Of a DNA stretch of 64,000 nucleotides, positions 1-64,000 are shown piece by piece. How positions within the stretch are numbered: the first letter of the stretch is position 1; each line of letters opens with the position of its first letter. The position numbers and the translations under genes were made by a program. Source of the stretch: Bacteroidota bacterium (GTDB lineage: Bacteria > Bacteroidota > Bacteroidia > NS11-12g > UBA955); contig CAUJCT010000002.1 in the NCBI GenBank assembly GCA_963169345.1, positions 1 to 64,000 on the forward strand. The letters run 5' to 3'. The notes under the pieces were generated by a model. The model was given only the letters and a program-made list of their open reading frames with translations, searched no databases and was not told where the DNA came from.

Positions 1-60
1 AGATTCTGTGTTGCTTTCCAAACAAAAATTTTAAAAAAAGCGATTTTTTTTATACCTTTG

Positions 61-216
61 TCATACTTCAGAGCGGACTTGATTCAGCTCGTTAGGGTCG
101 GCTTTAATGGCTGACCCGATTTTTTTATAGCTTTCTGGATCGTATTTCTCATTTGACTTCCATAAGGTGTAAATCAGAACCAATAATTTCCTTTCTATTG
201 CTACCACTCCCTTCAT
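61..216 (-). pseudogene. IS110-family transposase C-terminal remnant
   Basis: Reading the minus strand from an ATG at 216 to a TGA at 61 gives 51 residues starting MKGVVAIERKLLVLIYTLW and continuing KSNEKYDP. This resembles the extreme C-terminus of IS110-type transposases, which commonly ends with a basic helix followed by LIYTLWK and a YD motif. The rest of the transposase (DEDD catalytic and serine-containing domains) is absent upstream, where the repeat at 241-412 begins. It is therefore a scar of an old insertion. The family assignment is from memory of the motif. Confidence 0.55.
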
Positions 217-240
217 TTTTATATCAAATTTATTGATTTT

Positions 241-412
241 TCAAACATACGAGGATTTAGGGGTTTGAATTATTTTAATCCAGTATACCCTGCTAGGGTA
301 TTAGAAATTAAAAAAACTCCGAGTTCTTTATTTCCATTCACAAAATTTTATACCTAACCTGAAAAAAATTTGTTTGGTTTCAATAAAGTCCTGTTGGAAA
401 TTTGATTTAAAA
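241..412 (-). repeat. Dispersed intergenic repeat, inverted single copy
   Basis: The reverse complement of this stretch matches the repeat units at 22171-22994 module by module: an AAATTTCCAA box, a TTTTTTTCAGGTTAGGTAT box, TTTTGTGAATGGAAAT, seven T, a CCCTAGCAGGG core with partly complementary arms, then AAAATAATTCAAACCCCT. It sits directly downstream of the tolC-like gene, just as the other locus sits directly downstream of the TonB receptor gene. Short flanking differences show it is an independently diverged copy. Confidence 0.85.
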
Positions 413-432
413 AAGGTACTTACTCTAAAAAT

Positions 433-1818
433 TTAGAAACTCAGCAAACCCGCAGCGTAATTAGCCCCTAAAATTGCTTTCCTGTTTTTAACAACTACGT
501 CGATTAATTTCAATCGAGCACTTATGTAACTCAATTCCCGGGCGTTGATCATAAACAAGGAACTCTCCCCTGCCTGAAAAATAGATTTCTCTGAATCCAG
601 TAATCGCCCGTACGCATCCACTGTTAAGGTATACTGATTGATCAACTCGAACGTTGCAGAAAACTCATTGATGGCAGTCAAATTCTTAGTCCGTATCTGC
701 TGCTGCTTCAAAGTGAAATCCCAGGTGGCTTCCTTTATTTTAAATTCCGCTAATTTCAAGTCTCCCCTCTCCTTCCTCAATAATAAAGGCATCTTAAAAG
801 TAATTCCAAATTTGTAGTCATTCATAGAGTAACTGCCTACTGTTGAATTGGTGAAATAAGGCTGATAGGCCAGATTCAAAACCGGTTTTATCTGCTCAGC
901 TTTCCACTTCCTTTCTATTTGCAGATTTTGAATTTTCAGCTGCGTAAATATCAATTCCGGATGCCTCATCCACATAGTAGAATCAGGCAACAACATATTC
1001 TCAGGTAATTTGTATTCCTCGAATCCCGGTGCGCGTGTTGTAGCTTCCAGTTCCACTGCCAAAAGCTCTTCTGTCCATAAATAATTAGACAACTCAATTG
1101 TCTTATTTGTAAAATCAAGTTTCGCCTGAATCAGACTAAATTCCCGCTCATTCTTCTGAATATAGGCTTCTAGAGTATCTATAAACGGCCTGTCTCCTAA
1201 AAATGCAAATTGTCTAACAGATTCCAGTCTTTCAATCGATGCCTGATAAGCATCTTTATATACTTCCAGACTGTGATAGGATGAAAACCAATCCCAATAA
1301 GCCTTCCCGGCTTCGTACATCAGATTGTTCAACATAATGGCTCGCTCCGACTGGGTTGAGTTCTTATAAATTTGAGCTTGCTTCAATGCGGCTCTTCTCT
1401 CATCTATCAATAATCCCTGGCCAAGCGTAAAGGATAGTCCGGCGTATGTTAATCCACTCGAAGGTAAACTGTTCTCAGGATTTAAATACAAACCCTGATT
1501 GCGGTCGTATCCTCCTTTTAATTCTAATCCAAAGTAGGTTGGGATACTGATAGTACCATTCATTAAATTGAAATACTCTTTTCCGGTGTATTGTTTTTGA
1601 TTTAAACCAAATCCCAACTTGGGGTCAAATCCTCCTCTGGCTTTTAAAAGATTAGCCTGCCCCATCTCCAGTTTCAAATCGGCTTGCCTAACCATTGGAT
1701 GGTATTGCCTAACCAAATTCATAAACCGCTCCGGACTCAATATTTGCAAGGTATCCGACTTTTGTGCAAAGCCTGATACTAGCGGAAACATGAACAATAT
1801 GAAGTGAACTAATTTCAT
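433..1818 (-). CDS. TolC-family outer-membrane efflux protein
   Basis: 461 aa with a signal peptide (MKLVHFILFMFPLVSGFAQ). The body is long amphipathic coiled-coil helices separated by strand segments, the architecture of the OEP/TolC family (usual length 420-480 aa). It should form the outer-membrane and periplasmic exit duct for the HlyD and ABC proteins encoded just upstream. Its ATG overlaps the hlyD stop by 4 bp (ATGA), which indicates translational coupling. It is the last gene of the tetR-ABC-hlyD-tolC operon. The substrate cannot be read from the sequence; no small peptide or toxin gene is adjacent. Confidence 0.88.
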   Translation of the reverse strand: MKLVHFILFMFPLVSGFAQKSDTLQILSPERFMNLVRQYHPMVRQADLKLEMGQANLLKARGGFDPKLGFGLNQKQYTGKEYFNLMNGTISIPTYFGLELKGGYDRNQGLYLNPENSLPSSGLTYAGLSFTLGQGLLIDERRAALKQAQIYKNSTQSERAIMLNNLMYEAGKAYWDWFSSYHSLEVYKDAYQASIERLESVRQFAFLGDRPFIDTLEAYIQKNEREFSLIQAKLDFTNKTIELSNYLWTEELLAVELEATTRAPGFEEYKLPENMLLPDSTMWMRHPELIFTQLKIQNLQIERKWKAEQIKPVLNLAYQPYFTNSTVGSYSMNDYKFGITFKMPLLLRKERGDLKLAEFKIKEATWDFTLKQQQIRTKNLTAINEFSATFELINQYTLTVDAYGRLLDSEKSIFQAGESSLFMINARELSYISARLKLIDVVVKNRKAILGANYAAGLLSF

Positions 1819-3167
1819 TTTTCAGATGCTTTTTTTTCTGAACCGGTGTTTTTATAATATTCTGGTGGGAAGGCATTAATTTGTCTCCATAATTCGTACC
1901 AGACAGGCACTTCTTTAAGCAACATCATGGTACTAACACCTCCTCCAACTCTCAATTCTTTTGGCCATGCGTGATCATTCGGATCAGGACCAACCAGCAC
2001 ACGGTATTTCCCATTTTCACTTATGAATCTGTCTATTGCTATTACCCGTCCACCATAAGTTCCATAAGAAACACTTGGCCAACCTGAAAATACTATCGCC
2101 GGCCATCCATCAAATTGCACTCGCACCATACTTCCCTTTGTAAGTAATGGCACATCAATTGGCCTGACAAATACTTCAACAGCTAAATCAAATCTGGCAG
2201 GCATTATACTGACAATCTCTGTCCCTTCTTTTATGGTTTCACCTATACCCGTCCTTATCGCTTTTGTAATGTATCCATCCTGAGGTGCAGTAACATAATA
2301 CAGCCCTGAACGTGCCAGGTAGTTGGCATACTGGTTGCGCATCTTGGTCACAATTGCCTCCGCATCATACATGTCACTCATTGCTGCAAACTTATCAGAC
2401 TCTGTCTTCGATATCTTGTCTGAAAATTCAGCCTCCAGTGAATTCAATTCAATCTGACTGTTGATGACTTGATTTTTAGAAGAAAGTAATTTGTTCTCCT
2501 GTGCAATGTATTTCGACTGAGCTTCCTGTAGTTTTAATCTTCTGTTCTCCAAATCTGTCAACGACTTCAATCCTTTTGAATGCAATTCTTCCATTCGCTT
2601 AAACTGACTGTTTGCCACATCCAGATTGGTTTTTGACGCCACTAAATCCATACTGTCACTGGTATAAGAATATCTGGCTTGTTTCAACTTATTTCTTGCT
2701 TGCTCTTTTTTCAATTGTAATGTGGCATTCAAAGCTTGTATCTGTCTTTCATTCGCTCTTATCTTTTCAACATACGAATTGACAGATTGTTCTTTTGCAA
2801 GCAATTGTTCATTGGTTCTTTGAAGTAATTTAGGATCGAAATACTCATCTTTTACCTCAGTAATAAATACAATCGTATCGCCTTTTTCAACATATTGTCC
2901 TTCCTGAACATACCATTTCTCTATTCTTCCTGGTAATATGGATTGAATGACCTGTGGCCGCTGATCCGGCTTCAAAGCGGTAACCTGACCATAAGCCCTT
3001 ATATTTTGCGTCCATGGCAATATCATTATAATAAATACAGGTACCAGCAAAAGAAACAATACTCTCCTTTTAACTTTAAGTCCCGGACGTGTGTTAATTA
3101 TCGCCAAAGACTTTGTTTTATGATGTCTTACATCTTTTCTAATACTATTTTCTGTTATCCCTAACAT
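1815..3167 (-). CDS. HlyD-family membrane fusion protein
   Basis: 450 aa. A basic cytoplasmic N-terminus is followed by one membrane segment (about residues 34-53, VLFLLLVPVFIIMILPW). Next comes a biotinyl/lipoyl-like half domain (about 75-108, with GRIEKWYVQEGQYVEKGD), a long coiled-coil hairpin (about 110-280), the second lipoyl half (TAPQDGYITKAIRTGIGETI) and beta-barrel regions. This is a type I secretion/efflux adaptor bridging the inner-membrane ABC protein and TolC. The gene starts 3 bp after the ABC stop and its stop overlaps tolC. A type I adaptor partnering a degenerate ABC ATPase is discussed in the findings. Confidence 0.9.
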   Translation of the reverse strand: MLGITENSIRKDVRHHKTKSLAIINTRPGLKVKRRVLFLLLVPVFIIMILPWTQNIRAYGQVTALKPDQRPQVIQSILPGRIEKWYVQEGQYVEKGDTIVFITEVKDEYFDPKLLQRTNEQLLAKEQSVNSYVEKIRANERQIQALNATLQLKKEQARNKLKQARYSYTSDSMDLVASKTNLDVANSQFKRMEELHSKGLKSLTDLENRRLKLQEAQSKYIAQENKLLSSKNQVINSQIELNSLEAEFSDKISKTESDKFAAMSDMYDAEAIVTKMRNQYANYLARSGLYYVTAPQDGYITKAIRTGIGETIKEGTEIVSIMPARFDLAVEVFVRPIDVPLLTKGSMVRVQFDGWPAIVFSGWPSVSYGTYGGRVIAIDRFISENGKYRVLVGPDPNDHAWPKELRVGGGVSTMMLLKEVPVWYELWRQINAFPPEYYKNTGSEKKASEK

Positions 3168-3170
3168 AAT

Positions 3171-4817
3171 CTATGCTTTCATTTGGTAAATTTGTTTATA
3201 CTTCAATTTATACTCAGGTGTGTTCGCTGAGGATACAATTGTCCATGGAGCATTTTCAGAAAATAAATAATCCGCAATCGCTCTTCTGGAAGGTTCTTCC
3301 ATAAAATCTATTCCACTCTCCAATAACAACAATTGAGGCTTATGTACTATCGCTCTTGCCATCAGTATTTTTTGTATGATACTGTTGGACACCCTGCAAC
3401 CATTTGGTCCGATTAAAGTATCAAATCCCCTTTCCTGCTGTTTGACAAAATCTAATAATAACAATTTTTCTGCCACTTCCTGAATTCGGGCGATATCTAT
3501 ATTCGGTCGACCCAAACTAATATTTTCAGCAATTGTTCCATCAAATATGGTTTCTTGCTTGAAGTAAGTTCCAATGACTGAACGCAATGAATCCATGCTG
3601 TAATTATCCATTGGTAAATCATTAAAACAGATATTGCCTTTTTCAGGTTTATATATCCCGGCTAACATGTGCAACAAAGTCGTTTTACCGCTGCCCTGCT
3701 CTCCTATTAAATGCGTATGCTGCCCTTTTCCTATTTCTATATTCAGTTGATTGAATACCGGCTGATTGGTTCCGGGATAAGTAAACCTTAAATCTCTTGC
3801 TTCAACAGAAAAACCTCCAGTTGGTTGATATATAACGGAATTTTCATTGTTTCTGTCCAATTCAATGTCTGTTACATAACCGATTTTTTCAAGTGAAGTC
3901 ATCACATCATAAATGTTTTCAATGCTTAGAATGAGTTTCTCAACAGAATTTATCACTAAGAGGATTATAATTTCGGCAGCTATAAACTGACCAATGTTCA
4001 TTTCTTGATTTAAGACCAGTATACCTCCAATCAGCAATAACCCTGCTGCAACTGAAGCCTTAAAAATTATGAGAAAAACATACTGCAATTTCAAAACCTT
4101 AAAGTGGTTTTCTCTGGCATCCAGATATTCGATTACATGTCCATCCATTTTTTGAATTGGCAAATCTGAATCGTGTGCAATCTTAAATGATAACCTGGTT
4201 TTAGCCATATCTTCCAACCAGGCCACTACTTTGTACTTAAATTTCGATTCCTTTAAACTGGTTTCTAATCCACGTCTGCCGGTATATCTGAAAATAGCTA
4301 GAATTAACAAGAATAAGCCCAATCCAAAAAAGATGAAGAAGGAATGGTAAAATGCCAGTAAAATTAATCCAAAAATGATTTGCAAAGTTGCGGTTGAAAA
4401 ATCTATCAAAACCTTTGAAAGTCCTTTTTGAATAGAGACAGTATCAAAAAATCTGTTCATCAACTCAGGCGCACTTTGACCAAACATCGCTGAAGCTTTA
4501 AATTTGGGTAGTCTGTATGTAAATTCAAAAGCCGCATTTGTAAATAGTTTTTGCTGCAGATTTTCGATAATTCTCATTTGTGCAACCTGTAAAATACCTG
4601 TTAACAGAATCCCTGCCACAACTATTATTACCAGTACTATCCATGAAGTTGAAACCTGTCCTCCCTGGATTAAATTAACAATAGCCTGAATACCCAAGGG
4701 AATGGACAGATTGACAATTCCCTGAATAATTGCATAAGTGTAGACATTCCAAATGTCTGACTTATCTTCCTTTAACAGCCTTACAAATCGCTCTATTGGA
4801 CTATAGCTTAGTTTCAT
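3171..4817 (-). CDS. ABC exporter subunit (TMD-NBD fusion) with degenerate ATPase motifs
   Basis: 548 aa. Residues about 20-300 hold transmembrane helices of the type I ABC exporter fold and 335-548 the nucleotide-binding domain. Walker A is intact (GEQGSGKTT, 372-380) and a Q-loop glutamine is at 421 (YFKQETIFDGTI). The LSGGQ signature position reads RVSNSIIQK (475-483). Walker B, normally hhhhDE, reads LLLLES (496-501). The switch region (TIVSSANTPE) lacks the usual histidine. There is no N-terminal C39 peptidase domain. It belongs to the HlyB/LapB-like exporters by shape and by operon (tetR, hlyD, tolC). It probably binds ATP, but hydrolysis as a homodimer is doubtful. Confidence 0.85.
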   Translation of the reverse strand: MKLSYSPIERFVRLLKEDKSDIWNVYTYAIIQGIVNLSIPLGIQAIVNLIQGGQVSTSWIVLVIIVVAGILLTGILQVAQMRIIENLQQKLFTNAAFEFTYRLPKFKASAMFGQSAPELMNRFFDTVSIQKGLSKVLIDFSTATLQIIFGLILLAFYHSFFIFFGLGLFLLILAIFRYTGRRGLETSLKESKFKYKVVAWLEDMAKTRLSFKIAHDSDLPIQKMDGHVIEYLDARENHFKVLKLQYVFLIIFKASVAAGLLLIGGILVLNQEMNIGQFIAAEIIILLVINSVEKLILSIENIYDVMTSLEKIGYVTDIELDRNNENSVIYQPTGGFSVEARDLRFTYPGTNQPVFNQLNIEIGKGQHTHLIGEQGSGKTTLLHMLAGIYKPEKGNICFNDLPMDNYSMDSLRSVIGTYFKQETIFDGTIAENISLGRPNIDIARIQEVAEKLLLLDFVKQQERGFDTLIGPNGCRVSNSIIQKILMARAIVHKPQLLLLESGIDFMEEPSRRAIADYLFSENAPWTIVSSANTPEYKLKYKQIYQMKA

Positions 4818-5491
4818 CCTTTAATGGTTTTAAAAACAAGTTCCGTAAAAAATTTCTGTATATATAGATTGTCCTTCTGTTTGTTGGTCAATCTTGGTAA
4901 ATGTTCTGCAAAAAATCTCTGAAGATGTATCCCTTCAATGACTGTAGATATCAACATATTCGGGTATTTATATCTCGAATTTATTTCTTTCACAATATCA
5001 CTTACCCTTGATACAAATTGTTTATAATTGATGAATGCACCTCCATTGTTAGCTTCATCTACTTCCTTTGTTAAATACGATTTACTCGACTCTGAATTGA
5101 CTATTCGGGATAATTTTTCAAGTTCAAAATGCTCAAGGTCCAGATTGTCATTCGGTTCATGTGCCAGAAGAGCAATGGCTCGTTCCAGCCTTTTTTCAGG
5201 TGAATTGACATTGGTTAGAGCAAGTATGAGACTGTATTCCATCCATGCCCAGTACCATGATGACAAAAATATGAGGAACTTGTACTTGCTCTCAAAGTAA
5301 CGGTATATAGACGCTTCATTAGAACCTATTTCCATGCCAAGTTTCCTGAATGTAAACTCATCAAAACCCAATTCATCAATCATGCGAATGCCATGTTTCA
5401 GAATTTTTTTACCCAGTTCACTCGACTCAGGATCTTTCAAATAAAACGACCCACTGACTTGAAATCTAATATTGTTAGGTAATTTTTGCAT
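4814..5491 (-). CDS. TetR/AcrR-family transcriptional regulator
   Basis: 225 aa. Residues about 25-75 form the TetR HTH: LGKKILKHGIRMIDELGFDE followed by the recognition helix region FRKLGMEIGSNEASIYRYF and FESKYKFL. The C-terminal part is a helical ligand/dimerisation domain. It is the first gene of the export operon and its stop overlaps the ABC start by 4 bp. A perfect 13-bp palindrome lies 26 bp upstream of the ATG, so autorepression relieved by a ligand, perhaps an exported compound, is the simple model. The ligand is unknown. Confidence 0.88.
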   Translation of the reverse strand: MQKLPNNIRFQVSGSFYLKDPESSELGKKILKHGIRMIDELGFDEFTFRKLGMEIGSNEASIYRYFESKYKFLIFLSSWYWAWMEYSLILALTNVNSPEKRLERAIALLAHEPNDNLDLEHFELEKLSRIVNSESSKSYLTKEVDEANNGGAFINYKQFVSRVSDIVKEINSRYKYPNMLISTVIEGIHLQRFFAEHLPRLTNKQKDNLYIQKFFTELVFKTIKG

Positions 5492-5508
5492 TTACAAAGA
5501 TTAAAATG

Positions 5509-5529
5509 CAAATTTAATAGTATTACTAT
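5509..5529 (-). promoter_or_regulatory. Promoter -7 element and palindromic operator of the tetR export operon
   Basis: On the minus strand TAAATTTG (5516-5509) matches the Bacteroidota -7 consensus TAnnTTTG. Immediately upstream lies the perfect palindrome ATAGTATTACTAT (5517-5529), a typical size and symmetry for a TetR-family site, in the promoter spacer where a repressor would block polymerase. No TTTG is seen at the -33 position, so the promoter may be weak. TetR binding is inferred. Confidence 0.55.
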
Positions 5530-5743
5530 CATGTTTGCTATAAATAATTTCTATATGCAATGTTTAACATACTAATCACTTGAATAGCAATATAAATAGG
5601 GCATTGAACCCCTCAGTTTGAAAAAAGTAATTTATTAAAATGAATGGAATTTGCCGTATAATGCTTACAGCCCATTTGTTCCTGATTTAAAAATATATCT
5701 TACCAGAAACAGAAAACTTTTCAGAATGTCAGAAAGGCCGGAT

Positions 5744-8311
5744 TTAACCCTTACTTAAAAGATTTACTACCCTTCCTTTGCTCGTCTCAATATATACCAT
5801 ATAAATACCAATGGACCAGGATTCTGTGTTAATTTCCATTTGCCCTGAATCACCAGTATATTTATTTGAATAGACTAATTGGCCAGTCGAATTATACACA
5901 TTCACTTCATCACCAATACTGAGTTCTCCCATCAAAATAAAACTACTGATGGTTGGATTAGGATAAAGTAAAATCCTGGAATTATCCTCAATATTATCTA
6001 TGTCAGTAATTTGTAATGTGCAATACACCGCATTTGTAGAACCGGCATAACTGTTATCGTAATAAACTGATGCGACATTTTTAAGCATATATCCCTGACT
6101 CAATGGTTTTGTATTGACTTTAAAACCAATGTAGGCTCCACTATTTTGATTTTCATAATCCATGGAAGGATTTGGCGCTAACTTAATATTTGGAAAATGC
6201 CATATAATAATACCCTTGTACTGGTTATTGGGATCAGTTTGAATCTCGGTATAATAAGCTTTATTGCTGCCTGTCTCTTGAATGAATGACATATCCAGAT
6301 TCAAATCCAATGTATCTATAACAACTGCATAAAACACAGTGTCAGTACTAAAATTGTTAAATGATATATTGTACCTCAAATCGCGTTCATTTACCTCCAG
6401 ATAGGTAATAGAATCGCCTAAAACCGGAGTAGGATAAACATCTTTTCTGAAGGCACTTAATCCATTATTAACTTCCTGAGGTATTGAATCAAAATCATCC
6501 TCACTGAAATTACTGGTTCCGGAAGTTATTGAAGATGCTACAGCTGCATCAAACTGAAATGCATTATCAAACTCATTCGAACCTGGCAATCCCGAATATA
6601 CAATCACTTTCCTCTCTCCGGGTTGCAAATTATTGTACGACCACTCAAGAGTTGAATCGTTCACAAAAGTCTGCAATGGCAATGACACCTCTGAACTGAA
6701 GTATTTGCTCTTTCTCAATCTGACCTTTCCGCTTATGGCATTCGATCCAACATTCTCATAAACGATTACATACTGGACTCTCTTATTCTTTAATACCAAT
6801 TTACCTTTTGGCGAAGAAATACTGACTCTTATATCGTTAATATTGGGCACCCGCTTTAAAGGAAACTGAATGCTGTCCTCGTACTGACCGGGATTAAATG
6901 TCTTGCTGACAGAGGTATCTGCACAATTGCTTCTTATAAAATTTCTAAATGGTTTTACGACAAATCTATATGTATTCGTATTGAAATTAGGCACCATAAA
7001 TTCCGTTAATCCATCCTCATTTGTAAATACAGCTTTATTGGTAAATGGCAACTTTACAAATTGCTTAGAGGCTGGCTTTTCATTAGGCTCCCAGATACAG
7101 TTATTGTTCGAATCAATAAATGCTTTGACCTTTACTAATGACATTCCGGGATAAAAACGCATAACAAATCTGTTCGGATTCCAAATACTTAAAGGCGCAC
7201 TGGCATTGCCAATTGCAAAAAGCAAACCTCTTCCTGTTGCTATAAATGAGGCTCCTTTAAAGTTGTTAGAAATATCTGTCCAGTTACCGTTGTCTGACCT
7301 GTAAGCTATCCTCATTTTTGTTTTAGGTGAAGATATCAAATCAAAATTACCACATATAACCAGTTTATTATCGTAAACCAATATCTCATTTATAAAAATA
7401 GCTGAGTCGATATTGGATTTAATCTCACTGGCAACCCCATTGTCAAACTTAAATAATCTCTTATCTTTTAAAACACCACCTACTCCGTATACAGTTTTAC
7501 CTCCGGCAGCAATTTTATCTAATGTTTTAAGCGTATTTATAAATGTATCTGTACTTCCATCTTCGTAAATGTTGTATAAAAACTTGGATTTTTTATTGTT
7601 GATAGTCGTAAATAATCCTGCAAATGACAGCACTGAATCTGACAAGGCAATATCTGTAACAGAGTAGTCGGGGTCACAATTTTTACAATCAAAAAACCTC
7701 GAAAACTTTAGTCCGTTAAATTTGACCAGATACGGCATGGTATCACCGTTCACCGTTTGAAAACCTCCTCCTAACAATAATTGGCCCTGATAAGTCGCCA
7801 TAGTGTTGATTACCGCTGAAGTCTGATTCAATTTATTAAATATACTTAAGCCCTGCCAACTTACCCCATTAAATCTAACTAGTGAAGTATACTTACCCTG
7901 ATCAAATAAAAAATTACCGGAAACATAAATCATACCCTGAAACTTTTTAATATCCGTCAACTCAGCTGACTTATTTAAAACCAGTACAGGTAATTTTACC
8001 CAGGTTTTTCCATCAGAAACTGACACAACCCAATAAGAGTTATTTATATCAACTCCGCTCCTTCCAATTGTTATAACCTGATTGTCTATCGTCAACAAGC
8101 TGGGCTCTGAATTGAGAAATACACCTTCTGGATACCATACTTGTGCCTGCAATTTAAAATCACAAGACAACAAAACGATCAAAAACAAAACATGTTTAAT
8201 ACCCGTTCTTACAACTGTACTTTCGGAGAAATACTTTAGGAACAAGTACCACCATGCCTTGATTCCTATGCCTTTTCGAATATTTAAATTGCTTCGGTGT
8301 ATTGTCATCAT
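5744..8311 (-). CDS. T9SS-secreted protein with propeller-like N-terminus and DUF7619 domain
   Basis: 855 aa. A hydrophobic segment (HVLFLIVLLSCDFKLQAQ, about 40-57) acts as signal peptide after an unusually long basic leader; no later ATG fits. Residues about 60-390 contain repeated blade-like segments naming a value and a label, as in beta-propellers. About 490-780 carries DUF7619-type paired Ig-like segments (NVGSNAISGKVRLRKSKYF; MLKNVASVYYDNSYAGST). The last 75 residues are a T9SS type A sorting domain (LLYPNPTISSF, ending VVNLLSKG). It begins 9 bp after the stop of the 552-aa protein and may be the exported cargo of that sigma-factor operon. Function unknown; surface or secreted location expected. 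Confidence 0.8.
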   Translation of the reverse strand: MMTIHRSNLNIRKGIGIKAWWYLFLKYFSESTVVRTGIKHVLFLIVLLSCDFKLQAQVWYPEGVFLNSEPSLLTIDNQVITIGRSGVDINNSYWVVSVSDGKTWVKLPVLVLNKSAELTDIKKFQGMIYVSGNFLFDQGKYTSLVRFNGVSWQGLSIFNKLNQTSAVINTMATYQGQLLLGGGFQTVNGDTMPYLVKFNGLKFSRFFDCKNCDPDYSVTDIALSDSVLSFAGLFTTINNKKSKFLYNIYEDGSTDTFINTLKTLDKIAAGGKTVYGVGGVLKDKRLFKFDNGVASEIKSNIDSAIFINEILVYDNKLVICGNFDLISSPKTKMRIAYRSDNGNWTDISNNFKGASFIATGRGLLFAIGNASAPLSIWNPNRFVMRFYPGMSLVKVKAFIDSNNNCIWEPNEKPASKQFVKLPFTNKAVFTNEDGLTEFMVPNFNTNTYRFVVKPFRNFIRSNCADTSVSKTFNPGQYEDSIQFPLKRVPNINDIRVSISSPKGKLVLKNKRVQYVIVYENVGSNAISGKVRLRKSKYFSSEVSLPLQTFVNDSTLEWSYNNLQPGERKVIVYSGLPGSNEFDNAFQFDAAVASSITSGTSNFSEDDFDSIPQEVNNGLSAFRKDVYPTPVLGDSITYLEVNERDLRYNISFNNFSTDTVFYAVVIDTLDLNLDMSFIQETGSNKAYYTEIQTDPNNQYKGIIIWHFPNIKLAPNPSMDYENQNSGAYIGFKVNTKPLSQGYMLKNVASVYYDNSYAGSTNAVYCTLQITDIDNIEDNSRILLYPNPTISSFILMGELSIGDEVNVYNSTGQLVYSNKYTGDSGQMEINTESWSIGIYMVYIETSKGRVVNLLSKG

Positions 8312-8320
8312 TTGTCGATT

Positions 8321-9979
8321 TTAATTGTTGAGTAAGTACATGAATTTAATATTGATTCCAATACTGAATGGATAATCCTTTGAATTGAAGGACGGCTTAA
8401 ACCTCGAATTAGCATACATATTAGCCATACAATTGGTTTGTATCATCCATTTTTCAGCCAAACGGTATTGGAATCCCATTTGTAAAGAAGGCGCAAAAGT
8501 AAAAGTTCGTTCAAAGCTCTTCCACCTGTTATAGGAAGATAACTGATTGTTCACAGGATAAAGAATCTTATCTCCTTTCATGCTTGTATTGAAACCAAAT
8601 ACTGCTCCGAAACCTGCACTTAATTGCATTCTATCGTTCAGCTTTTTGAAAGCACTGTACTCGACAGGAATTTCTACCCGGCTAATTGTAATACTGCGCG
8701 ACTCATCGATGGATGTATCTCTTCCGCGTGTCAGGAAATAACCTATTAAATTGCCCTGTGGATCGTAGAATGGAAGTGAATCATAAATTCTGTAATTAAA
8801 TTTATAAGCACTGCTCCAGGTTTGTTTGCTCATAGTAACTCCCCCGCTCAATCGTCCCTTCTCATTGATATAACCAAATTCAATTCCGCCAAAATACTGC
8901 ATAAAAGATTTGTCGGCACTTTGACGAATACTGTTGTAAAAGGCATTATTAGTTTTTGACAAATATCGATCGGTATAAGCAACCTGGTTGACTAATCCTA
9001 AATAATAACCTTTAGCTGGTTTAAATTTGGTTTTGGGTTCATCATCTGCATTAGTGTCATCTTTCTTAACTGATGTATCTGTCGTATTTATATTGTTTTG
9101 TGTTAAGGTTTCCGGAACTTTACCCTGCTCTTTAACTGAATCTTTTTCTACTGATTGATTACTATTCTCCATTCCATGATCAGTTACATTAAAACTTCCC
9201 AATGCATCAGGTTGTTTCAAAATATCTGGACTATGAAATAATGTAGTTGGAGTTTTCTTCGGTAAATCACTGTCCACATTTTCAAGTTTCTGATTTTCCT
9301 TTCCAAATTTTAATTTACGGGATAATACATCAGTTGGCGATTTACTGGTAATGGATTGAGCTGTGATAGTCCTGGATGTTTTGACTTGTTGTTTATTATC
9401 TGATATAGTCTTCTCATCAGAAACAACTTCATCTTGCTTCGATTCAATTTCCGGAATTGCTATCTCATTATCTTTAATAACATCTTCTTTAATTTCAGGC
9501 TTGATATCTTCTGATTTAGGTGTTACAGTTTCAACTTTCACTAATTGCTTTGTTTCAGATGTCTCATTGGAACTGAAAATCATGTAAGACAAGCCGGCAA
9601 CCAAGAGGATGACTCCGGTACTCATCCACCACCACAGGGCCACTCTTCTGCGCTTGGTTGCTTTGTACTTATCGTATGTAATAGGCCAGTCAGAAGGGTC
9701 AGGCTGGATTTCAAATCCATCGAATTTACTTCCTACAGATGTGTCTTTAGACATAGAGAGTTTCTCGTTGTCCAGCTTATTTTTTGTAGCTTGCCAATCG
9801 AGATCACTCACTTCAATTTCAAAATCTCCAAATGCTTTTGGATTCAAATCCTGAGCATTGTCCTTGAATACAGAAGATTTATCATCTATTGCATCCAAAT
9901 CTTTGTCAGTCACAAGAAGACTGAAATTCTTCAATCCATCTCTAAACAGCTTATCAATATGTATCTTTTTGCGTGACAA
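8321..9979 (-). CDS. ECF-sigma-linked membrane protein with C-terminal barrel-like domain (possible anti-sigma factor)
   Basis: 552 aa. Residues 1-110 are acidic and presumably cytoplasmic, with a single membrane helix at about 113-135 (VALWWWMSTGVILLVAGLSYMIF). A lysine/glutamate/threonine-rich linker spans about 136-330. The C-terminal about 215 residues have alternating beta strands like the PorT/outer-membrane beta-barrel domain (YLGLVNQVAYTD through FSIGINIKFMYLLNN). In Bacteroidota this architecture commonly follows an ECF sigma gene. The start is TTG at 9979, since an in-frame TAA lies two codons upstream and the next ATG is at residue 76. It is 9 bp downstream of the sigma gene. An anti-sigma role is inferred from context; no zinc-binding anti-sigma motif is seen. 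Confidence 0.7.
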   Translation of the reverse strand: MSRKKIHIDKLFRDGLKNFSLLVTDKDLDAIDDKSSVFKDNAQDLNPKAFGDFEIEVSDLDWQATKNKLDNEKLSMSKDTSVGSKFDGFEIQPDPSDWPITYDKYKATKRRRVALWWWMSTGVILLVAGLSYMIFSSNETSETKQLVKVETVTPKSEDIKPEIKEDVIKDNEIAIPEIESKQDEVVSDEKTISDNKQQVKTSRTITAQSITSKSPTDVLSRKLKFGKENQKLENVDSDLPKKTPTTLFHSPDILKQPDALGSFNVTDHGMENSNQSVEKDSVKEQGKVPETLTQNNINTTDTSVKKDDTNADDEPKTKFKPAKGYYLGLVNQVAYTDRYLSKTNNAFYNSIRQSADKSFMQYFGGIEFGYINEKGRLSGGVTMSKQTWSSAYKFNYRIYDSLPFYDPQGNLIGYFLTRGRDTSIDESRSITISRVEIPVEYSAFKKLNDRMQLSAGFGAVFGFNTSMKGDKILYPVNNQLSSYNRWKSFERTFTFAPSLQMGFQYRLAEKWMIQTNCMANMYANSRFKPSFNSKDYPFSIGINIKFMYLLNN

Positions 9980-9988
9980 TTTTAATTA

Positions 9989-10537
9989 TTATATGGCTTC
10001 CTGTAGTTTTTTAATTTCCGTTTTTAAAAATTGTCTGGCTCTATTGAGTTGCGACTTACTGGTTCCCTCGCTAATACCCAGCATATTTCCTATTTCCTTA
10101 TGACCAAGACCATCAATTGCATACATATTGAAAACTAATTTGTAGCCATTAGGCAAGCGGTCGATTAAAGCTAAAAGTTGCTGTTGATTTAAACCTTCAG
10201 ATTCTACAACATCTTCATCAGCCGGACTGTTTTCATCATTAAAGTAATAATCGTCCCTGACAAATTGCACCTTGTTAATTTTCTTAACCATATCGATGGC
10301 TGTGTTCATCATAACGCGGGTAATCCAGGTATTGAAACTACTTTTTCCTTCGAACTTATGGATATTGAGAAAAACTTTTACGAAACCGTCCTGCATAGCG
10401 TCGCGAGCATCATCAATACTGACCAAATATCTGCGGCAAACTCCCAGCATTCTTGGAGCAAAAAGTTTGAACAGTTTTTCCTGAGCCCAGGCTTGTTCAC
10501 TTTTACAGTTCGCTATGATTTCATCCAGTTCGTTCAA
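9989..10537 (-). CDS. RNA polymerase ECF sigma factor
   Basis: 182 aa. Region 2 spans about 22-85 (LFAPRMLGVCRRYLVSIDDA, DAMQDGFVKVFLNIHKFEGK, SSFNTWITRVMMNTAIDMVK). Region 4 spans about 125-178 (LIDRLPNGYKLVFNMYAIDG, HKEIGNMLGISEGTSKSQLN). This is the standard two-domain sigma-70 group IV plan. The start is TTG at 10537; upstream in frame there is a TAA after five codons and no ATG. It is the first gene of a minus-strand operon with the 552-aa membrane protein and the T9SS cargo, so it probably directs transcription of a small surface regulon. Confidence 0.93.
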   Translation of the reverse strand: MNELDEIIANCKSEQAWAQEKLFKLFAPRMLGVCRRYLVSIDDARDAMQDGFVKVFLNIHKFEGKSSFNTWITRVMMNTAIDMVKKINKVQFVRDDYYFNDENSPADEDVVESEGLNQQQLLALIDRLPNGYKLVFNMYAIDGLGHKEIGNMLGISEGTSKSQLNRARQFLKTEIKKLQEAI

Positions 10538-10754
10538 AATCCTAAATTTGATTTAATGTTATAGACTTCAGGGTGTGCAGATGGTTGCGTCGTTCTCAAT
10601 AAATATTTCATTAATAACTGATTTACTGGAATTTAAAGAGATAAGGAAGAAAAAATCTTTTAGAATTCACAATAGTATACTTGGCGAATTTCCTTAATTT
10701 ATTGGTAAAATACCATAATAGAATCCACAATCGTATATTTTTTCAGAAACTTAG

Positions 10755-10785
10755 TTTGTAAATATCAAAATATCATTTACCTTTG
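10755..10785 (+). promoter_or_regulatory. rpmH operon promoter
   Basis: TTTG (10755-10758), a 19-bp spacer, then TACCTTTG (10778-10785): an exact match to the Bacteroidota housekeeping consensus TTTG-N19-TAnnTTTG. It lies 27 bp before the rpmH ATG. Confidence 0.8.
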
Positions 10786-10812
10786 CAGTCCTTTTAAAAA
10801 ATCACATAGGTC

Positions 10813-10971
10813 ATGAAACGTACATTCCAGCCATCACAACGTAAAAGGCGCAACAAACACGGCTTTAGAGAAAGAATGGCAACTGCCAACGGTCGTAAAG
10901 TATTGGCTGCCAGAAGAAAACGCGGTCGTAAAAGGCTGACAGTTTCTGACGAAATTAGACATAAACGCTAA
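10813..10971 (+). CDS. rpmH: 50S ribosomal protein L34
   Basis: 52 aa beginning [20 protein letters not shown] and ending VSDEIRHKR, the invariant L34 signature (KRTFQPS; HGFR.RM.T.NGR.VL..RR.KGR..L). It is a small basic protein of the large ribosomal subunit at the usual length for the phylum. It is followed 15 bp later by rnpA, the conserved bacterial rpmH-rnpA arrangement, and preceded by a consensus promoter. Confidence 0.98.
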
Positions 10972-10986
10972 GTCTGAGCTCACCCC

Positions 10987-11376
10987 ATGGGTGATAAAAA
11001 GACCTTTGGCTTATCTAAATATGAGCGCCTACATCAGGTAAAGCTCATCGACAATCTTTTTAAACAAGCATTATCTTTTAAGGCATACCCTGTCATTTTC
11101 AGTTATAAATATTCTGAAACTCCATTAGAGGCTCCTTTTTCCTTTATTTTTACTGTTTCTAAAAAGAAATATAAACGTGCAGTTGACCGAAACAGAGTGC
11201 GCCGACTGATGAAGGAAAGTGTGCGACTAAAAAAACCTCAACTATTAGAGGCGCTGAATGGTCAATATATCTATGCCGCTATGATTTACACATCGCCTCA
11301 GCTGCCTGAACTTAAAGATTTAGAAATATCCGTCAATAAATTCATTACAATGATTCATGAAAAAAATCGGAGCTGA
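10987..11376 (+). CDS. rnpA: Ribonuclease P protein component
   Basis: 129 aa. It contains the RnpA signature region [20 protein letters not shown] (consensus K....AV.RN..KR..RE) in the middle of an alpha/beta protein of normal length, plus the N-terminal F-LSKYERL motif. It binds the RNase P RNA and assists 5' processing of tRNA precursors. It follows rpmH by 15 bp, and its 3' end overlaps yidD by 20 bp. Confidence 0.96.
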
Positions 11377-11578
11377 AATTGGCGTTTTTCTGATTGTATT
11401 GTATCAGAGACTTTTGTCTCCGTTCATTCCACCTTCATGCCGCTATACGCCGACTTGTAGTCAATATGGCATTGAAGCCTTGAGGAAATATGGACTTATT
11501 AAAGGCTCCTATCTGACTTTCAAAAGATTAATGAGGTGCAGACCAGGAGGTGGACACGGACATGACCCGGTTCCATAA
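11357..11578 (+). CDS. yidD: Membrane protein insertion efficiency factor YidD
   Basis: 73 aa with the family hallmarks [32 protein letters not shown] and [17 protein letters not shown]. The conserved cysteines and the terminal CRP-GG-GHDPVP motif are present. YidD is a small membrane-associated factor that helps YidC-mediated insertion. It overlaps the rnpA 3' end by 20 bp, as in many bacteria. yidC itself is not next in this window. Confidence 0.96.
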
Positions 11579-11590
11579 GGCATAAAAAAA

Positions 11591-11610
11591 AGCCGGTGGG
11601 GGTACCGGCT
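11591..11610. terminator. Hairpin terminator candidate after yidD
   Basis: AGCCGGT (11591-11597) pairs with ACCGGCT (11604-11610) around a 6-nt loop, 13 bp after the yidD stop. The plus-strand tail ATTTCATC is a poor U-tract, while the A8 on the 5' side would serve as a U-tract only on the opposite strand. The position suggests termination of rpmH-rnpA-yidD. Confidence 0.5.
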
Positions 11611-11850
11611 ATTTCATCGCTTTAGATCTATAATTGAAATAATATCCTTTAATAGAGGCATTTAGCCGTTTTTTTCTTCAATTATATCTAAGCATCATTT
11701 GAAAATAAGCAATTGGAACACACATTCAAATAGTCAAATCCTGCTAAGAATCTAATTTCAAAATAAATAAATGATTTTGACAACTAGGGTCAATGAATTT
11801 GGAAGAGTAAATTTTTTTTTCTTTTTTGCGTATGTTTCCGTTTTCTATAT

Positions 11851-12795
11851 ATGCTTAACCAAGTTAAAATCCTCAGGGTCTTACAATTAATCTCTTTATT
11901 AAAAAAACCACCAGCTAAAACAATTAAAAGTTTAGCCGGTATACTTAATAATACTGAAAGAACTGTATACCGCTATCTCGATTTAATTAAAGAGCTTGGA
12001 TTTGACTTGCATAAAGATCAGGCTAACAGATACATAATAATTGGAGATTTTGAAAACGAGGCCAATTCCTTTACACCCGATGAAGCCAATCTCCTCAAAG
12101 AACTTTTGCTGTCCTCAGCCAATAAAAGCAAATTAAAAGACTCCCTTCTCAAAAAAATATACCTGCAGTCGGAACTGGCTATTCAGGGAAACAATCTGCT
12201 AAATGCTCATCTGGGCAAAATAATAGATTCTCTAAGTCAAGCCATTAACAGTCATAAACAAGTTGTGCTGAAAGGTTACCACTCTGTCTCATCCTCCAAT
12301 ATCTCGGATAGGTTGGTTGAACCCATTAAGTTTACTGAAAACTATTCTTATATATGCGCTTACGAACCTGATTCAAACGAAAACAAATTTTTCAAAATTG
12401 AGCGTATAATGGATATCGAAGTACTGGAAAACAAGTTCGAATTCCAGGATAAACACCAATATGCAACACCCGATGCTTTTGGATTTCCACCAAACAACCA
12501 TCAAGAACCTTATGATGTTGAATTAAGATTAAGGCTCAGAGCGTATATTTTGCTTAAGGAAGAATATCCTGCTGTAGGCTCATTTATAAAACAGGAGCTG
12601 GGCAAAGACACTTATATCCTAAAGGTCAAGGTAAATGATCCAAAACCCGTTTTGAGGTTCATCATGGGATTGTTAGATGAGGTGGAAGTCATAGGTTCAT
12701 TCGAATTTCAGGAATATCTGTTGGGCCATATCGGCCGCTTGTTCATTATGCATCCGGACGACTATTCTCCGGGTGATACATTTAAACGGGATTAG
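11851..12795 (+). CDS. WYL-domain helix-turn-helix transcriptional regulator
   Basis: 314 aa. An N-terminal DeoR/HTH_11-like winged helix spans about 1-60 (LQLISLLKKPPAKTIKSLAG, ILNNTERTVYRYLDLIKELG). It is followed by a helical linker and a WYL-type sensing region at about 145-225 (VVLKGYHS, RLVEPIKFTENYSYICAYEP, FFKIERIMDIEVL). The C-terminal WCX-like module (about 225-305, RLRLRAYILLKEEYPAVGSF) completes the standard plan. WYL domains sense nucleic-acid ligands or second messengers in several families. The gene stands alone with its own leader, so its target is not evident. Confidence 0.82.
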   Translation: MLNQVKILRVLQLISLLKKPPAKTIKSLAGILNNTERTVYRYLDLIKELGFDLHKDQANRYIIIGDFENEANSFTPDEANLLKELLLSSANKSKLKDSLLKKIYLQSELAIQGNNLLNAHLGKIIDSLSQAINSHKQVVLKGYHSVSSSNISDRLVEPIKFTENYSYICAYEPDSNENKFFKIERIMDIEVLENKFEFQDKHQYATPDAFGFPPNNHQEPYDVELRLRLRAYILLKEEYPAVGSFIKQELGKDTYILKVKVNDPKPVLRFIMGLLDEVEVIGSFEFQEYLLGHIGRLFIMHPDDYSPGDTFKRD

Positions 12796-13074
12796 GGGTT
12801 TTAAAAAACAAGCTAACAGGTTGTTAAAAATCAACACAACTAATTGAATTTTTGCATCTTATTTTTAAATTTGGGGACCTGACAGGTTGTTTTAATTTAC
12901 AGTTTATCAAAAAAAACCACTATTCCATACTCTAAAATTCATGTTTCAATAAACCACAGATAATCAATTCTTTTCTTTCAGAAATTTTATATACTATTCC
13001 ACTCTTAATCCTACTTTTCTTAACGTTTTGCGCAAATCCTTAAACAAATTTTCAGATGGCTGAATTTTTTAGCT

Positions 13075-13082
13075 TACCTTTG
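13075..13082 (+). promoter_or_regulatory. Probable -7 element of the PAS-protein gene, with long leader
   Basis: TACCTTTG followed by CAGTGCTTTTAATC closely resembles the rpmH -7 region (TACCTTTGCAGTCCTTTTAA). No TTTG is present at -33. The likely transcript starts near 13089, leaving about 185 nt of untranslated leader before the ATG at 13273, in a 477-bp gene-free stretch (12796-13272). The stretch also has two copies of ACAGGTTGTT (near 12814 and 12880). No known riboswitch was recognised. Confidence 0.5.
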
Positions 13083-13272
13083 CAGTGCTTTTAATCAAGG
13101 AGGATAGTCTATAGAATTGAACTTTATTGAGTGATTCTTGTGTGCGGTGATCTTGAGGTCTCTTAGGTGTTTCACGACTTCTGCTTATTACCTTTACAAC
13201 TGTTGCAGCATGCTGTCCATTGGTCATTGCTATGTCGTTACTCAGTATTTCAGTCGAAGGGCTAACATAAAA

Positions 13273-14601
13273 ATGAATAGTTCAGACAAATTTTCAAATG
13301 ACTCAGACCAAAAACTCAAAAGTATAGGGTTTTCAGAAGAGTTCAGCGTATTGTTGGATAAAGACAATCGCATTGTTAAGGCAAGCCCGACATTCAGTCG
13401 AATAATCGGACTGGACGATGCTCTTCTGCATGGCCGTCAAATCAGTGAATTCATTGATCATGAAACACAAATGCAAGCCAGCTCTCAAAACCTTTTGGAT
13501 GGTCAAAAATTAATTCTAAAGTCAAAACTTCATCTCGACAAAAATGCGACTCAGGATATTCAACTTGAAATATCCAAACACAAAGATGCTGAAACTTTAT
13601 TGATAGCCCGTGCAGCCCGTGATAAAATTGGCGGCAGTGACATGGCTATGGAAGAACTCCTGCATCTGTTCGTTAAACACAGTCCGGCGGCTCTGGCCAT
13701 GCTCGATAATAACTTAAATTACATCATCACCAGTGACCGATGGATAAAAGATTACAATCTAAAAACAAGCGACCTCAGCGGTAAGAATCATTATGATGTC
13801 TTTTCTGGTATTCCAGACAGATGGAAGGAAATTCATAAAAGGTGTTTGAATGGCGCTGTTGAGAAAAGCGATGAAGATTACTTTGAAGACAATCAGGGCA
13901 ATCTCGTATGGAACAGATGGGAAATTCATCCATGGCATAAATCTAACGGTGAAATCGGCGGTATATTAATGTTTACCGAAGTTATTACTCGTGCCAAAGA
14001 AGCTGAAATGAAATTTTCTGATTTAGCAAAAAATCCTTTGGTAGGTGTGTTTATTTTACAAAATGGTCAGTTGAAGTTTGCCAATGAATCGCTTTGTAAA
14101 ACTCTGGGTTTCGAACATGCTGAATTGGTTAATTACCCTGATTTCAAAAATCTGATTCATCCGGATGATCAGGAAAAAATCATTACGCCAATTCAAAATG
14201 GTATGAAAGCCAATAGTTACGACTTGCACATTGAATTCAGGTGCACTCATAAACTTGGTCATACTATCTGGGTGGAGCTTTATGCCAGCAAAACTTTATT
14301 TGAGAGTAAACCAGCTTTGATAGGTACTTTGACCGACATCAGTGAGCGTAAACAAAGAGAAAACAGAACCGAACATCAGATTGAATTGTTTAAAGAGTTA
14401 TCCTTTATCATCTCTCATCAGTTAAGACACGAATATGTCAAGCTGAATGGTGTCGTTAATTTAATCAATCTCAATGAGGAGAAAGACGCTCAGTGGGAAC
14501 TGCTTCTCAAAGAAAGTCTTATCTCCTTTAATAAGATTGATGAATATATATTTAATCTCAACGACAAACTCGAAAAACTCAATCAGGAACAAATGGCTTA
14601 G
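13273..14601 (+). CDS. Triple-PAS signalling protein with DHp-like helix but no histidine-kinase ATPase domain
   Basis: 442 aa from the ATG at 13273; the frame is open back to 13138, but that part looks non-coding and has no sensible start. PAS domains lie at about 20-110, 125-240 and 245-360 (for example LDKDNRIVKASPTFSRIIGL; LIGTLTDISERKQRE). A terminal helical pair at about 370-440 contains ELSFIISHQLRHEYVKLNGV, resembling the HisKA/DHp motif with a histidine. The protein stops there, so no HATPase_c domain (N, G1, G2 boxes) follows, and the next gene converges 4 bp away. It could be phosphorylated or scaffolded by another kinase, or be a truncated kinase. Confidence 0.78.
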   Translation: MNSSDKFSNDSDQKLKSIGFSEEFSVLLDKDNRIVKASPTFSRIIGLDDALLHGRQISEFIDHETQMQASSQNLLDGQKLILKSKLHLDKNATQDIQLEISKHKDAETLLIARAARDKIGGSDMAMEELLHLFVKHSPAALAMLDNNLNYIITSDRWIKDYNLKTSDLSGKNHYDVFSGIPDRWKEIHKRCLNGAVEKSDEDYFEDNQGNLVWNRWEIHPWHKSNGEIGGILMFTEVITRAKEAEMKFSDLAKNPLVGVFILQNGQLKFANESLCKTLGFEHAELVNYPDFKNLIHPDDQEKIITPIQNGMKANSYDLHIEFRCTHKLGHTIWVELYASKTLFESKPALIGTLTDISERKQRENRTEHQIELFKELSFIISHQLRHEYVKLNGVVNLINLNEEKDAQWELLLKESLISFNKIDEYIFNLNDKLEKLNQEQMA

Positions 14602-14605
14602 GCTA

Positions 14606-17164
14606 TTATTCGACCATTAGCTTTTCCATTTTAGTCCCGTACTTTGTTATTACTTTTAGAATATAAATGCCTGTTGCCAGCGTTGGCAAAGGGAAAGACA
14701 ACTGATTACTTCCGGCTTCGACATTCATAATGTCTTTACCGGAAACGTCCAACAGAACGACGCGTTCGATTTCCAGTTCTGATTCTATATGAACCAACCC
14801 TTTGTTTGGATTTGGATATATCTTCAATTCAAATTTCTGTATTTTAGTCAAATTACTTGACCAGTTGGCATAACTTGGAAAGCTATTGTTATTGTACCAG
14901 TTCTGCACTCTGAGTAACCCGGACAAAGGTTCCTGACAATTCTCTTTCAGGTAATCGATATCGGGATTATAAAATACCGAATACGACCATTCGATGACAT
15001 CGCTTGCCCCCGGAACAGTAGCATCCATCTCACTTACCATTAGGAATCTTGTGTCCGATAAACTGCTGCCTCCTGAATACTGACATGGTTGAAATGGTCT
15101 GGAATAAGGATTTGCAAATGACTTAATAGTATCCCCATAAACATATTGGTTATTCAACAGAGCATTGAATTCCCTGGCACTATTTCCGGACAAGTTGGTA
15201 AGGTTACTTTGAGTCAGGAAATACTTCATTTTTTTATTTAAAAACTTGCAGGCGATTACTGGTGGATTCTTTCCCAGCCCAAATGGACCTTCATCAAAAT
15301 TATCGGAATTATAAGCATATCCAATGCTATTGACTGTATCGCAGGAAGCCATATCATCTATATAATATCCAATATCTGGATCTGTAAAAATACCCACTTT
15401 CATATTGTCAAGAGTGTTAAACCCAATATTGATAATCTGATATCTAAAAAATAAGGTTCTATTGATGATGTAGTCTGAATCAGTCTGATTAAGTTTAACA
15501 TTTCTGAAAGCATAACAAGAAGCGCTCACCTGAATACCTATTGGTGCACTTTTACTTTCGGTATGTTCTATAAGGTCATTAAATACCCACCACAACATTC
15601 TGTCGCCCTTAATCAAAGGATAATCACCTTTTTTAGGGTCATATTTACCATCCAGATCAGCATCAACAAAAGGCGCCATTGTAATAAAATTATCACTTGT
15701 GCTATTAGCAGGCCAATCTAAAATCGCTTGTGGAATGGTATAATTTGGATCCTTGTGTTTTAATTTAAACTCATCCACCATTTCTTTATCCATTCTCCAT
15801 ATTTTATTGTACTTAACTGCAATTGAAGAATCGAACTCCGGTTGATTGATACGAACAGGACCTGGAGCAAAATCGGAACCATTTTGTCTGTACTGAATGA
15901 CGGAAACTCTATCACTATCGTCATTAAAAGCGTGAGCCGACATCCAGATGGAAGAATTGAACAGTAATTCTGTGCATTTAAGTTCAGGTATTGTAAATGT
16001 TTTACCACTCAGCATTTTATAAAAGACATCACTTCCATTAAATAAAGTGCCATCATTAGCTACTCCGGCTTTAATGTCATTCAAATCCATAGTTGTAGCG
16101 GCATGTGCATAGTTGCCATCTAAACTTTTAACGAAGTTTTCAAAATCATATTGACTTCTATCGATAGAAAAGTATCCCTGATAATTGAAACAGTGGTAAT
16201 CGCCCCTTCTATCTTCCATGGCAATGAAAAACGGATTCTGAATTCTCATTATATCTACATTAAAATCGTAATACAATCTATCATCCAAAACAGGGAAACA
16301 GTGAATATCGGATTCGGATAACTCTATCAGACCATAATAAGTCCCTATAAGAACAGTGCCATTTCTTGCTTTATTTAAACGGTTAACCTGACTGGGTAAC
16401 AACATATATTCGAGACACTGATCTTTATAATAATCCATAGCAGGTAACCAATCATTAGTGCCCTTCAGCATGATATAAATATTGGAAACAGTATCAGATC
16501 TTAAATCATTCAATGACCATATATTTCCATTACCATCCACAAGCACGGAACGAATAAAATTCGATTTTTGCTGATTGATTGAATTGTTGATTAATCGATG
16601 CAAGGAAAATTGTCCATCCTGATATTTCAATACGCCTTTGCTGGTGCCTATCCACAATGTTTTACCACTAGCATCTAAAGATAAAATGGTGTCAAAATTT
16701 TCACCATTTACTTGAATTTTTCTGGTAAACTGATGACCATCTTTCCAAACCATAAGGCCATTTCCCATAGTTCCAACAAACACTGAATCTTTATACACAG
16801 CCAGTGCATTCGCTTTTCCGAACAACTGATTTAGATGTGTTGAATCTTCAATAATTCTGTAAAGTCCATCATAAGAAGCAATAAAAACTTCATTTTTAAA
16901 TTCAAGGGCGTCTGTATAAATACCGGTCGAACTTTTGGAATGCCATATCCTGGCTGAATCAAAGTACCCAAAGCCAGAACCTGACCTATATCCATTGCTC
17001 AATAATAATCCGGTGCCTGTCCAGATTCGGCTTTTTGAATCCTGAAACATAAAATTGTAGCCAGTTCCAATATTTGGTCCATGCAGTGTAACCCCTTTTG
17101 GAAAAGCAGCTGAAAGATTTTGAAACAGGAAAAAGAGCAAAAAAGAAAGTAATAGTTTTTTCAT
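14606..17164 (-). CDS. T9SS-secreted large protein with propeller-type N-terminus
   Basis: 852 aa from ATG 17164 (a TTG six bases upstream is also in frame). Signal peptide MKKLLLSFLLFFLFQNLSAA. Residues about 20-330 contain two-component-regulator-propeller-like blades (SRIWTGTG, VFIASYDGLYRI, TLWIGTSKGVLKYQDG, IWSLNDL). The central part (about 450-780) has extended secreted domains with DADLDGKYDPKKGDYPLIKG, a calcium-binding-like or dockerin-like Asp-rich motif. The final about 75 residues form a T9SS type A sorting domain (IYPNPNKGLVHIES, ending TKMEKLMVE). It is convergent with the PAS gene with 4 bp between stops. Function unknown; secreted or cell-surface. Confidence 0.82.
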   Translation of the reverse strand: MKKLLLSFLLFFLFQNLSAAFPKGVTLHGPNIGTGYNFMFQDSKSRIWTGTGLLLSNGYRSGSGFGYFDSARIWHSKSSTGIYTDALEFKNEVFIASYDGLYRIIEDSTHLNQLFGKANALAVYKDSVFVGTMGNGLMVWKDGHQFTRKIQVNGENFDTILSLDASGKTLWIGTSKGVLKYQDGQFSLHRLINNSINQQKSNFIRSVLVDGNGNIWSLNDLRSDTVSNIYIMLKGTNDWLPAMDYYKDQCLEYMLLPSQVNRLNKARNGTVLIGTYYGLIELSESDIHCFPVLDDRLYYDFNVDIMRIQNPFFIAMEDRRGDYHCFNYQGYFSIDRSQYDFENFVKSLDGNYAHAATTMDLNDIKAGVANDGTLFNGSDVFYKMLSGKTFTIPELKCTELLFNSSIWMSAHAFNDDSDRVSVIQYRQNGSDFAPGPVRINQPEFDSSIAVKYNKIWRMDKEMVDEFKLKHKDPNYTIPQAILDWPANSTSDNFITMAPFVDADLDGKYDPKKGDYPLIKGDRMLWWVFNDLIEHTESKSAPIGIQVSASCYAFRNVKLNQTDSDYIINRTLFFRYQIINIGFNTLDNMKVGIFTDPDIGYYIDDMASCDTVNSIGYAYNSDNFDEGPFGLGKNPPVIACKFLNKKMKYFLTQSNLTNLSGNSAREFNALLNNQYVYGDTIKSFANPYSRPFQPCQYSGGSSLSDTRFLMVSEMDATVPGASDVIEWSYSVFYNPDIDYLKENCQEPLSGLLRVQNWYNNNSFPSYANWSSNLTKIQKFELKIYPNPNKGLVHIESELEIERVVLLDVSGKDIMNVEAGSNQLSFPLPTLATGIYILKVITKYGTKMEKLMVE

Positions 17165-17183
17165 ACACAAATATTTTCACTAT

Positions 17184-17616
17184 TGGACAAAATGAAAATC
17201 TAATATGCTGCATTGAAGTCAGCCTGGTTTTAAAATTCAACGGAAATTACTTCAAAGTTGAACAAATTACTGATTGCGTTTAATCTTTAACCCATTATGA
17301 AAACTCAATAAAACAAACATTTTATCAATCCATTAGAACAATTGTACAATATTGGGTAAAAACACCTATAAAGTGAGTGATTTATAGGGTTTTGCACATG
17401 TGTCTACTTTTTCAAAATGAATCAAAATGCAAAATTAATTTATCAATTTGAGAAATTTTTTCAAGTTGAGAAATTTTTATTCGATTGATTATCTGCTATT
17501 TAAAAAAAAGGGCACATTCTTGATTCCTAATAGACCAAAGTTGTTTTCGTATGGCACATTACACAGAATTTCAGTACACCTTAGGTAAAAATGACCAATT
17601 GAAGTCGAGATGGCAA
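17184..17616. other. Gene-free region upstream of the choice-of-anchor D gene
   Basis: A divergent intergenic region. It contains the direct repeat TTGAGAAATTTTT at 17448-17460 and 17466-17478 (18-bp period) and otherwise A/T-rich sequence. No consensus -33/-7 pair was found. Confidence 0.5.
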
Positions 17617-20600
17617 ATGAAAGGCATGATGGTCTTCATCCTCCTTTTCTTATTCTCCTTCAAGGCCATTAGTCAAACCACTCCAATTACGTTTTCATTT
17701 ACGTTAAGTACAGGCGCCAGGACCAGTGCCGGCGTTTATAACTCGAGTGGTACTCTTATCAGAACTTTATGGAGCGGCGTTACTTACACTGCCGGTACAT
17801 TTTCAGTCACCTGGGATAAAAAAGACGATTACGGTAATCTCATGAATGGTACGGATTACACCATAAAGGTGTTATCTAATAATGTTACCTATAACTGGGA
17901 TGGTGTAGTCGGCAATACTTCATCCAACAAAACCGGATCAAGCAAAATCAGACACTTGCGTACACCTGAAGATATTTGTATAGCAGGTGGTAAAGGTTTT
18001 TACTGCACCGGATTTGTTGAAGGTAACTCTTCAGCCAACATGTTTTCATTGAGCAGTATCCAATCTAAATCAGAAGTAACACCTTCTCAAAACGGAGATG
18101 TCAACCTTGAATTAAATTTCAATGCCACCGATGGAAATTATGTTTACTGGTCAGGTTTTGATGCTTATGGTACAGCTTCCGCTACTTACGCGACCAAAGT
18201 TTCTGATGGTTCAGAAGTTTTATTCTCAAGCGGTACTTCTGTTTCAATGCAATGGGGCAGAACTTACTCAAAAGCTATTGACGTTCAGAGTGGCAGATCA
18301 ACAAACCCAAGTGGTTTAGCTGTTCAAAAAACTGGCAACTACCTTTTCATTTCTCACAAAGGACTCAATTACATTGGCATTTTTAATAAAACAACCGGTG
18401 CATCTGTTGGTACTTACAACATTACAGCTCCTGGAGATTTAACTTGTGATGCCAATAACGACCTGTGGGCACTATCAGGCAACAACACATTAAAAAGATA
18501 CACTGTAAGCAATGCTGGTGCTCTCACCGAAGTTGCTTCTATTACAGGATTATCACAACCAATTAGTTTAGCGTCTTATGACACCTTGCTTGCTGTTGCA
18601 GATGCAGGAGTAAGTCAGATTATTTTCTATGGTATCAGTTCAGGCACTAAAATCAAAACACTTGGACAATACAATGGATATGCTTCAAGCGCTAAAGTTG
18701 AAAATGATAAATTCTATTTCTGGGATAACAACATGAACGTTGTAAAAGGTTTCGTATCATTCGGCACAGATGGTTCTATCTGGGTTGGCGATTGCGGCAA
18801 CAACCGTATGATTCACTTCTCAGCAGCTGGCGCCTATATCGAACATATTATGTATATGCCGATGAGCTACAGCAGTTCTGTGAATGTATCAGATCCTACC
18901 AGAATCTATTCAGACTTCCTGGAATTTAAAGTTGATTACAGCAAAACCCTCGAAGGAACAAATGGTTCATGGTCTTTGGCCTACAACTGGAAACCGGGTC
19001 TTAACAGCAATTACTACAAATCCAATTCAGACACCAGAGAAGTTTTCAGAAACTGTGTTACTCTTTCTAATGGTAAAACTTATGGTACAATATTGTATAC
19101 CGATCCTAACACAGAAATTCGCTATCCTGAAGTAGTAGAATTGGTTGATGGTGGTCGTTTAAGATTAACAGGCATTCGTTTTAATCAATTCTCCAATAAC
19201 ATCATTGATGCAGATGGTACGCACAGATATATGAGCAATGGCAAATATTATGAGCGCAAACTTACTGGCTTTACCAATGGTAATCCTGTTTGGGGTACAG
19301 CTTCACAAATAGGTCAGGCTCCAACCGACAGTGACAGTCCATTGAATGGCACATTATCTAATCCGGAAAAAACTTCCGGTGATATGCTTGTATTATTTGA
19401 TAAAAGCTACACCAATACCGGTTATCACCTGGCTGCGGTTAAAAAAGGTACTTCTACTTATGCCTGGAAAACCTGTCCTTCAACTACCAGATCTTATACT
19501 GGAGCTTTCCCTTCAGATGGTAAATTTGACGTAGGAAATAACGTTGAATATGCAGGTGGTATGGTACTTTCTGCTGACAGAAACATTTTCTGGAATTACA
19601 TTGGTGAATTCTGGAAAAACTCTCAAACCAACAAATGGAACCACTATTATGACAATGGTTTATTTGTTGCTCAGTTTGGTATTACCACTCTTGATGCCGA
19701 AAAACTAGATGGCCATAACTCTCCAAGAATGGCTGCTGGTAATGCCTTCTCAGGCGGTATGGTGAAAGTGGGCAGCGATTATTATATCTACCATTGTGAT
19801 GAAAGTGTTCATGGTGGTGTTCACAGATGGAAAGTTTCAGGATTAAATACTATCCAGGAACAAATTATCAATCTTAATACCAATGCGGTTGCCGAAATTG
19901 ACATTCAAGGTAACGGTGTAAGCATCGTAAAAGGAGCAACTTCAACTCTTAGTACCAATAACACCGACTTTGGTTCAATCAACAATGGTACAAATACTAC
20001 TAAAACCTTCACAATTTACAATACCGGAAGTGCGAATCTTAGCATTACCAACATAGCATTCAGTGGCACCAATAATGCAGACTTCAGCTTAACAAGTCAA
20101 CCAAGTTTCCCACTTACAATTGCAGGAAGTAATTCTTATACTTTCACTGTCAAATTTGCTCCTACAAGCAGCGGAACTAAAACTGCTACTATTACAATTA
20201 GCAATGACGACGCAGATGAAGGCACTTACAACTTCGCTATATCAGGTATTTCACTTGTAGTCAATACCGATCCTAAAATTACAGTAAGCGGCAATTTTGC
20301 AACCATTGCAGATGGCGACATCACACCATCGACTTCTGACAATACAGATTTTGGCAGCACCACTACCGGAACAAGTATTAGTAAGACATTTGTAATCACC
20401 AACACCGGAAAAGGTCCTTTAAGTTTAAGTAACATTACTATAGGTGGCACCAATGCCAGTGACTTTGTCATCAGCAGTAACCCAAGTTTCCCTGTAAGCA
20501 TAGCCATCTCTGGCACCTATAGTTTTACTATCAGGTTTAACACCAGTGTTGCAGGCAGCAAATCAGCAACCGTTCAGATTTCAAGTAATGATCCAAGTAA

Positions 20601-21279
20601 CGGTACTTACGATTTTTCAATTGCAGCAACAGCAAATGCTCCTAAAACGGTTATCATTGATGTGAAAGGTGGCACTACCAGTATTGCAAATGGTGATAAT
20701 ACGCCTTCTACTTCAGACAATACCGACTTTGGAAGTATTGCATGCAATCAAGCAGTATCGAAGACTTTTGTCATCAACAATACAGGAAACAGCAATTTGA
20801 CAGTATCAAATATTACAATTGGCGGTACAAATGCAGCTGAGTTTACTTTATCAAATGCTCCAAGCTTCCCGTTAACAATAGCAGGTGGCAGCAGTCAGAC
20901 AATTACAGTTGTATTCGCTCCAAAAAATACTGGTTCAAGAACTGCCAACATTACTTTCACCAGTGATGCGAGCAATGCTTCAACCTACACCTTTAGTTTA
21001 CAAGGTACCGGTACAACTACTACCAATACTAAGTTCAAAGATGTTAACACACGATACAGTGCATATCCAAATACCACAGGTGGTAAATTTAAATTGATAA
21101 GCAAACGCTCTTCTACTGAAGGTGAGTTCACAATTGTCAACTCAGTTGGTCAGACAATTTTGAATGGTGCATTGACAGAAGAAGAAATTGACATAACCGG
21201 AAATGCAGAGGGATATTACTTTGTTTACATTGTAACTCCGGAAGGCACTGATGTTGTGAAAATTCTTTTAAGATATTAA
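17617..21279 (+). CDS. T9SS-secreted protein with choice-of-anchor D (ASPM/SPD-2/Hydin-like) repeats
   Basis: 1220 aa. The ATG at 17617 was chosen because it gives a classic signal peptide (MKGMMVFILLFLFSFKAISQ); an in-frame ATG at 17551 would add 22 residues. A FlgD-like Ig segment at about 30-100 (VYNSSGTLIRTLWSG, VTWDKKDDYGN) is followed by a propeller-like region to about 770. Three choice-of-anchor D repeats of about 115 residues follow (each with TDFGSI/T, TKTF-I-NTG, F-L-I---SS-TFT-FAP), then a C-terminal sorting-type domain (YSAYPNTTGGKFKLIS, ending VVKILLRY). The repeats resemble abundant Ig-like adhesion modules. Likely a surface structural or adhesive protein. Confidence 0.85.
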   Translation: MKGMMVFILLFLFSFKAISQTTPITFSFTLSTGARTSAGVYNSSGTLIRTLWSGVTYTAGTFSVTWDKKDDYGNLMNGTDYTIKVLSNNVTYNWDGVVGNTSSNKTGSSKIRHLRTPEDICIAGGKGFYCTGFVEGNSSANMFSLSSIQSKSEVTPSQNGDVNLELNFNATDGNYVYWSGFDAYGTASATYATKVSDGSEVLFSSGTSVSMQWGRTYSKAIDVQSGRSTNPSGLAVQKTGNYLFISHKGLNYIGIFNKTTGASVGTYNITAPGDLTCDANNDLWALSGNNTLKRYTVSNAGALTEVASITGLSQPISLASYDTLLAVADAGVSQIIFYGISSGTKIKTLGQYNGYASSAKVENDKFYFWDNNMNVVKGFVSFGTDGSIWVGDCGNNRMIHFSAAGAYIEHIMYMPMSYSSSVNVSDPTRIYSDFLEFKVDYSKTLEGTNGSWSLAYNWKPGLNSNYYKSNSDTREVFRNCVTLSNGKTYGTILYTDPNTEIRYPEVVELVDGGRLRLTGIRFNQFSNNIIDADGTHRYMSNGKYYERKLTGFTNGNPVWGTASQIGQAPTDSDSPLNGTLSNPEKTSGDMLVLFDKSYTNTGYHLAAVKKGTSTYAWKTCPSTTRSYTGAFPSDGKFDVGNNVEYAGGMVLSADRNIFWNYIGEFWKNSQTNKWNHYYDNGLFVAQFGITTLDAEKLDGHNSPRMAAGNAFSGGMVKVGSDYYIYHCDESVHGGVHRWKVSGLNTIQEQIINLNTNAVAEIDIQGNGVSIVKGATSTLSTNNTDFGSINNGTNTTKTFTIYNTGSANLSITNIAFSGTNNADFSLTSQPSFPLTIAGSNSYTFTVKFAPTSSGTKTATITISNDDADEGTYNFAISGISLVVNTDPKITVSGNFATIADGDITPSTSDNTDFGSTTTGTSISKTFVITNTGKGPLSLSNITIGGTNASDFVISSNPSFPVSIAISGTYSFTIRFNTSVAGSKSATVQISSNDPSNGTYDFSIAATANAPKTVIIDVKGGTTSIANGDNTPSTSDNTDFGSIACNQAVSKTFVINNTGNSNLTVSNITIGGTNAAEFTLSNAPSFPLTIAGGSSQTITVVFAPKNTGSRTANITFTSDASNASTYTFSLQGTGTTTTNTKFKDVNTRYSAYPNTTGGKFKLISKRSSTEGEFTIVNSVGQTILNGALTEEEIDITGNAEGYYFVYIVTPEGTDVVKILLRY

Positions 21280-21303
21280 ATTTTCCCAATTGACTGATGT
21301 TAG

Positions 21304-21333
21304 GGGGACTTCGTAAAGGAGTCCCCTTTTTTT
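21304..21333 (+). terminator. Rho-independent terminator
   Basis: GGGGACT (21304-21310) pairs with AGTCCCC (21320-21326) around a 9-nt loop and is followed by seven T. It lies 25 bp after the stop of the choice-of-anchor D gene and 36 bp before the PH-domain gene. Confidence 0.88.
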
Positions 21334-21369
21334 ATTTATACATTATACAAATTAGTTTAAACTTGCGTA

Positions 21370-21804
21370 ATGGATATCGTATTTAAAAGCAAAGTAGATT
21401 TGAAAATGCTACTACCGGTTTTTATTATTTGCGGCTTGTTACTGATAATATCATTCATTTCATTTTTATGGCCGCTTGCTTTGGTATCTATAGGTTTATT
21501 TGCGTTTGTATATTTAGCTTCTCACAATATCCGTTATTACATTATCGGTCATGAGATGTTGATTCGAACACTAGGTTTTAAGAATATACGATTCGATATA
21601 AGGAAAATCACGACAATAACAGAAACTAACGATTCATGGAAATCACCGGCAGCTTCATTGGATCGACTGGATATAAAAATTTCCAGATATGGGAGTGTAT
21701 TGGTTTCTCCTGAAAGGAAGGAAGAATTCATAGATGTTTTATTAAAGATAAATCCTGAGATAATTGTCAGGCTAAAAAGTCAGAATCAGGGACAATCTAA
21801 ATAG
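21370..21804 (+). CDS. Membrane protein with bacterial PH-like domain (bPH_6/DUF1200 type)
   Basis: 144 aa. Two membrane helices lie at about 13-32 and 36-52. The C-terminal domain has the pattern YYIIGHEMLIRTLGF, KITTITETNDSWKSPAASLD, RLDIKISRYGSVLVSPERKE and EFIDVLLKINPEI. The SPAASLDRL core and SP-KEEFI ending are characteristic of the YdbS/bPH_6 group of bacterial PH domains. Biochemical role unknown. It is monocistronic between two hairpins. Confidence 0.82.
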   Translation: MDIVFKSKVDLKMLLPVFIICGLLLIISFISFLWPLALVSIGLFAFVYLASHNIRYYIIGHEMLIRTLGFKNIRFDIRKITTITETNDSWKSPAASLDRLDIKISRYGSVLVSPERKEEFIDVLLKINPEIIVRLKSQNQGQSK

Positions 21805-21805
21805 A

Positions 21806-21837
21806 AGAAGGCTGTCCAAAATAGAACAGCCCTTCTC
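21806..21837 (+). terminator. Hairpin after PH-domain gene
   Basis: GAAGGCTGT near 21808 pairs with ACAGCCCTTC ending near 21835, with one bulged base and a roughly 11-nt loop. The tail TCCCCCTTTATTTG is only partly T-rich. The position directly after the stop supports a terminator role. Confidence 0.45.
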
Positions 21838-22255
21838 CCCCTTTATTTGAAAATAAAAATTTTCTCATTTAAATAATTATAGGAATAAGGTGTCAAAGAC
21901 CATTATTCTAATAAACCAATTTGTAGTAAATTTTAATTACTTACGATATCAAAACTATGGAATAATTTATCAATTCAGGCAATCAATTTATGAAAATTCC
22001 TTGTTGCTTTACGAATTGGTCATTTAGTTGTTCAGGACACTGAAAAACTAGAGAATAATGGAAATATTTTTGGGCAAAATAGGAATAATGAAAACAGGAA
22101 TCAAGGGCTTTTTAACGAATGGCCCAGGATATTTGACTGGTTGGACAAAATTAAAAAAAAACGATAGGAGTTTTTTTAATTTCCGATACCCTAGCAGGGA
22201 ATACAGGATTAAAATAATTCAAACCCCTGTTTCCTGTTTCCTGCTTCCTAAATCA

Positions 22256-22290
22256 GTTATTAGTTATTAGTTATTAGTTATTGGTTATTA
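22256..22290 (+). repeat. Heptamer tandem repeat, five copies
   Basis: Five 7-bp steps of GTTATTA (fourth step GTTATTG). The equivalent block in unit 3, at 22736-22777, has six steps, so the copy number varies within the same locus. Confidence 0.9.
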
Positions 22291-22735
22291 GGGGGTGAAT
22301 AAGGTCAGTTGGATTTCCAATTAACCATTAACTATTAACCAATAACCCCTTAATCATATCCCATATTTAAACGAAATTTCCAATAGCTCTCCATCGAAAC
22401 CCAATAATTTTTTTTCAGGTTAGGTCTTATATTTTGTGAATGGAAATCGAGAGCTTAGAGTTTTTTTAATTTCTAACACCCTAGCAGAGTGAAACGTATT
22501 AAAATAATTCAAACCCCTGTTTCCTATTTCCTTATTCCTTCTCCCTTATCCCTTTTTTAAACCAAATTTCCAATAGCTCTCCATCGAAACCAATCAATTT
22601 TTTTTCAGGTTAGGTATAAAATTTTGTGAATGGAAATCGAGAGTTTGGAGTTTTTTTAATTTCTAACACCCTAGCAGAGTGAAACGTATTAAAATAATTC
22701 AAACCCCTGTTTCCTGTTTCCTGCTTCCTAAATCA

Positions 22736-22777
22736 GTTATTAGTTATTAGTTATTAGTTATTGGTTATTGGTTATTA
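22736..22777 (+). repeat. Heptamer tandem repeat, six copies
   Basis: Six 7-bp steps of GTTATTA/G in unit 3 of the array, one more than in unit 1. This suggests slippage. Confidence 0.9.
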
Positions 22778-22947
22778 GGGGGTGAATAAGGTCAGTTGGA
22801 TTTCCAATTAACCATTAACTATTAACCAATAACCCCTTAATCATATCCCATATTTAAACGAAATTTCCAATAGCTCTTCATCGAAACCCAATAATTTTTT
22901 TTCAGGTTAGGTATAAAATTTTGTGAATGGAAATCGAGAGCTTGGAG

Positions 22948-22994
22948 TTTTTTTAATGTAAAACACCCTAGCAGGGTGTTTTACATTAAAAAAA
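22948..22994. repeat. Perfect 22-bp inverted repeat with 3-nt spacer
   Basis: The left arm 22948-22969 (seven T, AATG, TAAAACACCCT) and right arm 22973-22994 are exact reverse complements around AGC. This is the terminal, fully symmetric version of the CCCTAGCAGGG core of the array. It ends 1 bp before the stop codon of the TonB receptor gene. On either strand the A/T runs are part of the stem rather than a 3' U-tract, although the strong hairpin could still stop or protect the receptor mRNA. Confidence 0.9.
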
Positions 22995-22995
22995 A

Positions 22996-25440
22996 TCAAA
23001 AATCCAACTTGTAATAAAACAAAGGCAAAAATCCCAACTGATATTCCTGCTTGTAATACGGCGCCTCATTGATGTACGAATACTTCAAAATATTCTTCCT
23101 GTTGGTCAGATTGACAAAATCTATCGCAAACTCATGCGTCACTTTCTTGGCATTGATTTTATAGGATAATCGCAAATCGAATCGGAAATAAGCACTGCCA
23201 AATCTCAAACTGTTCTTTAATGAATCCTGCTCAATGTACTCCCTCTTCTTGGCACTGGCTGTTGTGTCCATTGGCGAATATCTGCGTGCACCTGCAGTGG
23301 TGATTTTCCCTCCCAAATTAAAAACAGAACGCTTGCCTGTCTTCCATTCTTTCGCAATTAAAGCGTTATAGGCATAATTGGTGTTGAAATCTGAATTCCT
23401 TAATACACCATCACTGCCTTTGTATTTGGCTTCAAATACACTCAGTGTCGTAATGTAATAATACCCCTTGGTGAATGACTTCTCAAAAGTCAATTCTATA
23501 CCATAATTGAAACCGGTGCCGTTATTTAATAATGTGTCCGGAAAAAATCTGGTAAATCCTGTGCCCGTATTCGCCAAACTGAATGAACTCAGCTTCTTCT
23601 CAACCGGAATATTTGACAACTGCTGATAATACACCTCTGCCTTGAATCGCTTGTCTTTGCCAATAGCCAAATCATATCCCAAAATATAATGTATACTTCT
23701 GGTCAAGCCCATTGACAAATTATGTGGCTCATTGTTTCCTGGCAAAATGTAATAATAAGTATAAGCAGGTTGCATCTGACTGTGAACACCAAACCCAAAG
23801 TTTAATGATTGCTTTTTATTCAACTGATAACGCATCCCTAATCTGGGTTGAATCAACTCCGAATTTGAAGTCGATTTATTGCTGGCTTTATCGGCAATCA
23901 TCATATACTGCGCTGTCAATCCTGCCGAAATACTTAATTTAGGCAAAGCCTGCCATTTCACCTGTACATAAGGCATTACTGTCAACCCGGTTCCATCCGA
24001 CTTCCATCTTACAAACCACTTGTCGTAATTCGGATCGCTTGGATCAAAGGTGTATGCACTGTCTCTGAACCTGAAATTATATGAGGTAATATTCACCCCA
24101 TATCTCATGTTGGTGCGACTGTTAAACTTAGTGTTCACAAAAAGATTGGCACCAGTTGTATTGATTCTGAATCTGTAATCCAGTATCTTCTTCAAAGAAT
24201 CCAATCTGAATTTGTATATCAATTTATCCTCTCTCATAAATGAATCGACCTTTGTTCTGAAAACCAAATCATGTATGGCATCAACTTCCTGGTGACTCTT
24301 GGATATCACTGCTCTGAAATAGCTGCGTTTATTGAGATTCCACATGAAGGTAGCTCCGATAACGCCCATACTTGAACCAAACAACTGATCGCGATCGTCT
24401 TCTCCGTATATCTCCGAACTGCTTTCTTTTTGATCACTAATCATAATATCAATACGGCTTTTACCGCCAATACCAAAGAAAGCCAGATTACCTCTTGTTC
24501 CAATTGGAAAATTGAGTTTAAATGAAGCATCCTGGTAACGAGGCACTGCATCTGTTCCAATCTTGATGTTAAAGGCTTCAAACATTGCCAGCGTAGAATA
24601 TCTGTAAGTAAACAAAAACGAGGCTTTGCTCTTCTTCGAAAACGGACCTTCTGCCATTAAATCCCAACCCAAAAAACCAAACTGTGTGCTGAATTCATAT
24701 TTTCGATTGTTGCCATTGCGCATTTTCAAATCGAAAACACCGGCAGTACTGTTGCCATACTCAGCCGGAAAAGCACCGGTAAAGAAATCACTGTTGGCTA
24801 AGATTTTATTATTCAATATCGAAACAGGACCACCAGTTGTTCCAGGTATCGCGAAATGGTTGGGATTCGGAATATCAATTCCCTCCAGTCGCCAAAGCAC
24901 ACCCTGCGGACTATTTCCTCTCACTACAATATCATTTCTCGAATCATCTGCACCTTGTACACCGGCGAAGTTACTGGCCATTCTGGCAGGATCTCCCCTG
25001 CTACCGGCAAATCTATCCGTTTCATCAACTGTAAAGGGACGTGCACTCACCAATGCATTGTCGTTATTGAGCTTTGCTCTTGGTCGGGATTTTACTTTTG
25101 CCTGGTCGAAGTCCTTAATTGCTTCAACCATCTCTATATTCAATATAACTTCCTTAGCTGAAGTAATGATGATGTTCTGCAAATTGACTTCATAATACCC
25201 CTCACGACTCACCAACAAATTATGTCTGCCTGTTGCCACATCATTTAATTGATAGTCGCCTAAGGAATCTGTTAAAGCAAATTTCCCGCTGTCTTTGCCA
25301 GTGGTTATTACCATTACTTTGACATTAGACAAACCCTGTCCAGACTCTTTGTCCTTTACATGTCCTCTGATATCTTGTGTTTGAGCGCTTAAGGATAATC
25401 TTAATCCTATTAAAAAGCACATTAGTATGATTCTTTGCAT
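22996..25440 (-). CDS. TonB-dependent outer-membrane receptor with CarboxypepD-like N-terminal domain
   Basis: 814 aa. Signal peptide (MQRIILMCFLIGLRLSLSAQ). A carboxypeptidase-regulatory-like/CarbopepD_reg_2 domain spans about 22-110 (IRGHVKDKESGQGLSNVKVM). The plug domain spans about 130-240 (GVQGADDSRNDIVVRGNSPQ, WRLEGIDIPNPNHF, AEYGNSTAGVFDL). The rest is a 22-strand-type barrel ending in the aromatic YYKLDF. No SusD partner gene is adjacent, so glycan uptake is not supported; the cargo is unknown. The stop codon abuts a long inverted repeat. Confidence 0.9.
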   Translation of the reverse strand: MQRIILMCFLIGLRLSLSAQTQDIRGHVKDKESGQGLSNVKVMVITTGKDSGKFALTDSLGDYQLNDVATGRHNLLVSREGYYEVNLQNIIITSAKEVILNIEMVEAIKDFDQAKVKSRPRAKLNNDNALVSARPFTVDETDRFAGSRGDPARMASNFAGVQGADDSRNDIVVRGNSPQGVLWRLEGIDIPNPNHFAIPGTTGGPVSILNNKILANSDFFTGAFPAEYGNSTAGVFDLKMRNGNNRKYEFSTQFGFLGWDLMAEGPFSKKSKASFLFTYRYSTLAMFEAFNIKIGTDAVPRYQDASFKLNFPIGTRGNLAFFGIGGKSRIDIMISDQKESSSEIYGEDDRDQLFGSSMGVIGATFMWNLNKRSYFRAVISKSHQEVDAIHDLVFRTKVDSFMREDKLIYKFRLDSLKKILDYRFRINTTGANLFVNTKFNSRTNMRYGVNITSYNFRFRDSAYTFDPSDPNYDKWFVRWKSDGTGLTVMPYVQVKWQALPKLSISAGLTAQYMMIADKASNKSTSNSELIQPRLGMRYQLNKKQSLNFGFGVHSQMQPAYTYYYILPGNNEPHNLSMGLTRSIHYILGYDLAIGKDKRFKAEVYYQQLSNIPVEKKLSSFSLANTGTGFTRFFPDTLLNNGTGFNYGIELTFEKSFTKGYYYITTLSVFEAKYKGSDGVLRNSDFNTNYAYNALIAKEWKTGKRSVFNLGGKITTAGARRYSPMDTTASAKKREYIEQDSLKNSLRFGSAYFRFDLRLSYKINAKKVTHEFAIDFVNLTNRKNILKYSYINEAPYYKQEYQLGFLPLFYYKLDF

Positions 25441-25878
25441 ATACCCCTTGCAAATAAATGTAAACTTATCCTAAATCAACAAGTCTATCTTCAAATATTA
25501 ATAAGGCGAATCATAAAAGGTGTCCAAATTATTTTTCAATAAATACCAAAACCTGGCTGCTTTTTACGGCTTAACACAACATCTCATCATGCTTGAATCT
25601 ACTTCTAAATCTTTTAATTATTCCTTCTATTCAGAAACTTGATTCAATAAAAAACATACTAATTTTTGCATTTTATAATATCAAACAAGAACTATTTTAG
25701 TATTTTTTGCAATATATTGATTAATTATCTAGGATATTATACTTATCTGGTTACATTAATTTATAGATATCAGTGCATAATTGTCAATATTTACCATACG
25801 CCCAAATCGATTATCAATATTTGCAAATTTAAGGACTCTGGATGATGGCATCTTTGCATCAACAAAAAACAATTTATC
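25441..25878. other. Divergent intergenic region, nothing recognised
   Basis: 438 bp of A/T-rich sequence between the divergent TonB receptor gene and the small lipoprotein gene. It must hold both promoters, but no clear TTTG-N19-TAnnTTTG pair, operator or RNA was identified. Confidence 0.6.
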
Positions 25879-26484
25879 ATGAAAAGTAAATTCACAATCT
25901 TCGCTCTTATGGCCCTTATCCTTTTGCCATCATGTGTAGTCACCCGTAGCAGATACGGTAATGGTCTCTCAATTGAAATGCCTGAAGTCTTTAAAAAAGG
26001 CGACAAAACCAACAAGGAAACCAAACAAAAACCAGCTAAAAGACAAATCCGCTTCAGTTCAGTTCAAAGTCAGGATACAGTTTTACTGACTAACAATGAT
26101 AGCACTGAAATTCCACAAATAGATTCATCCATCATTTCTACAACATCTGCAATTGCCAGCACTGTAGAGATTCAAACTACAAAAACCAGCACTCACAAAA
26201 TCAAAAAACAAGCAAAACATCCAATCCATTCTAAATCTAAAACCCAAACCCAATCCGCAACTTCTACTGCAGCTGAAGTTAAAAATTATAAACAAAACCA
26301 AACCACTCACGATGGTGGTGATATCATTGAAATGGTATTCGATCTGATTGTAGCCTTCATTGTGGGTATGGCGATTATTGGTGCAATCGTTTACATATTA
26401 ATCCTGATATTACCAGCTGATGTCATTGCGATGATGTTCATAGTTATCTGCATCTTAGGCTGGTTAATCGATTTGCTTAGCTAA
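25879..26484 (+). CDS. Lipoprotein with C-terminal membrane helices
   Basis: 201 aa. The N-terminus MKSKFTIFALMALILLPSCV is a lipoprotein signal with the lipobox LPSC. The middle is Lys/Thr/Ser/Gln-rich and probably disordered (about 40-145). The last about 50 residues hold two hydrophobic segments (LIVAFIVGMAIIGAIVYILI; IAMMFIVICILGWLIDLL). A lipid anchor plus C-terminal membrane helices is unusual. No known domain was recognised. Confidence 0.7.
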   Translation: MKSKFTIFALMALILLPSCVVTRSRYGNGLSIEMPEVFKKGDKTNKETKQKPAKRQIRFSSVQSQDTVLLTNNDSTEIPQIDSSIISTTSAIASTVEIQTTKTSTHKIKKQAKHPIHSKSKTQTQSATSTAAEVKNYKQNQTTHDGGDIIEMVFDLIVAFIVGMAIIGAIVYILILILPADVIAMMFIVICILGWLIDLLS

Positions 26485-26609
26485 GCGTTTGATTACAGCA
26501 AGTCTGATTTAAAGCATACATCCTCCATGACCGGCATCATGCAAATAATTAATAGAAACAACAAAATTTGAATGAGCAAATTGCTCAGCAACATCAAACA
26601 AACAACAGT

Positions 26610-28214
26610 ATGAAATTCAAATTACTTTTAATTATTATCATGTCCGGTTTAATTGGAGATATTCAAGCTCAGTATCAATTTGAGTTGATGAAACTTTTCA
26701 AATCAGGCGGTGAATCATCCAATAACTTTACAGTCATTGGCAGCAAGATATTTTTTACAGTTGAAGACAGCACCCATGGGACAGAATTGTGGGTAAGCGA
26801 CGGAACATCTGCTGGCACACATCTCACCAAAGACATTAGTACAGGCTCGGAAGGCAGCAGTCCATCTTCATTAATTGCCTTTAATGGTGTTGTACTTTTC
26901 CTGGCACGAAATGACAGCTCCGGTTTCGAACTCTGGAGAAGCGATGGCACTGCATCAGGTACCATCATGCTAAAAGACATCTATCCTGGCCTGGCTTCTT
27001 CTTTTCCGGATGAGTTTTTCGTTTACCAAAATAAAGTGTACTTCAGAGCAGACGATGGCACTCATGGCAATGAATTATGGGTAACAGACGGTAGTTCTTC
27101 TGGTACTGTGCTTTTCAAAGACCTCAACTCAGGTACAGGCAACGGCTATCCAAATAACTTTATAATCTACAAAGGGATGTTGGTTTTCAATGCCTGCATT
27201 TCGGATGGCAATTTCGAGATTTGGACCAGCGACGGAACAGCAAGTGGTACTTCTTTATTATTTGATACTTACCCTGGCACACCTGATGGCAATCCAAGAA
27301 ACTTCACTGAATACAACAACATGCTGTACTTTATGGCACATGATGCAACACATGGTGATGAACTCTGGGTCACTGATGGAACACCCGCCGGAACCAAAAT
27401 GCTCAAAGATATTCGTCCCGGTGGCTTCAATTCAGGTATCGCTGCATTTATCGTATACAATAATTATCTTTATTTCAATGCTACTGATGGTGTTAATGGC
27501 TCAGAGTTATGGAGAAGTGATGGCACTGCCAATGGCACTCAACTATTTATGAATATTGCCCCAGGAGAAAACGCGAGTTATCCCAATTTATTTACTATAA
27601 TGGACAACAAACTTTACTTTTCTGCTGACGACAGTACACATGGTCAGGAATTATGGGTAAGTGACGGCACGACTCAGGGCACTCATTTAATAAAGGATAT
27701 ACATAAAATCCAAACACAAGGTGCCAATATCCATCGTATATACGTACTGGGTCACAGATTGTATTTTGACGCAAGCGATGAAAACTATGTAAAATTGTAT
27801 ACCAGTGAAGGCAGTGAAGACAGCACTTACAGCATTCAGCCTGTCAGTTCATCTGTTGGAAATACTATGCCAGGCTCCTACTTCATGGGCATCATGAATG
27901 GGGCTTTATATTGTGCAGCTAATTTCAGTGGTAACAAAAATGAACTCTGGAAAATCACTTATCATCCCAGATCTTCTGTCAATTCGTTCCAGATGAATGA
28001 TTGGAAAATATATCCGAATCCTGCACATAATAAAGTCACTATAGAATCTGAGAATGTCTTAAACGCAGCTGTTTCCATGTTTGACCTTCAAGGCAGATTG
28101 CTTATTTGTGCAGAGTTAACAGATGGTCGTGTTACACTCAATATAGAATCATTGGCCTCAGGTGTATATTCATTGAAAATTGGAGACTATACATTTAGAA
28201 TCGTCAAAGAATAA
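26610..28214 (+). CDS. T9SS-secreted ELWxxDGT-repeat protein
   Basis: 534 aa. The ATG at 26610 gives the signal peptide MKFKLLLIIIMSGLIGDIQA; an in-frame TTG 42 bp upstream is less likely. About eight repeats of 45-50 residues carry the signature HG-ELW-SDGT-GT--KDI (for example HGNELWVTDGSSSGTVLFKD), the hyalin-like ELWxxDGT family, expected to fold as a beta-propeller. The C-terminal about 75 residues are a T9SS type A sorting domain (KIYPNPAHNKVTIESE, ending YTFRIVKE). Surface or secreted; function unknown. Confidence 0.88.
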   Translation: MKFKLLLIIIMSGLIGDIQAQYQFELMKLFKSGGESSNNFTVIGSKIFFTVEDSTHGTELWVSDGTSAGTHLTKDISTGSEGSSPSSLIAFNGVVLFLARNDSSGFELWRSDGTASGTIMLKDIYPGLASSFPDEFFVYQNKVYFRADDGTHGNELWVTDGSSSGTVLFKDLNSGTGNGYPNNFIIYKGMLVFNACISDGNFEIWTSDGTASGTSLLFDTYPGTPDGNPRNFTEYNNMLYFMAHDATHGDELWVTDGTPAGTKMLKDIRPGGFNSGIAAFIVYNNYLYFNATDGVNGSELWRSDGTANGTQLFMNIAPGENASYPNLFTIMDNKLYFSADDSTHGQELWVSDGTTQGTHLIKDIHKIQTQGANIHRIYVLGHRLYFDASDENYVKLYTSEGSEDSTYSIQPVSSSVGNTMPGSYFMGIMNGALYCAANFSGNKNELWKITYHPRSSVNSFQMNDWKIYPNPAHNKVTIESENVLNAAVSMFDLQGRLLICAELTDGRVTLNIESLASGVYSLKIGDYTFRIVKE

Positions 28215-28245
28215 AGCAGATTCTACGTACTTAACTTCAATACGA

Positions 28246-29127
28246 CTATTTTTTCTTTAGGTTCAACAAAGAATCCGAGAAAATCTCAGAAAACACTTTA
28301 GCACCTTTGTAGTTGAGGTGATCGAGGTCGGCAAAGCATGAGTCGTGAAGAGGCAAATGAGCAAAATCAAATACTTTGCAGTTTGATTTTTTACTAAAAT
28401 CACCCAGCCATTTTAATGTTTTCTCATCATTGTTGATTCCTTTTAGTATTTCAAAATACTGAGGATGCATAGGAGTACGAACAAGGACAAACTTAATTTC
28501 AGGATGTGCCTCTATTAATCGCTTCAATGAATTTACACCTAAATCAACATCATTTTCATTCTCTAAGGCCGTGTATTGAACTTTGATGCGTTCCCCACGG
28601 TCTTTGATATCTTCCTTTAATCTGTTCTTTTCATTTATCCCAAATTTTCCATCCAGTTTAGTTGAAGGGAAAGGCAGAGTTGCCAGAAATTTAATCGTTT
28701 TACCCGGATTGTTTTTAAGCAGGTAATTGAATTCTTCCCAACTTAGCTGGTAGAGTTTATCTATTTCTCTAAGTACACGGGTATCGTCGTATATCCACCA
28801 GTCGGTAGTAAAACTGTTATTTGTAAACTCCACATAAATGATTGGATGATCAATTTGTGCAATCTTCTTTTCTATGCCTTTTACAGTCCAAAACATAGCC
28901 TGTCCATTTGAGGCATAACTTCTGAATTCATCTCCGGTCAATTTCGAAATCAACTCAGGGTCCATAGAACTCATTGCATGCGAATTGCCGAAGATGATGT
29001 GCTGCTTAGCCTTTACTTTCTCACGCATGAGGTTATTATCGGCATATCTGAACACGAAAAACAATAACAGATATAATCCAAATATCAGAGCTAAAACTGA
29101 GCCTATATTTTTTAAAAATCCCTGCAT
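28246..29127 (-). CDS. SGNH-like membrane-anchored partner of MBOAT (AlgJ/DltD-like)
   Basis: 293 aa. One N-terminal membrane helix (about 8-27) is followed by a periplasmic SGNH-hydrolase-like domain: block I FGNSHAMSSMDP (GNS-H in place of GDS), a possible block III around FTNNSF, and a C-terminal DLDHLNYKGAK carrying the D-x-x-H pair. Its start overlaps the MBOAT stop (TAATG). Such pairs transfer acyl groups from the membrane MBOAT to an extracytoplasmic glycan. The acceptor is unknown; no alginate or teichoic-acid genes are nearby. Confidence 0.72.
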   Translation of the reverse strand: MQGFLKNIGSVLALIFGLYLLLFFVFRYADNNLMREKVKAKQHIIFGNSHAMSSMDPELISKLTGDEFRSYASNGQAMFWTVKGIEKKIAQIDHPIIYVEFTNNSFTTDWWIYDDTRVLREIDKLYQLSWEEFNYLLKNNPGKTIKFLATLPFPSTKLDGKFGINEKNRLKEDIKDRGERIKVQYTALENENDVDLGVNSLKRLIEAHPEIKFVLVRTPMHPQYFEILKGINNDEKTLKWLGDFSKKSNCKVFDFAHLPLHDSCFADLDHLNYKGAKVFSEIFSDSLLNLKKK

Positions 29128-30575
29128 TAGAATTGGAAGTAAATAAAACTGTTTGATTCATCAATATGCGCCATACCACGTATGAGCAAAACTATCAACA
29201 CTGCATAAATAGACCATCGAAGCAACTTATTGGCCGGCACCCTTAACTGTCTGTTGTCTCTTCTCAGCCACCAGTCGGCTAGCACTAGCAAAACAGATAA
29301 TACTAAAACTGTTTTCTCGCGAGGTATACTCAAAAACTGAGTTGGATAATTGACAGCATCAACCACTATTCTTTTGGTATATAAATAAGCACTGTTCAAA
29401 TCCTTTGCTCTGAAGAAAATCCAGGCAAAAGACACAAACGAAAAAGTTACCAGCATTTGCAAGAGTTCCTTAAAACTCGGCAGGCGACTATTTTCTGCTA
29501 CCACATCATGTATGTTCTTTTTATTTCTTCCTAATAACAGGATGGGTAAAAAACCACAGGCGTGAATAAAACCCCAGACAATAAAATTCCAGCTTGCTCC
29601 ATGCCAAAATCCACTTACTAAAAAGATGATAAAAGTATTTCTTACGGCTTTAGCCATTCCATTTCTTGATCCACCCAAAGGGATGTATAAATAATCTCTG
29701 AACCACGAAGAAAGTGATATGTGCCATCTCTTCCAGAATTCGGCTATATCTCTCGAAAAATAAGGAAATTTAAAATTCGTCAGGAGTTCAAAACCAAACA
29801 ACTTGGCTGTTCCTAAAGCAATATCGGTGTATCCGCTGAAGTCACAATAAATCTGAAAACTAAAAGCCAATACACCAATTATCAATGAAAGTGCATTAAA
29901 TTGTTCAGGCGCCAGAAAAATCTCATCAGCAGTAACAGCCATTACATCCGCAATAAGAACCTTTTTGAAGAGTCCCCAAAGTATTAATCTTCCACCTTGA
30001 ACTGCTTGCTGATAATCAAAGGATCTTGGTTTTTGAATCTGAGGTAATAAGTGGTTGGCTCTTTCTATTGGACCTGCTACCAACAATGGGAAGAAACTCA
30101 CAAAAACCGCGTAATCAATGAAGCTTCTGACAGGTTTAAGCTGGTCTCTGTATATGTCGAACACATAAGACATGCCATGAAATGTGTAAAACGATATACC
30201 GACTGGCAATGCAACATCTATCAATACAGGATGACATTGCATACCCATTTGTCCTAATAAGGTTTGTAATTCTGTCGCAAAAAAATTGTAGTATTTAAAA
30301 ACTGCCAGAATTCCCAGATTGTTAATAATGCTGAGCCATAAAAACATCTTTGCCTTACGTTTATTGGGTGATGCTACCCAAAAACCATAAGCAAAATCCA
30401 ACAGTGTACTTAAGGCCAGTAATCCAAGAAATCTCCAGTCCCACCAGGCATAGAAAAAATAGCTCGCAACTAATACAAGTCCGTTTTGCCATTTATATGA
30501 TTGCTTGAAAACAAACCAATACAGTATAAAGACAACAGGTAAAAATATAAAATACTCGAATGTATTAAAGAGCAT
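29127..30575 (-). CDS. MBOAT-family O-acyltransferase (AlgI/DltB-like)
   Basis: 482 aa, polytopic. Conserved MBOAT segments are present: FYTFHGMSYVFDIYR, FFPLLVAGPIERA, GYTDIALGTAKLFGFEL, FPYFSRDIAEFWKRWHISLS, WFRDYLYIPLGG and the catalytic-histidine region SGFWHGASWNFIVWG. Length and order match AlgI-type proteins (460-520 aa). It moves an acyl group across the inner membrane for modification of an exported polysaccharide. It is translationally coupled to the downstream SGNH-like gene. Confidence 0.93.
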   Translation of the reverse strand: MLFNTFEYFIFLPVVFILYWFVFKQSYKWQNGLVLVASYFFYAWWDWRFLGLLALSTLLDFAYGFWVASPNKRKAKMFLWLSIINNLGILAVFKYYNFFATELQTLLGQMGMQCHPVLIDVALPVGISFYTFHGMSYVFDIYRDQLKPVRSFIDYAVFVSFFPLLVAGPIERANHLLPQIQKPRSFDYQQAVQGGRLILWGLFKKVLIADVMAVTADEIFLAPEQFNALSLIIGVLAFSFQIYCDFSGYTDIALGTAKLFGFELLTNFKFPYFSRDIAEFWKRWHISLSSWFRDYLYIPLGGSRNGMAKAVRNTFIIFLVSGFWHGASWNFIVWGFIHACGFLPILLLGRNKKNIHDVVAENSRLPSFKELLQMLVTFSFVSFAWIFFRAKDLNSAYLYTKRIVVDAVNYPTQFLSIPREKTVLVLSVLLVLADWWLRRDNRQLRVPANKLLRWSIYAVLIVLLIRGMAHIDESNSFIYFQF

Positions 30576-30756
30576 CTATTGAGGTTTTAGCTGATGGACA
30601 AAAATAGATGAATTAGAACTCTGAAACTCTTTTAAGGAATTTATATTATCAACATGAGTTCCAACTTTTTAAGACACAAAGAAAATAGAAATTGTGAGCA
30701 AAGCTGATCCTTTTGCACAAATATACTAAAACATCAATATCTTGTTTAATCCTGTA

Positions 30757-33700
30757 CTATTGTTTCACCAATCTATAAAGAAATGTTCCGGTGCTTGTCT
30801 TAACCTTAATGAAATAAACCCCGGGAACATACTGGATTTGCATATCAAGTTCCTGCATATTTGAATATGTGTTTTTAGATAGTAGCTGACCATTAACGTC
30901 GCAAATTTCAATTTCTATATCTGACTCTTGCTTATCAAATCTGATGTGTAAATTATCATTTACCGGATTTGGATAAACTTGCACAGATGTTGCACCCGGA
31001 GTCTCTATACTTAAATTGCTTATTGTATAACAAATGGAGGTATCCCTGCAATTATTTGCTTCTACCTCTACAGCATACTGACCATTCTTTACTGCTGTGA
31101 AAACTCTTGAATTTGCCCCTGCAATGGCACTGTAATCACTGCAATTCAACCATCTGAAATTGCCGGTAACTGACTCTGCAGTTAATACCTCGTCATTCAC
31201 ACTTACATTGGTGTTTAGTGTATCTATTATCAACTGAAAATTGATAGTACTGTCACAACCTGCATTGTTTAACAGTTTAGCCGAATAAGAGCCTGAACGT
31301 GTATAGAATTGACCATCCGCTGCAATAAATATCCTGCATGCACGGTATGCTGTATCTAACTGAGTACTCAAAATCTTCAATCTGACTCGAATCAAACTAT
31401 CACAAGCTTTTGAATTCAGAATATGAATATCATAAACTCCTGTTTTATTTAATATGCTGCCATCAGGCGCCGTATAAGAACTGCAGGCGTAAACGGATGT
31501 ATCATAATAGCTGTTCAAGATATCCAAACGAAGATGAATGATACTGTCGCAACCTCTGTAATTGCTGATGTGTATTTTGTACTGACCGCTTTGCTTTAAT
31601 ATGCTTCCATCAGCCGCTTTAAAACTATCACAGGTAGCAACAATCTGATTTGAAGAGGTAGAATCCAGTAACAACAGGTCTATCTGCATAATACTGTCGC
31701 ATCCGGATTTAGCCTGAATTGTATCAGTGTATAAACCACTTTGATTCCAGATGTACTTACCGCTTGGAGAACTCATGCTGTAACAAGCACTCATTTTAAG
31801 AAATGCCCTGCTTGGGCGACAATATTCTATCAGTTCACCAGATGGATTCTGACCACTTACTCCATCAAAATAGGCATTGCTGTACAAACTGTCTTTTATT
31901 GGTTCGTAAACAAAAACAACGCCTTTGTTATCATATCCTCCTTGTCTTGTTGTTCCAACAATATACCCTTTGCTGTTGATCATCAGATTACCTGAAGATC
32001 CGCTTTCAGTTGCAGCTCCCAAATCCTTTCTTTTTTGAAAATTCGTACTTGAAGGCTGATAAGAAAACAAAACCCCGTCGAAGTACATGCCTCCTGATTG
32101 TGTAACCCCGTACAATGTAGAATCACTGAGGTCAAGAACCAATTTGCCCTGAGGATATGAGCCGGTATTTAATCCGTCGAAATGATGCAATACCTCATAA
32201 TGACCAGTTTTGATATTATACTTAAATACAACACCCAGATCATTATCTCCGCCCTGATAGGTACAGCCGTATAAAGTAACACTGTCATAAACTGTCAAAG
32301 TGCCAAAAGGTATGATACCCAAACTGTCCTTAAATTCGAAAACTGTGTTGACTATATCAGCACTTGGGTCATATTGCAGAATCACTCCAAAATCATCAGT
32401 TCCACCAAAAGCCACCATGCCATACAATTTGTTGTCAGGAGCCAGAATGAGTGAACCATAAGGGTTGCGACCCAGATAGTAATCATCCAGAACAGCTACA
32501 GAAAAAAGAGTATCATTGACAAAATCGTATTTGAATATGGTACCGTAATTATTGCTTCCACCCTGATAACAAAAGCCATATAAGGCATTGTTGCCGGCTT
32601 CGCAAAGTGTGCCATAAGGATTCTTACCGGTATTGGTACCATCGAATTCGGCTTTTAAAGTATAGGTATTTGTCTCAGGAATGTATTCAAAAAGCACACC
32701 CGCATTGTGTTTTCCTCCTTCATAAGTCAAACCATAGTATTTGCCATTGGATGCTTTGAATAATCCTCCATAAGGCTCTGCGCCTTTATCTGCAGAATTC
32801 AAATCCAGCAATTTTGAATATGACTTTTTAATAGGGTTGTATTTGAAAATAACACCTGAAGAAAAAGTCCCACCCTGATAAGTGCATCCGTAAAAATCGG
32901 TACCACAAAGTGTAAGAGTACCATAAGGATTGAAACCATTGCCGCTTCCGGGCAAATCCAGTTCCTTACTCATCGTCTTACTCTGAACATCTAAAGAGAA
33001 TATTGCACCGCCGTTATTAGTACCTCCAAACGGTGTCATAGAATACAATAGTCCGTTAAACTCTGTTAATTCAGCATAAGGGTTTCTACCACCAGTACTA
33101 CCTGCGAAATCGTAGTGTTTATAACAAGTATCTAAAACCGGATCATATTCTATGATAGTTCCAAAATTACCGGAACCACCCAAATAAGTCAGGGCAAAAA
33201 GATTGCCATTTGAACATTGTACCGGTGTTCCATAAGGATTGCTGCCAAGAACAGATCCGTTAAAATCAAACTTAACTGCAAAAACATTTGTACCGGGCTC
33301 GAATGAAAAGAAAGTACCATAGTTCATACTTCCACCCTGATAGCTCATACCATACAGTGCTCCGTTGGATGCCTGCACCAGCGAACCATAAGGGTTTCTG
33401 CCTTTAACAGACCCATCAAAATCTACATGCTTGTAAACAGTATCATTGAGTATGTCATACTGAAACAAAACGCCTTCGTTGAACAAGCCGCCCTGATAAC
33501 ACAGTCCGTATAAATGGCCATTACTTGCCTGAACCAAATTTGAAAATGGAAACCGTCCGGTACCGGTGCCATCAAAATCGTGCAACTTTGTCAAGGTATT
33601 GTTATTGATATCAAACTCAAACAAAGTTCCAAAACCATTGGCACCTCCCTGATTGCACATACCATACATCTTGCCGTTTCCTGCCAGAATCAAACTACCT

Positions 33701-34068
33701 CTGGGAGAAGAGCCGAAATTCTGTCCATCAAAATCTATAATTTTCTGATACTGGCCACTAAGTGTATCAAATGAAAACAAGACACCGTAATTGTAACGAC
33801 CACCCATAGAGGTCAAGCCATATAATTTGCCGTTCTTACCGTCACATAATTTAGAGAAATATGGGAATGCACCGGGATTGCCTTCAAATATGTATTCACT
33901 TTTCAGGTTGGCACCATTGACATCGGTGCTGTAAATAGTGCCAAAAACATCACCACCCTGAGGCGAGAGACCAATTAATCTAGGTTGTGCCTTTACATCT
34001 AAATGCAATAAGCATGTCAAGGCAATACATAAGAGGTAACTGTATTTTAAGAGCTTGCTGCAATTCAT
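30757..34068 (-). CDS. T9SS-secreted giant protein with GloVer-type tandem repeats
   Basis: 1103 aa from ATG 34068, which gives the signal peptide MNCSKLLKYSYLLCIALTCL; an in-frame ATG at 34131 would add 21 residues. About 15 tandem repeats of about 45 residues with LYG-TYQGG--N-GV-F-YD (for example LYGMCNQGGANGFGTLFEFD) match the choice-of-anchor tandem GloVer-containing family. Four cysteine repeats follow (Y-APDGSIL-KTG-Y-I-I-N---CDSI), then a T9SS type A sorting domain (VYPNPVNDNLHIRFD, ending FLYRLVKQ). The cysteine repeat is shared with the 1032-aa protein at the other end of the accessory island. Surface protein of unknown role. Confidence 0.85.
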   Translation of the reverse strand: MNCSKLLKYSYLLCIALTCLLHLDVKAQPRLIGLSPQGGDVFGTIYSTDVNGANLKSEYIFEGNPGAFPYFSKLCDGKNGKLYGLTSMGGRYNYGVLFSFDTLSGQYQKIIDFDGQNFGSSPRGSLILAGNGKMYGMCNQGGANGFGTLFEFDINNNTLTKLHDFDGTGTGRFPFSNLVQASNGHLYGLCYQGGLFNEGVLFQYDILNDTVYKHVDFDGSVKGRNPYGSLVQASNGALYGMSYQGGSMNYGTFFSFEPGTNVFAVKFDFNGSVLGSNPYGTPVQCSNGNLFALTYLGGSGNFGTIIEYDPVLDTCYKHYDFAGSTGGRNPYAELTEFNGLLYSMTPFGGTNNGGAIFSLDVQSKTMSKELDLPGSGNGFNPYGTLTLCGTDFYGCTYQGGTFSSGVIFKYNPIKKSYSKLLDLNSADKGAEPYGGLFKASNGKYYGLTYEGGKHNAGVLFEYIPETNTYTLKAEFDGTNTGKNPYGTLCEAGNNALYGFCYQGGSNNYGTIFKYDFVNDTLFSVAVLDDYYLGRNPYGSLILAPDNKLYGMVAFGGTDDFGVILQYDPSADIVNTVFEFKDSLGIIPFGTLTVYDSVTLYGCTYQGGDNDLGVVFKYNIKTGHYEVLHHFDGLNTGSYPQGKLVLDLSDSTLYGVTQSGGMYFDGVLFSYQPSSTNFQKRKDLGAATESGSSGNLMINSKGYIVGTTRQGGYDNKGVVFVYEPIKDSLYSNAYFDGVSGQNPSGELIEYCRPSRAFLKMSACYSMSSPSGKYIWNQSGLYTDTIQAKSGCDSIMQIDLLLLDSTSSNQIVATCDSFKAADGSILKQSGQYKIHISNYRGCDSIIHLRLDILNSYYDTSVYACSSYTAPDGSILNKTGVYDIHILNSKACDSLIRVRLKILSTQLDTAYRACRIFIAADGQFYTRSGSYSAKLLNNAGCDSTINFQLIIDTLNTNVSVNDEVLTAESVTGNFRWLNCSDYSAIAGANSRVFTAVKNGQYAVEVEANNCRDTSICYTISNLSIETPGATSVQVYPNPVNDNLHIRFDKQESDIEIEICDVNGQLLSKNTYSNMQELDMQIQYVPGVYFIKVKTSTGTFLYRLVKQ

Positions 34069-34110
34069 TTTATAGCTTAATATCTTCTGCTTTCTATTTA
34101 TCAGTGTGCT

Positions 34111-34118
34111 CAAATATA
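34111..34118 (-). promoter_or_regulatory. -7 promoter element for the GloVer-repeat gene
   Basis: TATATTTG on the minus strand (34118-34111) matches TAnnTTTG, 43 bp before the ATG at 34068. No TTTG at the expected -33 position. The rest of 34119-34469 shows no recognisable feature. Confidence 0.45.
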
Positions 34119-34469
34119 TACAAAAAATCAAAAATGAGAGATTAGAATGGGATTAGAATGTCTATCTATAGGGATAAAGACATTCAATAACATAAACATT
34201 CCTTATTCATTGTACTCATATTTATTTATATAATTTATCTATAAAAACCGTCAATTTTGCCAAAGTTAGAATAATATCTATAGTCAGAATCCTAAAATGA
34301 ATTACTTAAAAAACTGTGCTATAGAAAAAGTTCAATTTCTATACTCTTAAATAACCATCAATACATTTTAAGACTCAGTTATTGAATTCATATAAACTCT
34401 CATTAATTAAAGTGCCAATATTAAATATTTTTGTACATTTGAATAACTAAATTACACATTATGATTATA

Positions 34470-34727
34470 CTACTCTCCAAAAATAGGACCATTGGCATAG
34501 TTATCCTGAAATTCAATGACTGTTCCGGGTTCAATTATTAATATACTATCTTTAGGAATAGATATATTCCCTTGGATTTTGTATGGGCTGGAGGATTTGG
34601 CCCAAAGGCCTGAAACAAATCCTGAAGGTATAATTGTTTGCGAAATTGTAAAATTTGTAAATGTAGCAATACAAAAAAGCAAGAAGAATTTGTATTGAAT
34701 TTGATATTTTTTTAATTTAATACTCAT
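34470..34727 (-). pseudogene. Truncated N-terminus of a T9SS/beta-helix secreted protein
   Basis: 85 aa. After a signal peptide ending TNFTISQ, the segment SGLWAKSSSPYKIQGNISIP plus KDSILIIEPGTVIEFQDN is the typical opening of large right-handed beta-helix (polymer-forming) secreted proteins, which usually run for hundreds of residues. The frame stops right after GPIFGE and nothing related follows in 34130-34470. It begins 1 bp after the stop of the small lipoprotein gene, so it looks like the 5' stump of a deleted gene kept at the end of an operon. Confidence 0.6.
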
Positions 34728-34728
34728 T

Positions 34729-35085
34729 TCAATACTTATTAAGTTCAGCGTATTTTATCATTATTCCCATTGAGTCTCTATATAAAGTAACTATAGAGCT
34801 ATTAGAATCCTTATGAATTGAATCACCTATTTCCAATATTTTATCTTGCAATGGCGTTGTGGAAATTTTCGTATAACACACAAATGTATCATTATTAGAA
34901 ACTCTTACTAGATATATAGATCTTGGTTGAACTTCAATTTTTGTAATTACACCATTAACTTCCATTCGTTTATATTTTTTCCAATAAGGAGAATTACCAC
35001 AAGAATAAGTCACCATCATTAGGGACAATACTATTAATAATGTGAACTTATTTAACTCCTGATTATTTGTATGAGGCATTTTCAT
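34729..35085 (-). CDS. Small lipoprotein, paralogue of the gene at 46611
   Basis: 118 aa. N-terminal hydrophobic segment ending MMVTYSCGNS (lipobox-like YSC). The body is about 65% identical in a by-eye alignment to the 109-aa protein at 46611-46940: EVNGVITKIEVQPRSIYLVR, SNNDTFVCYTKIST, EIGDSIHKDSNSS, YRDSMGIMIKYAELN. DNA is also clearly similar. Its ATG overlaps the upstream stop (TAATG). No known family was recognised. Periplasmic or outer-membrane anchored by lipid. Confidence 0.72.
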   Translation of the reverse strand: MKMPHTNNQELNKFTLLIVLSLMMVTYSCGNSPYWKKYKRMEVNGVITKIEVQPRSIYLVRVSNNDTFVCYTKISTTPLQDKILEIGDSIHKDSNSSIVTLYRDSMGIMIKYAELNKY

Positions 35086-35696
35086 TAATTAACTCTATTG
35101 ATTAAATCTTTAATTAAATCCTCTACTTTTTCCTGCGAAAAATAAGTATTTATTACCTGAACGAAAATATTTCTATTCCCTTGGTCTGAAAAATCGTAAT
35201 AATTATCAACTTTTTCGCCCATTTCAATCAATTTTTTCATAGTTACCTTTTTAGGTAAACTATCATTATGAGTTATGAGATTCAAATATTCTATGAATCT
35301 AACTTTTTCATAATCTACCTCTGTAAAATTAAAAATAGAATCCTCGAAATATCGCCAGGGTTTAAGTTTGCTCCAATCATAATTTCTTATATCTGCAGGA
35401 ACACTTTTATGAGGAGGGATGACTTTGCTGAAGTTTTCATTCCTACCTATTAATTTCCAAGCATTCTTACCCTTAGTATTGGGATATTTAATTATGTTAA
35501 GTGGCCCCATATAAATACCAGAACTTACTATTCTACTTATATCCATGCACATTTCACCTTGGTCAAAGAAGTTGTAAATAATAGCTAAATACTCCCAAGT
35601 TTTACTATCCGAAGAATCTAATATCTCAGAATAACCATAACCTAGTCCTTTTTCAAGTGGAAACCTAAAAATAAATCCAGAATTTTTATTTATCAT
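35085..35696 (-). CDS. Putative immunity protein, Imm26-like
   Basis: 203 aa, no signal peptide, so cytoplasmic. The N-terminus SGFIFRFPLEKGLGYGYSEI followed by YLAIIYNFFDQG resembles the Imm26 family of polymorphic-toxin immunity proteins (G-IF-IPL-DG-YGYG). That resemblance is from memory of the pattern and covers only the first half. It is translationally coupled to the lipoprotein gene downstream. No toxin gene lies upstream, so if it is an immunity gene it is an orphan. Confidence 0.55.
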   Translation of the reverse strand: MINKNSGFIFRFPLEKGLGYGYSEILDSSDSKTWEYLAIIYNFFDQGEMCMDISRIVSSGIYMGPLNIIKYPNTKGKNAWKLIGRNENFSKVIPPHKSVPADIRNYDWSKLKPWRYFEDSIFNFTEVDYEKVRFIEYLNLITHNDSLPKKVTMKKLIEMGEKVDNYYDFSDQGNRNIFVQVINTYFSQEKVEDLIKDLINRVN

Positions 35697-35820
35697 TTTT
35701 ATAAAAGTTTGGTAGGTGGCTGCTTTTTTTTAGTCAGGTTGTAAAATAAATCTCGATCAAATATAAAGAAATTCTAATGAGCTTCAGTAAAAATGAAAAC
35801 ACACAAACAATACCTACTTT

Positions 35821-36558
35821 TCATGCTATATCCATATTTTTATACGCCATTATTTGCCTTTTTTGTTCTTTAGTGAATTTGCAGTCATAAAAGCTAATCT
35901 TAAATTTGGACAATCGCTCCAGCTCTGTGTTCTTAAATATAAAATTTTTGAAATCCATATTGTAAACACTTATTTGTCCTATGTTCTCCATATTTGAAAG
36001 GATATTAAAATTCTCAGTTAAAAATGGATTAAAACATAATGAAATTGTATGTAGTCGCTTAAACAATAAATAAGAACTATCTAAAACAACTTCTTGATTT
36101 GACACTAAAAATAGAACTTTAAGCGTATTATTTGAATCTGATATCATATGGTTTACATTCCCATATTCAAAGCTAACATCCAATAAAACGAGATTAAGAT
36201 CAAGCAATAATTTTCTATTGAATGTATCTGCTATGTAGGATAAACTTCCAAGATTCTTAAATTTTAAGAAAATTGAATCATTTTTACATTGATGCATATT
36301 TATAAAATACAATCTCATTTGAATTAAACTTTCCGGAAGTAACACAGATTTTCTTCTATTGTAAATCCATAATTCGTTAACGTTTTGGGTATTCTCCAAA
36401 ATTGACATCCCCTTTGAAAATCGACTATAAATATGCATTGAATTGCATGAATCTTTTATTCTAGAATTGAATCTTGATACGAAACACTGTCCAAACATTT
36501 CAATATTGGCCATACTAACCAATATTAAAAAAAATAATTTTAACGCCCTAGTTTCCAT
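35821..36558 (-). CDS. Secreted protein of unknown function, LRR-like spacing
   Basis: 245 aa from ATG 36558, chosen because METRALKLFFLILVSMANIE is a signal peptide ending near FGQ; the frame opens earlier at 36687 with a hydrophilic stretch. Leucine and asparagine residues recur at 22-28 residue steps (for example LGSLSYIADTF, LLLDLNLVLLDVSF, LKVLFLVSNQEV, LHTISLCFNPFL), which suggests degenerate leucine-rich repeats. No recognised family. Part of the accessory island. Confidence 0.55.
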   Translation of the reverse strand: METRALKLFFLILVSMANIEMFGQCFVSRFNSRIKDSCNSMHIYSRFSKGMSILENTQNVNELWIYNRRKSVLLPESLIQMRLYFINMHQCKNDSIFLKFKNLGSLSYIADTFNRKLLLDLNLVLLDVSFEYGNVNHMISDSNNTLKVLFLVSNQEVVLDSSYLLFKRLHTISLCFNPFLTENFNILSNMENIGQISVYNMDFKNFIFKNTELERLSKFKISFYDCKFTKEQKRQIMAYKNMDIA

Positions 36559-36704
36559 GCTTCTTTTATATTTTGTATACTTTTTTACTCGTTCTTCATC
36601 ACCTTTTTTTCCGGTGTTATAAATAAAGTTGTGATTTTCACCACCAGTTATTCTATTGTGTTCTTTCAACCAAAGTGTAATTTTCATTTACATAAATTTT
36701 AATC

Positions 36705-37169
36705 TTAAACATTTGCTTTTTCTGCACTTCGTTTCTTAAAGTAAGAATCAAAAAAAGCACTAATTAAAAACAAATATAAAAACCCAATTAAAGTATAATT
36801 AAAAATAAAATTCAAAGCATTCTCATTATCATGTAAATCGACATTATATTTCGAAATCATAATTATAGAAAACACTTCCCCACCAATAATAAACAATGAG
36901 ATAAGTACAAAAAAATAATAAATATAAATATATTTACTATAATACTCAAAGAAAATTTTCACACTCCAAATCAATATAAAACAAAGTATTAGATTAAATA
37001 AAATAGTAAAGTCATACAAATTACTTTGCACAACATTAAATGGAAGTGAATACTCATAAATATTTATTAACATTAAACTTCGATCAAGCAAAATTGCGAG
37101 TATAAAAGCAACCACTATTGATGGAATAACTAGTAATTTACAAAAATGCTTATTATTATCTTTCTTCAA
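36705..37169 (-). CDS. Small polytopic membrane protein of unknown function
   Basis: 154 aa with four hydrophobic segments (about 12-32, 50-70, 78-98, 122-142; for example LLVIPSIVVAFILAILL, YIYYFFVLISLFIIGGEV). The start is TTG at 37169; no ATG lies near it. It sits 14 bp downstream of the 134-aa membrane protein gene, so the two are likely co-transcribed. No family recognised. Confidence 0.6.
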   Translation of the reverse strand: MKKDNNKHFCKLLVIPSIVVAFILAILLDRSLMLINIYEYSLPFNVVQSNLYDFTILFNLILCFILIWSVKIFFEYYSKYIYIYYFFVLISLFIIGGEVFSIIMISKYNVDLHDNENALNFIFNYTLIGFLYLFLISAFFDSYFKKRSAEKANV

Positions 37170-37183
37170 TATTCTTAATATTA

Positions 37184-37588
37184 TTATACCCTTTGTCCTA
37201 CCCCCCCTGATGTCTTTGTCAAATATATTACTACAAGTATACTAAAACTTAAAACTAACAAAACAAGACCTGATAATAAAATCAACCATCCTAAATTTTT
37301 ATTATATTTCTTTTTTCCTGATTTACTATTAAAATAGGCGTAAATTTTACGATACTTTCTACCCCTTTCAAAGTAAAACAAATTTAGAATCCATAACAGA
37401 GTCGTCATAATAAATCCACCATAAAAATATAAATTAAAATCAAAAGGAATGAACAGACTGGATAATATTAAAATATTTATTGTTACTAATACTGCATAAA
37501 TGTAACTAGCGCCTTCTGAATACATGCCATTATAACTTCGAACATATGACTTGTATATCAAATAATATAAATATTGATAGTAATTCAT
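37184..37588 (-). CDS. Small membrane protein, paralogue of the gene at 45924
   Basis: 134 aa. The N-terminus MNYYQYLYYLIYKSYVR, the YSEGAS motif, two central membrane helices, NLFYFERGRKYRKIYAYFNS, KYNKNLGWLILLSGL and a final membrane helix are all shared in order with the 133-aa protein at 45924-46325. Topology suggests three to four membrane segments in the inner membrane. No known family. Two copies in one island is typical of immunity-like or mobile accessory genes, but function is unknown. Confidence 0.68.
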   Translation of the reverse strand: MNYYQYLYYLIYKSYVRSYNGMYSEGASYIYAVLVTINILILSSLFIPFDFNLYFYGGFIMTTLLWILNLFYFERGRKYRKIYAYFNSKSGKKKYNKNLGWLILLSGLVLLVLSFSILVVIYLTKTSGGVGQRV

Positions 37589-37617
37589 TACAGCTATGAT
37601 ACTATTGACAAAGATAT

Positions 37618-37625
37618 TATATTTG
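37618..37625 (+). promoter_or_regulatory. -7 promoter element for the 37647 gene pair
   Basis: TATATTTG matches TAnnTTTG and ends 21 bp before the ATG at 37647. A clean TTTG at -33 is not seen. It is placed between divergent genes. Confidence 0.5.
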
Positions 37626-37646
37626 GGGAAAGCTTAACAGAAACAA

Positions 37647-38024
37647 ATGAAAGAATTCTCATCTCGAATACTACTTCTTATTTTCTATCTGATTTCTACT
37701 GTGATTCATTCACAAACAGTCAAAACAAACTTCATAGTCATTGACAAGGCAAACAATCTGCCACACTCCAATGAACTTTTTGCAAAATTGGCCTCAGTAT
37801 TGAGTACCAACTACAACCTTAATACTAACAACATAAATAACTTTAAATTAGCTTATCTCTCCAATGCTTCATTTATCTTAAAAATTGACTATTTAAACTA
37901 TTGCAGATATATCTGTATCATATCGGATTCGCTGCCAAAACAACTTATTGATTCTAGTTTAAATATCCAGTCGGGAAGCTGTGCCATGAATGATTCCGTA
38001 CTAAATTTACCACCGGAAACATGA
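37647..38024 (+). CDS. Small secreted protein of unknown function
   Basis: 125 aa with a signal peptide (SSRILLLIFYLISTVIHSQT). No domain was recognised. Its stop overlaps the next ATG by 4 bp (ATGA). The two products could be the halves of one protein split by an old frameshift, or a coupled pair; the clean overlap favours coupling. Confidence 0.6.
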   Translation: MKEFSSRILLLIFYLISTVIHSQTVKTNFIVIDKANNLPHSNELFAKLASVLSTNYNLNTNNINNFKLAYLSNASFILKIDYLNYCRYICIISDSLPKQLIDSSLNIQSGSCAMNDSVLNLPPET

Positions 38025-38332
38025 CCATTGTAATTGACAGAAAATCTAAAAAACTATTAGAATTTAACCGGTTCAAAAATGATAATGATTCCATAGACTT
38101 TACTTCGTTTAACATAGACAGAACAGTTTTTAATGGTTCTGCCTTTGATTATTATTTCCCAATTCAATGGTACTTGAATGGAAATTTAAAATCAAATATC
38201 AGATATGAAAATTCATATATTTATCTTACAAAATACGATTCAAGCGGAAATTTAAAATCTCTATTGATATATCAAATGCTTAGTGACGAATATGGCCCCA
38301 ATTGCATCCTGACTAAAGAGATTATCTACTGA
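38021..38332 (+). CDS. Small protein of unknown function, coupled to upstream gene
   Basis: 103 aa with no signal peptide of its own. It contains YFPIQWYLNGNLKSNIRYEN and KYDSSGNLKSLLIYQ, reminiscent of MORN/YwqK-type 'G-L' beta repeats (compare the gene at 43490). If the first gene's product is secreted, a leaderless partner is odd, which supports the possibility that both once formed a single secreted protein. Confidence 0.5.
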   Translation: MTIVIDRKSKKLLEFNRFKNDNDSIDFTSFNIDRTVFNGSAFDYYFPIQWYLNGNLKSNIRYENSYIYLTKYDSSGNLKSLLIYQMLSDEYGPNCILTKEIIY

Positions 38333-38337
38333 AAAAA

Positions 38338-38351
38338 CCATGATTTCATGG
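38338..38351 (-). terminator. Hairpin terminator candidate for the 38415 gene
   Basis: CCATG (38338-38342) and CATGG (38347-38351) can pair. On the minus strand the hairpin is followed by six T. The short 5-bp stem makes it weak. It lies between the convergent genes ending at 38332 and 38415. Confidence 0.35.
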
Positions 38352-38414
38352 GACTTCTAAGCACTAACTCCATTAAAAACCAATAGATACTTTAGCCAAT
38401 AAGTTGGCAGAGGA

Positions 38415-39092
38415 TTAATTTCTACATCCATCCAAAATCCTGTATTTTGTCTTAATTATTCGCTTGTAAAACTGTTTATCTGAACCTATAAATTTAGATT
38501 TTACTCTTATTGCTTTTGGCCCAATTGCTTTTAAATACTGTGGCATGTACCTGTTTAATTCCAAGTCAATAAATCGCAAAACTTTTCCAGGCTTCAATAC
38601 TATCCACTCAGTTGCAAGAACACTGTCTATGACTTTAACTTCTATACCTATTATGGAATCTTTAAATAATAGAATTTTCTTGTTCTGCTTACCCACTTGT
38701 ACAGTTGACTGACCCACTAGACTAAATGTAAGACTTTGTGCTACTTCAATTCCATTCGATATTTTATTATTTCTTGACAATGCAATATTGCTTGTATCTA
38801 TTGCAAAATCATTTCTATGAATCAGATTCGACTCAATATATTCATAAACTGTAAATGTATCCAAAACCCAATTCTGGGAAAGCCTATACTTATTTTTAAA
38901 TTTTGTCACAGATCCGCTTATTTCTGAGTTAAGAGTATTCAAATCCGTGTGAAGTTTAATTCTAAATTTTCCGCTACTGTCAATCACCAAAGTCTCATAA
39001 ACATATCTACTTTTCTGAGAAACGTATTCTTTACCATGTTTAATTTTACAAGCCGCAGCAAACAATAGTATGATAAAATATATAGCTCTCAT
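38415..39092 (-). CDS. Lipoprotein of unknown function
   Basis: 225 aa from ATG 39092, chosen because MRAIYFIILLFAAACKIKHG is a lipoprotein signal (lipobox AAAC). The frame is open to 39173, but that extension is not signal-like. The body is beta-rich (YVYETLVIDSSGKFRIKLHT; KKILLFKDSIIGIEVKVIDS). No family recognised. Confidence 0.6.
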   Translation of the reverse strand: MRAIYFIILLFAAACKIKHGKEYVSQKSRYVYETLVIDSSGKFRIKLHTDLNTLNSEISGSVTKFKNKYRLSQNWVLDTFTVYEYIESNLIHRNDFAIDTSNIALSRNNKISNGIEVAQSLTFSLVGQSTVQVGKQNKKILLFKDSIIGIEVKVIDSVLATEWIVLKPGKVLRFIDLELNRYMPQYLKAIGPKAIRVKSKFIGSDKQFYKRIIKTKYRILDGCRN

Positions 39093-39258
39093 ATTTATAT
39101 GTTCAGGAAACTTCAGAGGATATGATAAATTCAAGTCAAATAGCTTAGCAAACCAACTCATGAAGTAGTCCACATAACCTGAAACAAAAATAAATTATTT
39201 CCTCAAAAAATAGAGAAGTGGAAATTTGAGACTAATCCAGAAATCAATAACAACATGT

Positions 39259-40353
39259 TTACCAATTTAAGACATAATGAGTGCTTCTTCCACCTGAACT
39301 TGCTTTTAATAATATCCCTTTATTGACCAAATCCGTTATATCTCTCAATGCAGTATCTTGTGAAGTTCCGGTCATCTTAGCCCATTTGGAAGTTGTAAGA
39401 TTTCCCTCAAAATTAAACATGAGTTTATTGAGTATTTTAAGCTGACGTTCATTACTTATCAATCCTGCATGTTGTATCCAAAACTGATGCTTTTTGACTA
39501 CTTTGTCTATAACGGTATTAGAAGAGCGTATAGCATTCTTCAAACATTCAAGAAACCAGACTATCCATTCGGTAATATCTAAATAGCCTTTTTGTGTTCG
39601 TTCCAAAATTTTATAATACGATTTTCTTTCATTCATTATCTGTGCCGACATACTGTAAAAACGTTGGTTTACACCATCCGCTTTAGACAATTGCATATCG
39701 GTAATAGCTCTAGCTATACGCCCATTTCCATCATCAAAAGGATGCACAGTTACAAACCACAAATGTGCAATTGCAGCTATTAAAATTGGGTCTAAATTAG
39801 AATCTTTATTAAACCAACCTATAAATTGCTTCATTTCCTTTTCCAAAAGCTCCGCTTTAGGCGCTTCGTAATGCACTTTTTCTTTGCCCATAGCACCCGA
39901 AACAACTTGCATATCGCCTGTGCGCCATTGGGCTACTTCAATTTTATACATGCCGCTTCTTCCGGTTGGAAATAAAGCAGCGTGCCAAGCAAACAGCCTC
40001 TCCTTATTCAGTGTTTTGTCATTGTTTTGGGTTGCATTCAGCATCATTTCTACAACACCCTCGATATGCCTGTCTGAATGTTGAAGGCCTGAATCTTTTA
40101 AACCTAATCTGGTAGCTATCGACGAACGAACCTGTTCCGGATTTAATATTTCCCCTTCTATTTCCGAAGATTGAACCACATCTTGAATCAGTGTTTCCAA
40201 ATTTGCTTCATCTTTCAATTCAAAACCAAGCAATTCAACTTTACCCATAAGTTTACCTTGCAAATGCCTGACTTCGCTTAAAAGTCCGATAAATGCCCCT
40301 TCATTCCATTGAAATTGAGTCCAGTTCTTAATTTGATGAATATAGGTTGCCAT
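39259..40353 (-). CDS. Fic-family protein (class II, DUF4172-Fic-wHTH)
   Basis: 364 aa from ATG 40353. An N-terminal DUF4172-type region (YIHQIKNWTQFQWNEGAFIG) is followed by the inhibitory motif SSEIEGE, which fits (S/T)xxxE(G/N) of class II Fic proteins. The Fic core motif HPFDDGNGRIAR is complete, so AMP transfer (or other NMP transfer) to a protein is plausible once inhibition is relieved. The C-terminal winged helix (LTTSKWAKMTGTSQDTALRD) suggests DNA binding and autoregulation. It stands alone upstream of a symmetric set of TGCGG/CCGCA boxes. Confidence 0.9.
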   Translation of the reverse strand: MATYIHQIKNWTQFQWNEGAFIGLLSEVRHLQGKLMGKVELLGFELKDEANLETLIQDVVQSSEIEGEILNPEQVRSSIATRLGLKDSGLQHSDRHIEGVVEMMLNATQNNDKTLNKERLFAWHAALFPTGRSGMYKIEVAQWRTGDMQVVSGAMGKEKVHYEAPKAELLEKEMKQFIGWFNKDSNLDPILIAAIAHLWFVTVHPFDDGNGRIARAITDMQLSKADGVNQRFYSMSAQIMNERKSYYKILERTQKGYLDITEWIVWFLECLKNAIRSSNTVIDKVVKKHQFWIQHAGLISNERQLKILNKLMFNFEGNLTTSKWAKMTGTSQDTALRDITDLVNKGILLKASSGGRSTHYVLNW

Positions 40354-40367
40354 CACAATTTAAATTA

Positions 40368-40430
40368 TGCGGCAAATATACGAATTATTCTCCGCATTTT
40401 TTGCGGTGATTATGTTAAATTTTCTCCGCA
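40368..40430 (-). promoter_or_regulatory. Promoter and symmetric operator of the Fic gene
   Basis: TATATTTG on the minus strand (40380-40373) is a consensus -7 element. Four boxes surround it: TGCGG 40368-40372, CCGCA 40392-40396, TGCGG 40402-40406, CCGCA 40426-40430. Their spacing (19, 5, 19 bp) is exactly symmetric about 40399. This looks like a site for a dimer of dimers overlapping the promoter. The wHTH of the Fic protein is the obvious candidate binder. Confidence 0.6.
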
Positions 40431-40591
40431 ATGATATTCTATGCCATACAAGCACCTCGATATTTAAGCTAAATTTCAAACAAAAAAGATTTGGCTGGAG
40501 CGATTTGAATTGCATTAACGACTTAATGAATACTTCAGTTCTTACATTATTGAGCGCAAATAATAATAACTTCACCATAAGCTTCAATTAG

Positions 40592-40807
40592 GTAATTAAC
40601 TAAACTTATAACATAAGTATTGGGATGAAGACGGAAGCTATGGAGCAATGATCCGTTATAGAGCCTCACTGATATACTTGCGATGCTAAAGGAAATACCA
40701 ATATGGCCTTGCAGATAAAAAGTATATCTTTGTTTTAATGGATGTGTATTTCAAAGTGGGCATACATTTTAGCGATACAAAAACAATCATACTAAACCCT
40801 TAATAAT
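40592..40807 (+). pseudogene. Gene debris including the 3' tail of a lost gene
   Basis: A frame open from an in-frame TAA near 40697 ends at 40803 with KKYIFVLMDVYFKVGIHFSD followed by TKTIILNP, only a few bases before the ATG at 40808. The same SDTKTIILNP tail precedes the paralogous gene at 42897. Further upstream, another frame reads YWDEDGSYGAMIRYRASLIY. These look like fragments of a protein formerly encoded directly upstream of the 173-aa gene. Confidence 0.45.
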
Positions 40808-41329
40808 ATGAGTAGAAGTAGTGCAGCAATATACTTTTGTTTTAGAGAAATTGTTATCCAAGCTGAATTTATTGAATTAATGGCACACTATCTTGCAAGA
40901 GAGATGGAGAGCAATGGAATACAAAACTACAGTCAGGGCATGCAAGTCATGTATAATATGTCCATTGAATTTTTAACCGGAGATCCTTTTTGGGGGGGAG
41001 GGGATAATTTATACACTTTAAATTGTATAGAAACAACTCAAGACAAGTCAGAATTTACCACACTTGTGAATTCCACTAAATCGATTATATCTAATATTGG
41101 AGAAGAAATTTCTGTCTCCACTCTTCTGGCAATAGAAATTCAAAATAAACCGGATATAAGTTTAAGAGAACAATGGAGCAAATCAGTCAAAACCAGGAGT
41201 CTAAACAATTTGCTGGAAGCAACACTAAAACTTGTCCATGATGAAAGTTATGAAGGTATGTGGGCTGTTTTTGAAGGTTGGGAGGATGATTTTGGTGGTA
41301 AGGGAAATACAGAATTAACCATCTTATAA
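40808..41329 (+). CDS. Putative immunity-like cytoplasmic protein, paralogue of 42897 gene
   Basis: 173 aa, no signal peptide. By eye about 65% identical to the 171-aa protein at 42897-43412, with the same start MSRS, AEFIELMAHYLAREMESNGI, FLTGDP, SNIGEEISVSTLLAIEIQNK, and the same end WEDDFGGKGNTELTIL. Similarity extends into both flanks at the DNA level, so a whole cassette was duplicated. No family recognised. Its place behind the tail of another gene, and its duplication, fit an immunity gene following a toxin C-terminus, but no toxin is present. Confidence 0.65.
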   Translation: MSRSSAAIYFCFREIVIQAEFIELMAHYLAREMESNGIQNYSQGMQVMYNMSIEFLTGDPFWGGGDNLYTLNCIETTQDKSEFTTLVNSTKSIISNIGEEISVSTLLAIEIQNKPDISLREQWSKSVKTRSLNNLLEATLKLVHDESYEGMWAVFEGWEDDFGGKGNTELTIL

Positions 41330-41535
41330 TCCAAACAAAGTGGGAAATGCCCTGTTGTCTTATACAGCTGATATATTGGACAAATTAAAAAATTAAATTT
41401 ATCATACAATAGAAAGATGAAACAGTGTGTTAAACAAGTAAAAATTACACAAGGAAACAAATCTAAACTATATTTACACCCAGTCAAAAAAAGTAGCTTT
41501 GTACATGGTCAATTAAGATTTATAAAGCTTTGGTT

Positions 41536-42132
41536 TCAGGAACGGGCAAATGCCAGGAGTTGGCTATAATCGCCTTTGTCGGCTGCCTTTATGGCCCTTA
41601 GGTAAGCCGAACGAGCTTCTCCTTCGCCTGAAAGATTGGCAGCCCCCCAGGTGAAAACAGGCAGTTTGTAAATTTTCTCTATGATAATATCGGCCATAAG
41701 ACGGCTATGCCTGCCATTGCCATTGGCAAAACTATGAATGCTAACAAGGCGATGTTTGAACCTCACTGCAATTTCATCGGGTGAATAGGTATTGTTTTCA
41801 GTCCAGTATCGGACATCATCCAGCAAGTATTTAAGTTCTGCGGGTATTTGCCATTTATCTATTCCAATGTTCTTGTTGGTTTTACGAAACTCACCCGCCC
41901 ATGCCCATACATTGGCATACATGCGCCTATGCAGCATCCGTACAAATTCCTCTGTAAATACCTTGTCCCACTTAAATGACCGCCCCATTGCCCACTGCAC
42001 AGCCTGTTCTATGTTTTGCTGCTCAAATTCGTCCAGCTCGCTACGGGTAGCTATAGTAGGTATAAGCAGTCCTTCTTTTTCCTCTTCATCTATGGGAGTT
42101 TGACCATCTATGTACTCTAAATCTAATCCCAT
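41536..42132 (-). CDS. Mobile mystery protein B (Fic family)
   Basis: 198 aa. N-terminal LDLEYIDGQTPIDEEEKEGL followed by the Fic fold typical of mobile mystery protein B (TIGR02613). The motif reads HSFANGNGRHSRLMAD, so the usual HPFx(D/E)GNGR has Ser for Pro and Asn for the acidic metal ligand. It overlaps mobile mystery protein A by 10 bp, the invariable partner of this family, which is associated with mobile DNA. Canonical AMPylation is uncertain because of the altered motif. Confidence 0.88.
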   Translation of the reverse strand: MGLDLEYIDGQTPIDEEEKEGLLIPTIATRSELDEFEQQNIEQAVQWAMGRSFKWDKVFTEEFVRMLHRRMYANVWAWAGEFRKTNKNIGIDKWQIPAELKYLLDDVRYWTENNTYSPDEIAVRFKHRLVSIHSFANGNGRHSRLMADIIIEKIYKLPVFTWGAANLSGEGEARSAYLRAIKAADKGDYSQLLAFARS

Positions 42133-42581
42133 AACATTTTAGGCATTTCATTTTGAATGGCTTTTGCCCTTTCTTTGATGGCGGCTTGAATTCTCTTTTT
42201 TGAGTTGGCTTGATTTTCCAGCTTCATGGAGTTGGCGGTTCGCATGACAATTTGCGCAGCCAATTCGGTGGCCCTCTTTTCAATTAGAGCATCCAGCGAA
42301 CCTTCATTGGGAACAAAGCCATACACTAACTGCATATCCATAACACGCGCAATTTCCCTTAGTGACCTGATCGTTATAGAGCCTTCTTTTTCCCGCTTTT
42401 CAATATCCATAACGCCTTGTTTTGAAACATTCAACTTGTTGCCCAACTGTTGCATAGACATACCAATTGCGGTGCGAATGGCTTTTATCCATCCTGTAGG
42501 CGGCACTGCCACTTTTTTGAGCGCAGCAAAGCTTAGCATTTTGCTATTAAGCTGTTGCAATTGAAGAGATTTCTTGTTCAT
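42123..42581 (-). CDS. Mobile mystery protein A (Xre-type HTH)
   Basis: 152 aa. An N-terminal helical region is followed by an HTH_3 domain at about 34-95 (GWIKAIRTAIGMSMQQLGNK, LNVSKQGVMDIEKREKEGSI, TIRSLREIARVMDMQLVYGF). A basic C-terminal helix follows. Length, order and overlap with the Fic gene match the mobile mystery A/B pair (TIGR02612/02613). Four operator-like repeats precede it, so it is probably an autorepressor, in the manner of a toxin-antitoxin-like module. Confidence 0.88.
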   Translation of the reverse strand: MNKKSLQLQQLNSKMLSFAALKKVAVPPTGWIKAIRTAIGMSMQQLGNKLNVSKQGVMDIEKREKEGSITIRSLREIARVMDMQLVYGFVPNEGSLDALIEKRATELAAQIVMRTANSMKLENQANSKKRIQAAIKERAKAIQNEMPKMLWD

Positions 42582-42584
42582 AAA

Positions 42585-42705
42585 GTAAAGTTATATATTG
42601 ACTTTTACAAAGCAAATATAAAGCTATTACTTGACTTATGCAAACTTTTTGTAAAGTTATTACTTGACTTTATAATATTTAGTAAAGCTATAGGTTGACT
42701 ATTTT
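42585..42705 (-). promoter_or_regulatory. Four phased operator repeats upstream of mobile mystery protein A
   Basis: Four direct repeats of about 24 bp with the pattern TAAAG-YTAT-NNNN-TTGACT start at 42585, 42618, 42651 and 42682 (spacing 33, 33 and 31 bp, about three helical turns). The first begins 3 bp before the mmpA ATG, and the second overlaps the -7 element and promoter spacer. The regular phasing suggests cooperative binding on one DNA face by the Xre-type regulator. Confidence 0.78.
42613..42644 (-). promoter_or_regulatory. Promoter of the mobile mystery A/B operon
   Basis: On the minus strand TTTG (42644-42641), a 20-bp spacer, and TATATTTG (42620-42613) fit the Bacteroidota consensus. 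Transcription would start near 42607, inside the first operator repeat, 26 nt before the ATG. Confidence 0.72.
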
Positions 42706-42757
42706 TGTCGCGCAATAAAAAGGTTCCCTTAAAAAAACTTAGAGGACAATAGATTAT

Positions 42758-42765
42758 TATATTTG
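42758..42765 (+). promoter_or_regulatory. -7 promoter element of the 42770 cassette
   Basis: TATATTTG is a perfect TAnnTTTG. It ends 4 bp before the ATG of the 40-aa frame, so that frame would be on an essentially leaderless transcript. No TTTG at -33. Confidence 0.5.
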
Positions 42766-42769
42766 TGGT

Positions 42770-42892
42770 ATGCGTTATTTTACAGATAAAATGAAGCAAG
42801 ATATTTTTGACTATTATTCTTCTTCACATCCAAATCAACAATTAGTTGAACTTTTTTTAAGCGATACAAAAACAATCATACTAAACCCATAA
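42770..42892 (+). CDS. 40-residue peptide sharing a tail with upstream debris of the paralogous cassette
   Basis: The frame starts MRYFTDKMKQDIFDYYSSSH and ends ELFLSDTKTIILNP, 4 bp before the ATG at 42897. The last ten residues and the following DNA are the same as in front of the paralogue at 40808. It may be a real small leaderless protein, or the remaining C-terminal tail of a lost upstream gene now placed behind a promoter. The N-terminal part has no counterpart in the first copy. Confidence 0.4.
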   Translation: MRYFTDKMKQDIFDYYSSSHPNQQLVELFLSDTKTIILNP

Positions 42893-42896
42893 TAAA

Positions 42897-43412
42897 ATGA
42901 GTAGATCAAGAGCAGAAATATTATATGGTAAAAGAGCAATCTATATTCCAGCTGAATTTATTGAATTAATGGCCCATTACCTCGCTAGGGAAATGGAGAG
43001 CAATGGAATACAAAACTATAGTCAAGGAATGACATATTTTTATAAAATGTCAATGGACTTTTTGACTGGTGATCCCCCTTGGGGCGAAAGTTATTACATA
43101 TTAAATGATATAAAAACAAATAATGAAAAGACAGAATTTTCAACATTAATTAATTTAACAATAGCGACAATTTCCTCTATAGGGGAAGAAATTTCCGTTT
43201 CAACCCTTTCGGCAATAGAAATTCAGAATAAACCCATTGCTGATAATAGAGAACAATGGGGCAAGTCGGTAAAAACCAAGAGTCTAAAGAATTTGCTAGA
43301 TTTGACATTAAAGCTTGTCCAAGATGACAGTTTTGAGGATGTTTGGGCCACATTTGAAGGTTGGGAGGATGAATGGGGCGGTAAGGCAAATACAGAATTA
43401 ACCATCTTGTAA
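42897..43412 (+). CDS. Putative immunity-like cytoplasmic protein, second copy
   Basis: 171 aa, no signal peptide, closely related to the 173-aa protein at 40808 (shared IPAEFIELMAHYLAREMESN, IGEEISVSTLSAIEIQNKP, WEDEWGGKANTELTIL). The N-terminal dozen and positions around 70-80 differ most. The DNA after the stop (AATCC-TACAAAGTGGGAAATGC and on) is also conserved with the first copy. It is followed on the same strand by the MORN-like and endonuclease V-like genes. Function unknown; immunity-like by behaviour only. Confidence 0.65.
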   Translation: MSRSRAEILYGKRAIYIPAEFIELMAHYLAREMESNGIQNYSQGMTYFYKMSMDFLTGDPPWGESYYILNDIKTNNEKTEFSTLINLTIATISSIGEEISVSTLSAIEIQNKPIADNREQWGKSVKTKSLKNLLDLTLKLVQDDSFEDVWATFEGWEDEWGGKANTELTIL

Positions 43413-43489
43413 TCCATACAAAGTGGGAAATGCTCAGTTATCTTATTCAACTGATGCTTTGGACAAAATTAAAATATTATTTTTGACCT

Positions 43490-43849
43490 ATGAGCCTAAA
43501 ACAACCTGAAAAAATCCGAGTAGATTTTGACTCCCTAGAACCTTATGGTCAGACAGCGGAGGAATTGTACTCGTATGAAGGCAAGTTATTTTCTGGTTAT
43601 GCAGTCTATGACTACTTCCCGAATTCCACTGACATTGAGTTTGAAAAGGAATTTAAGAATGGACGTGGGATTGGTTGGGAAAACACTTATCATTCTAATG
43701 GGCAGCTAGCTGAAGAAATCTTATGTGTATATGCCACCACTCTTGAATTCAAAGAATATGATGTGAATGGAAATTTAACCAGAAGTGGCAGGGTTGTGTC
43801 TGAAACAGATTATTTGGATATGGTGGAACGATACAAACTTTTAGACTAA
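43490..43849 (+). CDS. YwqK/MORN-like protein, possible antitoxin-type
   Basis: 119 aa, cytoplasmic. Repeating beta units are visible: LYSYEGKLFSGYAVYDYFPN, EKEFKNGRGIGWENTYHSNG, QLAEEILCV and EYDVNGNLTRSG. This is the MORN-variant pattern of YwqK, known as the antitoxin component of YwqJK modules. It is 6 bp upstream of the endonuclease V-like gene, so the two are probably co-translated. No toxin neighbour is seen unless that gene plays the part. Confidence 0.6.
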   Translation: MSLKQPEKIRVDFDSLEPYGQTAEELYSYEGKLFSGYAVYDYFPNSTDIEFEKEFKNGRGIGWENTYHSNGQLAEEILCVYATTLEFKEYDVNGNLTRSGRVVSETDYLDMVERYKLLD

Positions 43850-43855
43850 AATAAA

Positions 43856-44356
43856 ATGGTACTAGCAGTAGATGTAAATTATTCCGAACGAAATGCAAAG
43901 GCTGTAGGAGTGGTATTTGACTGGACGGATGTAAAAGCCAGTGATGTTATCATTGTGCATTTAACTGATGTTGAGGAATATATCCCAGGAGAGTTTTACA
44001 AAAGAGAATTGCCATGTATATTAAAAGTCATTAGTAAGGTAAAAATTGAAGATATTCAAGCAATTGTTGTTGATGGATATGTCTATCTTGATAATGATAA
44101 AAAGTATGGTCTTGGAGCCTATTTATGGGAGGCCTTAGAAAAAAGTATACCTGTTATTGGCGTTGCGAAAAAGACTTATCATGAGAATGAAAAAAACGTA
44201 TTTGCATTAACAAGAGGTGAATCCAAAAATCCTCTTTACATTTCTGCAATAGGAATTGAACTTGAGCATGCTGTTGAACTGGTGCGTCATATGCAGGGAA
44301 ATCACCGGATTCCAACGATTTTAAAAGATTTAGACAAACTATCGATGGAACATTAA
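43856..44356 (+). CDS. Compact endonuclease V-like protein
   Basis: 166 aa, shorter than classical EndoV (about 220-230). The ordered motifs of the family are visible: AVDVNY (D6), YIPGEFYKRELP (wedge YIPG at 42-45, R50, E51), VVDGYVYL (D73, G74), GLGAYLWEAL, and IPVIGVAKKTY (K105). The metal-binding acids D6, E51 and D73 correspond to the family triad, but the histidine that usually follows VDG-G-aHPR is missing. EndoV cleaves near deoxyinosine in DNA or inosine in RNA. It sits in a small accessory operon rather than with repair genes. Confidence 0.75.
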   Translation: MVLAVDVNYSERNAKAVGVVFDWTDVKASDVIIVHLTDVEEYIPGEFYKRELPCILKVISKVKIEDIQAIVVDGYVYLDNDKKYGLGAYLWEALEKSIPVIGVAKKTYHENEKNVFALTRGESKNPLYISAIGIELEHAVELVRHMQGNHRIPTILKDLDKLSMEH

Positions 44357-44565
44357 ATACTCTAAGCTAATAAATTTAAATCAAGAGAAATAACATCCCG
44401 GTCAAAAAAAGCTATTACTCCAAACTATCCCTTTAAAAAGTACACATAAACCTCAAAATTATGGAACTTGTTTGTTTTCAGCAGTCCATTTTAAATGTAA
44501 ACTTAATTTGAAACTATGCTTTGCTCTAGTTTTTATATAAATTTGAATCATAAACTGATTTTTAA

Positions 44566-44913
44566 TTGAGTATAGTCAAACAATACGGATTAAATTTTTA
44601 CAGAATGAAAGATACTGATGGCCGAATACGCCATTTTGTAAGGGGTGGGGATGCAATTGGAGATTTTCTTGATTCATTAGATGATTTAGACATCATTGAT
44701 GCAGGATTGTCCAATGTGAATTATTATATAAATAACGGAGTCTATGACTCTGACAAGGAATATATTTCTTCGGATTTATATTCAGCTAGGCTCGACAATT
44801 CAGATGTGGATATTTATTTTGACGCTGGAGATGAATGCGATGTGTCATTAATGACCTTACCCATTGAGGATTTTCGAGAAATTTTGCAAGCTTGGAAAGA
44901 CTTTTTACAATAA
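44566..44913 (+). CDS. Small acidic cytoplasmic protein, immunity-like
   Basis: 115 aa, strongly acidic (IGDFLDSLDDLDIIDAG; SDVDIYFDAGDECDVSLM), no signal peptide. The frame opens at a TTG at 44566 directly after an in-frame TAA; an ATG at 44605 is the alternative start. A TAAATTTG (44538-44545) could serve as -7 element. Small acidic orphan proteins in such islands are often immunity proteins, but no named family was recognised. Confidence 0.5.
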   Translation: MSIVKQYGLNFYRMKDTDGRIRHFVRGGDAIGDFLDSLDDLDIIDAGLSNVNYYINNGVYDSDKEYISSDLYSARLDNSDVDIYFDAGDECDVSLMTLPIEDFREILQAWKDFLQ

Positions 44914-45102
44914 GTCGATAACATGGTTTTAACCTGCCTATTGTTTAGAAGTATTGTTCAATTCCAACCTCATTTTATTTCCAAAAAAACCAAACATTGC
45001 TTTCATTTTGCGCTTTCAGTTGAATAACAACGAAAGGGTAAGAATAAATCCAAATTGTAACAAAGCAAAAAGGGTTCTCATTCTAACTCATCATGTATAA
45101 AA

Positions 45103-45612
45103 TTAAGGCGATGAGAGATATGCCTTAATAATTTGGTCTAATATTTGACTGTGATAAAAGTATACACAATAACTAATCGAAGGGATACGCACATGACCAT
45201 ACTCAACACCGAAGGATGATACTGATTTAGCTACTTCCTTTGCTATTTGCTCTATGATACCGATTTTTCCAGAGTTGGCCTTGTCTTCAAGCAAACTAAA
45301 ATAGACTGAAGTGCTATTATCATATTTATATAAGCTATCTTTGGGAAAGCTTGCATATATACACTCACATAAGAAAACTTCTTTTAAAATCTGATCATTG
45401 GGTGGTATAATTTCATAGTGAATGCTATCCAGAGTCATATATTTAACCAAAGAATCCACCAAGCTTATAAACCTCGTAGAATCTTCGACATAAATCTTCC
45501 TAATTTCCTTTAACAAGGTATCATTTTTACTCAACCTTGTATCTTCCCAACCTTGAGCCTTTAATGTAAGAGAAACCAATAAAACAACGCCAATACAAAT
45601 TGTGTTTTTCAT
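45103..45612 (-). CDS. Secreted protein of unknown function
   Basis: 169 aa. Signal peptide MKNTICIGVVLLVSLTLKAQ. The body is helical, with two cysteines in FLCECIYASF and one in ISYCVYF. No domain recognised. Confidence 0.6.
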   Translation of the reverse strand: MKNTICIGVVLLVSLTLKAQGWEDTRLSKNDTLLKEIRKIYVEDSTRFISLVDSLVKYMTLDSIHYEIIPPNDQILKEVFLCECIYASFPKDSLYKYDNSTSVYFSLLEDKANSGKIGIIEQIAKEVAKSVSSFGVEYGHVRIPSISYCVYFYHSQILDQIIKAYLSSP

Positions 45613-45923
45613 AATTAATTTAATCTACTAAGTTTTAATTTCAATTTTCACACTTTAGTGTCAAATTTTCTTTGAAAGGTAAGAAAACCGGAGATTATAT
45701 TGCCTCTCAGAATCTTAAAGTGTAAAGCAAATGTATTAACATTTAACGGATGAACAATGAGTAATTATTGCATATATGCTATAAAAAAACAAAAGCAAAA
45801 AGGAAATAGCCATGGAATTTGGTTGCAGTTTCAGGGTATGTGGAAGACTTTTTCGACAGATTAAAAGTATTCATAGTCTTAAACTAGTCCAAGGATTTAG
45901 GGGGTTAAGACAACTAACTATAC
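45613..45923. other. Gene-free spacer, nothing recognised
   Basis: 311 bp between two minus-strand genes. No repeat, terminator or promoter consensus stood out. It does not carry the spacer element found at 49-54 kb. Confidence 0.5.
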
Positions 45924-46325
45924 TCAAAATGCAGACTTAAAATTAAAATTCATTATAACAAAAATTAAAATTTTAATAACCCTAACAATAAATCCAATTA
46001 ATAAAATCGTCCATCCCAAATTCTCATTATATTTTAAACGTCCAGCACTACTCTTAAAGTACCTATAATCCATGTAATACCTTTTTTTTCTTCCAAAATA
46101 AAATAAATTAAATATCCAAATTATAGACATCAAAATAAAACCAATTAATAACCAATTAAATCCAATATTTAAGAAAAGACTCGACAAAAGTATTATGTTT
46201 ATTGTGACAAGGTTAGCAAGTAAAAGACTTGCTCCTTCTGAATAAACACCATATTTAATAAAATCAATATTTTCTCTCACATACGCTTTATAGATTATAA
46301 AATATAGATATCTGTAATAATTCAT
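45924..46325 (-). CDS. Small membrane protein, paralogue of the gene at 37184
   Basis: 133 aa. It shares MNYYRYLYFIIYKAYVR, YSEGAS, LVTINIILLSSLF, IWIFNLFYFGRKKRYYMDYR and KYNENLGWTILLIG with the 134-aa protein. Three to four membrane helices. The pairing of this family with the 46611 lipoprotein mirrors the 37184/34729 pair about 10 kb away. Function unknown. Confidence 0.68.
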   Translation of the reverse strand: MNYYRYLYFIIYKAYVRENIDFIKYGVYSEGASLLLANLVTINIILLSSLFLNIGFNWLLIGFILMSIIWIFNLFYFGRKKRYYMDYRYFKSSAGRLKYNENLGWTILLIGFIVRVIKILIFVIMNFNFKSAF

Positions 46326-46610
46326 AATTAGAATAGTTTAAAGTACTAAGGTGGAAAAGCCGACGAAATTGCCTCGCTTGCGACGAAGTATATTGACCCC
46401 TTGTTTTGAGAATAAAAATCCATCATTATTCATCTTAGTTTTTTAGGTTAACACGAATGTATATTTTTTCTGTTAATTTTTGTTGATTGTAGGCTCCCCC
46501 GAAAAGAGTACGATCTAAAAATAACGAAAAATATTTATTTTAAGAGAAAATAAAAAATGATAAAGACGTATTTGCACCTAATTTGGTGGTAATTTAATTC
46601 TATACCCATT

Positions 46611-46940
46611 TTAATCTTGATTAAGTTCCGCATATTTTATCATTCTTCCCATTGAATCTCTATATAAAGTAACTGTATAGCTATTCGAATCCTTATGAAT
46701 TGAATCACCTAATTCCAATATGATTTCTTGCCTATGAATTGTGGAAATTTTCGTATAACACACAAATGAATCATGATTAGAAACTCTTACAAGATATATA
46801 AATCTTGGTTGAACTTCAATTCTTGAAATTACACCATTTACCTCACTTCTCTTATATTTTTCCCAATAAGAAGAATCACCACAAGAACCAAGGATTGACA
46901 TAGTAAAAATCAATAAAAGTGAATTATACAAAATATACAT
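46611..46940 (-). CDS. Small lipoprotein, paralogue of the gene at 34729
   Basis: 109 aa. Lipoprotein signal with the lipobox ILGSCGDS. The mature part matches the 118-aa paralogue nearly colinearly (SYWEKYKRSEVNGVISRIEV; QPRFIYLVRVSNHDSFVCYT; LYRDSMGRMIKYAELN). The DNA of the 3' half is nearly superimposable. Function unknown. Confidence 0.72.
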   Translation of the reverse strand: MYILYNSLLLIFTMSILGSCGDSSYWEKYKRSEVNGVISRIEVQPRFIYLVRVSNHDSFVCYTKISTIHRQEIILELGDSIHKDSNSYTVTLYRDSMGRMIKYAELNQD

Positions 46941-47533
46941 AACTATTTAGAATATTTTTTGGTTTAGTAGCATTATTAGTATTGATCCATTTCATTTAAG
47001 ATTTCTTTGTTTCTTTGCAATTAGACTTGTAGAAAAATATGATAATTACATTGTAAGAAAATAAAAACTTGGCCAACCGCTTGGATCTGTCAGATATATG
47101 AAAAAAGAATACCTATCACCTCTTCTGAAAATAGGCTTGACTTCTGAAAATTCATAAGACTCGCCTATTCCAATCACTTTTTCACGAAATTCTAACTGTC
47201 CACTCTTGTTATAAAGGTATAAATAGGCCGAATACTCCGAATAATAATGTCGATACACAAACAGCCCACCACTATTTATGCTGTCTTTAATTGGAACATA
47301 GAATTCAAATGAATCATTAAAAAAAGATGAATCAAAGACTTTATTGTAGTTGTTATGTATCATTCGAGTTTCCCTGAAAACATTCCAACTTCCATTGATT
47401 CTATAGAAATCATATTCGTATCTATGATTTCTTTTTACTTCCTTACTGCTAAGCAAAATAACTGAGGTATCTGTGACATTATAAATATTTTCTTTGTATG
47501 CATACATATTCTCATCATACTCCCACACAACTA

Positions 47534-48892
47534 TCCGAAACTTTTTTGAAAAAGTTTGAATAAGCCTTATTTTGGCAATGTACCACCAGAACCGCAATGG
47601 GCCTATTCAAACGAACCAAAAATAATAACAAACCAGTACTTCGCCAAATTTTAGATTTAATCCCTGACTGGTTAGTTCAATCTTGTATAAGCAAATACCA
47701 ATCAGATAAGGGCTGCCACAAGTATATGACCTATGATCAACTGGTCGCATTAAGTTTCGGACAGCTTTGCAAATGCACGACACTAGCCGATATTAGTGCG
47801 GGATTGTCTGTTAGCGAAACATTTATTCGTGATCTTAAATTGAAACAAAATCCGGCTAAAAGCACGATGAGTGATGGGAATAAAAACCGCAACTGGCGTG
47901 TGTTTGAAATGTTATATTATAAATTATTGTCTCATTATACCCAAGTGCTAAAAGTAAAGCATAGAACTGATATCATTGATGAGGTGAAACACCACACCAT
48001 CAAAATTATCGACAGTACCACTATCAGTCTGAGCCTTGGTTTATTTGATTGGGCGAAGTTTCGGACAGCTAAAGGCGGCATTAAAATACACACATGTTGG
48101 GATGATTCCTTGCAAATACCAGACATGATAAATATAACACCTGCAAAAGTGCATGACAGCAAAGGATTTGAGCAGCAAGTGTTTAAGAAAGATACAATCA
48201 TTGTCGAAGACAAAGGCTATTTTGATTTTAAATTAATGCGTTCTCGAATTGATGCAAAAAACATATTTGTAACCAGAATTAAGGATAATACGCTGTTCGA
48301 AAGAATTGAAGAATTAGATCTCCCTGATGAAAAGCACTATCATATACTCAAGGACGAGATCATCACACTCACTGGAGTGAAGGCTAAAGAATGTGGCATG
48401 GAGGGACTAAGCTTAAGATTAATTCATGTTTATGATGAGGTGAATAATAAAGTCATAGAAATATTTACGAATCAACTCACTTGGGAGGCCGCTACAATTG
48501 CAGCTTTATACAAAAAAAGATGGGATATCGAACTTTTTTTCAAAGGTCTCAAACAGAACCTGCAAGTAAAAACCTTTGTCGGTACAAACGAAAACGCGGT
48601 AAAATCACAAATCTATGTCGCCTTGATACAATATCTACTATTAGAATTACTCAGACGTAATACTTGTAAAATTAAGCAGGGAATGAGCAATTTTAGCGAG
48701 AAAATCAGGATTTGTCTCACGTATTACCTATCAATTGAATATGTCTGCAATGTCGTCAAACCGAAAGTATTCAGGATTAAAAACAAGGAACCAGATTGGA
48801 TTCAGGTAGATATTTTCCAAAAAACCAAACTAAGTCTGTAGTATTTGCTGGGCCTCTGGAGGATTGTTTTGCAGTATTAGAAAACTTTCGGA
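47534..48892 (+). mobile_element. IS4-type insertion sequence
   Basis: About 1.36 kb bounded by imperfect inverted repeats: the left end TCCGAAACTTTTTTGA (from 47534) and the right end, read on the other strand, TCCGAAAGTTTTCTAA (from 48892). It contains one transposase gene. No exact target-site duplication is visible; the flanks ATAGTTGT and ACTGCTGT (minus strand) agree at only 5 of 8 positions, so the insertion is old or the boundary is off by a few bases. Confidence 0.75.
47597..48841 (+). CDS. IS4-family transposase
   Basis: 414 aa. An N-terminal DUF4372-like region (LRQILDLIPDWLVQSCISKY, MTYDQLVALSFGQLCKCTTL) is followed by the DDE catalytic domain: IIDSTTISLSL with the first Asp, DTIIVEDKGYFDF with the second, and YKKRWDIELFFKGLKQNL, the Y-(2)-R-(3)-E-(6)-K signature of IS4 elements. 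It appears full length and uninterrupted, so the element may still be active. It lies on the opposite strand to the gene it disrupts. Confidence 0.93.
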   Translation: MGLFKRTKNNNKPVLRQILDLIPDWLVQSCISKYQSDKGCHKYMTYDQLVALSFGQLCKCTTLADISAGLSVSETFIRDLKLKQNPAKSTMSDGNKNRNWRVFEMLYYKLLSHYTQVLKVKHRTDIIDEVKHHTIKIIDSTTISLSLGLFDWAKFRTAKGGIKIHTCWDDSLQIPDMINITPAKVHDSKGFEQQVFKKDTIIVEDKGYFDFKLMRSRIDAKNIFVTRIKDNTLFERIEELDLPDEKHYHILKDEIITLTGVKAKECGMEGLSLRLIHVYDEVNNKVIEIFTNQLTWEAATIAALYKKRWDIELFFKGLKQNLQVKTFVGTNENAVKSQIYVALIQYLLLELLRRNTCKIKQGMSNFSEKIRICLTYYLSIEYVCNVVKPKVFRIKNKEPDWIQVDIFQKTKLSL

Positions 48893-49375
48893 CAGCAGTG
48901 AATTTAAATCTAATAGTCTTTCCCTTGAACAAGGTTGCTGTATAATAAGCGCTTTCACAAGAATTATACCATGCAAATAATCTGATTTTACTTTTTCTTT
49001 TAAATTTCCTTTTCCAATTAAGATGAGTTATTTTATTGATATCTATTTTGGTATAGCAACGATTGGTTAGATTAGTAACTGAATCAAGATGGGAAATATC
49101 GAATATTATTTTAAATTTATTAAACTCAATCAAGTATCTACCTTTTTATGAATTAACGATTAAACCATTTGAATCACAATAGTTAATCTTAATTGAACTA
49201 TCTATTACTCCAAATGAATCCTTATAAACTAATTGACCATCAACAAATATTTGATTTACAAAATGTGGATGAAAGCTTTGAGAATTTAAATCAAAACAAA
49301 TAAACAACAATAAAAGCCGAATTCTAGTCATTCTCTTTTCCATTATATGATAATCTACTAGCCCAACTCGCAACA

Positions 49376-49473
49376 CTCCAAACCCGCGTTGGCATTATGC
49401 TCCCAAAGGGGGAAGGAAATGAGGGTGAGAGTGGGAGTGAGTGTGAGGAAGGTTTAGTCATAGAGCGAAGATA
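49376..49473 (-). repeat. Spacer element copy A
   Basis: Module 1, CTCCAAACCCGCGTTGGCAT (49376-49395) continuing TATGCTCCC; a purine-rich GTGAG-type middle; module 2, GTTTAGTCATAGAGCGAAGA (49452-49471). It lies between two minus-strand genes. Four related copies follow at 51.3, 52.3, 53.0 and 53.8 kb. Confidence 0.75.
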
Positions 49474-49556
49474 AATAAAAAATGAGTTTTACCCCAGTTC
49501 AAGACATAACTTCTAAACAATTAAGTTAGTGTTCATTCAAGATTAGATGAATAAAA

Positions 49557-49961
49557 TCAAAATCGTTCTTTAACAATTTTGGCTTGCATTTTTATTTTTC
49601 TCATTTCCAATATATAATTTCTATTAGAATCGTTAATAGCGATGATTTTGCAATTCAACAAACTTGAGTAATACACCAGATCATAGTAAAAATCTGAGTC
49701 ATTTAAGTAGTTAATTCCAAATGTCCCCTTATTTATTAAACTCTCTTCATTACTCATTTTCTCAATTGCTGTTACTATCGTACCTACCTCAACACCATTA
49801 TGAAATTTGTACTCATAATACAATGCGTTTAAATATTCACATTGGTTGCAGGTATCTTTTCCACTCTGAGGACTGACAATGATATTACTTCTTTTATCAC
49901 TTGAGCAAAATGATAGAAGTAATAGCAAGAACAATACAACTAGACTTTTTTTAACCACCAT
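49557..49961 (-). CDS. Lipoprotein of unknown function
   Basis: 134 aa. Lipoprotein signal SLVVLFLLLLLSFCSSDKRS (lipobox LSFC). The mature part has a C-x-x-C pair (DTCNQCEYLN) and IVTAIEKMSNEES. No family recognised. One of the series of single minus-strand genes separated by the spacer element. Confidence 0.6.
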   Translation of the reverse strand: MVVKKSLVVLFLLLLLSFCSSDKRSNIIVSPQSGKDTCNQCEYLNALYYEYKFHNGVEVGTIVTAIEKMSNEESLINKGTFGINYLNDSDFYYDLVYYSSLLNCKIIAINDSNRNYILEMRKIKMQAKIVKERF

Positions 49962-50182
49962 AACGATATGTACCTCTTCCTATATTATATGTTTTTATCA
50001 TTTTTTATTGTCTCCATGTCTTAGCCCACCTAATTCTTGGACATTATTTACTAAATGGTTTAAGTTCATATTCTTTTCGGTTTTAATATCCTTGAAGATC
50101 ATTTATAAAATAGAACACTAGATGAGAATTATTAACTTTGAATCTTTTACTAAAAAAGGGAGGGTTACATTTAAAATAACAT

Positions 50183-51157
50183 TTATTTTTTTTTAACTAA
50201 ATCAAATAATTCGTTTATAACATTCCTTAATTCATCATCAAAATCAATATTATTATAATCTGTTTTGTAATAATGCTGATAAATATAATCTCGCTTATCC
50301 AATGGAATTTCGGTAAAACAAAGTTTTGAATCAAAGTAAATTTTAAAGAAAAAAGTCAAATATTTCTTTAAAGCTCCATTATTTCGTTCGTTAACAAATC
50401 CATAATCTGAGATTAGAATTGGGGAATCAGGGTAAAACTTTAATTGGATAACATTGAAAAGGGCATTCGCAATTTCAAAAAAAGATGTGTCATCTGTAAA
50501 TCTATCTTCTAATCTGAATAAAATATTAGAAAAATAGTCTTTGTCTTTCAATACAAATTTTGCGCTGAATTCAGTGTAATAAGTACTGACATTCACTTCA
50601 CCTAACTTATATGGATATATTTTACCGATCAACAGGATATTATTCCTTTCGATATCCGTATTCAGACTTTCAATTAAATTCTTGCATAGAATTGTGTCTA
50701 GTTTGTCCTTCTCAAATGAGATACTTAGCAAAGTGTCAAAATAATACTTGTATTGGACCGGATAGTGACAAAAAATGTACTTATTGTTAAATATTATCTT
50801 GTAAAAATCTGTTATAATTTCTCTTCTTATTATTTCATGTAAATTTGAATCATTGTCAAGAGACGGCGCATATTCTTCTGAATCTTCATATGCTCCAAAA
50901 GAAATTCCTGATAAATATTCCAACATATTTGAAAAATAGTAAAACTGGCTTTTAGGTAGGTTTTTATCCAGAAATCTTTTTTGAAATTCGACGATTTTCA
51001 AAGTATCCTTCTTTATCCAAGATTCACATACATGAGAAACATAAGTATAAATACTATCATGATAAAACTTACAATCTTCACAAGAAACTCTTGTAGAATT
51101 CGCTTTAATCAGAAATGTAAAAGAAATAATTATTAAAAAAAGAAATGTTTTTCTCAT
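50183..51157 (-). CDS. Secreted protein of unknown function
   Basis: 324 aa. Signal peptide MRKTFLFLIIISFTFLIKAN, then a C-x-x-C pair (SCEDCKFYHD), here as in the neighbouring 134-aa lipoprotein and the 177-aa protein (CFSC). The rest is helical and rich in Tyr, Phe and Asn, without recognised domains. The spacer on its 5' side carries element copy B. Confidence 0.6.
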   Translation of the reverse strand: MRKTFLFLIIISFTFLIKANSTRVSCEDCKFYHDSIYTYVSHVCESWIKKDTLKIVEFQKRFLDKNLPKSQFYYFSNMLEYLSGISFGAYEDSEEYAPSLDNDSNLHEIIRREIITDFYKIIFNNKYIFCHYPVQYKYYFDTLLSISFEKDKLDTILCKNLIESLNTDIERNNILLIGKIYPYKLGEVNVSTYYTEFSAKFVLKDKDYFSNILFRLEDRFTDDTSFFEIANALFNVIQLKFYPDSPILISDYGFVNERNNGALKKYLTFFFKIYFDSKLCFTEIPLDKRDYIYQHYYKTDYNNIDFDDELRNVINELFDLVKKK

Positions 51158-51284
51158 AAGTCAAGTTTCCATAATTATCTAATTATTTAAAATTCCATAC
51201 TTAACTTTTAGCCATTAGCTGAATCTTTATCCTTCCCATTACCTTTCGCTTGAAGGAGCCAGTCATATACATCCCATTTATATC

Positions 51285-51371
51285 GCTCCAAACCCTCGTT
51301 GGCATAATACTCCCTAAAGGGATGTGATGGAAGATATGTGTAAAATATAGTTTGAGTCATAAAGCGAATAT
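51285..51371 (-). repeat. Spacer element copy B
   Basis: Module 1, GCTCCAAACCCTCGTTGGCA (51285-51304) continuing TAATACTCCC; module 2, GTTTGAGTCATAAAGCGAAT (51350-51369). The whole spacer 51158-51442 holds no gene. Confidence 0.78.
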
Positions 51372-51442
51372 AAGAAAATTTCAGGATAAAAACGTTTCAA
51401 GTTTCCTCAGAAATAAACTTCCTATTGTCTTTTGACCTAGCC

Positions 51443-52033
51443 TTAATTCACTCTTAATGTTGTGAAAAATACCCGTTTAATATATTTCGAGTAATTACTC
51501 TCTTGTTTAAATTTGCGCCTGAAAAAACGCTTCATATTGGTTGTTCTATTAATCACTGGATAAAGCTTCTCATACATCGATAAATAATGCGGATGTTTCA
51601 ACAAGTATTTTTGATGTTTTTTGTCATTTTCACTGAAACCATAAACTTTAATAAGATAAAAATTTGTTAAACGCATTCCCTTTGGACCTTCATAGTACAT
51701 TAAAAGCAAATTATCATCCTGAAGTACTGTATCAATTACTCGAATGTATAAACACTTCCTGACAACATCCAGATACCAAAATGTTTTCATCTGATTCAAT
51801 TCATCTTGAATTGGATTACTATAAATTGTGTCAAAATAACAATTATTCACACCGGGACTAATACACATTAATTTGGCTTTCAAAATAATCTGGTCGATGC
51901 TACATTTACAGATTCCCGAAATGCTTGAGTCTTGTTCAATTGGCTCGATACTGTTCCTGTAATTACTAACCTCTATTGCCTTTACATTTGACGTCAACAT
52001 CAACAATGCTCCAATCAAAATTTTTAACTTCAT
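51443..52033 (-). CDS. Secreted protein of unknown function
   Basis: 196 aa from ATG 52033 (a TTG 6 bp upstream is also in frame). Signal peptide MKLKILIGALLMLTSNVKAI. Cysteines in SGICKCSID and KLMCISPGVNNCYFD. A basic C-terminus contains KRFFRRKFKQESNYSKYIKR. No family recognised. Confidence 0.58.
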   Translation of the reverse strand: MKLKILIGALLMLTSNVKAIEVSNYRNSIEPIEQDSSISGICKCSIDQIILKAKLMCISPGVNNCYFDTIYSNPIQDELNQMKTFWYLDVVRKCLYIRVIDTVLQDDNLLLMYYEGPKGMRLTNFYLIKVYGFSENDKKHQKYLLKHPHYLSMYEKLYPVINRTTNMKRFFRRKFKQESNYSKYIKRVFFTTLRVN

Positions 52034-52039
52034 ATACAA

Positions 52040-52435
52040 TTCATTTTTTCTTAGGAGTAACTAAATAATTCATTTTTCACTTTATGTACAATATTTACAT
52101 TTTTGAATTTCCTCGTAGGCATATTTTGGATTTAGTTTTGGAATCAATCCAAGCCCATTGAAGCTGCAGAATTCATGCTGCAATCTTTTGATTTTCCATA
52201 ACTTTTGGATTAAATACTTGTTAATATTGTTGGTTAGTTAATTTGGGCAAACTTATTACATCTCTATTAACCCTCGTTGGCTTTATACCCCCAAAGAGAT
52301 ATGATGGTGAGCGTGAGAACGAAGAAGTTTGAGTCATAAAGCGAAGATAGGAAAATATTTCTCTATTACATTAAACATAAACTCATCACATAGAGAAATG
52401 TCATTACAGTGTTTTAAACTATTTTAATATATAAC
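52040..52435. other. Gene-free spacer containing element copy C
   Basis: 396 bp between minus-strand genes. Apart from the repeat at 52268-52349 nothing was recognised. Confidence 0.55.
52268..52349 (-). repeat. Spacer element copy C
   Basis: Module 1 without its first bases, TAACCCTCGTTGGCTTTATA (52268-52287) continuing CCCCC; a GTGAGCGTGAG middle; module 2, GTTTGAGTCATAAAGCGAAG (52327-52346) plus ATA. Confidence 0.78.
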
Positions 52436-52927
52436 TTAAAACTTAATTTTAGTTAATTCCATAACAGTTTGCTCAAACGCATTGATATATTCAAAAGTAT
52501 AATACTTATCCATATTTCTCTTGCTTGAAACTATAAATTCTTGATATTTTAGTGAAGTTGAATCATCTGAATTACCATAGGCTCCTACCGTACCTGCCCT
52601 AAAAACGAACTTTGAAGAATCGTCACTCAATTTACTTTCTTCTTTAATGGCAATGATTTCCTTTCTATTTCCATTAGAGTCTATTAAATAAAACTGTTGA
52701 TCAAGGTTCCCATAAATATCTTTAAATTTAGTAAGTAATATCCCATTTTGGGGAATAACATAAACTCTTACATTGTTTTCATATTTTTCTTCAGCACCCT
52801 CCTTTATATTATATATAATATTTACTTTTCCAATATATGTTTCTGGAATTAAAAATACCTCCTTTATCAAATTACTAGATGAAGAACATGAAACAGAAAT
52901 TAAAATTAAAATTAGATACTTATACAT
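52436..52927 (-). CDS. Lipoprotein, DUF6843-like
   Basis: 163 aa. Lipoprotein signal MYKYLILILISVSCSSSSNL (lipobox VSC). The mature part, FLIPETYIGKVNIIYNIKEG followed by VYVIPQNGILLTKFKDIYG, matches the DUF6843 pattern (IP-GY-G-V-I-Y, then IP-NGIL-T). The molecular function of that family is unknown. Confidence 0.65.
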   Translation of the reverse strand: MYKYLILILISVSCSSSSNLIKEVFLIPETYIGKVNIIYNIKEGAEEKYENNVRVYVIPQNGILLTKFKDIYGNLDQQFYLIDSNGNRKEIIAIKEESKLSDDSSKFVFRAGTVGAYGNSDDSTSLKYQEFIVSSKRNMDKYYTFEYINAFEQTVMELTKIKF

Positions 52928-52975
52928 TACTTGTTTTCTATTAAATTGAAAATTTCACCATTTACTTAATGATCT

Positions 52976-53021
52976 TTATGAGTGGGTGTGAGTGTGAGGA
53001 ATTAATAGTCATAAAGCGAAT
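52976..53021 (-). repeat. Spacer element copy D (partial)
   Basis: Only the GTGAGTGTGAGGA middle and module 2, ATAGTCATAAAGCGAAT (53005-53021), remain; module 1 is absent. It lies 49 bp upstream of the 52927 start codon. Confidence 0.68.
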
Positions 53022-53117
53022 TTAAGAAAAAAATTAAAATCTTGATGGATTTGCTTTCAAAAATACAAATTGATATCAAATCGAAAGACCTGTTTAGTGA
53101 ATAAAAATCAGTGAGTA

Positions 53118-53750
53118 TTAATTTTCCTCTATGTTAAATGAAAAGAACTCCTCTACATCTTCACTAAAATTAACTGGCTCATCATTCACTTGAATTAAGA
53201 TATACTTTAGAGTATAATTATAATTATATGCTATCACCCAAAAGTCTTTCAAAAACAAATATGAATATTGCTCATCTGACATTCTATCAATATCAAACTT
53301 ATAATAGTAAAGTTTTTTTGCCTTATTCTGCTTCTGAATAGTTGAAAAATAGTTATAGTCGATGTTTTTTCTCAGTGTATCAAAATCCGCTAAAATATTT
53401 TTATCGTATATATCTATTACTTTTGAATCCCTTACTAAGTAAAGACTTCTAAAACGCTGCTCTTCTAAGTACTTTTCATCAAACAAACTTTCAAAACTTA
53501 GACTATCATAATTTTCAATACTATCACTGGAATCCAGACCAAATTCAACACTTTGATGGAATATAGAATCATGATGTCTCTCTAACCTATCCACCATAAA
53601 AATAAAAGCACTCAAGCTTGATTTATAAATTAGAAAATTCACCCCTTCATTTAATTTCAGCCCATCACTCTTAGCATCTGGAATTCTACAACTGGCACAT
53701 AATACAATCAAAGCTAAACATACAATTTTATATAAATAAAAATTACTCAT
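53118..53750 (-). CDS. Lipoprotein of unknown function
   Basis: 210 aa. Lipoprotein signal YKIVCLALIVLCASCRIPDA (lipobox CASC). The mature part is acidic and Ser/Tyr-rich (SDSIENYDSLSFESLFDEKY). No domain recognised. Confidence 0.58.
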   Translation of the reverse strand: MSNFYLYKIVCLALIVLCASCRIPDAKSDGLKLNEGVNFLIYKSSLSAFIFMVDRLERHHDSIFHQSVEFGLDSSDSIENYDSLSFESLFDEKYLEEQRFRSLYLVRDSKVIDIYDKNILADFDTLRKNIDYNYFSTIQKQNKAKKLYYYKFDIDRMSDEQYSYLFLKDFWVIAYNYNYTLKYILIQVNDEPVNFSEDVEEFFSFNIEEN

Positions 53751-53814
53751 TTTGACTTTATATTTCTCAAGTTTTTAAATCCCCACCTGCTTATTCAAGT
53801 TGGAACAACACAAT

Positions 53815-53908
53815 TCGCTCCAAAAAGTATTGATGCCATACACCTAGTGAGGCACGATATTGAGTGTACTAGTGCGAGTGAGGAAGTTTGAGTCATAAAG
53901 CGAAGATA
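53815..53908 (-). repeat. Spacer element copy E
   Basis: Diverged module 1, TCGCTCCAAAAAGTATTGAT (53815-53834) continuing GCC; middle GTGCGAGTGAGGAA; module 2, GTTTGAGTCATAAAGCGAAG (53886-53905) plus ATA, identical to copy C. Confidence 0.75.
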
Positions 53909-53965
53909 GGGAATATTAAGAAAAAAGTTGCAGTTTGTTCTCCGCGATATACAACTTAAAACAAT

Positions 53966-54499
53966 CTAATCCAGAATTTTAACATCCCTCAAAATATAGC
54001 CTTTTGTTAAAGTATTAAGGTGTTTCCGTTTATTATAAGGGTAATCCAGTTTATTTAAGTAAGGCCACATATATCCATCGATAAATTGTGTCTTATTTTT
54101 AGCATGTAGTATTTTCCTTCTGAATGTTTTAAATCGAAACCCTTTAAACAATTTCTTTTCATCCTTTTTTAAATATATCAGATGAACTCTTTTAAAATAT
54201 CTTGAATACAACCAGAACTCATTTACAAAAAGACCCCTATCCAGACTCAAGATGTCATTTAGTTCAAGAAAAAAGCCTGTATCTGAATACTTCTCGCCTC
54301 TTTTTATAACACAATCCACAGCAGTATTAACTTGGTCAGGATAAGAAAAACTATAAAGAAACAAATTCCGGCCAGTGTCCATCAAACATGAAAAGCAAAC
54401 TTCAGAAGTATCCATTTCAGAAGTAATATCTTGAGATTTTATTGATTCACTTTTGTGAACATTGAAAACTAGCAGAAGGATTATGATATGCTTTATCAT
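53966..54499 (-). CDS. Secreted protein of unknown function
   Basis: 177 aa. N-terminal signal MIKHIIILLLVFNVHKSESI. A CFSC motif follows at about 34-37. The basic C-terminal half has KRVHLIYLKKDEKKLFKGFR and KNKTQFIDGYMWPYLNKLDY. No family recognised. Confidence 0.58.
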   Translation of the reverse strand: MIKHIIILLLVFNVHKSESIKSQDITSEMDTSEVCFSCLMDTGRNLFLYSFSYPDQVNTAVDCVIKRGEKYSDTGFFLELNDILSLDRGLFVNEFWLYSRYFKRVHLIYLKKDEKKLFKGFRFKTFRRKILHAKNKTQFIDGYMWPYLNKLDYPYNKRKHLNTLTKGYILRDVKILD

Positions 54500-54561
54500 T
54501 TAGTTTTAGTGGTTTATAAATTGGAGAGTAAAATACTTGAATTGAAAATCAAATTGAAAAA

Positions 54562-55428
54562 TTAAATACACTCAAATCCCCAATCTTTTAAATTTCCTCC
54601 TATTATCAGACGTCTGAGAAAAATAAGGCTATTGCTTATGTTTAGTTCTTTATATAGTTTGTTATTTACAATTACTTGAAAAGTATCTGAATTGATTTTC
54701 TCAATATTGAAGTTCAATTTTCTAATTTTGAGTACCTCCTTTATCAAAATATAACACTCATCAATATCAGTATAATTAATTGAATCTGTTTCAAAAATTG
54801 CAGATATGATCGAATCTTTAAGTATTGGTCTGATATCCTCAAAAAAATAGCATCCATTTAAAACAATATTCCCTTTAGTGTGACTTATGAAATACACTGT
54901 ATCACCAGCATATTGTTCAAAATAATCGGAACCATGAACAATAGCTACTTCAAATTCGCAAGTATGAACGTCGAAATAAGCATTTTTTGAAACAACTCTT
55001 TTTTCGATCAAAATAGTATCTTTCATCAAGTAATTATAATGTGAAAGACTATTTTTTAAAACAAAAAATACAGGACTTTTTAAAAATGCATAAAGACCAG
55101 AATCCGTCCTCTCAATATCACTTATAGATGCTTGATTAAATTTAACTGGTATTTCCAAAATTTTCGAGAAGCAAGAAACTACGTTATACGTAGCCAGATA
55201 ATTGTATTTATATTTAATAGAAAACTGCTTTAATGAATCATTTTTCAATAATTCACAATCTGCATCAAAGGAGTCCCTAATTTTAACTACTTCTGTCTTC
55301 GAATCTTGAGCAAGTGTTGGTTCAAAAACAGACAGTACAAGCCCCAAAATCAGGTTTCTTAAACTTTTTACTGAAATGCACTTAAATAAAAGTTCTAATT
55401 TTAGAGCTTTTTTTTCATCGTTTTTCAT
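54562..55428 (-). CDS. Secreted protein of unknown function
   Basis: 288 aa from ATG 55428. The frame is open to 55581, but that would overlap the upstream gene by about 107 bp, and the signal-like hydrophobic segment (LILGLVLSVFEPTLAQ) sits about 40 residues after ATG 55428. The body is beta-rich, with recurring short segments such as FEVAIVHGSDYFEQYAGDTV. No domain recognised. Confidence 0.55.
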   Translation of the reverse strand: MKNDEKKALKLELLFKCISVKSLRNLILGLVLSVFEPTLAQDSKTEVVKIRDSFDADCELLKNDSLKQFSIKYKYNYLATYNVVSCFSKILEIPVKFNQASISDIERTDSGLYAFLKSPVFFVLKNSLSHYNYLMKDTILIEKRVVSKNAYFDVHTCEFEVAIVHGSDYFEQYAGDTVYFISHTKGNIVLNGCYFFEDIRPILKDSIISAIFETDSINYTDIDECYILIKEVLKIRKLNFNIEKINSDTFQVIVNNKLYKELNISNSLIFLRRLIIGGNLKDWGFECI

Positions 55429-55474
55429 GTCTTGGAATTTGTTAGCCTTTTTCGCCAGCTTGTATATATATAGT

Positions 55475-55978
55475 TCATAGTTTTGAATGAGAAGGTAGTA
55501 TAGGAATTGGCAATGTTTTATACCAAAGTGATATAGGTTTTCGTTTGTATTGTTTTTTTCTTTTAATAATGTAAAAATCACTTATTGTCGTTAAATCTAA
55601 CCAACTAAAACCATTAAAATAAAACTTCCTAATTTTGCCATATACAATAATATATTGTTTAAAAACAGAGTCTTTTAAAATTAATTCATTGTTGTAAATT
55701 ATATTTCCGGTTTTATCCTTATTTATAGTGATTAAAAATTTACGATTAATTGTGTCTCTACTGATTAACTTTGATTTAAATTTATATATTTGATTGTTCT
55801 TTTTAATAACCAATTCGGGGTATCCTTTTATATTCAAATTTATTGGTATATAGAAATACATAGAATCAATAGATTGAGCTCTAATTCTTGAACCATAAAC
55901 GAATATCAAAAACAAAAAACATAAGTAAATATGAGTTTGGGGGTTCGATTTCAGCAGGTTCAATAATTTTGTCTTCAT
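55475..55978 (-). CDS. Secreted protein of unknown function
   Basis: 167 aa. Signal peptide IYLCFLFLIFVYGSRIRAQ after a basic leader. The rest is beta-rich, with KKNNQIYKFKSKL and a very basic C-terminus (IIKRKKQYKRKPISLWYKTL). It is the first gene of the minus-strand series and diverges from the T9SS protein gene at 56132. Confidence 0.58.
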   Translation of the reverse strand: MKTKLLNLLKSNPQTHIYLCFLFLIFVYGSRIRAQSIDSMYFYIPINLNIKGYPELVIKKNNQIYKFKSKLISRDTINRKFLITINKDKTGNIIYNNELILKDSVFKQYIIVYGKIRKFYFNGFSWLDLTTISDFYIIKRKKQYKRKPISLWYKTLPIPILPSHSKL

Positions 55979-56080
55979 TTAAATTTTAATCTTTTACTTT
56001 CAAATTTAGCATTTCTTGAATGATTTCTTGCACCTGTTATTTAATAGCTAATTTATTACCTTCTAAATTGCATCATTAAC

Positions 56081-56110
56081 TTGTAGAATTAATAGAAATT
56101 AATATATTTG
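56081..56110 (+). promoter_or_regulatory. Promoter of the 1032-aa T9SS protein
   Basis: TTG (56081-56083), 19 bp, TATATTTG (56103-56110): a good Bacteroidota promoter, 21 bp upstream of the ATG. Confidence 0.68.
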
Positions 56111-56131
56111 AATAAATTTTAACTCTAAAAT

Positions 56132-59100
56132 ATGAAACTTTATTTTTCTTCTCATTTCTTATTATTAACCACAGTTTTATTTCTTTCTAACACCAACATC
56201 AGTTCACAAACATTCAATTGGGCGAAGGCCTGGGGATCTACTGCCGGAGATGAAAACACGGCAACAGTGGTTAAGAACGGCTTTATTTACAATACAGGTC
56301 ACTTTACAGGAACTTGTGATTTTGATCCGGGACCAGGAACAAATAATAAGGTATTTGTTGGTGTTTGGGATATTTATATTAGCAAGTCGGATACTTCAGG
56401 CAACCTGATCTGGGTAGCTACATTTGGGTCTACTGACGAAGATAAGGGAATTGCATTAGCGGTTGATGATAGCGGCTTTGTCTATGGAACTGGATTCTTT
56501 AAAGGTACAGTTGACTTTGATCCGGGTTCAGGAACAGTCAACAAGACTTCAAAAGGAGCTGCTGATGTCTATGTCATCAGATTAGACCCAAATGGCAACT
56601 TAAGCTGGATTGCAACCAGTGGGTCTAACAGTGAAGACAGAGCTAGTACTATTTGCCTTGATTCAAACAGGAATGTTTATGTATCAGGTTCATTTTATAA
56701 TACAGTGGACTTCGATCCGGGGACATCTACTTTTAATTTGACCTCAAAGGGGAATCAGGAAATTTTTATACAAAAACTTAGTGCGAAAGGTAATTTTATA
56801 GATGCCATTAGATTTGGAGATTGGTCTAATGACTATGGAACTAGTATGTGGAGTGATAAAAACAATCTTTATATCACAGGTGGGTTTTCTGGTATGATCG
56901 ATTTTAATCCAGGCCAGGATACCTTGGATATTATCAGCTCATCCTACGATCCATTCGTTGTAAAATTTGATTTTAATATTATTCCAAAGTGGGCTCGTAG
57001 ATTTGGATCTAATACCGGCGATGAAGGTAAAGTTATCACAGTAGATCTGGAAGGTAATGTCATAAGTGCAGGGTATTTTCAAATTACAGGTGACTTCGAT
57101 CCGGGCATTGGGAAATACAATTTGAGCAGCAAAGGTGGAGGAGATATCTATATACACAAACTCGATTCTAATGGATATTTCCTTTGGGCAAGGTCTTTTG
57201 GGAACTCTGGAAATGAAACAGTCACACATATCAACACAGATGCTGCTGGAAATATTTATATAGTAGGGAATTTCAAAGGGAGCATCGACTTAGATCCGGG
57301 GCCAGGGGTGAGTATGTTTAATTCGGGCACTAAGTTTCATTCTTTCATCCTGAAGTTGGATAGAGCAGGAAATTTCGTCTGGGCACAAAGTATAGGTTCA
57401 GCTTTTGGTGATGCATGCACCAATTCCATTTGTATAGATGAGGATAAGTTCATTTATGCCAGCGGTTATTTTAGTCAAACTACAGATTTTGATCCGACTT
57501 CTTCTACAAAACTTGTATACAGTAATATGAATAGTGCCGATGCATTTATATTAAAGTGGGGGCAGGATAAGTGTTCGGATATGACAATTGTCTTTGATTC
57601 TGTTTTCAATTTTGATTGCGATACGGTAGGCAGGATTTTTGCAAAAGGATTACATGGCAAGAAACCTTATTCTTACCAATGGTCTACTTCTCCTGTTTCT
57701 TACGACTCAGTTCTGAAAGTAAGCTCAAGAGGTTTTTACGAACTCAGTCTAAAGGATTCTAATCTCTGCACACGAACAACAAATATTTTGATAGGCGGCC
57801 CTGACACCATGCAGGGATTTGACCTAAACGCAACGTTGGTTCATTCACCATTCAGGACAGGATTTAATGCGTATATCTATCTGGATGTGTTTAACGACCT
57901 CTGTACTCCTGTAAGTGGTGAAGTTAAATTATTGCTTAACAGTAATGTCAAATATGACAGTGCAAACGTTACACCCATTCGTGTGAATGGAGATACAATT
58001 GTATGGTCAATCTCAAACTTGAATTATGGCAATGAACATTTCAATACTTTAGTGTATTTAACAACCAAGACAAGTGCCATACTCGGTGATAAGGTATGTT
58101 TTAAAGTATTTTTAGGACCTAAAACAGGAGACAGAGACACCCTTAACAACATTAAAGAATATTGTTCAAAAATTATCAATGCATATGACCCGAATGATAA
58201 AAACATATATCCTGAAGGAAAATGTTCAGAAGCATATATTCTAAAAGATCAACCTATCGAATACAGAATCCGTTTTCAGAATACAGGCAATGCAGATGCT
58301 ATAAATATTTTAATTACTGATACTTTGAGCAATTTGCTCGACGTGTCCACTTTAGAAATTAAAAGCCAAAGTCATCCGGGCTTGATTACAGAACTTGTTC
58401 AGGGGAATGTAATTCGTTTCAATTTCAAAGGAATTCATTTGCCGGATAGTTTAACCAGCCCTGCCGGTAGCCAGGGTTATATCGTCTATGTCATTAAACC
58501 AAAATTAGGTATTGCTGAAGGAAGTAAACTCAAGAACAGGGCATCCATATATTTCGATTACAATCCTGCAGTAATAACAAATTCGACTTTAAACACAATG
58601 GTATCAAGTATCCCATTCGAATCAACTTCAATAAACAAAAGCGTTTGCAGAAGTTACGTTTTTGATAAAAAGGTGTTAACCAAGAGCGGGGTGTATAATG
58701 CCACTTATCAGTCAATATCCGGATGCGACAGTTTTGTCACATTAACACTGGACGTCTCAAATATTGATACTACAATTACGCAAAATGGTTCAACTTTAAG
58801 AGTCGGTCAGCAAGGGGCTACATACAGGTGGCTCGATTGCAATGATGGTTTCAAATCGATTCCAGGAGCAATCACAAGGGAATTTACTTTTCAAAAAAGT
58901 GGTACATACGCAGCTGAAGTCACTGTGAACGGATGCAGCGATACCACAGAGTGCTATAATTTAAATACAACAAGTTTGAATTATAACACCATCAATAATC
59001 AGATAAAAATATGGCCAAATCCAAGTAATGGGATATTTAATATTAATCTTAATCTGATAGAAGGATCATGTGAGTTGAGGTTATACAATTCAACGGGACA

Positions 59101-59230
59101 ATTGATTAAGAACTGCACCAGCAATTCAGACCAGACTCTAATGGAGCTTAAGGTTGAAGGTTCGGGTATATATTTACTGGAAATTGAATATGGTGGAAAA
59201 GTGTACAGATTTAAACTGATTAATGAATGA
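56132..59230 (+). CDS. T9SS-secreted protein with SBBP-like propeller and DUF7619 domain
   Basis: 1032 aa. Signal peptide LLLTTVLFLSNTNISSQTF. Residues about 25-480 hold eight to nine repeats of about 50 residues with the signature F-WA---GS---D---I---------YVTG-F-GT-DFDPG, the bacterial SBBP-type propeller. The middle has Ig-like segments and a DUF7619-type region (IEYRIRFQNTGNADAINILI, IYFDYNPAVITN). A cysteine repeat (CRSYVFDKKVLTKSGVYNAT, GCDSFVTLTLDV) is shared with the GloVer protein. It ends in a T9SS type A sorting domain (IWPNPSNGIFNIN, ending VYRFKLINE). Surface or secreted; function unknown. Confidence 0.87.
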   Translation: MKLYFSSHFLLLTTVLFLSNTNISSQTFNWAKAWGSTAGDENTATVVKNGFIYNTGHFTGTCDFDPGPGTNNKVFVGVWDIYISKSDTSGNLIWVATFGSTDEDKGIALAVDDSGFVYGTGFFKGTVDFDPGSGTVNKTSKGAADVYVIRLDPNGNLSWIATSGSNSEDRASTICLDSNRNVYVSGSFYNTVDFDPGTSTFNLTSKGNQEIFIQKLSAKGNFIDAIRFGDWSNDYGTSMWSDKNNLYITGGFSGMIDFNPGQDTLDIISSSYDPFVVKFDFNIIPKWARRFGSNTGDEGKVITVDLEGNVISAGYFQITGDFDPGIGKYNLSSKGGGDIYIHKLDSNGYFLWARSFGNSGNETVTHINTDAAGNIYIVGNFKGSIDLDPGPGVSMFNSGTKFHSFILKLDRAGNFVWAQSIGSAFGDACTNSICIDEDKFIYASGYFSQTTDFDPTSSTKLVYSNMNSADAFILKWGQDKCSDMTIVFDSVFNFDCDTVGRIFAKGLHGKKPYSYQWSTSPVSYDSVLKVSSRGFYELSLKDSNLCTRTTNILIGGPDTMQGFDLNATLVHSPFRTGFNAYIYLDVFNDLCTPVSGEVKLLLNSNVKYDSANVTPIRVNGDTIVWSISNLNYGNEHFNTLVYLTTKTSAILGDKVCFKVFLGPKTGDRDTLNNIKEYCSKIINAYDPNDKNIYPEGKCSEAYILKDQPIEYRIRFQNTGNADAINILITDTLSNLLDVSTLEIKSQSHPGLITELVQGNVIRFNFKGIHLPDSLTSPAGSQGYIVYVIKPKLGIAEGSKLKNRASIYFDYNPAVITNSTLNTMVSSIPFESTSINKSVCRSYVFDKKVLTKSGVYNATYQSISGCDSFVTLTLDVSNIDTTITQNGSTLRVGQQGATYRWLDCNDGFKSIPGAITREFTFQKSGTYAAEVTVNGCSDTTECYNLNTTSLNYNTINNQIKIWPNPSNGIFNINLNLIEGSCELRLYNSTGQLIKNCTSNSDQTLMELKVEGSGIYLLEIEYGGKVYRFKLINE

Positions 59231-59428
59231 TTCGTTTGATTGCATTGATAATAAATTATTTAAGTACATATTCTAATTGATTCAATTTATTCATGAATTG
59301 ATATGATATTTTTGATGAAAGCTAATTACGAAGTGTGTAAAAGAATGGTCTTATAAATTACCTCTTTACGTAATTGGATTGTTATTTTAATTAAATTGAT
59401 GCGCATTGAGAATTAAAAAATCCAATTT

Positions 59429-59555
59429 ATGAAACCGCCGCCCCTCTGGGACTTTATCTTCGTTTTCATTCATGTTTCTATGATACCGCCGACCCTCTGG
59501 AACTTTGTTCGCGGATAATATTTTTGCTATGAAACCGCCGCCCCTTCGGGACTTT
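59429..59555. repeat. Three copies of a CCGCCG box
   Basis: ATGAAACCGCCGCCCCTCTG (continuing GGACTTT) at 59429-59455, a diverged copy at 59480-59506, and a third at 59529-59555, with 49-51 bp periodicity. In copy 3, CCCTTCGGG forms a small hairpin. Confidence 0.85.
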
Positions 59556-59706
59556 GATTGCGGAAAGAATTAAGTTTATCGACATAATATAAGAATTAAG
59601 AATTCTACCACGAAACAATTCAGATTTTCAGATTTTCCGTTCGGTGAGTTCTGCCTGTTTCTGCGTATATAGTTGCTTTAGCAACCGCCGCGACAAAGTA
59701 AAACAC

Positions 59707-60105
59707 CCTTCTGCGTACTCTGCGTGTTCTTTCCTTGTTCTGTGATCTACCTCCTAATCTGCCTCAACTCAATTCAACAGCGAAGCTATTAGCATAGCCC
59801 CTTCTACCGCGAAACAATTCAGCTATTCAGCTTTTCAGCAGCGGAGCGTCAGCTATACAGCCTTTCATCCTTCCCCTCATCCGTGCGTTCCCGTTTGCGC
59901 CAGCAAACCAATGCCGTGTCAAAGAATTATGTTAAGTCGTTGAGTAGTTAAGTCGTTAAGTCGTAGAACTTGTCGACATCTTTAAGTTAATCCGTATTCC
60001 AGCATCCGCGTATTCCGTTTGCGTAAGCAAACCAATGCCGTGTCAAAAGCAAAATCCCTTCTGTGTACTCTGCGTGTTCTTTCCTTGTTCTGTGATCTAC
60101 CTCCT
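59707..60105. repeat. Paired long direct repeats
   Basis: The 49-bp segment beginning CCTTCTGCGTACTCTGCGTG (59707-59755) recurs at 60057-60105 with one difference. Between them the GTTTGC/GCAAAC hairpin with its CAATGCCGTGTCAAA tail also occurs twice (59893-59924; 60018-60048). Confidence 0.8.
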
Positions 60106-60298
60106 TTGCCATAACCCTGCTATTCAGCCTTCCCTTCCCTCTTCCAAAAATAAATTTTTTAATTCAGTTTTATATAGTATCATTGCAGTGTTGAAGCAGG
60201 AATCTTCTTGTCTAAGTTATCAAAATTCAACACCCCCCAAAGTTTGTCAAATCATTTAACTGTTTTAAAAACAAAGATATTATTTATTCCACAACGTA

Positions 60299-61993
60299 AT
60301 GGATAACAAAGAGTTATTAGGAAAGCCGGTTGAAGAGCTCAGAATAATCGGAACGGCTGTAGGCATTGAAGGTGCTATGGAAATGAGCAAAGAAGAATTA
60401 GTGAATAAACTCTCCGCAATTGAATCCGGTGAATTGAATAACAATAACAATTCAAATAATCCGGAATCTAAACAAGATAATTCCAAAAAGAAAAGAGGCC
60501 CAAAAGCTAAAAAATCTGAGGATAATCATAAATCTGATAAACCTGCTAAGTCTGAACCTAAAAAGGAATCTATTCGCGAAGAAATTGAATTTTTAGAAAC
60601 TAGTGAACCGGAGTTACCGCTTGTATTGTCTCAGGAACTGGAAACTGAATCTGTTAACAATGAAAGTACTGAATTAAATGCTGTTCCTGAAACAGAAGTG
60701 CCTGTTATGGAAGCCCCTAATACCGATGCTCCTGTTAACGATAAGCATAAACACAAATCGCATAACGAAGAACATCAAAAGCAACAGGAACAACAAAGAC
60801 AGGAACGCGAACGCCAGGAAAGAGAAAGACAGGAAAGAGAAGCAGCGAAAAGAGACCGCGTTCAACAATTGTTAGAATTGGAAGGTGTTGTTACTACTCA
60901 GGGTGTACTGGAAGTTGTTCAGGATGGATTTGGTTTTTTGCGCTCTTCTGATTACAACTACATGGCATCTCCTGACGATGTTTATCTGGCGCCGCATCAG
61001 GTGCGTTCTTACGGACTAAAAACCGGTGATACTGTTCTATGTACCATTCGTCCACCTAAAGAAGGCGAAAAGTACTTTGCAATGGTAAAAGTGGAACGTA
61101 TCAATGGTAAAACTGTAGAAGAGATTCGCGACAGGGTGTCTTTCGAACACTTAACTCCGTTATTCCCTGAAGAAAAACTGAATCTTGTAGATAAAAACGA
61201 TAACTATAGCAACCGTATCATCGACCTGGTCTCTCCTATCGGTAAAGGTCAGCGTGGATTGATTGTTGCTCAGCCTAAAACAGGTAAAACCCAGTTGTTG
61301 AAAGGTCTTGCCAATGCTATTGCGGCCAATCACCCTGAAATCTATATGATTATTCTGTTGATTGACGAACGTCCTGAAGAGGTAACTGATATGGCCCGCA
61401 GTGTTAAAGCTGAAGTTGTTGCCAGTACCTTTGATGAACCGGCAGATAAACACGTGAAACTTGCCAATATAGTTTTAGAAAAATCTAAACGCTTAACTGA
61501 AAGCGGTCACGATGTTGTGATATTACTCGACTCTATCACCCGTTTAGCTCGTGCCTACAATACTGTTCAACCGGCTTCAGGTAAAATTCTCTCAGGTGGT
61601 GTGGATGCCAATGCACTTCAAAAACCAAAACGTTTCTTCGGTGCTGCACGTAACATTGAAAACGGAGGTTCACTTACAATCATTGCTACTGCATTGACCG
61701 ATACAGGTAGTAAAATGGACGAGGTTATTTTCGAAGAATTTAAAGGTACCGGTAATATGGAATTGCAATTAGACAGAAAACTGTCAAACAAACGTATTTA
61801 CCCGGCTATAGATATTGTTAGCTCAAGTACGCGTCGTGACGACATGTTACTCGATAAGGGTACTATGCAGAAGATGTGGGTATTGAGAAATCACCTCGCT
61901 GATATGAACAGTGAAGAAGCCATGAAAATGATGCTGAAATACATGGAGGGCACCAAGAGCAATCAGGAGTTCCTGATTAGCATGAATGGTTAA
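60299..61993 (+). CDS. rho: Transcription termination factor Rho
   Basis: 564 aa. An N-terminal Rho_N/SAP-like helical domain spans 1-45. A charged low-complexity insertion spans about 46-190 (Asn-, Lys- and Glu-rich, with repeated RQERE steps). The RNA-binding cold-shock domain spans about 195-275 ([20 protein letters not shown]). The RecA-type ATPase has Walker A QPKTGKTQ (325-332), Walker [17 protein letters not shown] (from 406), the Q-loop/R-loop region [20 protein letters not shown], and the arginine region [14 protein letters not shown]. Rho is a hexameric helicase that ends transcription. Insertions of this kind are common in Bacteroidota. Confidence 0.97.
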
Positions 61994-62070
61994 TCCAGTA
62001 TAGCTTTTCATAAATTACAAACTCTATTATTACATAAATTGAACATCTTTGTAAGAAAATAATCATTCTT

Positions 62071-62427
62071 ATGAAATCGTTTGTTCTAATTTTATTGCTG
62101 AGCGCCGGTATTTCCGGACTAAAGGCCAAATCTTTGGATTCAGCTACTGTTGTTATCTTCGGAAAGTCCTATACCATACATGTTGGAGATACATTAAAGT
62201 TAGGCTACGGTTCTAATCCTGATGGGTCTTTCATGTACATCACAGGAATGGATAAAAGCGGTGCCAGCAAAACAGTTGTCATTAAAAGCATCCGCTACTT
62301 CCGAAGTTTGGATTTAACTGAAATAAGAATCAAAGGAAAAGGCATTAATCATATGGCTCAGATACCCCAGGCCTTCGAAAAAATGGAAATTGTAAGCATC
62401 AATGGTGTAACAATCAAATCGAGCTAG
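62071..62427 (+). CDS. Small secreted protein of unknown function
   Basis: 118 aa. Signal peptide MKSFVLILLLSAGISGLKAK. The mature part is a small beta domain (VIFGKSYTIHVGDTLKLGYG, SKTVVIKSIRYFRSLDLTEI). It begins 77 bp after rho and is convergent with the cysteine-rich gene. No family recognised. Confidence 0.62.
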   Translation: MKSFVLILLLSAGISGLKAKSLDSATVVIFGKSYTIHVGDTLKLGYGSNPDGSFMYITGMDKSGASKTVVIKSIRYFRSLDLTEIRIKGKGINHMAQIPQAFEKMEIVSINGVTIKSS

Positions 62428-62439
62428 ACAAAACAAAAA

Positions 62440-62461
62440 GGGGCATCTAAAAAGATACCCC
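62440..62461 (-). terminator. Terminator between convergent genes
   Basis: GGGGCATCT (62440-62448) and AGATACCCC (62453-62461) pair with one C-A mismatch around a 4-nt loop. On the minus strand it is followed by TTTTTGTTTTG, a proper U-tract for the 62493 gene. On the plus strand the tail is weaker. Confidence 0.65.
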
Positions 62462-62492
62462 TCTCTGACATTTGAAGGTTACATACTAAACA

Positions 62493-62708
62493 TTATTCGC
62501 AGCAAGTGCAACCGCATTCGCAATTTTCACCGCTGCATTCTGAACCACAAGTGCAATCTGTGCAAGCACCTTCTGTGCAGCACTCTGACTTAGTGCAGCA
62601 AGAGCCTGAGCAAGATGCTTCGTTACTTGAATTGTTATTAAGAGCGAATAAAACGCCGGAACCGGCTATAGCGACAAATGCAGTTAGCATTAAAACTTTC
62701 TTTTTCAT
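62493..62708 (-). CDS. Exported cysteine-rich metallothionein-like peptide
   Basis: 71 aa. An N-terminal hydrophobic signal (VLMLTAFVAIAGSGVLFAL) precedes a short domain with 16 cysteines in about 40 residues (CSGSCCTKSECC, CTDCTCGSEC, CECGCTCCE). Clustered CC and CxC pairs suggest soft-metal or Fe-S binding; an exported metallothionein-like protein would be unusual. It lies downstream of another small Cys-pair protein on the same strand, which supports a metal-handling role. Not assigned to a named family. Confidence 0.68.
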   Translation of the reverse strand: MKKKVLMLTAFVAIAGSGVLFALNNNSSNEASCSGSCCTKSECCTEGACTDCTCGSECSGENCECGCTCCE

Positions 62709-62865
62709 GATTGTATTATTTAAAATTTAATTTATCCATTTTAAACGCAATGGAAATAGGCGTTGATGACCCAAAAATTGCGACGTAGCTGGAATCATGC
62801 GCAGTTATGCGGCATACTACGTAACACTTTCATGATACCTCATAAAAGGTTATGGCCAGTAAATC

Positions 62866-63273
62866 TCAAATTGTAAGGACGCGCTTCTTCAGCAGAATTG
62901 GAATAGGATAATTCGCGTCGTCATTTGTATCATCGATGTAATTATCGATTTTGCCCTCATTTAATACAATTGATGAGGCAATTACTTTCACTGGATTTAA
63001 GACTACCAGTGGTTTCTTTAATGACTTATAAGTTTTTGATAATCCCGGAACGTGATTGATTACGGTGCTGATGACCATATTCTCACAACACATTTTGCCA
63101 GGTTTAATAGTTTTAAATACCGGGCAGCAAGATTCATCCGCTTTATGGGCTTCTGATTTTGCAAATCCAAGAGAGATACCAGCCAGATTATCGCAACATT
63201 TTGCAATATCTACGCTCAGACCATTTCCTCCTAAGAGAAATATAAAAATCAATATGATGGCCTTAACTCTCAA
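62866..63273 (-). CDS. Small secreted cysteine-pair protein, HYC_CC_PP-like
   Basis: 135 aa from TTG 63273. The frame is open to 63351, but the promoter at 63281-63312 places the transcript start beside this TTG. A hydrophobic signal (AIILIFIFLLGGNGLSV) is followed by KCCDNLAGISLGF, SCCPVFKTI and MCCENMVIST. This resembles the HYC_CC_PP family of small exported Bacteroidota proteins, with KCC in place of HYC. That family often neighbours metal-transport genes; a copper or other metal role is inferred. The start is uncertain. Confidence 0.58.
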   Translation of the reverse strand: MRVKAIILIFIFLLGGNGLSVDIAKCCDNLAGISLGFAKSEAHKADESCCPVFKTIKPGKMCCENMVISTVINHVPGLSKTYKSLKKPLVVLNPVKVIASSIVLNEGKIDNYIDDTNDDANYPIPILLKKRVLTI

Positions 63274-63280
63274 CGTAATA

Positions 63281-63312
63281 CAAATATACAAAAATCTTAC
63301 CAAACTTGCAAA
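63281..63312 (-). promoter_or_regulatory. Promoter of the cysteine-pair protein
   Basis: On the minus strand TTTG (63312-63309), 20 bp, TATATTTG (63288-63281). The predicted start site (about 63275) nearly coincides with the TTG codon, suggesting a leaderless or differently started message. Confidence 0.62.
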
Positions 63313-63334
63313 TAATTCCCAAAAAACGAGAAAG

Positions 63335-64000
63335 TTACATGGAAGCGACAAAACTTACGTACATCCTGTTATTCAAATACCTGTCAAATGAATATTCCAG
63401 TCGCATACAATAGTCGTAAAACAACACCATATTAAACCCTACGCCACCGCCATTTTGCAATGAGTTGGGCAATCTGTTACCATTCAAGTTGCCATTCTGT
63501 TGGTCAAAATTCACAACGTATCCGGCATCGAAGTATCCACTTAAAAATAAACTTAAAGGCGCTATTTCATAATTTTTAGTATGGTCTAAAAACTTGAATT
63601 TTTTACTTAGAAAACGGTATTTCAATTCGGCTTTTCCTAAAGCGAAACGACTGCCATCAATCACAAATAATTCGTAACCTCTTATATAATCCTTACCATA
63701 TCCCAAAGCCTGTACATTGGTATATTGCGGAAAGTTATTGGAATACCATCTGGCAGTGCCGTGTAAAGAACCAAAGAATCTGCCCTTAACAGGAAAATAT
63801 CTGGAATAAGCCACTTTAAACATCAATGTTTGCAGGTCTTCTACCGGCACCAAAAAATTGGCCATTTCACCATTGACCTTCAAAAGATGGCCGGACAATG
63901 GAAACCCTTTAAAATCGCGCTTATCATAAACAAACTGATACCCGGCATACAATTCTTTTTGCTGATTGAGGCCATACAATAAATAACCTCTGTTGACTTC
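63335..64000 (-). CDS. Omp85/BamA-family outer-membrane protein, C-terminal part
   Basis: Partial: the frame is open to the window edge at 64000 and the N-terminus lies beyond it (at least 221 residues seen). Beta strands alternate through the sequence. The conserved L6-type motif is GYGKDYIRGYELFVIDG (VRGY-like), followed by FALGKAELKYRF and a final aromatic-rich strand NRMYVSFVASM. This fits the 16-strand surface-antigen barrel of BamA/TamA/TPS proteins. Whether it is BamA itself or a relative cannot be told without the POTRA domains. Confidence 0.75.
   Translation of the reverse strand, partial: EVNRGYLLYGLNQQKELYAGYQFVYDKRDFKGFPLSGHLLKVNGEMANFLVPVEDLQTLMFKVAYSRYFPVKGRFFGSLHGTARWYSNNFPQYTNVQALGYGKDYIRGYELFVIDGSRFALGKAELKYRFLSKKFKFLDHTKNYEIAPLSLFLSGYFDAGYVVNFDQQNGNLNGNRLPNSLQNGGGVGFNMVLFYDYCMRLEYSFDRYLNNRMYVSFVASM

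Follow-up and report, generated by a model that had tools for sequence, protein, structure and literature searches.

Organization of the locus

The window, a stretch of 64,000 nucleotides from a Bacteroidota genome, was the subject of an earlier sequence-only reading, which described small genes of one orientation separated by five copies of a two-module spacer. To define the copies we built a profile from the sequences of the five spacers and searched the whole 3.63 Mb genome with it. All five were recovered at the locus on the minus strand (E 8e-27 to 2e-15), as that reading had placed them. The features are listed below, where model E values refer to this profile and tblastn scores to rhs heads of G015, a relative in the same genus, or G018, a family-level relative.

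49146..49343, minus: small gene behind head A, 65 aa, signal peptide-like; ORF, no usable family match
49371..49490, minus: copy A, rhs-module head; model E 3.5e-24; G015 rhs head 35.8 bits (49413-49327); promoter-like box TATCTTCG at 49466-49473, ATG at 49461-49459, CT-rich leader, Rhs-core start
49557..49961, minus: lipoprotein-like orphan gene, 134 aa, second gene between heads B and A; ORF without family
50183..51157, minus: secreted orphan gene behind head B, 324 aa, putative orphan immunity gene; ORF
51281..51393, minus: copy B, rhs-module head; model E 5.6e-24; G015 rhs head 30.0 bits (51338-51258); box TATATTCG at 51365-51372, ATG at 51360
51443..52033, minus: secreted orphan gene behind head C, 196 aa, putative orphan immunity gene; ORF
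52258..52368, minus: copy C, rhs-module head; model E 8e-27; G018 rhs head E 0.003 (52355-52281); box TATCTTCG at 52342-52349, ATG at 52337, reading MTQTSSFSRSPSYLFGGIKPTRV and onwards
52436..52927, minus: DUF6843 lipoprotein gene behind head D, 163 aa, probable orphan immunity gene; PF20862, E 2.1e-21
52956..53040, minus: copy D, reduced head; model E 2.2e-15, model positions 8-92; promoter-like box TAAATTCG at 53017-53024, ATG at 53012, CT-rich leader, Rhs-core portion absent
53118..53750, minus: lipoprotein-like orphan gene behind head E, 210 aa, putative orphan immunity gene; ORF
53805..53929, minus: copy E, head; model E 3.3e-20; intact promoter-like box TATCTTCG at 53901-53908, ATG at 53896, degenerate Rhs-core portion
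53966..54499, minus: secreted orphan gene upstream of head E, 177 aa, same array; ORF, no usable family match

The real copies scored 58-95 bits, against 5.7 bits for the next-best match in the window with filters off, and no further copy was found in the genome beyond one weak match on C33 (E 0.015, 16.8 bits), which lies mainly over the promoter-like part. Similarly, GTTTGAGTCATAAAGCGAAG with up to three mismatches occurs four times in the genome, always at the locus, while its reversed control does not occur. The copies differ in completeness: in D, module 2 and the CT-rich middle are all that is left, and in E module 1 is degenerate.

The sequence-only reading had also described the genes as unrelated, uniformly oriented and mostly secreted, and the ORFs and their mutual comparison agree, most of the products being secreted or lipoprotein-like orphans. 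Its one gene per spacer was too strict, two genes (50183-51157 and 49557-49961) lying between copies B and A, but the units are indeed modular, each a shared head with an unrelated small gene. Co-oriented small genes continue past the copies, at 45103-47597 and 53966-55978; no copy was detectable in these flanking stretches, and no head was detected before the 177-aa gene.

Apart from DUF6843, Pfam and NCBIfam matches of the array genes fell below the cut-off and were disregarded. The 324-aa gene had no relative among 108 genomes of the order, and the 196-aa and 210-aa genes each had a single weak partial match across 395 genomes of the phylum, so that in these two sets (the 65-aa gene being left out) the genes behind heads B, C and E had no relatives that reveal a role. 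Nor did tblastn or phmmer find homologs of array genes among the ORFs of the G015 and G018 arrays; when inspected, a weak match (E 0.008) between the 34729/46611 gene pair and one G018 ORF seemed fortuitous. The ATG of the 65-aa gene overlaps the 3' end of the copy A stub ORF, and this gene is possibly a truncated immunity gene.

A promoter-like box in each copy

Module 2, read on the coding strand, is TAnnTTCG-N4-ATG, and it is the best-kept part of the repeat. The TAnnTTCG box stands four bases before an ATG in all five copies, with variation inside the box confined to the two n positions, and the block from box to ATGACT shows 92% identity among the copies, where the flanks fall to 43% upstream and 58% downstream. 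In flavobacteria the sigma-A consensus reads TAnnTTTG (PMC9723704); every copy agrees with this -7 box at five of its six fixed positions, the exception being a C in place of T. Among the heads of G015 only one fits the box strictly. On these motifs we predict that the heads carry a promoter that would drive each immunity gene.

Homology of the spacers to heads of rhs modules

We searched the relatives with the model made solely from the window copies. It gave 24 matches at E<=0.01 in G018, and 46 in the G018 array contigs that were fetched, of which 38 are followed by the Rhs-core motif in open Rhs-core ORFs, seven lie at contig ends and one is of another kind. The sequence-only reading had looked to relatives for many more copies, each ahead of different genes, and G018 supplies them. 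In both G018 and G015 the units consist of an Rhs core, a variable C-terminus and a small unrelated gene. Two matches in G086, 1 kb apart, were rejected as heads, being promoters of unrelated lipoprotein genes.

In the reverse direction, a mixed head profile, mostly from G018, reached 9.5 bits in the window, where random windows reached up to 10.2. Since this profile is not significant by itself, we turned to the heads of the same-genus relative, with random windows as control, and the case at the protein level rests on copies A and B together with the DNA-level matches. The best tblastn matches of the G015 rhs heads were spacers A (35.8 bits) and B (30.0 bits), whereas the best of 200 Markov windows scored 28.5 bits and none reached 30; spacer C was next-best, with G018 heads. 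Evidence for an Rhs-core start is beyond random windows for A and B and weaker for C, and for D and E it comes through the DNA head.

A decayed Rhs core is still legible in copy A as SPFGSIMPTRVWSVASWASRLSYNGKEND followed by a stop, its stub ORF reading MTKPSSHSLPLSPSFPSPFGSIMPTRVWSVASWASRLSYNGKEND up to a stop at about 49324. In copy B the frame is shifted by one additional base ahead of GSIMPTRVWSD, and the later stretch reads NGKDKDSANG and a stop. The next block of the Rhs core thus persists in both, as NGKEND in A and NGKDKD in B, just ahead of the following gene. Among the window ORFs there is no open Rhs-core or C-terminal reading frame between heads and genes; because the C-terminal toxin domain is absent, these units are remnants and not complete orphan rhs-CT/immunity modules. 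The sole full-length Rhs of this genome has a rather different core.

DUF6843 behind Rhs-core genes

The closest relative of the DUF6843 gene, at 48% identity, is L098:2753-3307, which overlaps the final part of an Rhs-core ORF, and two further DUF6843/Rhs-core pairs occur in L099, giving three cases in which a DUF6843 relative lies directly behind an ORF for an Rhs core and C-terminal domain. A third relative (L100) has no adjoining Rhs head. The Rhs-linked relatives came solely from a later collection scan, for which a wider DUF6843 alignment proved too divergent. In the 395 phylum genomes no DUF6843 gene was found within 1.5 kb of an Rhs head, and most DUF6843 genes in the sampled genomes have no adjoining head. 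Given the position of its relatives directly behind Rhs-core ORFs, the DUF6843 gene of the window is very probably an immunity gene lacking its toxin, which suggests a role for this family as partner of an Rhs C-terminal domain.

Alternative explanations

The sequence-only reading took the spacer for an attC-like exchange site, at which a tyrosine recombinase would insert and excise single genes as in an integron. Small co-oriented orphan genes with a common spacer do have this appearance, copy A carries a GCCCAAC...GTTGGC inverted pair, and a tyrosine recombinase stands at the end of one rhs array in G015. The pair, however, is found at copy A alone, and the attC-like hairpins expected on folding single strands did not emerge: in four copies folded with DNA parameters, neither strand exceeded dinucleotide shuffles (z -1.6 to +0.3). 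Eight phage-integrase-type genes (PF00589) occur in the genome, none of them on the 118.5 kb contig (C2). With the promoter-like box and decayed rhs-CT coding accounting for the sequence, we regard such an exchange site as highly improbable. That reading had also held that old duplicated coding remnants would speak against cassettes; the spacers are coding remnants, but remnants of a cassette-type toxin-immunity system. The cassette idea is in this way partly supported, right in part as to substance and wrong as to mechanism.

A regulon element unlinked to rhs, consisting of a promoter with a 5' leader or leader peptide and copied before each gene, would explain why every gene is preceded by a promoter-like box and a short ORF, and why the box is the best-conserved part. 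It would not explain why the leaders of A and B read as Rhs core or why full Rhs-core ORFs of relatives open with the same head, and the single strands have no stable fold under DNA parameters; we consider it very unlikely, although a regulatory role of the head itself is compatible with an origin from rhs modules. The heads might instead be present-day homology tracts for recombination of rhs modules, in which case the locus would still be a site of active exchange, not a remnant in decay. Near-identical heads recur across many G018 modules, with contigs breaking there, and recombination of orphan modules through shared rhs sequence is known (PMC3150448). Yet the core part of the window copies has decayed, or is missing as in D and E, all C-terminal domains are lost, and the only full-length Rhs in the genome has that rather different core; we consider active exchange very unlikely here.

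Proposed origin of the array

We conclude with good confidence that each spacer is what remains of the 5' head of an orphan rhs-CT/immunity module that lost its toxin and kept its small gene, and that the locus is now a heterogeneous polyimmunity array of orphan immunity genes. The heads are homologous to rhs modules, the toxin part is absent, and DUF6843 lies directly behind Rhs-core ORFs elsewhere. An immunity function of the array genes is presumptive, most of all for those other than DUF6843, and deletion would be the route of toxin loss.

In the relatives, each module has a promoter-like -7 box and, after four bases, a start codon; a short leader then passes into the beginning of the Rhs repeat-associated core, behind which come a variable C-terminal domain (a putative toxin) and a small unrelated gene for the cognate immunity protein. 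Such modules stand in tandem on a single strand. In each unit of the window the segment from within the Rhs core up to the small gene is absent, and the toxin with it, whereas the head and the small gene are still present. The head was probably retained because it carries the promoter now driving each immunity gene. A cell with such an array may stay protected from the toxins of its neighbours while itself no longer making them.

How orphan immunity gene arrays form is the wider question addressed here. Intact tandem modules in relatives and toxin-less heads with small genes in the window are stages that can be compared side by side, which makes the route of losing the toxin and keeping promoter and immunity gene testable by strain comparison. 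The head sequence can also be used to find such arrays in environmental genomes.

Comparison with known systems

Integron gene cassettes share with this array single small genes, one orientation and a common spacer, but the array lacks attC structure and a recombinase on the contig. It is closer to heterogeneous polyimmunity loci (Zhang et al. 2012, PMC3482391), in which unrelated immunity genes follow one another on one strand, uninterrupted by toxin genes. The window genes are likewise co-oriented and unrelated, their identity as immunity genes being well supported for DUF6843 and presumptive for the others, and there are no toxin genes or cassettes among them, the spacers holding only 5' stubs of rhs modules. 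Those loci, however, have small intergenic gaps from which a polycistronic message was inferred, whereas here spacers of 180-400 bases each bring their own promoter-like box and rhs stub.

In the immunity gene arrays of the Vibrio cholerae T6SS (PMC5361080), too, the effector is lost and cognate immunity genes of several types are kept in a row; displacement by incoming effector-immunity modules was proposed there, in contrast to toxin loss within tandem rhs modules that keep their heads. The parent type, intact in G015 and G018, corresponds to the orphan cdiA-CT/cdiI and rhs-CT/rhsI modules (PMC3150448), tandem fragments of large toxin genes each with an immunity gene. In that study most orphan cdiA-CT genes have no translation start, whereas in the relatives the start codon of the modules follows a promoter-like box; the window units, moreover, have lost their toxins.

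The array also resembles those of recombinase-associated acquired interbacterial defence (rAID) in Bacteroidales (PMC12247911), differing in that contig C2 has no tyrosine recombinase, that the intergenic motif is an rhs-module head and that the organism belongs to another part of the phylum. How rAID arrays arise is, according to PMC12247911, a mechanism yet to be defined. As a speculation that we hold to be doubtful, the orphan rhs-CT modules of the present lineage may be self-contained cassettes with a promoter and start codon of their own, in which repeated toxin loss sparing the head would yield polyimmunity arrays, and the intergenic motifs of other arrays, such as rAID, may be retained toxin-module heads as well.

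The repeated element in its own genome

A sequence-only model built from the five spacers (A to E: 49371..49490, 51281..51393, 52258..52368, 52956..53040 and 53805..53929) and searched against the whole 3.63 Mb genome recovered all five at E 8e-27 to 2e-15, every one on the minus strand of the window contig, bearing out the claim of the sequence-only reading that they are related. Apart from a single additional match (contig C33, E 0.015), which covered mainly the promoter-like part described below, the element was confined to this locus. Because the genes run on the minus strand, the element is best read on that strand, where its order is TTTTTCTTATCTTCGCTTTATGACTCAAAC (module 2 of the earlier reading, reversed), a CT-rich middle and CTTTGGGAGTATAATGCCAACGAGGGTTTGGAG (module 1, reversed).

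The same reading had proposed a gene-cassette array in which the spacer serves as the exchange site, with an inverted pair faintly like attC ends. An integron was rejected: folding of four of the spacers showed no hairpin, the inverted pair is present in copy A only, and a search of the window contig found no tyrosine recombinase.

Heads of rhs modules in relatives

When the model was searched against 70 family genomes, a single one (G018) yielded 24 matches at E<=0.01, sitting in arrays with a unit spacing of about 1.5 kb. The array contigs of G018 held 46 matches: an Rhs-core motif follows in 38, the contig ends before it in 7, and 1 is of another kind. Each unit comprises TTTTTCCCTACCTTCGCTTTATG, MFPTPKNTAIVLNPFGSIMVSVSKGEYRYGFNGKEKDNE..., an Rhs core (Rhs_assc_core, NCBIfam), a variable C-terminal domain and a small unrelated gene. 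The same-genus relative G015 also carries such units, one example opening MTLPHCPYYPPFGSSLPNRTWSDANRGYRFGFNNQEKD, and one C-terminal domain among the relatives' units matches a TseH-like effector family.

This 3 Mb G018 genome has >50 Rhs-core matches (contigs C58, C85, C34, C18 and others; L035-L046), and many of its contigs end, or hold short N runs, at common heads, so the arrays break the assembly. On G015 contig C84, a tyrosine recombinase (L049:2950-3996; XerA/XerC-like below cut-offs) ends an orphan rhs-CT/immunity array, which is reminiscent of rAID arrays and suggests that a recombinase may help to build such arrays in relatives.

In the window, the G015 heads matched best to spacer A, at 35.8 bits, and spacer B, at 30.0 bits, against a maximum of 28.5 bits in 200 first-order Markov windows used as a random control. 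Spacer C followed, matched by heads from G018 (E 0.003). Moreover, NGKEND in copy A and NGKDKD in copy B correspond to the next Rhs-core block, kept just 5' of the following gene. Together with the relatives' units, these matches identify the window heads as the front parts of rhs modules that have lost their core and C-terminal domain. For copies C to E the case at the protein level is weaker, since a mixed profile, made mainly from G018 heads, reached no significance by itself against the window; their putative assignment comes from their relation to A and B in DNA sequence.

At C19:130729-130986 (L053), the only long Rhs gene of this genome (frame 3784 aa) has the core FGSVIQEMKYAHVEEGDTAGYIFGFNGKEYD, which is less similar to the window heads than the G015 core is. 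Contig C33 carries a broken Rhs core (41731-41832, L057).

Promoter-like box and start codon

What the model's weak matches in same-genus genomes mostly had in common was TAnnTTyGCtTTATG, which resembles the flavobacterial sigma-A -7 box, TAnnTTTG (PMC9723704). In 5/5 window copies a box TAnnTTCG stands four bases 5' of an ATG, and variation inside it is limited to the two 'n' positions. Identity between copies is 92% in the block from box to ATGACT, versus 43% upstream and 58% downstream, and translation from the box-proximal ATG gives MTKPSS...FGSIMPTRVWS, MTQT... and so on. Copies D and E, in which the core part has degenerated or is missing, still have the promoter-like part intact, consistent with selection to keep the small genes expressed.

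Genes behind the heads

The gene behind copy D (52436..52927) is a DUF6843 member, and three relatives of it passed in a scan of an 84,980-genome collection. The closest (L098, 48% identity) overlaps the end of an Rhs-core ORF, and at L099 each of two DUF6843 genes lies directly 3' of one:

L098:1707-3307, Rhs-core ORF plus the DUF6843 gene directly behind it
L099:1477-3031, Rhs-core ORF plus the DUF6843 gene directly behind it
L099:3214-4619, Rhs-core ORF plus the DUF6843 gene directly behind it

By eye, the three Rhs-core ORFs have similar C-terminal domains (with FAPF.TFGGGFSGD or a variant), one being marginally DUF3238-like, and with DUF6843 these domains probably form a new toxin-immunity pairing. 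Given this placement, and since the usual order in such systems is toxin, then immunity (PMC3482391), the gene behind copy D very probably encodes an orphan immunity protein. Neither the third relative (L100) nor phylum-sampled DUF6843 genes lie beside Rhs heads, and the family is therefore broader than an immunity role. For three further genes behind heads no informative relatives were found; position, size and signal- or lipoprotein-like N-termini suggest a putative immunity role for these other genes, the 65-aa gene behind copy A included.

Proposed origin and surrounding island

Most likely, the locus would have started as a tandem array of rhs-CT/immunity modules. We infer that each toxin was lost through a deletion that began within the core and stopped just short of the immunity gene, and that each unit would have retained its promoter head and small gene, the former presumably active and the latter protective.

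One gene inside the minus-strand array runs the other way:

47597-48841, plus strand, DDE transposase gene (PF01609 with DUF4372)

In the same island, two paralog pairs (34729-35085 / 46611-46940, 72% identical; 37184-37588 / 45924-46325, 52%) are spread over two clusters, so part of it looks duplicated. It also holds two Fic-like proteins identified by eye (39259-42581), with a gene for a small HTH protein immediately upstream of one of them, and a duplicated pair of 171-173 aa genes (40808, 42897).

Comparison with known systems

The locus is best read as a heterogeneous polyimmunity locus of the kind already described (PMC3482391), but here the spacers are wide and each has its own promoter-like head. 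With rAID arrays (PMC12247911) it shares co-oriented short genes, putatively for orphan immunity, and conserved intergenic motifs; those arrays have a recombinase, however, and we do not file the locus under rAID because its contig lacks one. Orphan cdiA-CT and rhs-CT modules (PMC3150448) are the parent type of the array; most orphan cdiA-CT genes in that study lack translation starts, whereas the rhs modules of G015 and G018 have them. In Vibrio T6SS clusters, effectors have been lost and immunity retained (PMC5361080). Our search of the open literature, which is not proof of absence, found no paper equating such array spacers with toxin-module heads; the possibility of identifying the conserved spacer in an orphan immunity array as a retained toxin-module head seems to be new.
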